From Phycisphaerae bacterium (GTDB lineage: Bacteria > Planctomycetota > Phycisphaerae > JAAYCJ01): DNA of 36,428 nucleotides. The notes below the pieces were generated by a model, which saw only the letters and a list, made by a program, of their open reading frames with translations, ran no database searches and was not told the DNA's origin. This document shows positions 1 to 36,428 of this stretch, one piece after another. The stretch is from NCBI GenBank assembly GCA_012729815.1, contig JAAYCJ010000149.1, positions 1-36,428 on the forward strand, written 5' to 3'. Within the stretch, counting starts at the first letter, position 1. Each line of letters begins with the position of its first letter. The position numbers and the translations under genes were made by a program.

Positions 1-911
1 TCCTGGAGCACGGCGAGGTCCTGGTCGTGTATTGCGCCGTCGCGCCACGCCAGGACGTTGAAGGTCACCGCGCCGCCGAAGTTCATAAAGCGTCGCAGGT
101 ACTGCTCGACCGCTTCGACCGGCGGAGCGGGCCAGTCGAGGTCGCGGGTGTCCTCGTGGAATCCCCACTCGCCGCACATCGGCCAGGTGGCGTGGGCGTG
201 CCACGAGGTGTAGCTGTACCACGGCAAGCCCGACGGCGTCAGCGACGTGCGAGGAACGAAGTTGAGGCGAATGATCTCACCCGCCCAGTAGTCCTGCAGG
301 TCGGTGTACTTCTCGTGGTTCTCGATGCCCGAGTTGTAGCAGATCAGGCGATCGGGATTGCCGGCTTTGGCCACCGCCAGCATCTTCTCCCACGGCGGCG
401 TGCCGCGCCGCATCAGGGCGTAACCGGCGTCGAACCAGTAGCCGATGACCTTGGGCCCGTAGTGCTCGCCCATCCAGCGGACGATGCGGAAGTAGTTTTC
501 ATAGAAGCGGGTCTGGTCCTTCTCCTCGGCTCCGCAGGCGGTCCGCCAATCCATCGGCTGATCGCCGTCGGTGCCATGATGATAGTAAAGCATCAGCTTG
601 ATCCCAGCCGCCGCCAGACCGTCGGCGATCTCCATGATCAGATCCCGCTGGCAGGTCAGGCCCGGCATGATCCGGTCGACCTCGGGGTTGGGACCGGGAA
701 AGTGGTGATGATAGTGGGTCGAGGTCAGCAACACGTGGCCGGCCCCCGTCGAAGCCACCTGATCCACGAACCGCCCGACGTCGAACGCCTCAACCGCCTC
801 CGCAAAAGGCCCGACCGGGCCGGTCCGCGGAGCCGTCCAGGTGGTCCAATGAAAGCCCACGCCGTAGCCGGTCTCGCCCAGCACGCTGAAGTCCGCTCTC
901 CGATAGGCCAT
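1..911 (-). CDS. GH29-like glycoside hydrolase (alpha-L-fucosidase type), 3' end cut by window edge
   Basis: The minus-strand frame is open from an ATG at 911 to the window edge, giving 303 visible residues with no stop. It begins MAYRRADFSVLGETGYGVGF. GH29 traits seen are STHYHHHF (about residues 64-71), LMLYYHHGTD (106-115) and GYWFDAG (157-163), where Asp161 matches the position of the GH29 nucleophile in the WFD motif. The TIM-barrel order and the CGEWGF segment fit alpha-L-fucosidases, but substrate is not proven; distant planctomycete members act on varied sugars. No signal peptide is visible, so it may be cytoplasmic. It lies 10 nt after the cupin stop, so the two form an operon. The weak GGGA upstream of the ATG and the short gap suggest translational coupling. 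Confidence 0.75.
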   Translation of the reverse strand, partial: MAYRRADFSVLGETGYGVGFHWTTWTAPRTGPVGPFAEAVEAFDVGRFVDQVASTGAGHVLLTSTHYHHHFPGPNPEVDRIMPGLTCQRDLIMEIADGLAAAGIKLMLYYHHGTDGDQPMDWRTACGAEEKDQTRFYENYFRIVRWMGEHYGPKVIGYWFDAGYALMRRGTPPWEKMLAVAKAGNPDRLICYNSGIENHEKYTDLQDYWAGEIIRLNFVPRTSLTPSGLPWYSYTSWHAHATWPMCGEWGFHEDTRDLDWPAPPVEAVEQYLRRFMNFGGAVTFNVLAWRDGAIHDQDLAVLQ

Positions 912-921
912 GATCGTGTCC

Positions 922-1290
922 CTAAGTACTGAGGTCGTGTCGATAGAAAACCGCCAACCACACCGTCTCGCGCTCCGGGTTGGTCCAGGCCACCCGGTGC
1001 CGAACGTGAGCCGGTATATGTACCCAGCCGCCCGGCTGTAAGTCAACCGTCCGGTTGGGATTCTCAAACTCCAGCCGGGCCCGGCCCGCAGCCACCATCA
1101 CCCACTCGTGCTCGTCCTGATCGTACCAGAACCCCTCCGGCGAAACCTGGCCGGTCGAGACGATCCGCTCGATCCGGACGGCCCGGCCAGACAGCAACCC
1201 GGTCACCACTTCCTTGGACGCATCGGCAACGGCGTCGGCAAAGAGATCGCCCGTCGCCACCGCGTCGCAGGCATCATCCGCCTTCATCAT
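922..1290 (-). CDS. Cupin-domain protein (122 aa)
   Basis: This is a small single-domain cupin of 122 residues. The first cupin motif is in YDQDEHEWVMVAAGRARLEF and the second in PGGWVHIPAHVRHRVAW, whose His residues are the likely metal ligands. Such stand-alone cupins bind a metal and small ligands such as sugars, and are often enzymes or sensors in carbohydrate loci; the exact role is not readable here. The start at 1290 has AAGGAG 6 nt upstream; a second ATG follows directly at 1287. It is the first gene of an operon with the GH29-like gene and is divergent from the GH10-like gene. No signal peptide is seen. Confidence 0.8.
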   Translation of the reverse strand: MMKADDACDAVATGDLFADAVADASKEVVTGLLSGRAVRIERIVSTGQVSPEGFWYDQDEHEWVMVAAGRARLEFENPNRTVDLQPGGWVHIPAHVRHRVAWTNPERETVWLAVFYRHDLST

Positions 1291-1313
1291 GCGTTCTCCT
1301 TCGGCCCAACGCC

Positions 1314-1342
1314 ATTGTACCCACTACCGGTCCACCGGCCAA
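1314..1342 (-). promoter_or_regulatory. Sigma-70-type promoter of the cupin/GH29-like operon
   Basis: On the minus strand, TTGGCC (1342-1337) and TACAAT (1319-1314) are separated by 17 nt. A start near 1307 would leave a leader of about 17 nt that just contains the cupin ribosome binding site. Confidence 0.5.
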
Positions 1343-1381
1343 CGTAGCAGCCCCTTTCACCCAACACGCAATTCTCGACGA

Positions 1382-1409
1382 TTGACTCGCGGATGGTTCG
1401 ACGGATAAT
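1382..1409 (+). promoter_or_regulatory. Sigma-70-type promoter of the GH10-like/GH140 operon
   Basis: TTGACT (1382-1387) and GATAAT (1404-1409) are 16 nt apart. The expected transcript start near 1416 places the in-frame GTG at 1393 outside the mRNA and supports the ATG at 1432. Confidence 0.6.
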
Positions 1410-1431
1410 GGCCCCAAACTGGAGAAACGCC

Positions 1432-2622
1432 ATGCGACAACGACGCATCCTCTACAACAGCGACGGCTGGAACATCTTCTTCAACGCCGTCCATCCGGAC
1501 CGCCCGCTGAGCGCCCAGGACGTGGGCGGCTACGTGAAAGAGGTCGCGTTCAGCGGCTCGCAGGTGGATACGTTCATCCTCTGCGTCAACGCGGGTCTGG
1601 CCTACTATCCAAGCCGTGTGATTCCCATGTACGGCCAGGAGGGCTATGACCCCAAGGATGCCGTCGACGTGCCCGCCAGCCAGAAGCTTCTCGGCGAGAA
1701 CCTCCGTCGGCTTCTGGCCGATGGCCTCGACCCGGTCGGACTGGTCATCGACCAGGCTCGCGAACTGGGGCTGGAGGTCATCCTGAGCTACCGGATGAAC
1801 GACGCCCACCACCTCGACGAGGACACGCCGATGATGCCCCCCTTCTGGCGCGAGCATCCGCAGTGGCGAACCGACCGCAACGCCCGGTTCGGCGGGGCCT
1901 ACGACTACGCGGTACCGCAGGTCCGACGCTTCATGCTCGACCAGCTCGCCGAGGTGCTCGACCGCTACGGCCACAAGATCGACGGGCTGGAACTGGACTG
2001 GATGCGGTTTCCGCGCTACTTCAATCCCGGCTGCGAATCGCAAGGTCTCGCGATCCTCACCGAGTTCACCCGCGAAGTGAAAAAACTGATCGACCAGACC
2101 GCCGCCGCCCGTCGTCGCAAGCTGCTGCTGACGGCGCGGGTGTGGCATCGCCCGGACTTCTGCCTCCGCGACGGGTTCGACGTCTTCGCCTGGGCCGAGC
2201 AGGGGCTCATCGACTTTCTGACCATCTCGCGATTCCTGCGCAACGGCGAAGGGACGCTTGACGTCGCAGCCTTCCGGTCCCAAATCACGAGCCTGCCGAT
2301 CTACGGCGCCATCGAGGTCGGCTCGCACAACGTCTGGCCGGCAAACGCCGACGAGCGGGCCATCTACGACGAAAGAGTCCGCCCGCACCTGCTGGCCACA
2401 CCGGACCAGTACCGCCGCGAATCCCTGCGCCTGTGGAACGACGGAGCCGACGGAATCTACCTGTTCAACTTCTTCTGCCCGCGCGAAACCGGAATCGAGC
2501 CGGATTTCTCGCTGCTGGCCGAACTGGGCGATCCGCGAACCATCAAGAAGCCCTCCGGCGAGTTCGCCTACTGCACCAGCGTCAGCCAGCTCCTGTCGCA
2601 AGTGGAAGCCCAAAAGGAGTAG
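1432..2622 (+). CDS. GH10-like (GHL10-type) putative glycoside hydrolase, 396 aa
   Basis: A 396-residue TIM-barrel protein. It opens MRQRRILYNSDGWNIFFNAV and carries DGLELDWMRFPRYF (about 184-197), a pattern typical of the putative GH10-like family, in which the acidic residues after the beta strand are the likely catalytic or substrate-binding ones. VILSYRMNDAHH (about 117-127) is another conserved strand end. There is no signal peptide, so the substrate is probably an imported oligosaccharide. The start at 1432 is preferred over an in-frame GTG at 1393 because GGAG lies 7 nt before it and a promoter covers the earlier start. Its TAG is followed after 3 nt by the start of the GH140-like gene, so both are co-transcribed. 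The enzymatic activity of the family is mostly untested. Confidence 0.8.
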   Translation: MRQRRILYNSDGWNIFFNAVHPDRPLSAQDVGGYVKEVAFSGSQVDTFILCVNAGLAYYPSRVIPMYGQEGYDPKDAVDVPASQKLLGENLRRLLADGLDPVGLVIDQARELGLEVILSYRMNDAHHLDEDTPMMPPFWREHPQWRTDRNARFGGAYDYAVPQVRRFMLDQLAEVLDRYGHKIDGLELDWMRFPRYFNPGCESQGLAILTEFTREVKKLIDQTAAARRRKLLLTARVWHRPDFCLRDGFDVFAWAEQGLIDFLTISRFLRNGEGTLDVAAFRSQITSLPIYGAIEVGSHNVWPANADERAIYDERVRPHLLATPDQYRRESLRLWNDGADGIYLFNFFCPRETGIEPDFSLLAELGDPRTIKKPSGEFAYCTSVSQLLSQVEAQKE

Positions 2623-2625
2623 GCC

Positions 2626-4236
2626 ATGATCAATGCCCTCACGGCGATGCAGAACGTCCCGACGGAATGGTCCTACGCGTCATCGAAATCCTACGCCGAT
2701 CCGTTTAATGAGGCGACGCTCGACGTGGAAATCACCGGCCCTGACCGCCGGAGCATGCGCATCCCCGCGTTCTGGGCCGGCGAGAATCAGTGGCGCGTGC
2801 GGTTCGCCGCCGACCGCGCGGGCGAATATCGTTTCCGCACCCTCTGCAGCGACGAAGCCAACCGCGACCTGCACGACCGCGAGGGGCGCATCGCGGTCGA
2901 GCCCTACACCGGCGAAAACCCGCTGTTTCGCCACGGTCGGCTGCGGATCACCTCCAATCGCCGCCATCTCGAGCACGCCGACGGCACGCCGTTCTTCTGG
3001 CTCGCCGACACCTGGTGGATGGGCCTCTCCAAACGTCTCGGCTGGCCGGACGATTTCCAGACTCTCACAGCGGACCGGAAGGCCAAGGGCTTTTCCGTGG
3101 TCCAGATCGTCGCCGGCCTGTATCCGGACATGGCGGCGTTCGAAGAGCGGGCGGCCAATGAGGCGGGACATCCGTGGACCAGCGACTACGCCCGGATCAA
3201 CCCGGCGTACTTCGACCACGCCGACCTGCGGCTGCGATGGCTGATCCGATGCGGGATCGTGCCGTGCATCGTGGGGGCCTGGGGCTATCACCTGATCTGG
3301 ATGGGCGTCGAGCAGATGCAGCGGCACTGGCGCAACCTGGTCGCCCGCTACGGAGCCTATCCGGTCGTCTGGTGCCTGGCCGGCGAGGCCACCATGCCGT
3401 TCTACCGCTGCGAAAACCGCGATCGCGACGAGCAGGAGCAGAAACGCGGCTGGACGCAAATCGCCCGTTACGTCCGCGAGCTGGACCCGTGGAGCAACCC
3501 GATCACCATCCACCCGACCACCCGCGGCCGCGATCAGGTCGAGGACCCGGCCATCCTCGATTTCGAAATGCTCCAGACCGGCCACAGCGGACACGAGAGC
3601 ATATCGCCGACCGTTCGCCTCGTCCGCGAGGCGCTGGATCGCCAACCCACCATGCCGGTGATCGACAGCGAGGTCTGCTACGAGGGCATCATGGAACGCT
3701 GCGGACCGGAGGTGCAGCGGATCATCTTCTGGTCGGCGATGCTCTCCGGCGCGGCTGGACACACCTACGGGGCCAACGGGATATGGCAGGTCAACACCGA
3801 GGCCCAGCCGTACGGACCCTCGCCGCACGGGGCCTCGTGGGGCGGACCGCCGTGGAACGTGGCGATGAACCTGCGCGGGTCGAGCCAACTGGCCGCTGGG
3901 AAACGCATCCTGGAGAAGTTCCCGTGGTGGAGCTTCGAGCGCCATCCGGAATGGATCGAACCGACGGCCGACCAGAATGACCCGCTCAACCCGTACGCCG
4001 CGGGCGTTCCGGGCAAGCTGCGGCTGATCTACTTCCCGCGATTCATCCCCTCGTGGGCGAAGCTGTACACGGTCAGGAAGTTGGAGCGCGGCATCCACTA
4101 TCGCGCCGCGTTCATCAACCCGTTGGACGCCACCGAGATTCCCCTCGGTCCGATTGCGCCGGACGGCGACGGTTCGTGGCCGGTCCCGCACGCCCCGGTG
4201 CTGCACGACTGGCTGCTGGCCCTGGAAGCCGAGTGA
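2626..4236 (+). CDS. DUF5060/DUF4038 apiosidase-like glycoside hydrolase (GH140 type), 536 aa
   Basis: The order of domains is an N-terminal beta-sandwich resembling DUF5060 (about 10-95), a TIM barrel of DUF4038 type starting at DGTPFFWLADTWW (119-131), and a short C-terminal beta domain. Candidate catalytic acids are Glu254 in VVWCLAGE and Glu349 in PVIDSEVCYEG, placed as expected for acid/base and nucleophile in a clan-A-like barrel. Characterised GH140 enzymes remove apiose from rhamnogalacturonan II; whether this protein does so is inference. No signal peptide is visible. AAGGAG at 2614-2619 precedes the ATG and overlaps the end of the upstream gene, so translation is probably coupled to the GH10-like gene. 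Confidence 0.82.
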   Translation: MINALTAMQNVPTEWSYASSKSYADPFNEATLDVEITGPDRRSMRIPAFWAGENQWRVRFAADRAGEYRFRTLCSDEANRDLHDREGRIAVEPYTGENPLFRHGRLRITSNRRHLEHADGTPFFWLADTWWMGLSKRLGWPDDFQTLTADRKAKGFSVVQIVAGLYPDMAAFEERAANEAGHPWTSDYARINPAYFDHADLRLRWLIRCGIVPCIVGAWGYHLIWMGVEQMQRHWRNLVARYGAYPVVWCLAGEATMPFYRCENRDRDEQEQKRGWTQIARYVRELDPWSNPITIHPTTRGRDQVEDPAILDFEMLQTGHSGHESISPTVRLVREALDRQPTMPVIDSEVCYEGIMERCGPEVQRIIFWSAMLSGAAGHTYGANGIWQVNTEAQPYGPSPHGASWGGPPWNVAMNLRGSSQLAAGKRILEKFPWWSFERHPEWIEPTADQNDPLNPYAAGVPGKLRLIYFPRFIPSWAKLYTVRKLERGIHYRAAFINPLDATEIPLGPIAPDGDGSWPVPHAPVLHDWLLALEAE

Positions 4237-4273
4237 CGTTCCGCCGCCGCGGTCCGCGTCCCAGCCTGAGGGA

Positions 4274-4303
4274 TTGATTCTTTTCGGCGATTGTGCCACA
4301 ATG
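4274..4303 (+). promoter_or_regulatory. Promoter of the small lipoprotein gene
   Basis: TTGATT (4274-4279) and CACAAT (4298-4303) are separated by 18 nt, about 50 nt upstream of the small ORF. The -10 is imperfect. Confidence 0.35.
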
Positions 4304-4355
4304 GTGGTTGACGTACGGGGGCATTTGAGGCAAGACAGTTTTTCGGGGGTGTACC

Positions 4356-4508
4356 ATGCGTCGAAGAGCAATGCGGACGGCAGCCTTTGTCGGCACCTGC
4401 GCGACCGCCGCGACAATCGTCGGCTGCGACTGCTGCTGCACCTACCTCTGGGGAGGCGCCGCAGCGGCGGCTGCAGCGGCGCTCGGGCTGTTCACCCTGC
4501 CGTTCTAG
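4356..4508 (+). CDS. Tiny cysteine-cluster lipoprotein (50 aa)
   Basis: A 50-residue ORF that does not match a family I know. It starts MRRRAMRTAAFVGTCATAAT, a basic then hydrophobic signal, followed by the lipobox I-V-G-C at residues 21-24. If processed there, the mature peptide is 27 residues beginning Cys-Asp-Cys-Cys-Cys, then a Trp-Gly-Gly turn, a run of eight alanines and a hydrophobic end (LGLFTLPF). Asp at the second mature position is an inner-membrane retention signal in E. coli. A GGGGGT stretch lies just before the ATG and a promoter-like pair lies upstream, so it looks like its own transcription unit between the GH140-like gene and the convergent PNPOx-type gene. Its reality rests on the signal, lipobox and upstream elements, with no homology available. 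Confidence 0.5.
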   Translation: MRRRAMRTAAFVGTCATAATIVGCDCCCTYLWGGAAAAAAAALGLFTLPF

Positions 4509-4603
4509 GCGGCGACAATCAGACCAGATCGCGGGAACCGCCCAGCGTTCCGCAGCCAACCGGAGCTACCAGTGGCGTGATCACGAGGCTTGGTTGACGG
4601 CTT

Positions 4604-5197
4604 TCACGCCACCACGCTTCTCGCCCGCCACTGGCCGTCATCGTTGCGCTCATAGATGACGCGCTCGTGCGGCCAGGGCTTAAGGTCAAGCCAGTCCACG
4701 CGGACCACCTCCAGCAGGACGACACAAAAGCTCGCGGGCGACGTCGCCATGTCGCCTTTCGGCTCAAAGTCCGTCTCCGGCGTCCGCAACTCGCCCGGGG
4801 CCGGCCAATAGAACAGCTTCTTGCCCTTCTCCGGCATCTGCTCCCACACCTGCCGGCGGAACGGTCGCTGGGCGTCCGCGCAATCCGCTCCCAGCGGCTC
4901 GTAACGGCCGAGAAACCGGAACTGCTCGAGCGTCTCGCGGAAATACCAGCACGCTTCGCCCCAGGGGTTTTCGCGCATCTGGCGGGCCTTCGGGCTCTGA
5001 CAGTGGGTTACGAACATCAGCCGCGGCGGATCGTCCAGCAACTCGCGAAACAGCACGGTCCGGCACCGTCCGCAGCCGTCCTCATCGACCGTCGCCAACT
5101 GAACGTACCGCCGCGTCGGCTCGTCCTCGTTGGCCCGACGCGATTCAGCCAGGCGCTGACGCCAATCGACACAAGCGGGTTCCACCCCTTCATTCAT
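4604..5197 (-). CDS. Pyridoxamine-5'-phosphate-oxidase-like flavin-binding protein (Alr4036 type), 197 aa
   Basis: The fold is a split-barrel FMN-binding protein. Visible features are RRYVQLATVDEDGCGRCRTV (about 29-48), the start of the FMN-binding beta barrel, then PRLMFVTHCQSPKARQM (58-74) with the phosphate-contact region, and a C-terminal WLDLKPWPHERVIYER. The layout fits the Alr4036 subfamily, which is found in cyanobacteria and planctomycetes and has no settled reaction; a flavin-dependent redox role is inferred. The start at 5197 has GGGAGG about 6 nt upstream and fits a promoter whose transcript starts near 5227; a longer in-frame start at 5275 would lie outside that transcript. It converges on the small lipoprotein gene and diverges from the DUF5703 gene. 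Confidence 0.8.
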   Translation of the reverse strand: MNEGVEPACVDWRQRLAESRRANEDEPTRRYVQLATVDEDGCGRCRTVLFRELLDDPPRLMFVTHCQSPKARQMRENPWGEACWYFRETLEQFRFLGRYEPLGADCADAQRPFRRQVWEQMPEKGKKLFYWPAPGELRTPETDFEPKGDMATSPASFCVVLLEVVRVDWLDLKPWPHERVIYERNDDGQWRARSVVA

Positions 5198-5233
5198 GAC
5201 CAGCCCTCCCGAGCGGATGCTATTCTGTGGTGC

Positions 5234-5262
5234 ATTCTGCTCGATCGGCGATGAACCTTCAA
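5234..5262 (-). promoter_or_regulatory. Promoter of the PNPOx-type gene
   Basis: On the minus strand, TTGAAG (5262-5257), 17 nt, then CAGAAT (5239-5234). The predicted start gives a leader of about 30 nt. Confidence 0.45.
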
Positions 5263-5295
5263 CCTTTTCCTTCACATCGATCGCGGCAACGGGCG

Positions 5296-5324
5296 TTGCG
5301 ATCGTCCCGCCGATCCGCTAACCT
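5296..5324 (+). promoter_or_regulatory. Promoter of the DUF5703 gene
   Basis: TTGCGA (5296-5301), 17 nt, then TAACCT (5319-5324), about 40 nt ahead of the chosen start. The same TAACCT -10 recurs at 27664-27669. Confidence 0.45.
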
Positions 5325-5363
5325 GTGCCTTTCGTTCCGCCATGTAGACGCGCGAGGATGGCC

Positions 5364-7544
5364 ATGTACACCGACGCCTTCAACGTGGTATGGGAAACCC
5401 CAAGCCGCTCATCCGCCGATTCCATGCCCGTCGGCAACGGCGATATCGGCTTGAATGTCTGGGTCGAACCGGACGGCGATCTGCTGTTCCTGATCGGCAA
5501 GACCGACGCCTGGAGCGAAAACGGCCGGCTGCTCAAGCTCGCCCGGGTCCGGATTGCGATCCGCCACAATCCCTTCATCGCCGGCAGTCCCTTCCGTCAG
5601 ACGCTCAAGCTGGCTGAGGGCCAGATCGTGGTCCTGGCCGGCCAACCGCCGCACGCGATCGTCCTGCGGGTCTGGGTCGACGCCAACCGGCCCCTCGTCC
5701 GCGTCGAAGCCGAGGGCCAGTCGCCCTTCGACCTCCAGGCCAAGCTGGAAGTCTGGCGGACCCAGCCGCGGGAACTCGGCGAACGGGAAATCGACAGCGC
5801 CTACGGCCTGATCGGCAGCCCGACCCCGGTCGTCGTCTACCCGGACACCGTTTTGACCGACCGAAAAGACCAGGTCGTCTGGTACCACCGCAACGAAACG
5901 TCCCGCTGGCCCGAGAACATGACGCTTCAGGGGCTTGGCGAACTGACCGGCGAGATCGGCGACCCGCTGCTGGGCCGAACCTTCGGTGGGCTGATCCGGG
6001 GCGAGGGCCTCGTCTCCGAAAACGCCGCCGCGTTACGATCGTCCTCGCCGCAAAAGCGATTCGCCGTCTCGATCCACCTGCTGACCCGCCAGACGCCGTC
6101 CGCTGCGCAGTGGCTAAGCGAACTGGAGACATCCGCCGACGCCGCCGAGGCGGTTGACCTCGAGACCGCGCGGGCCGAGCACCGACGCTGGTGGCGCGAG
6201 TTCTGGGATCGCAGCCGCGTCGTCGTCTCCGGCGACAACCACGCCGAAACGGTCAGCCGCGCCTACCTGCTCCAGCGGTTCATCACCGCCTGCGGCGGCC
6301 GCGGAGCCTGTCCGATCGAATTCAACGGCTCGATCTTCACCGCCGAATGGAACCATCAGAACCACGTCTGCGATCCCGACTACCGCCGATGGGGCGCGCC
6401 GTACTGGTTCCAGAACACGCGGCTGATCTACTGGCCGCTGCTGGCCTCCGGCGATTATGACCTGACCACACCATTTTTCGCCATGTACCGCGACGCCCTC
6501 CCGCTGGCCCGCCGGCGAACCGAAATCTACTTCGGCCACCGCGGCGCGTTCTTTCCCGAAACCATCGAGTTCTGGGGAACCTACGCCAACGCCAACTACG
6601 GCTGGGAGAGGCAGGGCAAGGACGTCTCCTGGGTCCAGAACACCTACATCCGCCGCTACTGGTCCGGCGGCTTGGAGCTTATCGCGATCATGCTCGACGC
6701 CTGGGCCCACACGCGGGACGAACAGCTCCTGGCCGAGACGCTGCTGCCGATCGCCGACGCCGTCACCGAATTCTACGACCGCCACTACCGGCGCGACGAA
6801 AATGGCAAAATCCGTTTCGAACCCGCCCAGTCGCTGGAGATGTGGCACGAAGCGGTCAACCCGCTGCCGGAGATCGCGGGCCTGCGATTCATCCTGCCGC
6901 AACTGCTCCAACTGCCCGAGGCGAACGTTACGCAGGACCAGCGGGAGCGCTGGCAACGGATGCTCGCCGAACTGCCCGAGGTCCCGGTCCGCGACCACGA
7001 GGGCCAAACGGTCCTCGCCGCAGCCCAGCAAACCACTGGACCGGCGATGAACATCGAGTCGCCCCAGCTCTACGCCGTGTTCCCCTACCGCCTCTACGGC
7101 GTGGGCAAACCCGATCTGGAGTTGGGCCGCCGCACGTACTTCACCCGTGACTTTCAGGAGCGCAACTACGGCTGGCGGCAGGACGACATCCAAGCCGCGT
7201 GCCTCGGACTGGCCGACGAAGCCCGCGCCGCGATCGTCCGCCGCACCGCCAACAAAAATCCCAACGCCCGCTTCGACGCCTTCTGGGGCCCGAACTTCGA
7301 CTGGATCCCCGACCAGGACCACGGCTCCGTGATCCTCATCACCCTCCAGACCATGCTGCTCCAGACGGACGGCCGCAAGATCCACCTGCTGCCCGCCTGG
7401 CCCAAACACTGGAACGTCGAATTCAAGCTGCACGCCCCGTTCAACACGATCGTCGAAGGAACCTGCCGCAACGGCCGCTTGGTGGATTTGAACGTCAGTC
7501 CTGAATCGCGAAGACAGGATATCGAGATTCACGATCCACAGTAG
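5364..7544 (+). CDS. DUF5703-domain protein, GH95-like putative glycoside hydrolase (726 aa)
   Basis: A large single protein of 726 residues. The N-terminal MPVGNGDIGLNVWVEPDGDL segment, followed by LLFLIGKTDAWSENG, is characteristic of the DUF5703 beta domain. The rest is an alpha-helical barrel with FNGSIFTAEWNHQ, PETIEFWGTYANANYG and DAFWGPNFDWIPDQDHGS, which resembles the six-hairpin fold of GH95 and related enzymes. GH95 members act on fucose, galactose or related terminal sugars; the substrate here is unknown. No signal peptide is present. The ATG at 5364 has GAGG 6 nt upstream; ATG 5358 and GTG 5325 are less well placed. The gene has its own promoter and converges on the SGNH lipoprotein gene with 21 nt between stops. 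Confidence 0.82.
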   Translation: MYTDAFNVVWETPSRSSADSMPVGNGDIGLNVWVEPDGDLLFLIGKTDAWSENGRLLKLARVRIAIRHNPFIAGSPFRQTLKLAEGQIVVLAGQPPHAIVLRVWVDANRPLVRVEAEGQSPFDLQAKLEVWRTQPRELGEREIDSAYGLIGSPTPVVVYPDTVLTDRKDQVVWYHRNETSRWPENMTLQGLGELTGEIGDPLLGRTFGGLIRGEGLVSENAAALRSSSPQKRFAVSIHLLTRQTPSAAQWLSELETSADAAEAVDLETARAEHRRWWREFWDRSRVVVSGDNHAETVSRAYLLQRFITACGGRGACPIEFNGSIFTAEWNHQNHVCDPDYRRWGAPYWFQNTRLIYWPLLASGDYDLTTPFFAMYRDALPLARRRTEIYFGHRGAFFPETIEFWGTYANANYGWERQGKDVSWVQNTYIRRYWSGGLELIAIMLDAWAHTRDEQLLAETLLPIADAVTEFYDRHYRRDENGKIRFEPAQSLEMWHEAVNPLPEIAGLRFILPQLLQLPEANVTQDQRERWQRMLAELPEVPVRDHEGQTVLAAAQQTTGPAMNIESPQLYAVFPYRLYGVGKPDLELGRRTYFTRDFQERNYGWRQDDIQAACLGLADEARAAIVRRTANKNPNARFDAFWGPNFDWIPDQDHGSVILITLQTMLLQTDGRKIHLLPAWPKHWNVEFKLHAPFNTIVEGTCRNGRLVDLNVSPESRRQDIEIHDPQ

Positions 7545-7565
7545 CACCCGCGTCGTCCGACGGCT

Positions 7566-8360
7566 TCATTCGTCAGCCGTTGTATCTGCGGCCTGTCCGC
7601 TGAGCGCGGATAAGAAGAGCTCCGCCACCCGCTCATTCCCCTGAACGCTCAGATGTCGGCAGTCGAAGTAGTTACCCGGCTCAGCCAACAGCTCATCGCC
7701 GATCGCCGCCACGTCCACCAGCGTCACATCGGCCGCCTGCGCCGCCAGACGAATCCGCTCATTGAGGCGGTCCACGTACCTGTTGGCGTTGGCCGCCTGG
7801 CCGGGCAGCAGGACGCCAAGCGGCGCCGGATCGCACTGCCCGACACTGGGAATCAAATAGTAGTACGTGCTCACCACCACCTCCAACCCCGCCTCTTGAG
7901 CCGTCTCAATCGCCTGCTCAATGCTCGCCTGAACCGAATCCAACTCCTCATCCAGCGAACCCGAATACGGATAGTCCGCCCCGCCGGGATCAAACAGCAG
8001 CAGCGGGTCCACCCGACGGATAAAATCGATCACCCCCGCCGCCCCCTGCCAATACAGCAGCGTCTCGGCGTTCGGATAGATGCCGTCCGCCAACAGCCCG
8101 GTCAGACGCTCCAGTCCCTCCTGGGCCGTCTCGCCGCCCTCGCCCTCGTTGGCAAACCAGTCCGCTGGAACCCCCAGATCCTCCTGAACGAACTCCCAGT
8201 AGTTCTTCTCCGCCGGTCCATCCGTCGACGAGTCGCCGAAAGCGATGGTCCGGACGTCCGGATCGGGCACGCGAAAACCGTTGCAGCCGGTCAGCAGTCC
8301 AGTCACGGCAACGAATAGAAGGCATCGTCCGGACCTTGTGACCAAGCGGCGTACGTTCAT
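7566..8360 (-). CDS. SGNH/GDSL-type hydrolase, lipoprotein (264 aa)
   Basis: An esterase-fold protein with motifs in normal order. The N-terminus MNVRRLVTRSGRCLLFVAVT is a signal and leads to the lipobox L-T-G-C with Cys26. Block I is AFGDSSTDGP with Ser44 as the likely nucleophile. The ending NYFDCRHLSVQGNERVAELF carries the Asp-x-x-His of block V. The weak block III (LLYWQGAAGVIDF) lacks a clear Gly-x-Asn-Asp, so activity may be altered. It probably faces the periplasm or outer membrane and could deacylate polysaccharide or lipid. The ATG at 8360 has AAGGGGG upstream and a strong separate promoter, so it is not simply the last gene of the upstream operon. Confidence 0.83.
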   Translation of the reverse strand: MNVRRLVTRSGRCLLFVAVTGLLTGCNGFRVPDPDVRTIAFGDSSTDGPAEKNYWEFVQEDLGVPADWFANEGEGGETAQEGLERLTGLLADGIYPNAETLLYWQGAAGVIDFIRRVDPLLLFDPGGADYPYSGSLDEELDSVQASIEQAIETAQEAGLEVVVSTYYYLIPSVGQCDPAPLGVLLPGQAANANRYVDRLNERIRLAAQAADVTLVDVAAIGDELLAEPGNYFDCRHLSVQGNERVAELFLSALSGQAADTTADE

Positions 8361-8382
8361 GACCGTTCCCCCTTTGCACTCA

Positions 8383-8411
8383 ATTATAGGGCCAGACGCC
8401 GGCGGACACAA
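8383..8411 (-). promoter_or_regulatory. Strong promoter of the SGNH lipoprotein gene
   Basis: On the minus strand, TTGTGT (8411-8406), 17 nt, then a consensus TATAAT (8388-8383). It lies directly after the stop of the TPR-like gene. Confidence 0.65.
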
Positions 8412-8412
8412 C

Positions 8413-10992
8413 CTACGGCTGCGGCCGGGCCGCCTCCAGAATGCCCAGAAGCTCCGACCTCGTCGCCGCATTGCCCAGATCCGGGAACTGCTGCTGACGG
8501 GCCATGATCGCCGCCGCGACCTGCTGAGGATCGGACCCCAATCGCATGTGGGCCGTGAGATTGACGACCAGACCGTGCCAGTGCCGAAGATCGCCCGGCG
8601 AGACCGAGCCGATCACCTCCATCGAGATGTTCGCCGCGTCCGTGAAGCCTTCCCGCACCAGCGAAGCTCGCGCCGCAGCCAGGCGAAGGTCGATCCGGTA
8701 TGCCTCCGGCGACTCCGCGCCATCCGCACTCATCGGCACCTGCTCGTATCGCCCAGCGTCCGCCGCCGCGATCGTCCGCAGCGCCGCCAGACGTCGCGCG
8801 GGCGCGACCCCCGCCTTTTCGCCGAGTGCGGCGATGGTTCGCAGACTCAGGTCCGCCGCCTTGACCGCCAACCCGGGAGGATCGGTCACTACCGGTTCCG
8901 CACGATCCGCCAGAAGACGCCGATGGACCGCCGCCAACACCGTCGCCACCGTCTCCGCCTTGCGGTCGGCGACAATCTCCTCGATCGCCAGCATCCTCGT
9001 CGCCAACACAACCGCCTCAGCCAGCGACTCAGAGGTCGCCTCCTCAGCCAACCCCAACACCCGCGCCGGCAGTGCCGCCGGATTCGCCTTTTCGTACGCC
9101 TCGATCAAAGGAGCATAAAGGCTCGTCAGTTGCTTCGCCTCGTCGGCCCGTCCGACGGCCTGGTGCCTGAGCACCCGATCGCACGCCAGAACCGCCCCGG
9201 CCACCAGGTTCAACTGCCGCAGCGGCAACTGCCACGAGGCGACCTCGTCAGGTTTCGCCTGGGCTGTGCCGACGGCGGACAGCATCCGCTGCGTTGCGGC
9301 GAGGATGTCCTGGGCCAGCGACAGCGTTTCGCCCGCCGTCGGCTCCGTTGTCGACGATGACAACTCGCCGAACCGCCGGGTCAGGATCAGCACCCTGGCC
9401 GCCTGCGCCTCCAGATAGGACTCTGACCTCGACTCGACGGCGTCAAGACACGCCAACCCCTCTCGCCACCGGCCCGACTGGCCAAGCTGGTCGGCCAGCA
9501 GAAGGCGGAACCGATCGCCCTGCTCCGTCTTGGGATACTGAGCGAGCAGCCCGGACGCCGCCTCGACAAACCGCCGCCGATCCGCATGCTGACCGCTCTG
9601 CTCGTAGGCCCGCCACGCAAACGATGCGTACTGCGCCAGCGCCGCCTCGGAAAGTTCCTGACCCTCGTTCACCTGATCCGCCAGCACCGCCGCCGCCTCG
9701 CCGAACCGCTGAGTCTGAGCAAGGCAATCCGCCAGAAGCCGCCGCGCCGCCACCACCAACTCCGCTCCGCCCTGCCCTCGCGCGACAAGGCCCCGCGCCA
9801 GCGAAATCGCCTCTTCCACACGTCCCTCGCGACGGACCAGCGCCGCCCGCAGATACACCTCCACGTCCGCCATCGCCTCAGCCGGGCAATCGCCGAGTTC
9901 CACAACCTCCCGTTCGAACATCGCCGCCAGCTCGGGCCTAGCGGCCAACGCGTTCGAAAACTCAGCCAACGCCGCCTCACGACGGCCGCGCTCGCAGGCC
10001 TCCTCACCCAGCTGGGCCAGTCCGATCCGCCCGCGCATCAGCCGCGCCGTCAGGTCCACCAAGTCCCGCTGATAACCCTGCGGCCAAACGGACAAATCGA
10101 TCGCCTGCGCCAACGCCTCAGCCCGCGAATACTCCTTGAGTTCCACCGCCAACCGCACCCGCTCCAACTCCGCCAGCAACCCGCACACCGGCGGCAGCGG
10201 ACCGCTCACCGCCTCCAGCATCCGACCGGCCTCGTGCACGCTGCCAAGCCGCCGATGCACCGCCGCCTGCAGCACGCGAAAATCCGCCTGCTCCGACGCC
10301 AGTTCCGTCGCCTCCAGCTCCGCCAGCAGGTCGCGCAGCGAATAGAGCACCTTGACCCGCTGAATGCTCGGCAGCAGGTCAAGCCGCCAGAACTGCGTCC
10401 ACGCCGAAAGGTACCGCGCCTGAAGCAGCGACGAACCGTACAGCTCCGGCAGACCCGCCCGATTCGCCTCCGCCAACGCCTGATCGTCCATCCCCCGAAA
10501 CCGCGAAAGCTCACCGTCCAGAAACTCCCGCGCCTCGCCAAGTTGCCCTTCAATCTCATCGAGCCCCGCCGGCAGCCGCTCCGCCGCGTCATCCGGCAGG
10601 GTAAGTCCCAGCGCCAGCAAAAACACCGCTGAGGCATGCTTCTCCGACAACAGATCGTTCGCGTAACGGACCCGCCAAGTCGCCGTCAGCGGATGATTGC
10701 GGTACGTCGCGATCCGCTCCCGCTCCATCCCCAGAAGCTTCTCAAGCCGCTCCGACCGATCCGCCGCCCCCTCGGCCCGACGGTACCCCAGCCACGCCTG
10801 CGCGATCTCCAGATTGAACAGGTCCAGATCGCCCTCCGGCGGATGACCCTGATCGTAAACCGCCAGCAGCTCATCAAACCCCCGGTCAATCAACCCACGC
10901 CGGAACAACTCGTCATCCAGCCGATAGTCCGCCGCCGCCGCCATCGCCGCCAGCGTCGCCAACAAGACGAAATGCACCGTCAACAGCCGCAA
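8413..10992 (-). CDS. Large secreted TPR-like helical repeat protein of the Exb operon (about 859 aa)
   Basis: A long Ala-, Leu- and Arg-rich helical protein with no enzyme motif. The N-terminus reads LRLLTVHFVLLATLAAMAAA, a clear signal peptide, so it is exported. The body is a chain of paired helices resembling degenerate TPR repeats, for example around FGEAAAVLADQVNEGQELSE. It is the last gene of the ExbB/ExbD operon, so a periplasmic scaffold moved by or attached to the ExbD proteins is a reasonable inference. Start choice is uncertain: TTG at 10992 lies right after the ExbD stop with GGAAG and GGAG upstream, while TTG at 11010 would overlap ExbD by 17 nt; no ATG is available near the signal peptide. 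I do not recognise an orthologue of known function. Confidence 0.75.
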   Translation of the reverse strand: MRLLTVHFVLLATLAAMAAAADYRLDDELFRRGLIDRGFDELLAVYDQGHPPEGDLDLFNLEIAQAWLGYRRAEGAADRSERLEKLLGMERERIATYRNHPLTATWRVRYANDLLSEKHASAVFLLALGLTLPDDAAERLPAGLDEIEGQLGEAREFLDGELSRFRGMDDQALAEANRAGLPELYGSSLLQARYLSAWTQFWRLDLLPSIQRVKVLYSLRDLLAELEATELASEQADFRVLQAAVHRRLGSVHEAGRMLEAVSGPLPPVCGLLAELERVRLAVELKEYSRAEALAQAIDLSVWPQGYQRDLVDLTARLMRGRIGLAQLGEEACERGRREAALAEFSNALAARPELAAMFEREVVELGDCPAEAMADVEVYLRAALVRREGRVEEAISLARGLVARGQGGAELVVAARRLLADCLAQTQRFGEAAAVLADQVNEGQELSEAALAQYASFAWRAYEQSGQHADRRRFVEAASGLLAQYPKTEQGDRFRLLLADQLGQSGRWREGLACLDAVESRSESYLEAQAARVLILTRRFGELSSSTTEPTAGETLSLAQDILAATQRMLSAVGTAQAKPDEVASWQLPLRQLNLVAGAVLACDRVLRHQAVGRADEAKQLTSLYAPLIEAYEKANPAALPARVLGLAEEATSESLAEAVVLATRMLAIEEIVADRKAETVATVLAAVHRRLLADRAEPVVTDPPGLAVKAADLSLRTIAALGEKAGVAPARRLAALRTIAAADAGRYEQVPMSADGAESPEAYRIDLRLAAARASLVREGFTDAANISMEVIGSVSPGDLRHWHGLVVNLTAHMRLGSDPQQVAAAIMARQQQFPDLGNAATRSELLGILEAARPQP

Positions 10993-10993
10993 G

Positions 10994-11515
10994 CTACTTC
11001 CACTCCGCAAACGTGATCCGCGTGAACTCCGCCTTCAAAGCGGCGTTGTAGGTATTGACGACGTGGTCCCACGCCGTGGCGGACCTGGCCGCGATGATCA
11101 CCGGCGTCTTGTCCGTGATCCCCGGCTGGGCCCGAAGGTCCGCCAGACGCCGGGCCAGATCGCGATAGTCCGACACAAGAATCTGCGAACCCCCATCCGC
11201 CGTCATCGCCGTGCTCAGCCGAATGCTCGCCGGCCGGCCCTCCTCGCCCGCGTCCAGGAATATCCGCACCGGCACCAGCGGCATCGCCGCCTCCGCCGAA
11301 AGGCCCGTCGTCCGAGGAACCCGAGCCGCCAGAAGCGCCTCGGGCAGCTTGAACGACGAGGCCACCAGAAAGAAAATCAGCAGGTTGAACATGATGTCCA
11401 TCATCGGCGCCAGGTTCACCGCTCCGATCGTCGAACGACGGCGCGACTGCCGACGGTCCCGCCACAGCCGGGCCACGCTCTGCTTTCGCGGCACGCAGAT
11501 CCGGTCCAGACTCAT
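10994..11515 (-). CDS. ExbD/TolR-family biopolymer transport protein, second copy (173 aa)
   Basis: ExbD-type proteins have one N-terminal transmembrane helix and a periplasmic domain and use the proton gradient with an ExbB-type channel. Here a basic cytoplasmic tail of about 30 residues precedes VNLAPMMDIMFNLLIFFLVA (33-52); Asp40 is at the place of the essential membrane Asp of ExbD and TolR. The periplasmic part (about 60-173) ends EFTRITFAEWK. The ATG at 11515 overlaps the stop of the first ExbD by 4 nt, so the two are translationally coupled. The long arginine-rich tail is larger than in the E. coli protein. Confidence 0.88.
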   Translation of the reverse strand: MSLDRICVPRKQSVARLWRDRRQSRRRSTIGAVNLAPMMDIMFNLLIFFLVASSFKLPEALLAARVPRTTGLSAEAAMPLVPVRIFLDAGEEGRPASIRLSTAMTADGGSQILVSDYRDLARRLADLRAQPGITDKTPVIIAARSATAWDHVVNTYNAALKAEFTRITFAEWK

Positions 11516-11985
11516 GGCGACCCCCTCCCGTTCGCACCGCCCGCCTCCATCTCCGTCGCAATCTCGATCGACGAAATCGACGCGTTGGAGATCGCCTTGA
11601 GGACCGGCTCGATCTCGGCAAACGCCAGCCGCCGGTCCGCCCGCAGCACCACCGTCGTCCGCGACGTCTGATCCGGCGCCAACCGCAGCAGCAGATCGAC
11701 CAGTTCCGAAAGGTCGCCCACGATCTGCGCGTTGAGCTGAATCCGCCCCAAACGCCCCGATGGGTCCGCGAACAGGTTGACCACCAGCCGGTCGGGCAGG
11801 GCCAGCGGACGCGCCTGCGAATCGCTGGGCGTTGGAAGCTGCATCGGCTGACGCTCCGCCGAAACGAACTGCGAAACCAGCATGAAGAACACGATGAGCT
11901 GGAACGCGATGTCCACCAGCGGCGTCAGGTTCAGCCGACCCTGCCAGGTGCTCCGCCGGATTGTCCCAAGATACCGGTGCATCAC
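11512..11985 (-). CDS. ExbD/TolR-family biopolymer transport protein, first copy (157 aa)
   Basis: The protein starts MMHRYLGTIRRSTWQGRLNL, and the membrane segment LNLTPLVDIAFQLIVFFMLV (18-37) carries Asp25, the same position as the essential Asp of E. coli ExbD. The periplasmic part is about 115 residues with the usual QLPTPSDSQA beginning and VVLRADRRLAFAEIEPVLKA toward the end. The start at 11985 overlaps the ExbB stop by 4 nt. The two neighbouring ExbD copies differ in tail and periplasmic domain, so a heteromeric ExbD pair with ExbB is likely. It energises an unknown envelope function. Confidence 0.9.
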   Translation of the reverse strand: MMHRYLGTIRRSTWQGRLNLTPLVDIAFQLIVFFMLVSQFVSAERQPMQLPTPSDSQARPLALPDRLVVNLFADPSGRLGRIQLNAQIVGDLSELVDLLLRLAPDQTSRTTVVLRADRRLAFAEIEPVLKAISNASISSIEIATEMEAGGANGRGSP

Positions 11986-12731
11986 TCCTCCGGCGGCGCC
12001 AGCGTCGCCACCCGCAAACGATCCCGCCCGTCCGGTGTCACGCTGCGAAGCAAATCCAGCGACATGTTCGCGATCTGCGCCGCGATCGCGTCGATTCGGT
12101 TGCGGAACAACCCGTACATCGCCAGCGCCGGTATCGCCACAATCAGACCCCAGAACGTGGTCACCAACGCGACCGAAATGCCCTCAGCGAGCTGGTCCGG
12201 CTGCGTCACGCCGCCCTGTCGCACCACCTCCACGAGCTTGTTGAACGCCAGAATAATACCGTACACCGTGCCGAACAGCCCGATCATCGGCGCGACGTTC
12301 CCAATGATGTTGAGGTACTCGATCCGCCGAAGCAGATTCGTCGCCCGCTCCTCCGTCGCCTCGATCACCGCCGTCTCAGCCGACTCCGGACTGTTGGCCA
12401 ACTCGACCAAACCGCGACGAACCACCGAAAACAAAAACGTCTCCCCCTGCCCCGACATCCGCCAAGCCGCCTCCACGTCCCCCCGCGCCAGCGTCTTCGC
12501 CAGCTTCTCATAGTCCTGCCGATCCAGTATCCGCGACGGCCGTATCACCAGCGCATGACGCAAAATCAGCGCAAACGTCGCCACACTCAGCGGAATCAAA
12601 ACAAACCACGTGATCAACCCACCGTCAATGACGAAACGGTGAAAGTAATCGATCGAAACCGCAGACCCATCCTGCGCGACCGCGGTGGATGCGAATAGAC
12701 AGATCAACGGTAGTGCTGGCGTTATTCTCAT
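11982..12731 (-). CDS. MotA/TolQ/ExbB-family proton channel protein (249 aa)
   Basis: An ExbB-type channel subunit. The N-terminus MRITPALPLICLFASTAVAQ looks like a cleavable signal peptide, which E. coli ExbB lacks but which occurs in other phyla. Membrane helices follow at about residues 35-58 (ITWFVLIPLSVATFALIL) and in the conserved channel pair NIIGNVAPMIGLFGTVYGII and ALVTTFWGLIVAIPALAMYG; the GLFGTV stretch is diagnostic. The ATG at 12731 has AAGGAAG upstream; upstream in-frame codons fall in the inverted repeat and are not used. The gap of 65 nt to the S23 stop is filled by the left arm of the repeat element, so this gene was probably separated from the TPR gene by that insertion. Confidence 0.9.
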   Translation of the reverse strand: MRITPALPLICLFASTAVAQDGSAVSIDYFHRFVIDGGLITWFVLIPLSVATFALILRHALVIRPSRILDRQDYEKLAKTLARGDVEAAWRMSGQGETFLFSVVRRGLVELANSPESAETAVIEATEERATNLLRRIEYLNIIGNVAPMIGLFGTVYGIILAFNKLVEVVRQGGVTQPDQLAEGISVALVTTFWGLIVAIPALAMYGLFRNRIDAIAAQIANMSLDLLRSVTPDGRDRLRVATLAPPEE

Positions 12732-12758
12732 GGCGATGCTTCCTTGCGACTTCGGTCC

Positions 12759-12802
12759 AAATGAAAATTGAAAATAGCAAATACTAAAGTGCAAAATCAG
12801 GG
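12759..12802 (+). repeat. Left arm of the S23 inverted repeat
   Basis: AT-rich arm made of degenerate 7-nt units (read on the minus strand as GCACTTT, AGTATTT, GCTATTT, TCAATTT). The S23 stop codon lies inside it. Confidence 0.65.
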
Positions 12803-13180
12803 ACGCTTCGCGGTGACGATCGACTTTCCGATAATGTTGCCAAGCTCGGTGGTTTCCCGCAATAGCGCATGGAGTTGCACGTCTTCTCGCGCCAGTAGAG
12901 CACTGTCCTCCACAACCCTCAACCAGTAGCGGGACTCCCGCAGTTCCTTCAGTACGATCTGCAGTTTGTGGACAAAATCGGGCTTGCTCTCAGCGGCGCA
13001 GGCCTCTTCGTAATTCGCCCCGCCGGACGTGGCACTCCGCAGGAGCTGCCTGGCCACATGCCTGCCCGGAATGTTCCGGCTGAGCCGCAATGTCAGTTTC
13101 ACCGTCTCCGCTGAGAGCTTCAAAAACCGGTCGGAGATATCGTTCCTGACATTTTGACATTTGGTATTTGCTATTTTCAT
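12797..13180 (-). CDS. S23-type four-helix-bundle protein (127 aa)
   Basis: The protein belongs to the four-helix-bundle family first seen as ORFs in 23S rRNA intervening sequences. Family traits are the helix KLTLRLSRNIPGRHVARQLL, the following RSATSGGANYEEACAAESKP (conserved SA-SxxAN-EEA pattern), and the third helix FVHKLQIVLKELRESRYWLR. No catalytic residue is known for the family and its role is unsettled; some relatives accompany diversity-generating retroelements, but no reverse transcriptase is seen here. The ATG at 13180 is inside the right repeat arm and overlaps the TPR stop by 4 nt, and the stop is inside the left arm, so the gene fills the element from arm to arm. Confidence 0.85.
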   Translation of the reverse strand: MKIANTKCQNVRNDISDRFLKLSAETVKLTLRLSRNIPGRHVARQLLRSATSGGANYEEACAAESKPDFVHKLQIVLKELRESRYWLRVVEDSALLAREDVQLHALLRETTELGNIIGKSIVTAKRP

Positions 13181-13189
13181 TTTTCATTG
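13144..13189 (+). repeat. Right arm of the S23 inverted repeat
   Basis: AT-rich arm with units GACATTT, GGTATTT, GCTATTT, TCATTTT in tandem. It contains the S23 start codon, the TPR gene stop codon and the last codons of the TPR protein. Confidence 0.65.
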
Positions 13190-14205
13190 TTTCCGCTTGT
13201 CCGCCGTGCCCCATCCACCATCTCCGCCACCGCCGCCTCCGTCGAATCGCCAAACCGCCGCACCAGTTCCTCCCGAACCGCCTTCGCAAAAACCTGCCGC
13301 GAGCCCTGATCCAACGCCTCCGCCGCGTAAAACAGCGACCCCGCAGCGTATGGACTCTGCGGAAACTCAACGGCCACCCGCAGCAACTCCAACGCCGCAC
13401 CGTCAAATCGACCCGCAGCCGACAACCCTCGCCCGCGCCAATGCAGAATGCCAGGCAAATCCGCCCGCACCGCCGCCGCGAACAACGTCTCCGTCGTCGC
13501 CAGAAGCTGATCCGCCTTGCCGGCTTCCAACTGCTCCGCAGCCCACTGATCCAGCCACGCACCCGGCCGCCGAAAATTCAAAAGCTCGCTCTCGGTCACC
13601 TCCCGAACCACCTTCTTGCGATCAGCCAAATTCGGCTGATTGATCCCCAACCGCTCCAACACCCGGCTCAGGGCCTGACGCGTCTCCGCCGAACCCGCCT
13701 TGTTCCGCGCCGCCACCAGCGTCGCCGTCGCCGCGCCCATCGCCTTCTCGTCCGAGGGAATCTCGCCGCGCGTCGGCAACACCTGGATCAACCACTCCGG
13801 AATATCCTCCGCCAACCGCACGATCAGCTCCGCCGCCTCGTCCAGCTTCCCGCCCCGCGCCAGCAGATTCACCAGCCGCACGCGAACCCACGCACCCTCC
13901 CATCCGCCGCCCGCAAACCCCAGCGCCTCCCGATACGCCGCCACAGCCTCATCGTATTTCTTGAGCGACAGCAGCTTCTCCGCCTCGTTCAACTCCGCCC
14001 GACCGTCCACCCGCACCAGATACACGTCCGCGAAATCAATCTGCGAGCGCTGGCCGCTCTGGCTGTCCATCACCGTCAGCCGCGCCCGATCGAACTCGAC
14101 GATCTTCACGTGCCGAACCGACTGCGCCTTGCGCGTCAGCACCGTGTCCGCCGAAGCCGACCCAGCCGCGACCAACACCATCAACAGCGCCGCGATCGTC
14201 CTCAC
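13177..14205 (-). CDS. Secreted TPR-like protein of the Exb operon (342 aa)
   Basis: The signal peptide MRTIAALLMVLVAAGSASAD is followed by a small beta-rich part (VKIVEFDRARLTVMDSQSGQ) and then helical repeats, with TPR-like pairs at EKLLSLKKYDEAVAAYREAL and later at SPYAAGSLFYAAEALDQGSR. It is probably a periplasmic adaptor for the ExbD/VWA system. The start is a GTG at 14205 in a GTGA overlap with the VWA stop, with GGAG 8 nt upstream; a longer frame back to 15054 is a shadow of the VWA gene. The last residues, Asn-Asn-Glu-Lys, and the stop at 13177 are supplied by the inverted-repeat arm, so the element appears to have replaced the original end. Confidence 0.8.
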   Translation of the reverse strand: MRTIAALLMVLVAAGSASADTVLTRKAQSVRHVKIVEFDRARLTVMDSQSGQRSQIDFADVYLVRVDGRAELNEAEKLLSLKKYDEAVAAYREALGFAGGGWEGAWVRVRLVNLLARGGKLDEAAELIVRLAEDIPEWLIQVLPTRGEIPSDEKAMGAATATLVAARNKAGSAETRQALSRVLERLGINQPNLADRKKVVREVTESELLNFRRPGAWLDQWAAEQLEAGKADQLLATTETLFAAAVRADLPGILHWRGRGLSAAGRFDGAALELLRVAVEFPQSPYAAGSLFYAAEALDQGSRQVFAKAVREELVRRFGDSTEAAVAEMVDGARRTSGNNEK

Positions 14206-15113
14206 CACTTCAACTCCGTCTCCGCCACAAACCGATAGACCCCGCCCGTCTGCTCCGCGATCTTCCGCAGCAGAAATGCCCCGCGCTCGTTGACGTACGC
14301 CAGCGTGTTGATCTTGATCTGCCGCGCCTTCGACCACTCGATGATCTGATCCGCCAGCTTCTCGTCGAACACGCCGTCCGTCAGCAGATACACCAGATCC
14401 GGATTCAGCTCCAGCGCCCGCCGAACCGCCCACCGCGGATCCGTCTTGATGTCCGTCTGCACCTGGTCGACAAACTCGATGTACGTCCGCTTGTTCCGGT
14501 CGCTCGCCCACGTCAGCCCCTTCGCCGGCCCCTCGATCGGCTCGCCCGAACTGAAGAAAATCACGTGGAACTTCTGCATCGGCTGCAACTCGCCCAGACT
14601 CGAACCCAACTCGCGCTTCAGCGGATCGAAGAACGGCAGCATGCTCGGCGAAACGTCCACCACGTAAATCACCGAATACGCGTTCCCAGCCGTGTTGAAA
14701 AATCGCGTCCGCGGTACGATCGGCGCCACCTGACCCAGATCCGCCGCCTGCGATCCGACCGACCCGCCCGACGCCAGCACCGCCAGGTCCAAATCCTGCG
14801 AACCGCTCGCCTGAGGCTGCGCCGACGACTCGATCTGTCTGGCCAGCGCCTCCGTCACCAGCTTCTGCGAATCGATCAGCGGGGCCCGTTGCTGGTCCTG
14901 AAAAAGCGGCAACTGCGGATCCACCTTCCCAAGCCGCGCCTCCGGCACGATCTCCCGCCGCGCGGGACGATGCTCGAACGAAATAAAAACCACCGCCGAC
15001 AGCCCGCCCAAAACCGCCAGATGCGCCGCCGCCGAGATCGCCCACGGCCACCACAACAGCAGCCGGCCCGCCCTACGCCAAACGCTCGTCTCCTGCAACT
15101 CGTGTTCGGTCAT
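14202..15113 (-). CDS. Membrane-anchored von Willebrand factor A domain protein (303 aa)
   Basis: One N-terminal membrane helix (about 24-46, ISAAAHLAVLGGLSAVVFIS) is followed by a linker rich in Gln and Ser and a VWA domain from about residue 145. The metal-binding MIDAS site Asp153-x-Ser155-x-Ser157 is intact in YVVDVSPSM, and LVYLLTDGVF carries the later acidic residue. VWA domains make metal-dependent protein contacts. Placement with ExbB/ExbD and two exported TPR-like proteins suggests an extracytoplasmic complex driven by proton flow. The ATG at 15113 is chosen; a TTG at 15140 is possible since the ribosome binding site (GAGG) is very close to the ATG. Its stop overlaps the TPR start. 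Confidence 0.85.
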   Translation of the reverse strand: MTEHELQETSVWRRAGRLLLWWPWAISAAAHLAVLGGLSAVVFISFEHRPARREIVPEARLGKVDPQLPLFQDQQRAPLIDSQKLVTEALARQIESSAQPQASGSQDLDLAVLASGGSVGSQAADLGQVAPIVPRTRFFNTAGNAYSVIYVVDVSPSMLPFFDPLKRELGSSLGELQPMQKFHVIFFSSGEPIEGPAKGLTWASDRNKRTYIEFVDQVQTDIKTDPRWAVRRALELNPDLVYLLTDGVFDEKLADQIIEWSKARQIKINTLAYVNERGAFLLRKIAEQTGGVYRFVAETELKW

Positions 15114-15156
15114 GCCTCTGCCGATTTCGTCGCGCGCCAAGCCGCGAAAACCGACG

Positions 15157-16440
15157 CTATTCCATGATCTCCGCCGCCACCAGATCCTGGTACGTCTCCC
15201 GACGGCGGATCAACCGCATCAACTTGCCCTCGCACAACACCTCAGCCGCTCGCGGACGGGCGTTGTACTGGCTCGACATCGTAAAACCATAGGCGCCCGC
15301 CGTGAAAATCGCCAGCAGGTCCCCGCGATTCACCGCCGGCATCGACCGGTCCGCCGCGAACCTATCCCCCGTCTCGCAGATCGGACCCACCACGTCGTAC
15401 TTCGACAACCCCTCAATCTCCGGCTTCTCAACCCGCCGCGACGGAACCATCCCGGCGGCCACCTCGACCGGCCAGATAAAGTGAAACGCCTCGTACAGCG
15501 TCGGCCGAATCAGGTCGTTCATCCCCGCGTCCACCACCACGAACTGCTTCTCGCCCGAACGCTTGAGGTACAGCACCCGCGTCACCAAAATCCCCGAATT
15601 GCCCGCGATCGCCCGCCCCGGCTCCATGATCACCCGAAGCCCCCGCCCCTTCAGCAGCGGCACGATCGCCTCCGCGTACACCTTGCCCAGCGGGGCCTGC
15701 TCGCTCTGGTAATCCGCCCCGAACCCCCCGCCGATGTCCACCGTGTCGATCGCCACGCCCTCGCCCCGGAGTCGCTCGATCAGGTCGAGCACCTTCCGAA
15801 TCCCCTCCACGTACGGATCGATCGTGTTGATCGGCGAACCCAGGTGGATGTGAACGCCGCTTAAACGCAGGTACTTGTCCCCCGCGTGCGCCGTAAAAAT
15901 CCGCTGCGCCTCCTCGATGTCCACCCCGAACTTCGTCTGCTTCTTGCCCGTCGTGGTGTACCGGTGCGTCTTGGGATCGACGTCCGGGTTCACCCGCAGC
16001 AATGCCCGAGCCGGAATCCGCCGCGCCGCCGCGATCGAACGAATATTCTCCAGCTCCGCTTCCGACTCGATGTTGAACGCCCCAAGCCCAACGTCCAGCG
16101 CCTGGTTGATCTCAGCGTCCGTCTTGCCCACCCCCGCGTACACCATCTTCGACGGATCGCCGCCCGCCTGAATCGCCCGAAACAACTCGCCCCCGCTGAC
16201 CACGTCGAACCCCGCACCCGCCTTCGCCAGCAGCCGAAGCAAATGCACGTTCCCGTTGCACTTGACCGAATAGCAGATCAGCGGGTCCAACTCGGCAAAC
16301 GCCTCCGCGATCCGCTGATAGTGCCCCAGAAACGTGCTCGCCGAGTAAACGTAGCACGGCGTCCCGATCTCCTCAGCGATCCGCGACACCGCCACCTCTT
16401 CGCAGTGAAGCTGCCCGTCACGATACTCAAACAAATCCAT
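15157..16440 (-). CDS. lysA: Diaminopimelate decarboxylase
   Basis: It catalyses the last step of lysine synthesis, decarboxylation of meso-diaminopimelate, with pyridoxal phosphate. The PLP lysine is Lys60 in ICYSVKCN. Other family marks are GAGFDVVSGGEL, the HIHLGSPI segment (a variant of the usual His-Ile-Gly-Ser), DIGGGFGADY, EPGRAIAGNSG for phosphate binding, and GPICETGD with the catalytic Cys from the partner subunit. At 427 residues it has normal length. It sits in the same tight minus-strand array as a stand-alone Lrp-type ligand domain 24 nt upstream and the VWA/TPR/Exb genes downstream. It acts in the cytoplasm as a dimer. Confidence 0.95.
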   Translation of the reverse strand: MDLFEYRDGQLHCEEVAVSRIAEEIGTPCYVYSASTFLGHYQRIAEAFAELDPLICYSVKCNGNVHLLRLLAKAGAGFDVVSGGELFRAIQAGGDPSKMVYAGVGKTDAEINQALDVGLGAFNIESEAELENIRSIAAARRIPARALLRVNPDVDPKTHRYTTTGKKQTKFGVDIEEAQRIFTAHAGDKYLRLSGVHIHLGSPINTIDPYVEGIRKVLDLIERLRGEGVAIDTVDIGGGFGADYQSEQAPLGKVYAEAIVPLLKGRGLRVIMEPGRAIAGNSGILVTRVLYLKRSGEKQFVVVDAGMNDLIRPTLYEAFHFIWPVEVAAGMVPSRRVEKPEIEGLSKYDVVGPICETGDRFAADRSMPAVNRGDLLAIFTAGAYGFTMSSQYNARPRAAEVLCEGKLMRLIRRRETYQDLVAAEIME

Positions 16441-16464
16441 CGCTGCTTGCTCCAGTCTGTTGCG

Positions 16465-16701
16465 TCAACGGTACGAAATCGCCAGGTTCGTCACCGTCCG
16501 ACCCACGCCGTGAACCCGCCGAACCTGGCCCAGCACAATCTGCACAATGTCGTCGTAGGTCTCAGCCTCAACCACCGCGATGATGTCCTGATCGCCCATG
16601 GTCAGATCGGCCATCGTCACCCCCTCCACCTCCAGCAGCTCGCGCAACACCCGGTCCTCGTCCGCCGCGTCCACCAGAATCTTCAAATACGCCCGAGCCA
16701 T
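16465..16701 (-). CDS. Stand-alone Lrp/AsnC ligand-binding (RAM) domain protein (78 aa)
   Basis: The 78 residues, from MARAYLKILVDAADEDRVLR to RTVTNLAISYR, match the C-terminal ligand-binding domain of Lrp/AsnC regulators, with the usual GDQDIIAVVEAETYDDI core and no helix-turn-helix. Stand-alone RAM proteins form rings that bind amino acids and may modulate full-length Lrp proteins. Being 24 nt before lysA, it may sense lysine or a precursor; that is inference. GGGAGG lies 8 nt before the ATG at 16701. Confidence 0.85.
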   Translation of the reverse strand: MARAYLKILVDAADEDRVLRELLEVEGVTMADLTMGDQDIIAVVEAETYDDIVQIVLGQVRRVHGVGRTVTNLAISYR

Positions 16702-16727
16702 CGCATGGTCCTCCCGCAAATACGCCC

Positions 16728-17603
16728 CTATTTCGACCCCGCAACGCTTTCGATCATCTTGTAACACGCCGTCCCGTTCAACGATTCAAACTCGACCAGC
16801 GCCTCGCGCGCCTTCTGCATCGCCCGCATCCCCGTCTTGCGGGCCATCAGGTCACGAATCTCGTGCAGACGCACCACCATCGTCCCGTACGCGTCGCCCG
16901 TCGCCGCACGCGCCGCCAACGCCAGCCCCGTCGACGCCGCCGCGCGATCCTTCGGATCGAACCGCGTGTTCACATACCACAACAATATCCCCGCTCCCCA
17001 CCGCAACTCCCGTTCCGCCTGAGGATCCTGAGCCACCCGCTCCAGCCGACCCACCGCCCGAAGCCGCGACGCCTGGTCCAGCTTCCGCGGGAATTCGCTC
17101 GCGTACAAAGCCGAAAGCGCCTCAGCCCACACCGCGTTTCCCCCCTCGCCCTCCGCCGGCTCGCCGACGTCCAGCAGCCCGGCGTACGCCGCCGCCAGGT
17201 CCCGAACCTCCGAGTTCAAGTACACGATATACCGGGTATCCCGGCTGCCGCCCGGACCTTCGCCCGGATACATCAGCCACAGAATATCCGCCAACTTCTC
17301 CACCGGGGCATCACCCACCACCTGGACCCGCGCCCCCGTCTCAGCCTCCAGCTCCGCGTTTCGCGTCACATACAGCCGGTAAATCCGCCCGCGCTCGTCA
17401 TCCACCGCCTCGCGACGCGGCCGCGGCGCCGGCGCCGGCCTCGCCGCCGGTGGCGGTACCCGCATCGTCACCGGCTCGCTGCTCCGATCCCGAGGGCTCG
17501 TCCGCTCGAACCGGAACGTGTCCCAGTTAAAGTCCTGCCCACGGCACCCGCCAACCGACGCCGCCGTCAGCAACACTCCCAAAATTACGATCGCACTGCG
17601 CAT
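16728..17603 (-). CDS. Putative lipoprotein of unknown function (291 aa)
   Basis: I do not recognise the family. The protein starts MRSAIVILGVLLTAASVGGC, a signal peptide ending in a lipobox (V-G-G-C). After a Pro/Arg-rich linker (about 50-75) comes an alpha/beta region with GRIYRLYVTRNAELEAETGA and RDTRYIVYLNSEVRDL, then helices to the end. It is the probable first gene of the long operon, 26 nt before the RAM gene. The ATG at 17603 has GGAG 7-8 nt upstream; the longer open frame back to 17846 has no start signals and runs through repeat-like DNA. Confidence 0.75.
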   Translation of the reverse strand: MRSAIVILGVLLTAASVGGCRGQDFNWDTFRFERTSPRDRSSEPVTMRVPPPAARPAPAPRPRREAVDDERGRIYRLYVTRNAELEAETGARVQVVGDAPVEKLADILWLMYPGEGPGGSRDTRYIVYLNSEVRDLAAAYAGLLDVGEPAEGEGGNAVWAEALSALYASEFPRKLDQASRLRAVGRLERVAQDPQAERELRWGAGILLWYVNTRFDPKDRAAASTGLALAARAATGDAYGTMVVRLHEIRDLMARKTGMRAMQKAREALVEFESLNGTACYKMIESVAGSK

Positions 17604-17631
17604 AATGCCGCTCCATTCCTGATCCAGCTTG

Positions 17632-17660
17632 AGACTACCAGAATCCCCACCCAACTGCAA
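17632..17660 (-). promoter_or_regulatory. Possible promoter of the long lipoprotein-lysA-Exb operon
   Basis: On the minus strand, TTGCAG (17660-17655), 17 nt, then TAGTCT (17637-17632), giving a leader of about 20 nt. The -10 match is modest. Confidence 0.3.
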
Positions 17661-17732
17661 CCACATCTCCCCCCCTCCCCAGCCTCCGCCATCCCGCCCA
17701 AACCACCTCAACCGCCGCCTCGTCTCCCGTAG

Positions 17733-17822
17733 GGTGGATGTTCCTGCATCCACCATTTCCCTCTGCCGCCGGTATTGCCAGATGGTGCGCCCCAGCGTGC
17801 GTCGTCCCGACGCACCAAAAAA
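17733..17822. repeat. Short element with hairpins at both ends
   Basis: Two perfect 8-bp stems lie about 60 nt apart: GGTGGATG / CATCCACC with loop TTCCTG (17733-17754) and GTGCGTCG / CGACGCAC with loop TCC (17797-17815), followed by six A on the plus strand. The ends read TAGGGTGGATG and CGCACC, like the small palindromic intergenic repeats common in many bacteria. Not a normal terminator, since no T-run follows either stem on either strand. Confidence 0.45.
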
Positions 17823-18094
17823 CCGCCCCTGGCCCACACCCCGCAATCTCGCGACAGGTCGCTCTACGACCTATCGCCGCCGCCGACTGGCGTTGCTGGG
17901 AACCCGGCAGAATCCGGCAGAGCGATCATATCGTGTCCCCCACGAAAGCCCCGAGCAGCGATAGGGTGTGGTTTCGCGGGCGAAAACGCACCCTCCTCTC
18001 TTCCCCCCTCCCGCAACGCGCCAATTCCCGTCACCCTCGTGCTATAGTACACCCACCGCGCCCACGACACGCCACCGCCGATGCAAATGATCTC

Positions 18095-18294
18095 ACCTCC
18101 GCCGCCAATGCACCTCCGCCGCCAATGTAGCTCCGCCGCCCTCGGCGGAGTCTTCAACCCCAATCCCCAACCCCTAACCCCGAATCCCTACTCTTCCCCC
18201 TCCGCGTCTCAGCGCCTCGGCGGGAGTCATCCTCCCATTCTGACTTCTGACTTCTTGTCTTTGTCCGCGTGTTCCGCGTACTCCGTGCCAATCC
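18095..18294 (-). repeat. Dispersed repeat, copy A
   Basis: Read on the minus strand, it starts GGATTGGCACGGAGTACGCG at 18294, then has two AGAAGTC heptamers (18255-18242), a G-rich insert absent from the other copies, the hairpin CTCCGCCG-AGGG-CGGCGGAG (18150-18131), and two tandem copies of a unit containing CATTGGCGGCGGAGGTG. Copies B (25081) and D (27758) share the same start, heptamers and hairpin. Confidence 0.65.
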
Positions 18295-18340
18295 CAAATA
18301 GGAACACCAACTCCGCCAAATCATCCCCCACCAACACCCT

Positions 18341-18388
18341 CACTATTTTGCACTTTGGTATTTTCTATTTTCACTTTTCATTTTCCCC
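18341..18388 (+). repeat. Solo heptamer block related to the S23 arms
   Basis: Five 7-nt units in tandem, GCACTTT, GGTATTT, TCTATTT, TCACTTT, TCATTTT (18350-18384), nearly identical in order to the arms of the S23 element. No S23 gene or partner arm is next to it. It ends just after the prepilin-like gene stop. Confidence 0.65.
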
Positions 18389-18393
18389 TCCCC

Positions 18394-19122
18394 CTAATCC
18401 CCAGCCTCGTGACCAAACAACACCAGCATGCCCAATGCCTCCGGCCGGCTCATCCAGCCGCCGTGCAAATCCATATAAATCAGATTCGACCCGCCCGCAT
18501 GCCGCTCAGCCAACTGCCCCGTATTCGGTGTATCCCAGTTCCGACACACCGGGCACGTCACCGCCATCCACGTCGACCCATACGTCTCCCGGGCGTCAGC
18601 CAGCAGCGCAATCTCCGACCGTCGGCGGAAATCCTCGACCTTGAAGCACTGGCCGTATCGAAACACGTGGTCCTCGACCACCCCGTACCCGGCGCACCAC
18701 CAGAACGCCGTCGCCGACGGACACCTCCACGGCTGCGAATGCTCAGCGATATCGCCCCACTCCGGAACATCGAACTCGCCGACAATATACCCGCCGTAAA
18801 CCAGCAAATTGGTGTACCACCGGAAATCCTCTTCGTCATTCTCCAGGTCGTTCAGCGCCGGCAAATAATCGCGATGATCGTTCGCGTACGCGTAAAACGC
18901 CAACCCGATCTGCCGAAGCTGCGAGCGGCACGTCACGCTCCGCGCCTGCTCCCGCGCGCTACTCAACGCGGGCAGTAGTATCGCCACCAGCACCGCGATG
19001 ATCGCCACCACCACCAGCAGCTCAATCAGCGTAAACGCCGCGAAAGCCCCAAGCCGCCTGGCCGAGACGAACCGCTCGCCAACCAGACATCGGCCGCCGC
19101 ATTGCCGCCCGTTCACGTTCAT
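18394..19122 (-). CDS. Prepilin-like protein with N-terminal cleavage/methylation motif (242 aa)
   Basis: The processing region is [20 protein letters not shown] with cleavage expected before Phe30 and Glu34 as the fifth mature residue; Ala rather than Gly at the -1 position is frequent in Phycisphaerae. The membrane helix continues to [13 protein letters not shown]. The globular part has a Cys pair in TCPVCRNW and ends with [18 protein letters not shown], which resembles the His-x9-Asp-Gly signature of planctomycete pseudopilins, with His for the expected residue near Gly. The start at 19122 has GGAGG 7 nt upstream and overlaps the glycosidase stop by 4 nt. It is the last gene of a regulator-glycosidase operon. 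Role on the cell surface is inferred. Confidence 0.85.
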
Positions 19123-21191
19123 CGCTTGTCCTCCGCAAACTCAAGCCGCCGCACCTCGATCGCCGAGCGCAGCTCCAGATCGTCAAACCACGCCTGACCG
19201 GTCGCCCGGCCCAGGTAGCACCGAACCGCCACCGCAACCGTCGCCGACTGCGGCGACGACCAGGCCGTATTGGCCGCCACCCACTCGCTGCTCCCAATCC
19301 GAAACTCCGACGACGTCGGCGGCCAGATCCGATCGCCCTTACCGTCCAGATACGAAATCTCCACGAACGCCCCGCGACCCACCACGTCCTTCGTCCGAAC
19401 CCGCCCCGTCACCCGATACACCAGCCGCGCATTCTCCTCCGGCATCCGGTCGATCTGTCGAACCGGCAAAACCTGCTGCACGCACGGCCAGTTCGTCATT
19501 TCCGTCGCCGCAACCGACAGCACCTGCTCCGACGCCCCCTCCTTCTCAACCCCGAACGCCAGCTCAGCCGTCGGCTTGTTCACATCCGAACTCGCCTGCC
19601 AGTGGGCGAACACCGCCTCGGACGATCCCTCGAAATCGCCACATTCCAGCTTCTCAACCCGCTCGTCCACGTATTCGATCACCACCTTCGGATACGCCAC
19701 CTCGCCCACCGCTGCTGTCACCTTGCCGCGCACGTACACCGGCAAAAGCCCCAGCTCAAAGCCGATCTTGCCGTCGTCCTTCGACACAGCCGCCGGACGG
19801 CCCAGCGCGTCCATCACCGTTACCTCTCCCGGCCCAACCGGCAATTCGCACCGCGCCCGCTTGGCGTGCTCGAGCCACACCACCGCCAGAGGCCCCTCCG
19901 GCGTCTCGAAACCCACGCCACGCGCAAATCCCCGATCCACGCTCCGCACCACGTCCAGCTCGCCCACGCACCGCGCCTCGCGCATCACGTCATTGAAAAT
20001 CGCCCATCCCGCAGCCGCCGGTTTCGGCGTCCCGCCCGCCCGAAACAAACTCATGTCCGTATCGATCCCGATCGGCCACGCAAAAAACTTCGCCAGACGC
20101 TCAGCCCCCTGCGCCCACTGCCAGACCGCTTGAGCTATATCCTCCCGCACGTGACCCACCGGTCCGCCCGACCGGCTCTCGTCGTCGCCGCCGCCCAACT
20201 CCGTGATCCATATCTCCGTCGAGGCGCCCGCCTCCTTGAGCAACCCACGGCATGCCGCCAGGTCCGCGCCGTAGTGAACGCTGATCGCGTCAAAGTAACG
20301 TCCCGCCCCCTTCTCCAACACGGTCTTGAGGAACGGCCGGTATACACCCCCTTCCGGCAGACCGCCCGTCGCCCCGAACGCCACCAGCCGGGCCTCCGGG
20401 TCGCCACGCTTGAGCGCCGTGTACGCCACGCCCAGCGACTCGACCAGATCGCCCAGAATCTCGTCGCTCGTGGTGTGACCGAACCGCCCCTTCCAGAACA
20501 GCTCAACGTCCGGCTCGTTCCAGAATTCCCACGCCTCGACCCGCCCCTTGTACCGCTTGGCCGCCGCCTCGCAGAACTCAGCCAACGCCTCCGGCTGCGG
20601 CATGTAATGCCGCCGTTGCTCCGCCTGGCTCTCCGGCGCCGTCGACGCCCACGGCGGACTGTAAAAAATGCACGGCAGCATGGCCAGTCCCAGCCGCTCG
20701 CACTCCGCCGTCAAGAGGTCCGCCACGCCCCACCGAAACCCGCCCAACCCCGTATGAATGTCCTCCCACGTGAATGGATGCCGCACCCACGCAAACCCCA
20801 ACCGACGCGACACCCGCAACACCCGAAGCGCCGGTTCAGGGCCCTCGCCCATCAAATGCGTGATGTGCGTCACGTTCACCCCAAGCCGCGGATTCCGCAA
20901 CGCCCGATCCGCCGGACAAACCACAAACGACTGCCGCTCGCCCCCTACCTCCAACTCGTAGTAACCCACCGGCAGACCCGAAACCTCAAGCCGGCCGGCC
21001 GCCTCAAGCCGCCCCTCCCGAACGCGCGCCCCGTCAACGTCCAACACCCGCCAGCCGCCCGCCTGGTCGACAGCAAACGCGACCGGCACACCGGCTGTGA
21101 ACAGCCCCGCCTCCTCGGCCGGCGACACCGCCGCCTGCCCGACCCCTGCCGCCAGAACCGCCAATACCGCGCCGATCGTCAGTCTGCTCAC
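19119..21191 (-). CDS. Secreted clan GH-A glycoside hydrolase (GH39/GH5-like) with C-terminal beta domain (690 aa)
   Basis: A signal peptide ([20 protein letters not shown]) is followed by a small beta domain (about 30-95), then a TIM barrel. Glu226 in AWEFWNEPD is the likely acid/base and Glu331 in IWITELGGG the likely nucleophile, the usual clan-A arrangement after strands 4 and 7. After the barrel come a beta sandwich (about 415-505) and a carbohydrate-binding-like domain that ends [22 protein letters not shown]39-type xylosidases or related enzymes are the nearest match I can name; substrate is open. The start overlaps the regulator stop by 4 nt (ATGA), so it is controlled with that regulator. 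Confidence 0.85.
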
Positions 21192-22267
21192 GATGCCACT
21201 CCTTGTGTCGACTCCCGAACTACCACCTTCGGCGGAACCGACCGGTGAATCGCAGCCGCCTGTGAACCCTCAAACCGACCGGCCACCACCTCCACCGCCA
21301 AACGCGCCACCGCCTCGATCTCCACCGCCACCGTCGTCAACGGCGGACGAAACACCGCCCCCTCCGGTATCCCGTCAAAACCGATCACGCTCACGTCACG
21401 CGGCACATTCAGCCCCCCCTCCTCCAACGCCTTGATCGCACCCAACGCGCTCATGTCGCTGACCACGAATAACCCGGTAAAACCCAACACACCATCTTTC
21501 AGCCGACCCCGCAGCGTCTCGTACGCCCGGATCGCCGAACGCTGCCCCATCTGCGTCCCGCACTCGATCACCTCCACCTCCTCCAGCCCGCCCATCCGCG
21601 CCTGCCGGCAGAAACCCTGCACCCGCAGCTCGACCACCACCGTCCGCGGCTCCGATACCAGCACCGCCAGCCGACGATGACCCAACCCCATCAAGTGCTC
21701 AGCCGCCATCGCTCCGCCCAACTCGTCATCCGGCTCAACGCAATCGATCGCCACGTCACGAAGCACCCGCCCGAATATCACCGTCGGAACGCTGAACCGC
21801 GACAGCGCCGCGAAATCCTCCGGCAAAAGCCGCTCGCTCGTCGGCAGGATGATCAGCGCGTCAATCTCCACCTCCGGAAACCCCTGCAGAATCCGGTCCC
21901 GGCAGTCGTACCGGATCACCCGCGCCGCCTCACCCGCCTTCGCCACCTCCTCCTCCAGACTCCGCACGTAGCTCGTATAGACCGGCGACGAAAAATCGTC
22001 CGGCACCGCGATCGCAATCACGTGCGGCCGCAACGATGCCCCTTCACCAGCCGCCTCCGTCACGAACACCCCCCGACTCGCCTGACGAACCACCGCCCCC
22101 TCCTCCGCCAGCCGTTCCATCGCCCGATCCACCGTGAACTGACTCACCCCGAACTCCCGCATCACCGACCGAATCGACGGCAGCCGCGAACCCGGCCGCA
22201 TCCCCCGGACCTTCTCCCGCAAGTCCTCGTACACTTGCTCCGACTTCGGCATCATCATCGTCGCCAT
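21188..22267 (-). CDS. GntR-type HTH / LacI-type sensor transcriptional regulator (359 aa)
   Basis: The N-terminal winged helix-turn-helix is of GntR type (about 8-70: SRLPSIRSVMREFGVSQFTV then ERLAEEGAVVRQASRGVFVT). The rest is a LacI-like periplasmic-binding-protein sensor (about 78-359) with DALIILPTSERL, VPTVIFGRVL, HLMGLGHRRLAVL and VSVIGFDGIPEG. This layout is that of AraR-type sugar regulators. The ATG at 22267 has GAGG 8 nt upstream; an ATG at 22315 is excluded because it lies in the -10 of the promoter. It heads an operon with the glycosidase and prepilin-like genes, and an operator-like palindrome overlaps its promoter, so autoregulation by a sugar ligand is likely. Confidence 0.88.
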   Translation of the reverse strand: MATMMMPKSEQVYEDLREKVRGMRPGSRLPSIRSVMREFGVSQFTVDRAMERLAEEGAVVRQASRGVFVTEAAGEGASLRPHVIAIAVPDDFSSPVYTSYVRSLEEEVAKAGEAARVIRYDCRDRILQGFPEVEIDALIILPTSERLLPEDFAALSRFSVPTVIFGRVLRDVAIDCVEPDDELGGAMAAEHLMGLGHRRLAVLVSEPRTVVVELRVQGFCRQARMGGLEEVEVIECGTQMGQRSAIRAYETLRGRLKDGVLGFTGLFVVSDMSALGAIKALEEGGLNVPRDVSVIGFDGIPEGAVFRPPLTTVAVEIEAVARLAVEVVAGRFEGSQAAAIHRSVPPKVVVRESTQGVAS

Positions 22268-22313
22268 CAATCCATCCTCAACTGTATCGCACTGACCGTA
22301 TCGTTCGTATCTC

Positions 22314-22342
22314 ATTGTACTATTGTATGATCATCATATCAA
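22314..22342 (-). promoter_or_regulatory. Promoter of the regulator-glycosidase-prepilin operon
   Basis: On the minus strand, TTGATA (22342-22337), 17 nt, then TACAAT (22319-22314). Start near 22307 gives a leader of about 40 nt. Confidence 0.65.
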
Positions 22343-22343
22343 T
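22322..22343. promoter_or_regulatory. Near-palindromic operator candidate for the GntR/LacI regulator
   Basis: ATTG-TATGA-TCA-TCATA-T-CAAT: the inner arms TATGA (22326-22330) and TCATA (22334-22338) are perfect and the outer ATTG/CAAT match with one extra base. It covers the -35 and the spacer of the promoter, so binding would block transcription. Three GTATC repeats also lie downstream (22284-22310). Confidence 0.5.
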
Positions 22344-22435
22344 CCCCTTGTCCGCGATCTTCACCGGGAAAGTCCTTTTCGCCATCTCCAACCACGATTA
22401 CCATAACCCTATCTGAGCCTGACGGAGAACCGGAT

Positions 22436-23293
22436 ATGCCTCACTTACGAACGTTCCTGTATCCAATCCTCATGGCGGCCATGATGATCGCGTCGCTGCA
22501 ATGCACTCAGGAAAAACCGATGAACCAGCCAAACGGACCACGTACGCAAGTGACGGCCAGTGCGGCAGTTACGCAGCAGTTCGGCGCCAAGCGCCTCGAC
22601 TTCCCCGTGCCCGCAAGCAATGGCGGTTACGCCATTCTGCCCGCCAAAACCCGCGCAAGTGGCCGTCATCCCTGGATTTACTACGCCCCATCGTTCATCG
22701 GCCAGTTGCCCGCCGCTGAGCACGAGTGGTACTTCACGCAACTGCTCGACGCGGGCTTTGCGATCTGCGGCGTGGATGTCGGCGAATCGTTCGGAAGTCC
22801 TGCTGGCCGCGCCGCTTACACCGAGTTGTGGCGGATCGTCACGACGGAATTGCGGTTGGATCGCCAGGCGTGTCTGCTGCCGCAGAGTCGCGGCGGGTTG
22901 ATGTTGTACAACTGGGCGGCTGAGAATCCGGACAAGGTCCGCTGCGTCGGCGGGATCTACACCGTCTGTAACCTGCGGAGCTATCCGGGTTTAGACAACG
23001 CATGCGGCGCGTACGGCCTGACGGCGGCGCAGTTGGAATCGCAGTTGGCCGAGCACAACCCGATCGACCGACTCGCGCCATTAGCCGCGGCGGGCATACC
23101 CATTTTGCACCTTCACGGCGATATGGACACCGTCGTTCCACTCGAACACAACTCAGCCGAGTTGATCCGACGGTATCAGGCGCTCAGCGGTCCGGGTGAG
23201 TTGATCGTCGTTCCGAGCAAAGGCCATGAGGTGTGCCCCGAGTTTTTCCATCGTCCGGAGTTGGTGGAGTTTTTCGTGCGTTGCGGCGGTTGA
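22436..23293 (+). CDS. Alpha/beta hydrolase, probable lipoprotein (285 aa)
   Basis: The N-terminal signal ends in the lipobox S-L-Q-C (Cys23). The alpha/beta-hydrolase triad is probably Ser151 in LLPQSRGG (the usual first Gly of the nucleophile elbow is Gln-preceded Pro, a variant also seen in S9-related proteins), Asp231 in HLHGDMDTVVP and His264 in PSKGHEV. IYYAPSFIG may provide the oxyanion hole. It resembles prolyl-oligopeptidase-like hydrolases found in planctomycete sugar loci, possibly an acyl or carbohydrate esterase. The ATG at 22436 has GGAG 8 nt upstream. It is divergent from the regulator operon, and it may share its control region. Confidence 0.78.
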   Translation: MPHLRTFLYPILMAAMMIASLQCTQEKPMNQPNGPRTQVTASAAVTQQFGAKRLDFPVPASNGGYAILPAKTRASGRHPWIYYAPSFIGQLPAAEHEWYFTQLLDAGFAICGVDVGESFGSPAGRAAYTELWRIVTTELRLDRQACLLPQSRGGLMLYNWAAENPDKVRCVGGIYTVCNLRSYPGLDNACGAYGLTAAQLESQLAEHNPIDRLAPLAAAGIPILHLHGDMDTVVPLEHNSAELIRRYQALSGPGELIVVPSKGHEVCPEFFHRPELVEFFVRCGG

Positions 23294-23317
23294 CTCTTGC
23301 CGGGGTTGTGCTATGAT
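23290..23317 (+). promoter_or_regulatory. Promoter of the ABC-F gene
   Basis: TTGACT (23290-23295), 16 nt, then TATGAT (23312-23317). It overlaps the stop of the upstream hydrolase gene. A start near 23324 gives a leader of about 220 nt. Confidence 0.6.
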
Positions 23318-23323
23318 CGAGTC

Positions 23324-23545
23324 GGGTTCATCGTGGTCTTGAGCATTGAGGAGTCGCGAGTGATACGTCGGTAGGTTTGCGGAACGTGCGAATGGCGGGA
23401 CGGCTTTCGGGCCGGCCGGTGGGTTTGCGCGTTTCGTGTATTTGACGTTGGCTCGCGGCTTGTTCCCTTCCGGTTTTTTCACCTGTCGATGCGGTCGCCG
23501 CGGGCGGTTTGTGGACGGCTGCAAATCGAACGGGAGATGACGGCC
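23324..23545 (+). promoter_or_regulatory. Long structured leader of the ABC-F gene, possible attenuator
   Basis: It contains a minimal ORF, GTG ATA CGT CGG TAG (23360-23374, Met-Ile-Arg-Arg), with GAGGAG 6 nt upstream. It is followed by a predicted 12-bp stem with wobbles, GGAACGTGCGAA (23381-23392) with TTTGCGCGTTTC (23424-23435), and a second G/C-rich fold inside the loop. A T6 run at 23474-23479 has no good stem directly before it. Leader peptides with Arg codons control several ABC-F resistance genes; application here is inference. Confidence 0.3.
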
Positions 23546-25087
23546 ATGGCGACGGTCAAGGGCGACCTGCTGGTTGAGGATATCGTGTTTTTCTATCCGG
23601 GTTCGGCGGACCCGGTGTTTGAGGGTTTGACGGTTCGTTTTCCGGTCGGCTGGTCGGGGGTGATCGGGCCGAACGGATCGGGCAAGACGACGCTGCTGCG
23701 GATCGCCTGCGGACAGCTTGAGGTGCAGCGCGGGCGGGTGATCGCTCCGGAAAGGATCATTTACTGTCCGCAGCGGACGGACGATCCGCCGGTTTGTCTC
23801 GATGCGTTTTTGTCGGCGACGGACCATCATGCGTGCGGACTTCGCGGTCAGTTGGCGATTGAGGCGGATTGGCCGGGGCGATGGGACAGCCTCAGTCACG
23901 GCGAGCGTAAGCGGGCCCAGATCGCCACGGCTTTGTGGCAGCAGCCGGGCGTGCTGGCGGTCGATGAGCCGACCAACCACATCGACGCACAGGCGCGTGA
24001 CCTGCTCGGCCGGGCGATGCGGACGTTCAGCGGGATCGGCTTGCTGGTGAGCCACGACCGCGACCTGCTGGATGAGCTTTGCGGGCAGTGTTTATTTATC
24101 GAACCGCCGACGGCTTCGATGCGGCCGGGCGGATACACGAAGGCAGCCGAACTGGTCCGGACGGAGCGGCAGCAGGCCCGTCAGCGGCGGGATGAGGCGC
24201 GCGGCGAGCTCAAGCGGCTGTCGCGCGAGGCGGCCAAGCGGCGGCAGAAGGCGGATCGTGCGGACGGCATGCGGTCCAAGCGGTCGCTGGGGCGGCGGGA
24301 TTCGGACGCCCGCGAAAAGATCGACCGGGCGCGGGTGTCGGGCAAGGACGGTCAGGCGGGCCGGTCGCTTCGGCAGATGCGTGGGCGGCTTGATCAGGCC
24401 CAGGAGCAGTTCGACTCGCTTCGGGCGAGGAAGGATCAGGCGCTGGGATTGGAGCTGACGGGCAGCCGGGCGAGGCGGAATTTCCTGTTTCGCCTGCCGA
24501 GCGGGCGCTTGCCGATGGGCGAGGACCGCGATCTGACGTTCGGCGAGCTGGCGATGCGGCCGGACGACCGGGTCGCGCTGGTCGGGCCGAACGGGGCGGG
24601 CAAGAGCACGCTGGTGCGTCACATCGTCTCGCGGCTTGAGTTGCCGGCGGATCGGGTGATCGTGATGCACCAGGAGATCGACACGGCTGAGAGTCGGCGG
24701 ATCGTGGAGGAGGTTCGCCGGCTGCCGAACGACGAGCTCGGGCGGCTGATGCAGGAGATCGGGTGTCTGGGGTCCGATCCGGTGCGCGTGCTGGACACGG
24801 AGGAGCCGAGTCCGGGCGAGGTGCGCAAGATTTTGCTGGCGGCGGGGATGGCCCGTCAGCCGTGGCTGATCGTCATGGACGAGCCGACAAATCATCTCGA
24901 TCTGCCGTCGATCGAGTGCTTGGAGAAGGCGCTGACCGAGTGCGACGCGGCGCTGCTGCTGGTGAGTCACGATCGGAGGTTTCTGGAGCGGTTGACGCGG
25001 ACGCGGTGGGAGGTCGGCGCGGAGGCGGGTGATGTGGCTGGGCGACGGACGACGGTGACGGTCAGGCAGGCTGGGAGTTCGGATTAG
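23546..25087 (+). CDS. ABC-F family ATPase (513 aa)
   Basis: There are two ABC domains and no membrane segment, so it acts on ribosomes rather than in transport. Domain 1 has Walker A GPNGSGKT (41-48), signature LSHGERKRAQIA, Walker B VLAVDEPTNHID and switch LVSHDRD. An Arg-rich linker of about 100 residues, probably a coiled coil, leads to domain 2 with Walker A GPNGAGKST (about 348-356), a weak signature PSPGEVRKIL and Walker B IVMDEPTNHLD. Both switch histidines are present. ABC-F proteins act as translation factors or protect ribosomes from antibiotics. ATG 23546 has GGGAG 9 nt upstream; ATG 23537 is too close to it. The stop codon lies inside repeat copy B. Confidence 0.92.
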   Translation: MATVKGDLLVEDIVFFYPGSADPVFEGLTVRFPVGWSGVIGPNGSGKTTLLRIACGQLEVQRGRVIAPERIIYCPQRTDDPPVCLDAFLSATDHHACGLRGQLAIEADWPGRWDSLSHGERKRAQIATALWQQPGVLAVDEPTNHIDAQARDLLGRAMRTFSGIGLLVSHDRDLLDELCGQCLFIEPPTASMRPGGYTKAAELVRTERQQARQRRDEARGELKRLSREAAKRRQKADRADGMRSKRSLGRRDSDAREKIDRARVSGKDGQAGRSLRQMRGRLDQAQEQFDSLRARKDQALGLELTGSRARRNFLFRLPSGRLPMGEDRDLTFGELAMRPDDRVALVGPNGAGKSTLVRHIVSRLELPADRVIVMHQEIDTAESRRIVEEVRRLPNDELGRLMQEIGCLGSDPVRVLDTEEPSPGEVRKILLAAGMARQPWLIVMDEPTNHLDLPSIECLEKALTECDAALLLVSHDRRFLERLTRTRWEVGAEAGDVAGRRTTVTVRQAGSSD

Positions 25088-25330
25088 CACGGAGCACGCG
25101 GGCGAAGACAAGAAGTCAGAAGCCAGTAGTCAGTAGCCAGAATGGAGAAGGCAGACTCCGCCGAGGGCGGTGGAGCACGCGGAGGGGACTCCTGATTTCG
25201 GATTTCGGATTTCGAATTTGTTCGGAGAAAGGCGTTCGATTGCGGCGGATAGAGGAGAAGGTAGACGGGAGTCCGGGGGTCCGCAGATCAGGTGGTCGGG
25301 CCGGAACAGAAGGGGCAAAGGCCGGTCTCC
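25081..25330 (+). repeat. Dispersed repeat, copy B
   Basis: It begins GGATTAGCACGGAGCACGCG, whose TAG ends the ABC-F gene. Four heptamers AGAAGTC, AGAAGCC, AGTAGTC, AGTAGCC (25111-25138) follow, then the hairpin CTCCGCCG-AGGG-CGGTGGAG (25156-25175) and AT heptamers GATTTCG x3 and AATTTGT (25194-25221). The part from 25194 matches copy C, including TCGGAG and AAGGCGTTC. The right limit is uncertain. From 25331 to 25429 I see nothing specific. Confidence 0.65.
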
Positions 25331-25429
25331 CGCGGAGGGGCGGAGACGTGGAGGGTTGAACAGGAGGCGGCGAAGGCAGCCAAGCGGGCTGACAAGGGAG
25401 CTTTCAAATCCTGACTCCAGGCGTGCAGG

Positions 25430-26068
25430 CTACCGCGCTGAAGGCTTCGTGGCGTGGGGCACGGCCGGTACGGTCGTATCGCCACCTTCGGACAACGCAG
25501 GGCAGGTTGTGGGTACGTCCACCCCGACCTGAGGCAGAAAGACCTTCAAATCGTCGACACGCCAAAGGCATTCACTCTCGCCGAACTGGCTTTTGATGCG
25601 GCTAACTGCCTCCGGCGTTAGTGGAAACGATATCAGATCTTGTCCCGCCGTGAGGTAATATCCAGTGTTCGGGGCAGGTTCGAAACCCATCCACCGGCGA
25701 GGTTTGTCCGAGATAATCAGTTCCACCTCAAAGGGCGTGCTCTGCACGATGGTCTTGCTCCAGCGAAACTCGGAGCCGGCGTCCACCAGCAGCAGGATGT
25801 TGTGTTCCTCCTCGAGCAGCACGTAGTTGTACTCGTGATCCACGAATTTGCGTGGCCCGCCCCACTTCACATATCGCCCGATGCCGTACTCAATCGTTCG
25901 ATCAGAGAACAGGGGCCGCGGCGGCAGGTGCTTCTGGCTGTGCGATCGAGTCAGCCAGACGCCCACATTGAGCAGGAGCGAGAGGAACAAAAACAGACCC
26001 ACTAAGCCCACACCGAGCCAGAATAGGACTCTCAACCCCTGCCGCAAGATGTATCGCCATGAACTCAT
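25430..26068 (-). CDS. Membrane-anchored hypothetical protein (212 aa)
   Basis: No family recognised. One strong membrane helix (about 12-38, VLFWLGVGLVGLFLFLSLLL) is followed by a soluble part of about 170 residues with several beta strands (for example YVLLEEEHNILLLVDAGSEF) and one conserved-looking stretch, GYYLTAGQDLISFPLTPEAV. The C-terminus is disordered-looking (PALSEGGDTTVPAVPHATKP). There is no ribosome binding site before the ATG at 26068, which may mean a leaderless or poorly expressed gene. The base use is less G/C-skewed than its neighbours, and it lies between repeats B and C, so it may be a recent arrival. Confidence 0.6.
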   Translation of the reverse strand: MSSWRYILRQGLRVLFWLGVGLVGLFLFLSLLLNVGVWLTRSHSQKHLPPRPLFSDRTIEYGIGRYVKWGGPRKFVDHEYNYVLLEEEHNILLLVDAGSEFRWSKTIVQSTPFEVELIISDKPRRWMGFEPAPNTGYYLTAGQDLISFPLTPEAVSRIKSQFGESECLWRVDDLKVFLPQVGVDVPTTCPALSEGGDTTVPAVPHATKPSAR

Positions 26069-26290
26069 GCTGGTACACTACAGATGATTCACTTTACAGA
26101 ACGTGAGACAAAACGCTACTCCGATCAAGAGACAGGTTTTTTGATTCGCCGCGGTCGCTGCGGGCATACGGCTGTTCTCTTCTGAGAAGCGCCCATCGGA
26201 TCGGCCCACCTTGGCTGAACATCACCCTTCTGCCACTCGATCACAGGCAATTATAACACATCAGTAGTTTACGCCAAGACCTTTTCCGGC

Positions 26291-26338
26291 CCAAACGTCG
26301 CCCGGGTGGCGCGTTTGGTAGTGTCCTCTGGAGGGCAC
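26291..26338. repeat. Two adjacent hairpins
   Basis: CCAAACGTCGCC with GGCGCGTTTGG (one bulged base, loop CGGGT, 26291-26318), then GTGTCCTC with GAGGGCAC around a TG loop (26321-26338). No T-run follows on either strand, so intrinsic termination is unlikely; an end of a degenerate mobile element is possible. Confidence 0.4.
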
Positions 26339-26354
26339 GGTGCACCCGGAACGG

Positions 26355-26490
26355 AATGCTTGATTTCGAATTTCGGACTTTGAATTTGCTCGGAGGAAGG
26401 CGTTCAGCGGAGGCGGATGGGAGAAGGGTGGGTCACGCAGAGGGGCGAAGGGTCCGAACAGAAGGGAGCGGAGGGGAAGAACATCAGACT
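26355..26490 (+). repeat. Dispersed repeat, copy C (partial)
   Basis: It has heptamers GATTTCG, AATTTCG, GACTTTG, AATTTGC (26362-26389), then TCGGAGGAAGGCGTTC and GGCGGATGGGAGAAGG, collinear with copy B at 25194-25262. A later GAACAGAAGGG matches a segment of B near 25303. The GGATTAG start and hairpin of the full copies are absent. Confidence 0.6.
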
Positions 26491-26585
26491 TTCAAGACTG
26501 ACCCCAGACGAAGCGGCGGGTCAGGACTCGCCCTGCCGAACTTTCAAGACGTGACCGCAGTTGGTCCGCTCTTTGGCGTCGCCGG

Positions 26586-27578
26586 CTATGGCCCGTATTC
26601 CACGGCACGTGGTAGGATGGTGAATTTGTAGAAGCCAGGGCTATCGACATGCTCGAGGTACCCCTCGATCCCCATGGACTGGATCAGGTCGCGAATGGCC
26701 ATCGCTTGTCCGGTTCGCTGGAGGAGGATGCTGGTGGACTCGCTGGAATAACCTTGGTCTCGGAAATCTGCGCGGGCCGCCTCATGTAACGCTTCCGCCC
26801 TCTGGATGCCCTCGCGGCTCTGCGCGTGCACGATGCCGATCGCCGCTGAGCCTTGTACGACGCCGACGAGCCCGGCGAAGCCGTCATCGGGCCCTCCCGC
26901 CGAGACCGGGAGGAGCCCGTCGAGCCACGCCTTGACAAGTTCCCTCGCGCCATCGGGGCTCATCGCTTGGATCAGGACTCTCTCGGCCTCCTCTCCGCCC
27001 AGGAACCCCAGCCACCGGATCGCCAGGAGCTTGCCCGTGCATTCACGGTGCGTCTCAATCGCCCCTTCCCGCCAGTCATCCGACCGGCGGATGTAGTTAA
27101 TGATCACGGAGGCGGATGCCGGGTCGTCGCTGAGATAGCAGATCGTCTTGGCGATGTTGGACCAGTAACGCCGGTAGGCGGGATCGTCCAGAAGCGCGTG
27201 CAGGACGGGGACGGCCTCCCGCGTCAGCAGTTCCCGCGTCACTCCCGGAGTTATCTCATGGTCGGATCGGCGCACAAACGCCCGCGGATCCCGTTGATCG
27301 AGTTCGAAGGTTCCCCGGTCCGCCAGGTCGCCGGCGATCTGAAGCTCGGCCGTCCGGCTGAAGGCCTGGAAGCCCTCGTCGACCTCGCACGCCGCTTGAG
27401 AGGTGCTTACCGGGCGGTCGCCCAGCGGTTCCTCGGGCGCTTGCGCCCTCTCTTTCTCAGTCAATGGAGGCGGGCTGGAGGGACCCTGAGACGCCGGTTG
27501 ACGCAGCAGGTAGATGCCGGTCAACAGACACCCACCGGCAACGACGATGAATACCGCGGACTTGGTTGATGCCTTCAT
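26586..27578 (-). CDS. Secreted or membrane-anchored hypothetical protein, HEAT-like (330 aa)
   Basis: Not recognised. The N-terminal MKASTKSAVFIVVAGGCLLT is a signal or anchor, followed by a Pro/Glu-rich linker (about 30-60). The body is mainly helical, with an apparent HEAT-like stretch (LTREAVPVLHALLDDPAYRR; LLAIRWLGFLGGEEAERVLI) and a C-terminal part ending YKFTILPRAVEYGP. GAGGTG lies 7 nt before the ATG at 27578; an earlier in-frame start at 27617 has no such signal. A promoter is placed upstream. Strand composition differs from the surrounding genes, and it lies between repeats C and D. Confidence 0.65.
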   Translation of the reverse strand: MKASTKSAVFIVVAGGCLLTGIYLLRQPASQGPSSPPPLTEKERAQAPEEPLGDRPVSTSQAACEVDEGFQAFSRTAELQIAGDLADRGTFELDQRDPRAFVRRSDHEITPGVTRELLTREAVPVLHALLDDPAYRRYWSNIAKTICYLSDDPASASVIINYIRRSDDWREGAIETHRECTGKLLAIRWLGFLGGEEAERVLIQAMSPDGARELVKAWLDGLLPVSAGGPDDGFAGLVGVVQGSAAIGIVHAQSREGIQRAEALHEAARADFRDQGYSSESTSILLQRTGQAMAIRDLIQSMGIEGYLEHVDSPGFYKFTILPRAVEYGP

Positions 27579-27663
27579 TGGGTTGCACCTCTTTAAGGTC
27601 CCGAGGCAGACGCTCAAAGCACCTGGCCTGCGGAGGGCGATTGAGCTTTTGAAGTCCGCACTG

Positions 27664-27691
27664 AGGTTATCTATTTTCGCTGGCGTGTCAA
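27664..27691 (-). promoter_or_regulatory. Promoter of the HEAT-like gene
   Basis: On the minus strand, consensus TTGACA (27691-27686), 16 nt, then TAACCT (27669-27664). Confidence 0.5.
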
Positions 27692-27757
27692 GGAGTATCG
27701 AGGCGACCGCAGGGGCTGTCGCTGTGGGGTAGGCCGTCGCGATTGGCAGTCATTGTT

Positions 27758-27910
27758 GGATTAGCACGGAACACGCGGAACACGCGGGCGAAGACAAGAA
27801 GTTAGGAGTCAGTAGCCAGAATGGAGGAGGAAGACTCCGCCGAGGGCGGCGGAGGTGCATTAGCGGCGAGAGTCCATTGGCGGAGGTGCGTTGGCGGCGA
27901 GGGCGGGGTG
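27758..27910 (+). repeat. Dispersed repeat, copy D
   Basis: It starts GGATTAGCACGGAACACGCG, has heptamers AGAAGTT, AGGAGTC, AGTAGCC (27797-27817), AGAATGG, and the perfect hairpin CTCCGCCG-AGGG-CGGCGGAG (27835-27854). Tandem GGAGGTGCATTAGCGGCG-like units follow to about 27905. It is in the same orientation as copy B. Confidence 0.65.
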
Positions 27911-27925
27911 ATTGACGGGGGCGGG

Positions 27926-28402
27926 TCAGGCGAGGGAGAGGTTGGCGGTGTTGAAGTTGAGGGCTTGGAGGTGCCGTTTGGAGCGTTGGTGCATTTTTTG
28001 GGCGTCGGTTTCGGAGTGGTCGTCGTAGCCGCGGAGGTGGAGGAGGCCGTGGATGAGGTAGAGGGCGAGTTCGGCTTGGGGGTTGAGGGACAGTCGTTTG
28101 GCGATGAGGCGGGCGCGTTGGGCGTTGACGACGACCTGGCCGACGAATGGGGTTTCGGCGGGTTCGGAGAGTTCGAAGGCCAGTACGTCGGTTCGGTATC
28201 GTCGGCCGGTGTACTGCTGGGCGAGGTCGGCCATGCGTTTTTCGCCGACGACGGCGAGGCTGATCTGGGCGGCTGGTCCCTTTTCGGCTTGCCAGACGTG
28301 TTCGGCGATGCGTCGGAGGCTGGCTTGCGCAAGGGGCATCTTGCGGACGAGGACGGCGATCTGGAGGTCGAGTTTGTTTTTTGGGGACGGGCGAGCGGTC
28401 AT
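27926..28402 (-). CDS. ybeY: Endoribonuclease YbeY (rRNA maturation)
   Basis: YbeY is a metal-dependent endoribonuclease needed for 16S rRNA 3' end maturation and ribosome quality control. The metal site is in LIHGLLHLRGYDDHSE: His118 and His122 are at the normal spacing, but the third His comes one residue later (GYDDH, His129) than in the usual GYDH. RTDVLAFEL (70-78) is the second family motif. At 158 residues the length is normal. Its ATG overlaps the pgpH stop by 4 nt, a widespread gene order. The start of copy D lies about 170 nt past the stop. Confidence 0.9.
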   Translation of the reverse strand: MTARPSPKNKLDLQIAVLVRKMPLAQASLRRIAEHVWQAEKGPAAQISLAVVGEKRMADLAQQYTGRRYRTDVLAFELSEPAETPFVGQVVVNAQRARLIAKRLSLNPQAELALYLIHGLLHLRGYDDHSETDAQKMHQRSKRHLQALNFNTANLSLA

Positions 28403-30699
28403 GAGGCCGTCTCCCGGGGTTCGGGCCTGGGTTCTTTCTTTTCTTCCCTGTCACGGTCGGCATCCTGCGACGGGTACTTGATCCGCCCGTGGTACATGGC
28501 CCAGAGGCTTCGGGTGAGGCTGTCTTCGACCTGGTGGAGTTCGCGGAGGGTCAGTTCGCAGTCGTCGAGCTGTCCGTCTTCGAGGCGTCGTTTGACGATC
28601 TGGTGGACCTGGTTTTCGATGCTGCCGACGGTGGGTTCGGAGAGGGCTCGGGTCGAACCTTCGGCGGCGTCGGCGAGCATGAGGATGGCGCTTTCACGGC
28701 TGTGGGGTTTGGGGCCGGGGTAGCGGAATTCGATGTCGGAGACGGGCTCCTGGCCGGCTTCGCTCCGCTGCTGGTTGGCGAGGCGGTAGAAGTATTCGAC
28801 GAGGGTCGTGCCGTGATGCTCGGTGATGAACTGGTGGAGGACCTTTGGGACGCCGTACTCTTTGGCCAGTTCGAGGCCGTCCTTGACGTGTCCGATGATG
28901 ACGAGCAGGCTCATGGCGGGCGAGAGGCCCTTGTGCCGGGTGAGGTTCCGGGTGGGCTGGTTTTCGACGAAGTATTCGGGTTTGGAGAGCTTTCCGATGT
29001 CGTGATAGAAGGCTCCGACGCGGGCGAGGAGGCCGTTGGCTCCGATGGCCTCGGCGGCGGTTTCGGCCATGTTGCCGATGAGGAGGCAGTGGTTGAAGGT
29101 GCCAGGGATTTCGAGGGCGAGCCGCCGCATGAGGGGTTTGCTGGCGTCGCTCCATTCCAGGAGGGTCATGCTGGTGGCGATCTGGAAGAGGCGTTCGATG
29201 CCGGGCAGGATACCCTGGAACATGAAGACGGCGACGAAGGCGGCGGCTGCGGCCCAGACGGCGTTGATCAGTCCGTAGCCGATCTGCTGGTAGGTGACCA
29301 ACTGGTAGCACCAGTCGATGGCGAAGCTCATCATGGCGGCGGCACCGGCGACTTCGATCAGCTTGGATCGGCTTCGGACCTCGTCGAGGATCATGGTGAC
29401 GGTCACGCCGCCGGTGAGGAGGGCGAGGAAGAGGCCGAAGTCGCCGCGCATGGCGAGGACCAGAAGGGCGGTCAGGGTCACGGTGATCATCAGGGAGAAA
29501 CGCTGGTTGTAGGCGACGGTCATGACGAGGGCGACCAGCACCACATGGAAGACGGCGTGGTATTCGTTGAGTCCGGCCAAACTCAGGACTCGTCCGAGGG
29601 TGATGGGGATGAACATGATGGCGGCGAGGGCGGCGCATCGGGTCCAGTTCATGGTGGCCCGCGGCTCCCATTTGACGCTGTAGATTCCGATGACGAGGGT
29701 GACGACGGCGACGAGGGTGACGATACCGGCGTTGGCGAGAATCTTGGTTCGGGCGCTGAGCGCCTCCCAGTAGGCGTGGTGCTCGGCTTCGAGGACGGCC
29801 AGATCGCGGCTGGTGATCATCTGCTGGGGCGGCATGAGGACCTGGCCGGGCTCGTAGCGGCGGTAGCGGTCTTCCTGGGCGTTGTAGTTGATCTGTCGTT
29901 GTTTTTCGGTTTCATCGACGTCGAAGAGCCAGACGGCCTGTGCGCCTTCCTTGAAGAGGTCGGCGAGGTATCGTCGGACGGGGGTGGTCATGGGTCGCGG
30001 GAAGGGGGCCACGGACCGCTGGAGCAGTTCGGCGACCTCATCCTGGCGGTTGGCGAAGGTCCATCGTCGGGTTTCCTGTCCCGTTCGGGTGGCTGGGTCC
30101 ATCAGGACGACGGATCCGACCTTCTGGTATTTTTCGGGCATCCGTTCAATGATGTGGGTGGCGGCCAGGGCGGCGCGCAACTGCTGGAGGTCCTGCTGGA
30201 ATTCCTCGAAGGTGTAGCCTTCAACGAGGAGGGCTTGGAGTCTCTGGAAGGCGGGTTCGTCGATGCCCCATCGGGTGTCGAGGGCCTGTCGTTTGTCCTG
30301 ATCGAGGTTGGCGTAGAGTTCGGTGGCGCGCAGGTCGTTGTAGAGTCCGGTCAGGTCACGTTCGATCTGTCCGAGGAGGCTCTGGTTGAGGCGGTAGTAG
30401 TTTGGGGTGGATTCCTGAGCTTCGCGTCTGGCCCGTTCGGTGGCCTCCTGGTCGAGGACGCTGAACGGCTGACGGACGCGGATTTCCTGCCAGGGTCGCT
30501 GGCCCTCGCGCCAAGGCATGACCTGGCCGCCGGCGATGATGACGAGGCTGGTGGCGACGATGAACAGCAGTCCGACGAGGACGGCGTGGGCTGGGATTCG
30601 GAAACCGGGCCCTCGTTTGGGCGCAGCGGCCCCGATGCGCGCCGCCCGCCCCTTTCGCGCGTCCATGCGTTTGGGTTTCCTGCCGAAAAACATCGCCAT
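28399..30699 (-). CDS. pgpH: 7TMR-HD family cyclic-di-AMP phosphodiesterase (PgpH type), 766 aa
   Basis: Domain order is that of PgpH: one membrane helix near residue 30-50 (AHAVLVGLLFIVATSLVIIA), an extracellular 7TMR-HDED region (to about 290), seven membrane helices (about 305-515), then an HD phosphohydrolase domain. The HD site is in FNHCLLIGNMAETAAEAIGA and, near 565, GAFYHDIGKLSKPEYF; the metal-binding His and HD pairs are present. PgpH-type proteins hydrolyse cyclic di-AMP, so the organism probably uses that messenger. The start at 30699 (MAMFFGRKPKR) is chosen because the earlier TTG has no start signals; no clear ribosome binding site precedes 30699. It is followed by ybeY and preceded by phoH. 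Confidence 0.88.
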   Translation of the reverse strand: MAMFFGRKPKRMDARKGRAARIGAAAPKRGPGFRIPAHAVLVGLLFIVATSLVIIAGGQVMPWREGQRPWQEIRVRQPFSVLDQEATERARREAQESTPNYYRLNQSLLGQIERDLTGLYNDLRATELYANLDQDKRQALDTRWGIDEPAFQRLQALLVEGYTFEEFQQDLQQLRAALAATHIIERMPEKYQKVGSVVLMDPATRTGQETRRWTFANRQDEVAELLQRSVAPFPRPMTTPVRRYLADLFKEGAQAVWLFDVDETEKQRQINYNAQEDRYRRYEPGQVLMPPQQMITSRDLAVLEAEHHAYWEALSARTKILANAGIVTLVAVVTLVIGIYSVKWEPRATMNWTRCAALAAIMFIPITLGRVLSLAGLNEYHAVFHVVLVALVMTVAYNQRFSLMITVTLTALLVLAMRGDFGLFLALLTGGVTVTMILDEVRSRSKLIEVAGAAAMMSFAIDWCYQLVTYQQIGYGLINAVWAAAAAFVAVFMFQGILPGIERLFQIATSMTLLEWSDASKPLMRRLALEIPGTFNHCLLIGNMAETAAEAIGANGLLARVGAFYHDIGKLSKPEYFVENQPTRNLTRHKGLSPAMSLLVIIGHVKDGLELAKEYGVPKVLHQFITEHHGTTLVEYFYRLANQQRSEAGQEPVSDIEFRYPGPKPHSRESAILMLADAAEGSTRALSEPTVGSIENQVHQIVKRRLEDGQLDDCELTLRELHQVEDSLTRSLWAMYHGRIKYPSQDADRDREEKKEPRPEPRETAS

Positions 30700-30849
30700 A
30701 TTAACTACAAGATATCGGACGATTTGCCAAGGCCGTTTCCTGCTGTCCGAGTCGGTCGGGCCGTCGCTCGGGGCAGAAAGGGCCGAATACAACCATCATG
30801 CATACACAATAAGTCATATTACTAATAGCCGTGGCCCGGCCTTGGACTG

Positions 30850-31839
30850 CTAGGGCGTCTGGCGGGTCACGGGTTCGGCATCGCTTGCCGGTCGGCCGAC
30901 CCGGCCGTCGCCGCCGTAGGCTTCGACGATGGACTGGACGAGTCGGTGGCGGACGATGTCCTGTCGATTGAGTCGGACGACGGCGATGCCGTCGATTCGG
31001 TTTAGCTTGCGGGCGGCGTCGATGAGGCCGGACTGTTCGGGGCGTTCGAGGTCGATCTGGCTGTCGTCGCCGGTGACGATCATCTTGGAGTGGTGGCCCA
31101 GGCGGGTGAGGAACATGAGCATCTGGGAGGCGGTGGTGTTCTGGGCCTCGTCGAGGATGATGGCGGCGTTGTTGAGGGTTCGGCCTCGCATGTAGGCGAG
31201 GGGGATGACCTCGATGACGTCGTTGACCATGAAGCGTTTGAGCTGGTCGAAGCTCATCATGTCGTGCATGGCGTCGAAGAGGGGGCGCAGGTAGGGGTTG
31301 ACCTTGGCCTGGAGGTCGCCGGGCAGGTAGCCGAGTTTTTCGCCGGCTTCGACGGCGGGCCGGACGAGGACGATTCGCTTGATGGTTCCGCGTTTGAGGG
31401 CTGAGACGGCCATCGCGACGGCGAGGTAGGTTTTACCCGTTCCGGCGGGTCCGAGGCAGAAGACGAGGTCGTTGTTGCCGATCGCGTCGAGGTAGTGGGC
31501 CTGGCCCTCGGTTTTTGGGGTGATTCGGGTGCCGCGGGCGTAGACGTCGACGCCGCCTTCGGCGGTCATGCCGACATCGGTTTCGACGGCGGCGTCGGCG
31601 AGTGCTTCGTGGACGTCGCCGGTGTCGAGTTGGTCGCGGTCGCGGAGCATCTGCTGCATTTTTTCGATCACGCTGGCGGTTTTGCCGACGGCGTCGCTGG
31701 GCCCGGTGATCTTGACCGCGCCGTCGCGGGCCACGAGCTGGACGCCGAGCATCTCTCGCAGCAGCCGCAGATTACGATCCTGGGGGCCGAAGAGGGCCAG
31801 TCGATGGGCGTGTGGTTGTAAGGTAACCGTCAGATCCAA
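30850..31839 (-). CDS. phoH: PhoH-family ATPase (YbeZ/PhoL type), 329 aa
   Basis: A P-loop NTPase with Walker A GPAGTGKT (130-137), Walker B IILDEAQN (Asp230, Glu231) and the sensor region [12 protein letters not shown], preceded by an N-terminal KH-like part (about 1-90). YbeZ-type proteins work with YbeY in RNA metabolism, which matches the neighbouring ybeY. TTG at 31839 is the start: AAGGAGG (31856-31850) is 10 nt upstream and there is no ATG. It lies 67 nt after cdsA in the same direction, with a GCGGG-TGTG-CCCGC hairpin between. Confidence 0.92.
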
Positions 31840-31906
31840 AGCGGATCAACCTCCTTAATCGTCATGGGCTGAACGGCCGGTTGCGGGTGTGCCCGCTGCA
31901 CTCTCC

Positions 31907-32788
31907 TCAACCGGTTGAAGCCTGTATATTACTCAGAATTATATACCAGATAAGACCGGCGGGCAGGACGGAATCGACAAGATCGAGGACGCCGCCGAAG
32001 GCTGGGAGCATGCGGGCGGAGTCCTTGGCGCCGCAGTCCCGCTTGATGAGTGACTCGATGAGGTCGCCGAAGTGGCCGACCAGGCCCAGGAGCAGTCCGA
32101 TGGCGGCGGCGGCGGGCCAGTCGAGGTTGGGGATGGCGAAGGCGCGGGCGCAGATGACGGTGACGATGGTCGAGGCGGCGAGGGCTCCGATCAGGCCTTC
32201 GATGGTCTTGCCCGGGGAGAGCCACGGGGCCAGCTTGTGTCGTCCGAAGGCTTTGCCGGTGAAGAAGGCCCCCATGTCGCCGGACTTGACGGCGGCGACC
32301 ATGACGACCACGGCGAGGGGTCCGAAGTCGGTCCGGACCTTGACGATGTAGGAGAGGAGCAGTCCGACGTAGAGGATGCCGAAGATGGTGACGCCGACGT
32401 GGGCGACGGCCCGCTGGGTTTCGCGGCGGGCGATCTGGGCGTCGAAGGCAAAGCACAGTATAATGGCGGCCACCGCTGCGGTGTCGAGGGCGTAGGCTTG
32501 GAGCTGGAGGGAGAAGACGGGAATGACGGCCAGGGCCATGGCGGCGAGCACCATCAGGCGGCTGAAGGGCCGGTAGCCGGCTTCGCGGACGAGTTGTGCG
32601 AATTCGAAGGCGCCTGCGGCGGCCAGGACGGCGGCGAAGAGGGCGAGGACAAAGCCGTCGCGCAGGAGGGTGCCCGAGACGGTGTCCGGGTCCGGCAGGC
32701 CGGCGAAGTAGCCGTCGAGCGTGAAGATCGCACCGAGCAGCGCGATGAGGATCGCGCCGAAGAAAAGTCGCCACTTGAGCATGGACAA
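31907..32788 (-). CDS. cdsA: Phosphatidate cytidylyltransferase
   Basis: It makes CDP-diacylglycerol from phosphatidic acid and CTP in the membrane. About eight hydrophobic helices are visible (for example FVLALFAAVLAAAGAFEFAQ, VVVMVAAVKSGDMGAFFTGK). The family signature near the C-terminus reads SLIKRDCGAKDSAR then MLPAFGGVLDLVDS: the lysine and aspartates are kept, but the usual His of PGHGG is Phe and the DR-x-D Arg is Leu, as in several planctomycete copies. A TTG at 32788 sits at better spacing from AGGAG than the ATG at 32782; either is possible. It heads the cdsA-phoH-pgpH-ybeY series. Confidence 0.88.
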   Translation of the reverse strand: MSMLKWRLFFGAILIALLGAIFTLDGYFAGLPDPDTVSGTLLRDGFVLALFAAVLAAAGAFEFAQLVREAGYRPFSRLMVLAAMALAVIPVFSLQLQAYALDTAAVAAIILCFAFDAQIARRETQRAVAHVGVTIFGILYVGLLLSYIVKVRTDFGPLAVVVMVAAVKSGDMGAFFTGKAFGRHKLAPWLSPGKTIEGLIGALAASTIVTVICARAFAIPNLDWPAAAAIGLLLGLVGHFGDLIESLIKRDCGAKDSARMLPAFGGVLDLVDSVLPAGLIWYIILSNIQASTG

Positions 32789-32802
32789 TGTTTCTCCTGT
32801 GT

Positions 32803-32831
32803 TATTGAGAGTAAGGGTGTTGGCGGGTCAA
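32803..32831 (-). promoter_or_regulatory. Possible promoter of cdsA
   Basis: On the minus strand, TTGACC (32831-32826), 17 nt, then TCAATA (32808-32803). The -10 is weak. Confidence 0.3.
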
Positions 32832-32904
32832 GTAAAGGAATTTCGGCCTTGTCGGCGGTAGTTGCGGCAGGTAGGCTGGTGGGCCACATACAGGAGCGGC
32901 GCCG

Positions 32905-33984
32905 ATGGAATTGACGTACAAGGCGGATTTTGAGCGGGTCAAGGACGTTTGGCGGCATTTTTGGAACGGGGAGATGGTGAGGCGTCCGGTGGTGGTGGCG
33001 CAGGTGTCGCGGCCGGGGCGGTCGCCGGGCAATCCGGGTCACCTGCGGTATCTGCGGGCGAACACGCGGCGTTGGGAGGAGCAGCTTGCCGCGATCGACG
33101 GTTGGCTTGAGGACACGGTGTTTCTGGCTGAGGCGGTTCCGCATTTTTCGCCCGATCACGGTCCGGATCAGTTCGCGTGTTTTTACGGCGGTCGGCTGGA
33201 GCATTCGGCGGACTCGCCGGAGACGAACTGGGTGCATCCGTTTGTGGACGGGCGGTGGGAGGCGGTGCTGCCGTTGCGGCTGGATCGGGAGGGTTCGGTG
33301 TGGACGAGCGTGATGGGTCTGAGCCGGCGGCTGGCTGAGCATGCCCGTGGGCGGTATCTGGTTGGTGCGTGCGACCTGCATTCGAATCTGGATACGCTTC
33401 TGGCGATGCGTGGCGGCGAGGGGCTGTGCATGGATTTGATCGAGCAGCCGGAGGCGATCGGGGCGGCGATGGCCGATGTGCGGCAGGCGTATCCGGTGGT
33501 GTACGACGAGCTGTATCGGGCGGGCGGGATGAGCGCCGAGACGGGTTCGATCGGCTGGATTCCGTTCTGGTCGGACGGGCGGTTCGCCACGATCCAGTGC
33601 GACGCGCTGTGCATGATCAGCCCGCAGATCAGCCGGAAGATCGTGTTGCCCGCGCTGGAGGAGGAGGCGGAGTTTCTGGATCACTGCGTGTTGCACTTCG
33701 ACGGGCCGGGGGCGTTGCCGCATCTGGACGACGTGCTGTCGATCAAGGCGATCGACGCGATTCAGTGGGTGCCGGGCGACGGGCAGAAGCCGATGCGCGA
33801 GTGGATTGACGTGCTGCAGCGGTGCCAGGCGGCGGGCAAGGCGGTGCAGGTGTACGGGGTGAATCCCGAGCACGTACGTCAGTTGCACAGGATTCTCAAG
33901 CCGGAGAAGACGGTTTATTGCGTTGAGGCGGAGCATCCGGATCGGATAAACGAGTTGCTCGATTGGCTGGAGAAGAACACGTAG
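32905..33984 (+). CDS. Uroporphyrinogen-decarboxylase-like protein (359 aa)
   Basis: The protein has the UroD/MtaA-type barrel, with a conserved end DFERVKDVWRHFW start and later the HFDGPGALPHLDDVLSIK segment (His at the position of methyltransferase metal ligands) and AIQWVPGDGQKP. Planctomycete relatives occur in sugar-degradation loci rather than in heme synthesis and are thought to be methyl- or demethylating enzymes, perhaps with a corrinoid partner; none is visible next to it. It lacks the Arg-rich substrate motif of true UroD that I would expect near the N-terminus, which argues against heme synthesis. CAGGAG lies about 9 nt before the ATG. The SGNH gene follows 55 nt later. Confidence 0.8.
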   Translation: MELTYKADFERVKDVWRHFWNGEMVRRPVVVAQVSRPGRSPGNPGHLRYLRANTRRWEEQLAAIDGWLEDTVFLAEAVPHFSPDHGPDQFACFYGGRLEHSADSPETNWVHPFVDGRWEAVLPLRLDREGSVWTSVMGLSRRLAEHARGRYLVGACDLHSNLDTLLAMRGGEGLCMDLIEQPEAIGAAMADVRQAYPVVYDELYRAGGMSAETGSIGWIPFWSDGRFATIQCDALCMISPQISRKIVLPALEEEAEFLDHCVLHFDGPGALPHLDDVLSIKAIDAIQWVPGDGQKPMREWIDVLQRCQAAGKAVQVYGVNPEHVRQLHRILKPEKTVYCVEAEHPDRINELLDWLEKNT

Positions 33985-34039
33985 GAGACGGCGGCGCGGC
34001 GGTTTTGGGCAAGCGGGCATGGGACCTGGAGGTTGTGCC

Positions 34040-34705
34040 ATGAGCGGTGAGAGCGGTTCGAACGGGTCGGAAGGGCTGAACGGTTTGACAGTCTGCAATC
34101 GCGGCCGCTGCGGGCAGAACAGTGGTGTTGTCCGTGAGCGGTTCGGTGAGGACGTTCTGCAGTTGGATCCGAAGCCGGATTACGTGCTGATCTACATCGG
34201 GATGAACGACGTCATCAACGACCGGTTTTTCACGCCGCTTGCGGCGTACATAGAGAACGTTTCGTGGATGGTTGAGCGGGCCCGGGCGGCGGGGATCGAG
34301 CCGGTGATCTGCACGATCCACCATTGCGTGGAGGAGAAGGTTTACCCGCACCACCCGCGGGAGAAGTTCGGCGAGGAGACGCCCAACGTGAAGATGGACC
34401 GCTATAACGCGGCGCTAAGGAGGCTGGCGGCGGAGCGGGAGGTCGCGCTGGCGGATTTCGGCGGCGTGACCGATGGCACGGAGCGGTCGGCGTTCCTGAG
34501 CGAGGACGGCGTGCATTTGACGGCGGGCGGCAATGTGCTGCTGGCCAGGTGCTTCCTGGAGGTGATCGGCCCGAGGCTGCGCGGGCGGGAGACGATCGTC
34601 TGCTGCGGCGACAGTTTGACGTACGGGTACGGGAATCAGGGCGCGGGCACGGCTGATGGAGAGACGTACCCGGCGATGCTGCGGCGGTTTCCGATCTATC
34701 CATAG
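34040..34705 (+). CDS. SGNH/GDSL-type hydrolase with circularly permuted motif order (221 aa)
   Basis: All SGNH blocks are present but rotated. Block II comes first, in LTVCNRGRCGQNSG (Gly22), then block III YVLIYIGMNDV (Gly54, Asn56, Asp57), block V SEDGVHLTAGG (Asp156, His159) and only then block I, TIVCCGDSLTYGYG (Ser192). In known family members block I is at the N-terminus. Joining the C-terminal YPAMLRRF to the N-terminal LTVCNRG restores the normal order, and the loop between block V and block I is only about 20 residues, so the whole is one domain rather than two. The ATG at 34040 has GGAGG 7 nt upstream. The last 10 nt overlap the convergent gene at the right. It is probably an esterase or acyl hydrolase, co-transcribed with the UroD-like gene. 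An alternative is a fusion of two truncated copies. Confidence 0.8.
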   Translation: MSGESGSNGSEGLNGLTVCNRGRCGQNSGVVRERFGEDVLQLDPKPDYVLIYIGMNDVINDRFFTPLAAYIENVSWMVERARAAGIEPVICTIHHCVEEKVYPHHPREKFGEETPNVKMDRYNAALRRLAAEREVALADFGGVTDGTERSAFLSEDGVHLTAGGNVLLARCFLEVIGPRLRGRETIVCCGDSLTYGYGNQGAGTADGETYPAMLRRFPIYP

Positions 34706-36428
34706 AGCCGATGCAGCAGGGTTTCGAAGTCATCCGGCAAGGCGGCCAAGGGTTTTCCGTCGCCTTTTTGGGCGTAGCGGATGATGTTCATCAGCATGCG
34801 GTCGGCGGCGGGGTTGATATCCAGGTTTTCAAGGATGCGGAGCGTGTTGATGAAGAACCGGCCGTGGCCGAAGCGATAGCCCGCAAACAGCAACCCTGCC
34901 GCATAACCGGTCCTGAACTTTTCACTCAGCATTCCATCGTTATAGCCCGTGGCAAACCAGACCGCGGCCACGTCATCGGGGGTGTCCTGTCCGTCAAAGA
35001 CGAAGTGTGTAATGACCTGATCGTAGTACTCCCAATCCATGACGCCCTTGCACGGCAAACCCTCGAACACCGGATGCGGCTTGGCCAGGCATTCCTTGTG
35101 ATAGACCCAGTCACCGAACGAGTAACCGCACCCCTTGGTTTCCAAAGGCAGCCAGCCGACGGCATTGTCACCGCGTTTGAAGGCGTACGGCGAGAGGAAG
35201 ACGACCGTGCTTCCCCTGGCGATTCGCTGCAGGAGTGCCTTCCACTGGTCGAGCCCGGCGTCGGTTTTGGAGAGGTCACCGACAAGGATGACCTCACGGA
35301 CCTGGGGATGGGCTGCAAAGGGCCGGCAGGTGACCCCGTGGGCCGTCAGCCAGTGCTCGGTTTCCCGGCTCAGGCCCAGGACGGTGACTTCGCTCTTTGA
35401 CGCGGCGACGGGCGCCGACACGTAGAACTTTCGTCTGGCCCCGGCGGGTGCTCCGCCCTGCTCCAGCGACGCGGTAAACTCGTACGCTCCGGGCGGAACA
35501 TTCAGTTTAATGCTTTCACGGAAGACGACGACCGCCAGCGGGCCATCGGACCCTTTTGGCGGCTGGGGTACGCTGAACGTGACGTGTTTTTCCCAGACGG
35601 CTCCCGGTTCACCAAACACTTTGAGATCCGCGGCATAGGTTCCCGGTTTGAGTACATCCTCGGTTGCCAGCACGGCTTCGATCGTAAACTGCCGGCCTGC
35701 ATAGACATGACCCGGTTCGACGAAGAGGCACCACCGCAGCGGGGCCCAGCCGTCCCGCAGGGCATCCATCATCCCGGGTTTGAACTCGCGGGCATACGTC
35801 CAACGGCCGTCCCCCACGCCGACATCGACCATGGTGGTGATGCTGAGGCCGCACATTTTGGGGTTGGAGCGGATCAGATCATACTCCAGGCGCGACTGAC
35901 GCACCTGCTGGGCGTAGCTGTCGATGAACATATCCTCGGGGAACGCATAGACGTCGTTCATTCCGAACCGGTTCCAGTCGGCGGTTAACAGTTCGACCTG
36001 CTTTTGCAGCCGCTTGTAGTTATTGAGCTCCACGGAAGCGCCGGCTTGCTGATATTGCCTTAAGCCATCGATGACATTTAACAGACTTCCCGTGCCGGAC
36101 TCCGATTGAAATATGGGTTTGGCGTCACGGCCGTGATATTTGAAGAAATCCCGACTTGGTTGATCATAGGGTACGAGCGGGTAGTGATGACAATCCCCCA
36201 AGACCCGCTGGACCGTTTGGCCCAGTCCGCCCTGAACAAAGGTGGGGTGGGTTTTTCCCTCGGCGTCGACTTCGTCGGCCGGCAGTCCGCCGGTCGTTTC
36301 CTTTCCCCACTGGGCTTCCCATTCGGTGCTTCCGGGGTTGGACAGGGAGCCGACGGTGATGATGCCGTCCCATCGGCCGCTGTTTAGCAGCACGAGGCGG
36401 GAGTCGTCCAGGGCCCGTACTTTTTCCA
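34696..36428 (-). CDS. GH2-like glycosidase with C-terminal beta and GATase-like domains, 5' end cut by window edge
   Basis: The frame runs to the edge with no stop, so the first codons are missing (577 residues visible). The start reads RALDDSRLVLLNSGRWDG, a TIM-barrel segment typical of GH2-type enzymes, and PIFQSESGTGSLLNVIDG contains a Glu at the place of the nucleophile. Later parts are a beta sandwich (about 240-340) and a C-terminal GATase-like domain (VREVILVGDLSKTDAGLDQW, GSTVVFLSPYAFKRGDNAVG) seen in some bacterial beta-galactosidases. Identification is by layout only. Its base use is less skewed than the genes just left of it. It overlaps the SGNH gene tail to tail by 10 nt. Confidence 0.65.
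   Translation of the reverse strand, partial: EKVRALDDSRLVLLNSGRWDGIITVGSLSNPGSTEWEAQWGKETTGGLPADEVDAEGKTHPTFVQGGLGQTVQRVLGDCHHYPLVPYDQPSRDFFKYHGRDAKPIFQSESGTGSLLNVIDGLRQYQQAGASVELNNYKRLQKQVELLTADWNRFGMNDVYAFPEDMFIDSYAQQVRQSRLEYDLIRSNPKMCGLSITTMVDVGVGDGRWTYAREFKPGMMDALRDGWAPLRWCLFVEPGHVYAGRQFTIEAVLATEDVLKPGTYAADLKVFGEPGAVWEKHVTFSVPQPPKGSDGPLAVVVFRESIKLNVPPGAYEFTASLEQGGAPAGARRKFYVSAPVAASKSEVTVLGLSRETEHWLTAHGVTCRPFAAHPQVREVILVGDLSKTDAGLDQWKALLQRIARGSTVVFLSPYAFKRGDNAVGWLPLETKGCGYSFGDWVYHKECLAKPHPVFEGLPCKGVMDWEYYDQVITHFVFDGQDTPDDVAAVWFATGYNDGMLSEKFRTGYAAGLLFAGYRFGHGRFFINTLRILENLDINPAADRMLMNIIRYAQKGDGKPLAALPDDFETLLHRLYG

Follow-up and report, generated by a model that had tools for sequence, protein, structure and literature searches.

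A circularly permuted and apparently undescribed branch of the SGNH hydrolase family in bacteria

Introduction

SGNH hydrolases of the Lipase_GDSL_2 family (PF13472), such as BDI_0976 (3p94) and the acetylxylan esterase Axe2 (3w7v), carry four catalytic blocks in the order I-II-III-V. We analysed a stretch of 36,428 nucleotides, contig JAAYCJ010000149.1 of a Phycisphaerae bacterium, which is called the window here. It encodes a protein that has the same four blocks and is predicted to have the same fold, but that begins at strand 2 and carries the nucleophile block I at its C-terminus. A preliminary description read this protein as a circularly permuted SGNH hydrolase of a form not known to have been described, for which tandem duplication and deletion would account. 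The locus therefore raises the question of whether this order is a true permutation or a faulty joining of two genes and, if it is true, whether it is new, how it arose, and what the protein does.

The coding sequence and its catalytic blocks

The gene and its conserved segments are located in the window as follows:

34040..34705, forward strand: coding sequence of the permuted SGNH hydrolase, 221 amino acids, with the stop codon TAG at 34703-34705
34097..34123, forward strand: block II, NRGRCGQNS, with the oxyanion residue Gly22 (alignment; model strand at residues 17-20)
34199..34210, forward strand: block III, GMND, with Asn56 (alignment)
34505..34516, forward strand: block V, DGVH, with Asp156 and His159 (alignment)
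34601..34633, forward strand: block I, CCGDSLTYGYG, with the nucleophile Ser192 (alignment and HMM; model strand at 185-190 and helix at 192-195)
34661..34690, forward strand: helix 1 segment, ETYPAMLRRF, the final element (alignment and model)

The reading frame, its coordinates, and the positions of Gly22, Asn56, Asp156/His159, and Ser192, numbered from the ATG at 34040, agree with the preliminary description. A ribosome-binding-like GGAGG (34028-34032) precedes this ATG, and alignments with homologues begin at about residue 12-16 of the protein; the in-frame ATG at 34019, further upstream, is a less likely alternative start. All SGNH catalytic residues are present, and the oxyanion-hole residues Gly22 and Asn56 are invariant in a twelve-row alignment. 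The order of the blocks is II-III-V-I (G-N-H-S) and not the canonical I-II-III-V. Block II, part of the canonical strand 2 element, lies near the N-terminus, whereas block I, which is N-terminal in usual SGNH proteins, lies within the last 35 residues, with GDSL at residues 190-193. The protein stops where a canonical enzyme continues into strand 2. Unlike most of its relatives, it has no signal peptide.

Evidence for circular permutation

In its natural order, the window protein matched PF13472 with 79 bits over profile positions 32-176 of 178 only, that is, without block I. When the last 38 residues were transferred to the N-terminus, which places block I at the front, the match covered profile positions 1-176. 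The same rotation extended the PF00657 match from positions 67-207 to 1-207 and raised its score from 54 to 62.5 bits, and the alignment with Axe2, one of the sequence matches in the PDB, became full length with an E value that fell from 3e-7 to 2e-9. A rotated family profile (A3) aligned end to end with canonical-order relatives from the same genomes. Four such sisters (L105, L133, L137, and L006), which belong to the same phyla as the permuted proteins, have the canonical S-G-N-H order and very similar blocks (VVCFGDSITxxGYPxxLATLL..EVINAGVGGN) and scored 129-155 bits, with L105 as the best match at 155 bits.

We also trained an HMM on the N-terminal block I alone of 30 canonical-order relatives from similar genomes. 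In 51/51 permuted domains, this canonical block I model found a match within the last 60 residues (median 18.7 bits), and it scored 15.5 bits at the C-terminus of the window protein, while shuffled C-termini (n = 1020) reached at most 8.4 bits. The match of block I at the C-terminus thus exceeds chance. In close pairs of homologues, block I showed dN values of 0.01-0.21 against dS values of at least 0.26, and it is under purifying selection, as is the core.

These results bear on the possibility that the order is an artefact of assembly or annotation, in which a headless first copy runs into the beginning of a second, truncated SGNH gene that supplies block I. Such a joining could yield the order II-III-V-I by itself, and the assembly that holds the window (G000) is fragmented into 367 contigs. 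However, more than 50 colinear homologues occur in independent genomes, including the one-contig genomes G788, G913, and G965; neither a second core after block I nor a block I ahead of the core is found; and selection maintains the C-terminal block I. We consider that an artefact has next to no chance of being the explanation, and these colinear homologues exclude the refuting case named in the preliminary description, in which an assembly error attaches a truncated second gene.

The predicted structure also favours a true permutation. The AlphaFold2 model of the window protein, built with the twelve-row alignment, reached a pLDDT of 93 overall (above 90 in block I) and a pTM of 0.90. The modelled elements run from strand 2 through a helix, strand 3, a helix, strand 4, helices, strand 5, and the former C-terminal helix to strand 1 (185-190), the nucleophile turn and helix (192-195), and helix 1 (210-214). 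This confident model predicts an SGNH alpha/beta/alpha fold whose elements follow the order expected of a permutant. All top Foldseek matches were SGNH proteins, namely GDSL lipases/acylhydrolases and acetylxylan esterases; because the method depends on chain order, the alignments covered just ~160 residues (blocks II-V), with a TM score of ~0.6. For the divergent member L080, modelled without an alignment, AlphaFold2 gave a poor model (pLDDT 59), which we set aside.

The alignment, the Pfam rotation, and the block I HMM confirm the order II-III-V-I with a C-terminal serine block, and the homologue alignment and the secondary structure of the model agree on a cut after helix 1 and before strand 2. 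The evidence strongly supports a circular permutation of an SGNH hydrolase, opened between helix 1 and strand 2.

Breadth of the permuted family

The preliminary description had suggested counting homologues with the rearranged order. The permuted order is common to 51 proteins in 40 genomes, each checked individually, and to 2 more from a third phylum. All 53 checked proteins end in block I, and GDS, NxGxxG, GxND, and DGxH are kept in nearly all of them, while some have an identity of about 30%. The first colinear homologues were L005 (48% identity), L010 (67%), L011 (73%, from a Kiritimatiellae MAG), and L012 (67%). Where a single odd protein had originally been noticed, the order in fact spans a wide family.

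In the class of the window genome, the permuted protein is rare (2 of 397 genomes with the first profile, A1), and 10 of 346 genomes have it in the class of L011. A wider search used A2, a profile built from twelve members, and in the window's own phylum it found the protein in at least 8 of 294 genomes, one-contig genomes included. About 28 of 289 genomes in the phylum of L011 had an A2 match that reached the C-terminal block I. We infer that this phylum is distinct from that of the window, since the two phylum searches have no genomes in common. A permuted protein is also encoded by 2 of 175 genomes in the phylum to which a Chryseobacterium genome belongs. Searches for relatives in viral contigs and in phages found none, and the plasmid search gave one weak match (27% over residues 19-197).

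Origin of the permuted order

For the history of the permutation, we used trees of the core only (blocks II-V, with block I omitted), which contained 49-50 permuted and 22-30 canonical rows. In these trees, the permuted rows need at most two order changes relative to the canonical rows. One reading is that canonical SGNH proteins were permuted several times, independently and always at one position, and the free tree does require two state changes. However, the tree that holds all permuted rows together had a log-likelihood 6.09 above that of the free search, with a p-AU of 0.657, and therefore one origin is not rejected; moreover, no well-supported branch demands more than one change. We consider repeated origins unlikely. 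A single origin is compatible with the tree and is the simplest reading of it.

In the textbook route to a permutation, a gene is duplicated in tandem and then loses the first block I and the second core, and such an origin, as proposed in the preliminary description, is plausible for the permuted SGNH order. We looked for duplication intermediates, with block I flanking the core on both sides or with two cores per protein, and found none in 127 ORF instances, which represent fewer distinct proteins as the loci overlap. Because no intermediate was found, the duplication origin is unproven.

Comparison with known permuted SGNH proteins

Circular permutation has been described for the SGNH domains of AlgJ/AlgX (PMC4148444), PatB1/DHHW (PMC9487903), and WssI (PMC10302187), all with the order H-S-G-N. 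Like the window family, these proteins have a permuted SGNH domain, and in them the triad is kept in space (PMC4148444, PMC9487903, PMC10302187). However, AlgX/AlgJ, DHHW, and WssI are cut between blocks III and V, differ in the blocks themselves (Tyr in place of Asn, DxH), and are O-acetyltransferases, whereas the window family is cut between blocks I and II, has the order G-N-H-S, and keeps canonical blocks. We rejected membership of the window protein in the AlgX/AlgJ/DHHW group, as its order is II-III-V-I and not V-I-II-III and as no ALGX or DHHW Pfam family matched it at E <= 0.1. The SGNH superfamily already includes permuted proteins such as AlgX, so the altered order speaks only against the window protein as a canonical member.

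Among the sequence-detectable PDB chains, none aligned with the family profile past the block V region into block I, and in the open-access literature we found no permuted SGNH order other than H-S-G-N. Two candidate reports were set aside: in a paper on bdelloid GDSL proteins (PMC5408684), the claimed circular permutation concerns a scaffold and not a protein, and in recent carbohydrate-esterase papers the word permutation refers to statistics only. Accordingly, the earlier claim that no permuted SGNH case of this form is known holds in part. On the one hand, AlgX, AlgJ, PatB1, and WssI are permuted SGNH proteins; on the other hand, the G-N-H-S order is absent from the literature that we searched. 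The permuted branch of the SGNH family is real and apparently undescribed, and its cut point appears to be a second natural one.

Putative function and catalytic mechanism

We consider it very probable that the window protein is a functional SGNH/GDSL serine esterase of a stable, circularly permuted lineage with the order II-III-V-I, most likely an O-acetyl (carbohydrate) esterase. The substrate class that we infer follows from the domains fused to the permuted family, from neighbouring glycosidases, and from the similarity to acetylxylan esterases. Most members have signal peptides or are fused to glycosidase or CBM domains, and secreted single-domain members exist (signal peptides judged by eye). 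In L010, the permuted domain forms the C-terminus of an NPCBM and Melibiase/GH36 protein, and in L012 that of a protein of 570 aa, the first half of which matches no Pfam family. In L078, L083, L085, L088, L091, and L107, the permuted SGNH domain is N-terminal and DUF6259 is C-terminal, sometimes with CBM_4_9 between them, and these fusions are likely uncharacterised polysaccharide-degrading enzymes. In L037, the permuted domain precedes an FAD_oxidored domain.

Two genes adjoin the permuted gene in the window:

32905..33984, forward strand: upstream gene, 359 amino acids, with no Pfam family and no meaningful NCBIfam match
34696..36426, reverse strand: convergent gene, truncated at the contig end, with a GH2-like C-terminal region and no Pfam match

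By eye, the upstream product looks like a barrel of the uroporphyrinogen-decarboxylase/methyltransferase type. In L010, the neighbour of the permuted gene encodes a GH2-type glycosidase, and the convergent product matches the C-terminal half of that enzyme with 39% identity across 510 aa; a relative of this glycosidase thus converges on the window gene. The region common to the two proteins is a conserved domain without a name.

The fold would be the usual flavodoxin-like SGNH sandwich, in which the former C-terminal helix would lead through a short linker (~5 residues) to strand 1 and the nucleophile elbow, with the chain ends lying between helix 1 and strand 2. We expect catalysis to proceed as in canonical enzymes: Ser192 would attack the ester, His159/Asp156 would act as the relay, and Gly22, Asn56, and the backbone of Ser192 would form the oxyanion hole. 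Most members would probably deacetylate polysaccharides outside the cytoplasm, while the window member may act on imported oligosaccharides.

Considering that O-acetyl transfer is the function of the permuted SGNH proteins known so far (PMC4148444, PMC9487903, PMC10302187), the folded permutant could instead be a polysaccharide O-acyltransferase similar to AlgX or PatB1. However, its blocks II, III, and V read as in canonical hydrolases (NxGxxG, GxND, DGxH), where in AlgX/AlgJ a Tyr replaces the Asn of block III and DxH stands in place of DGxH; in addition, the closest structures are hydrolases, the fusion partners are glycosidases, and the AlgX and DHHW families of Pfam are unmatched. We therefore regard acyltransferase activity as improbable and favour an esterase.

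Individual members deviate at the catalytic positions. In L079 (G862:C60), a 1351-aa protein, block I reads CFGASLT, so that Ala takes the place of the Asp in GDS (GAS) and the Ser is kept. L113 (G1062:C66:113-754) is a permuted copy with a TAG ahead of block I, either a pseudogene or a sequencing error. In L095 (G1078:C94), a 1448-aa protein lies beside a permuted paralogue of 271 aa and reads GDD in place of GDS and DGIRL in place of DGxH, with the catalytic Ser changed to Asp and the His to Arg; judged by these residues, it is probably catalytically dead and adjoins an intact paralogue. Since some members lack catalytic residues, not every permuted member is a hydrolase. Such losses, together with the truncation of L113, would suit a family of degenerate pseudo-enzymes, that is, non-catalytic carbohydrate-binding remnants. 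However, Ser, Gly, Asn, Asp, and His are retained in nearly all members and the dN of block I is well below its dS, so we hold this reading to be very improbable for the family and keep to a functional esterase.

Conclusions

In summary, we think it likely that these proteins form an undescribed SGNH family that represents a second, independent natural permutation (G-N-H-S) of single origin, which spread to three or more bacterial phyla and became part of multidomain enzymes for polysaccharide degradation. If this is true, the family would merit its own Pfam entry and possibly its own carbohydrate-esterase family. As PF13472 and PF00657 match its members without block I, automatic annotation may label them as truncated GDSL proteins in which the serine is missing. 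The SGNH fold would tolerate a second natural permutation, with a C-terminal nucleophile elbow and an apparently complete active site. The wide family and its canonical sisters in the same genomes provide a good natural system for the rise and fixation of permutations, and the fusions suggest candidate carbohydrate esterases in bacterial degraders of complex glycans.
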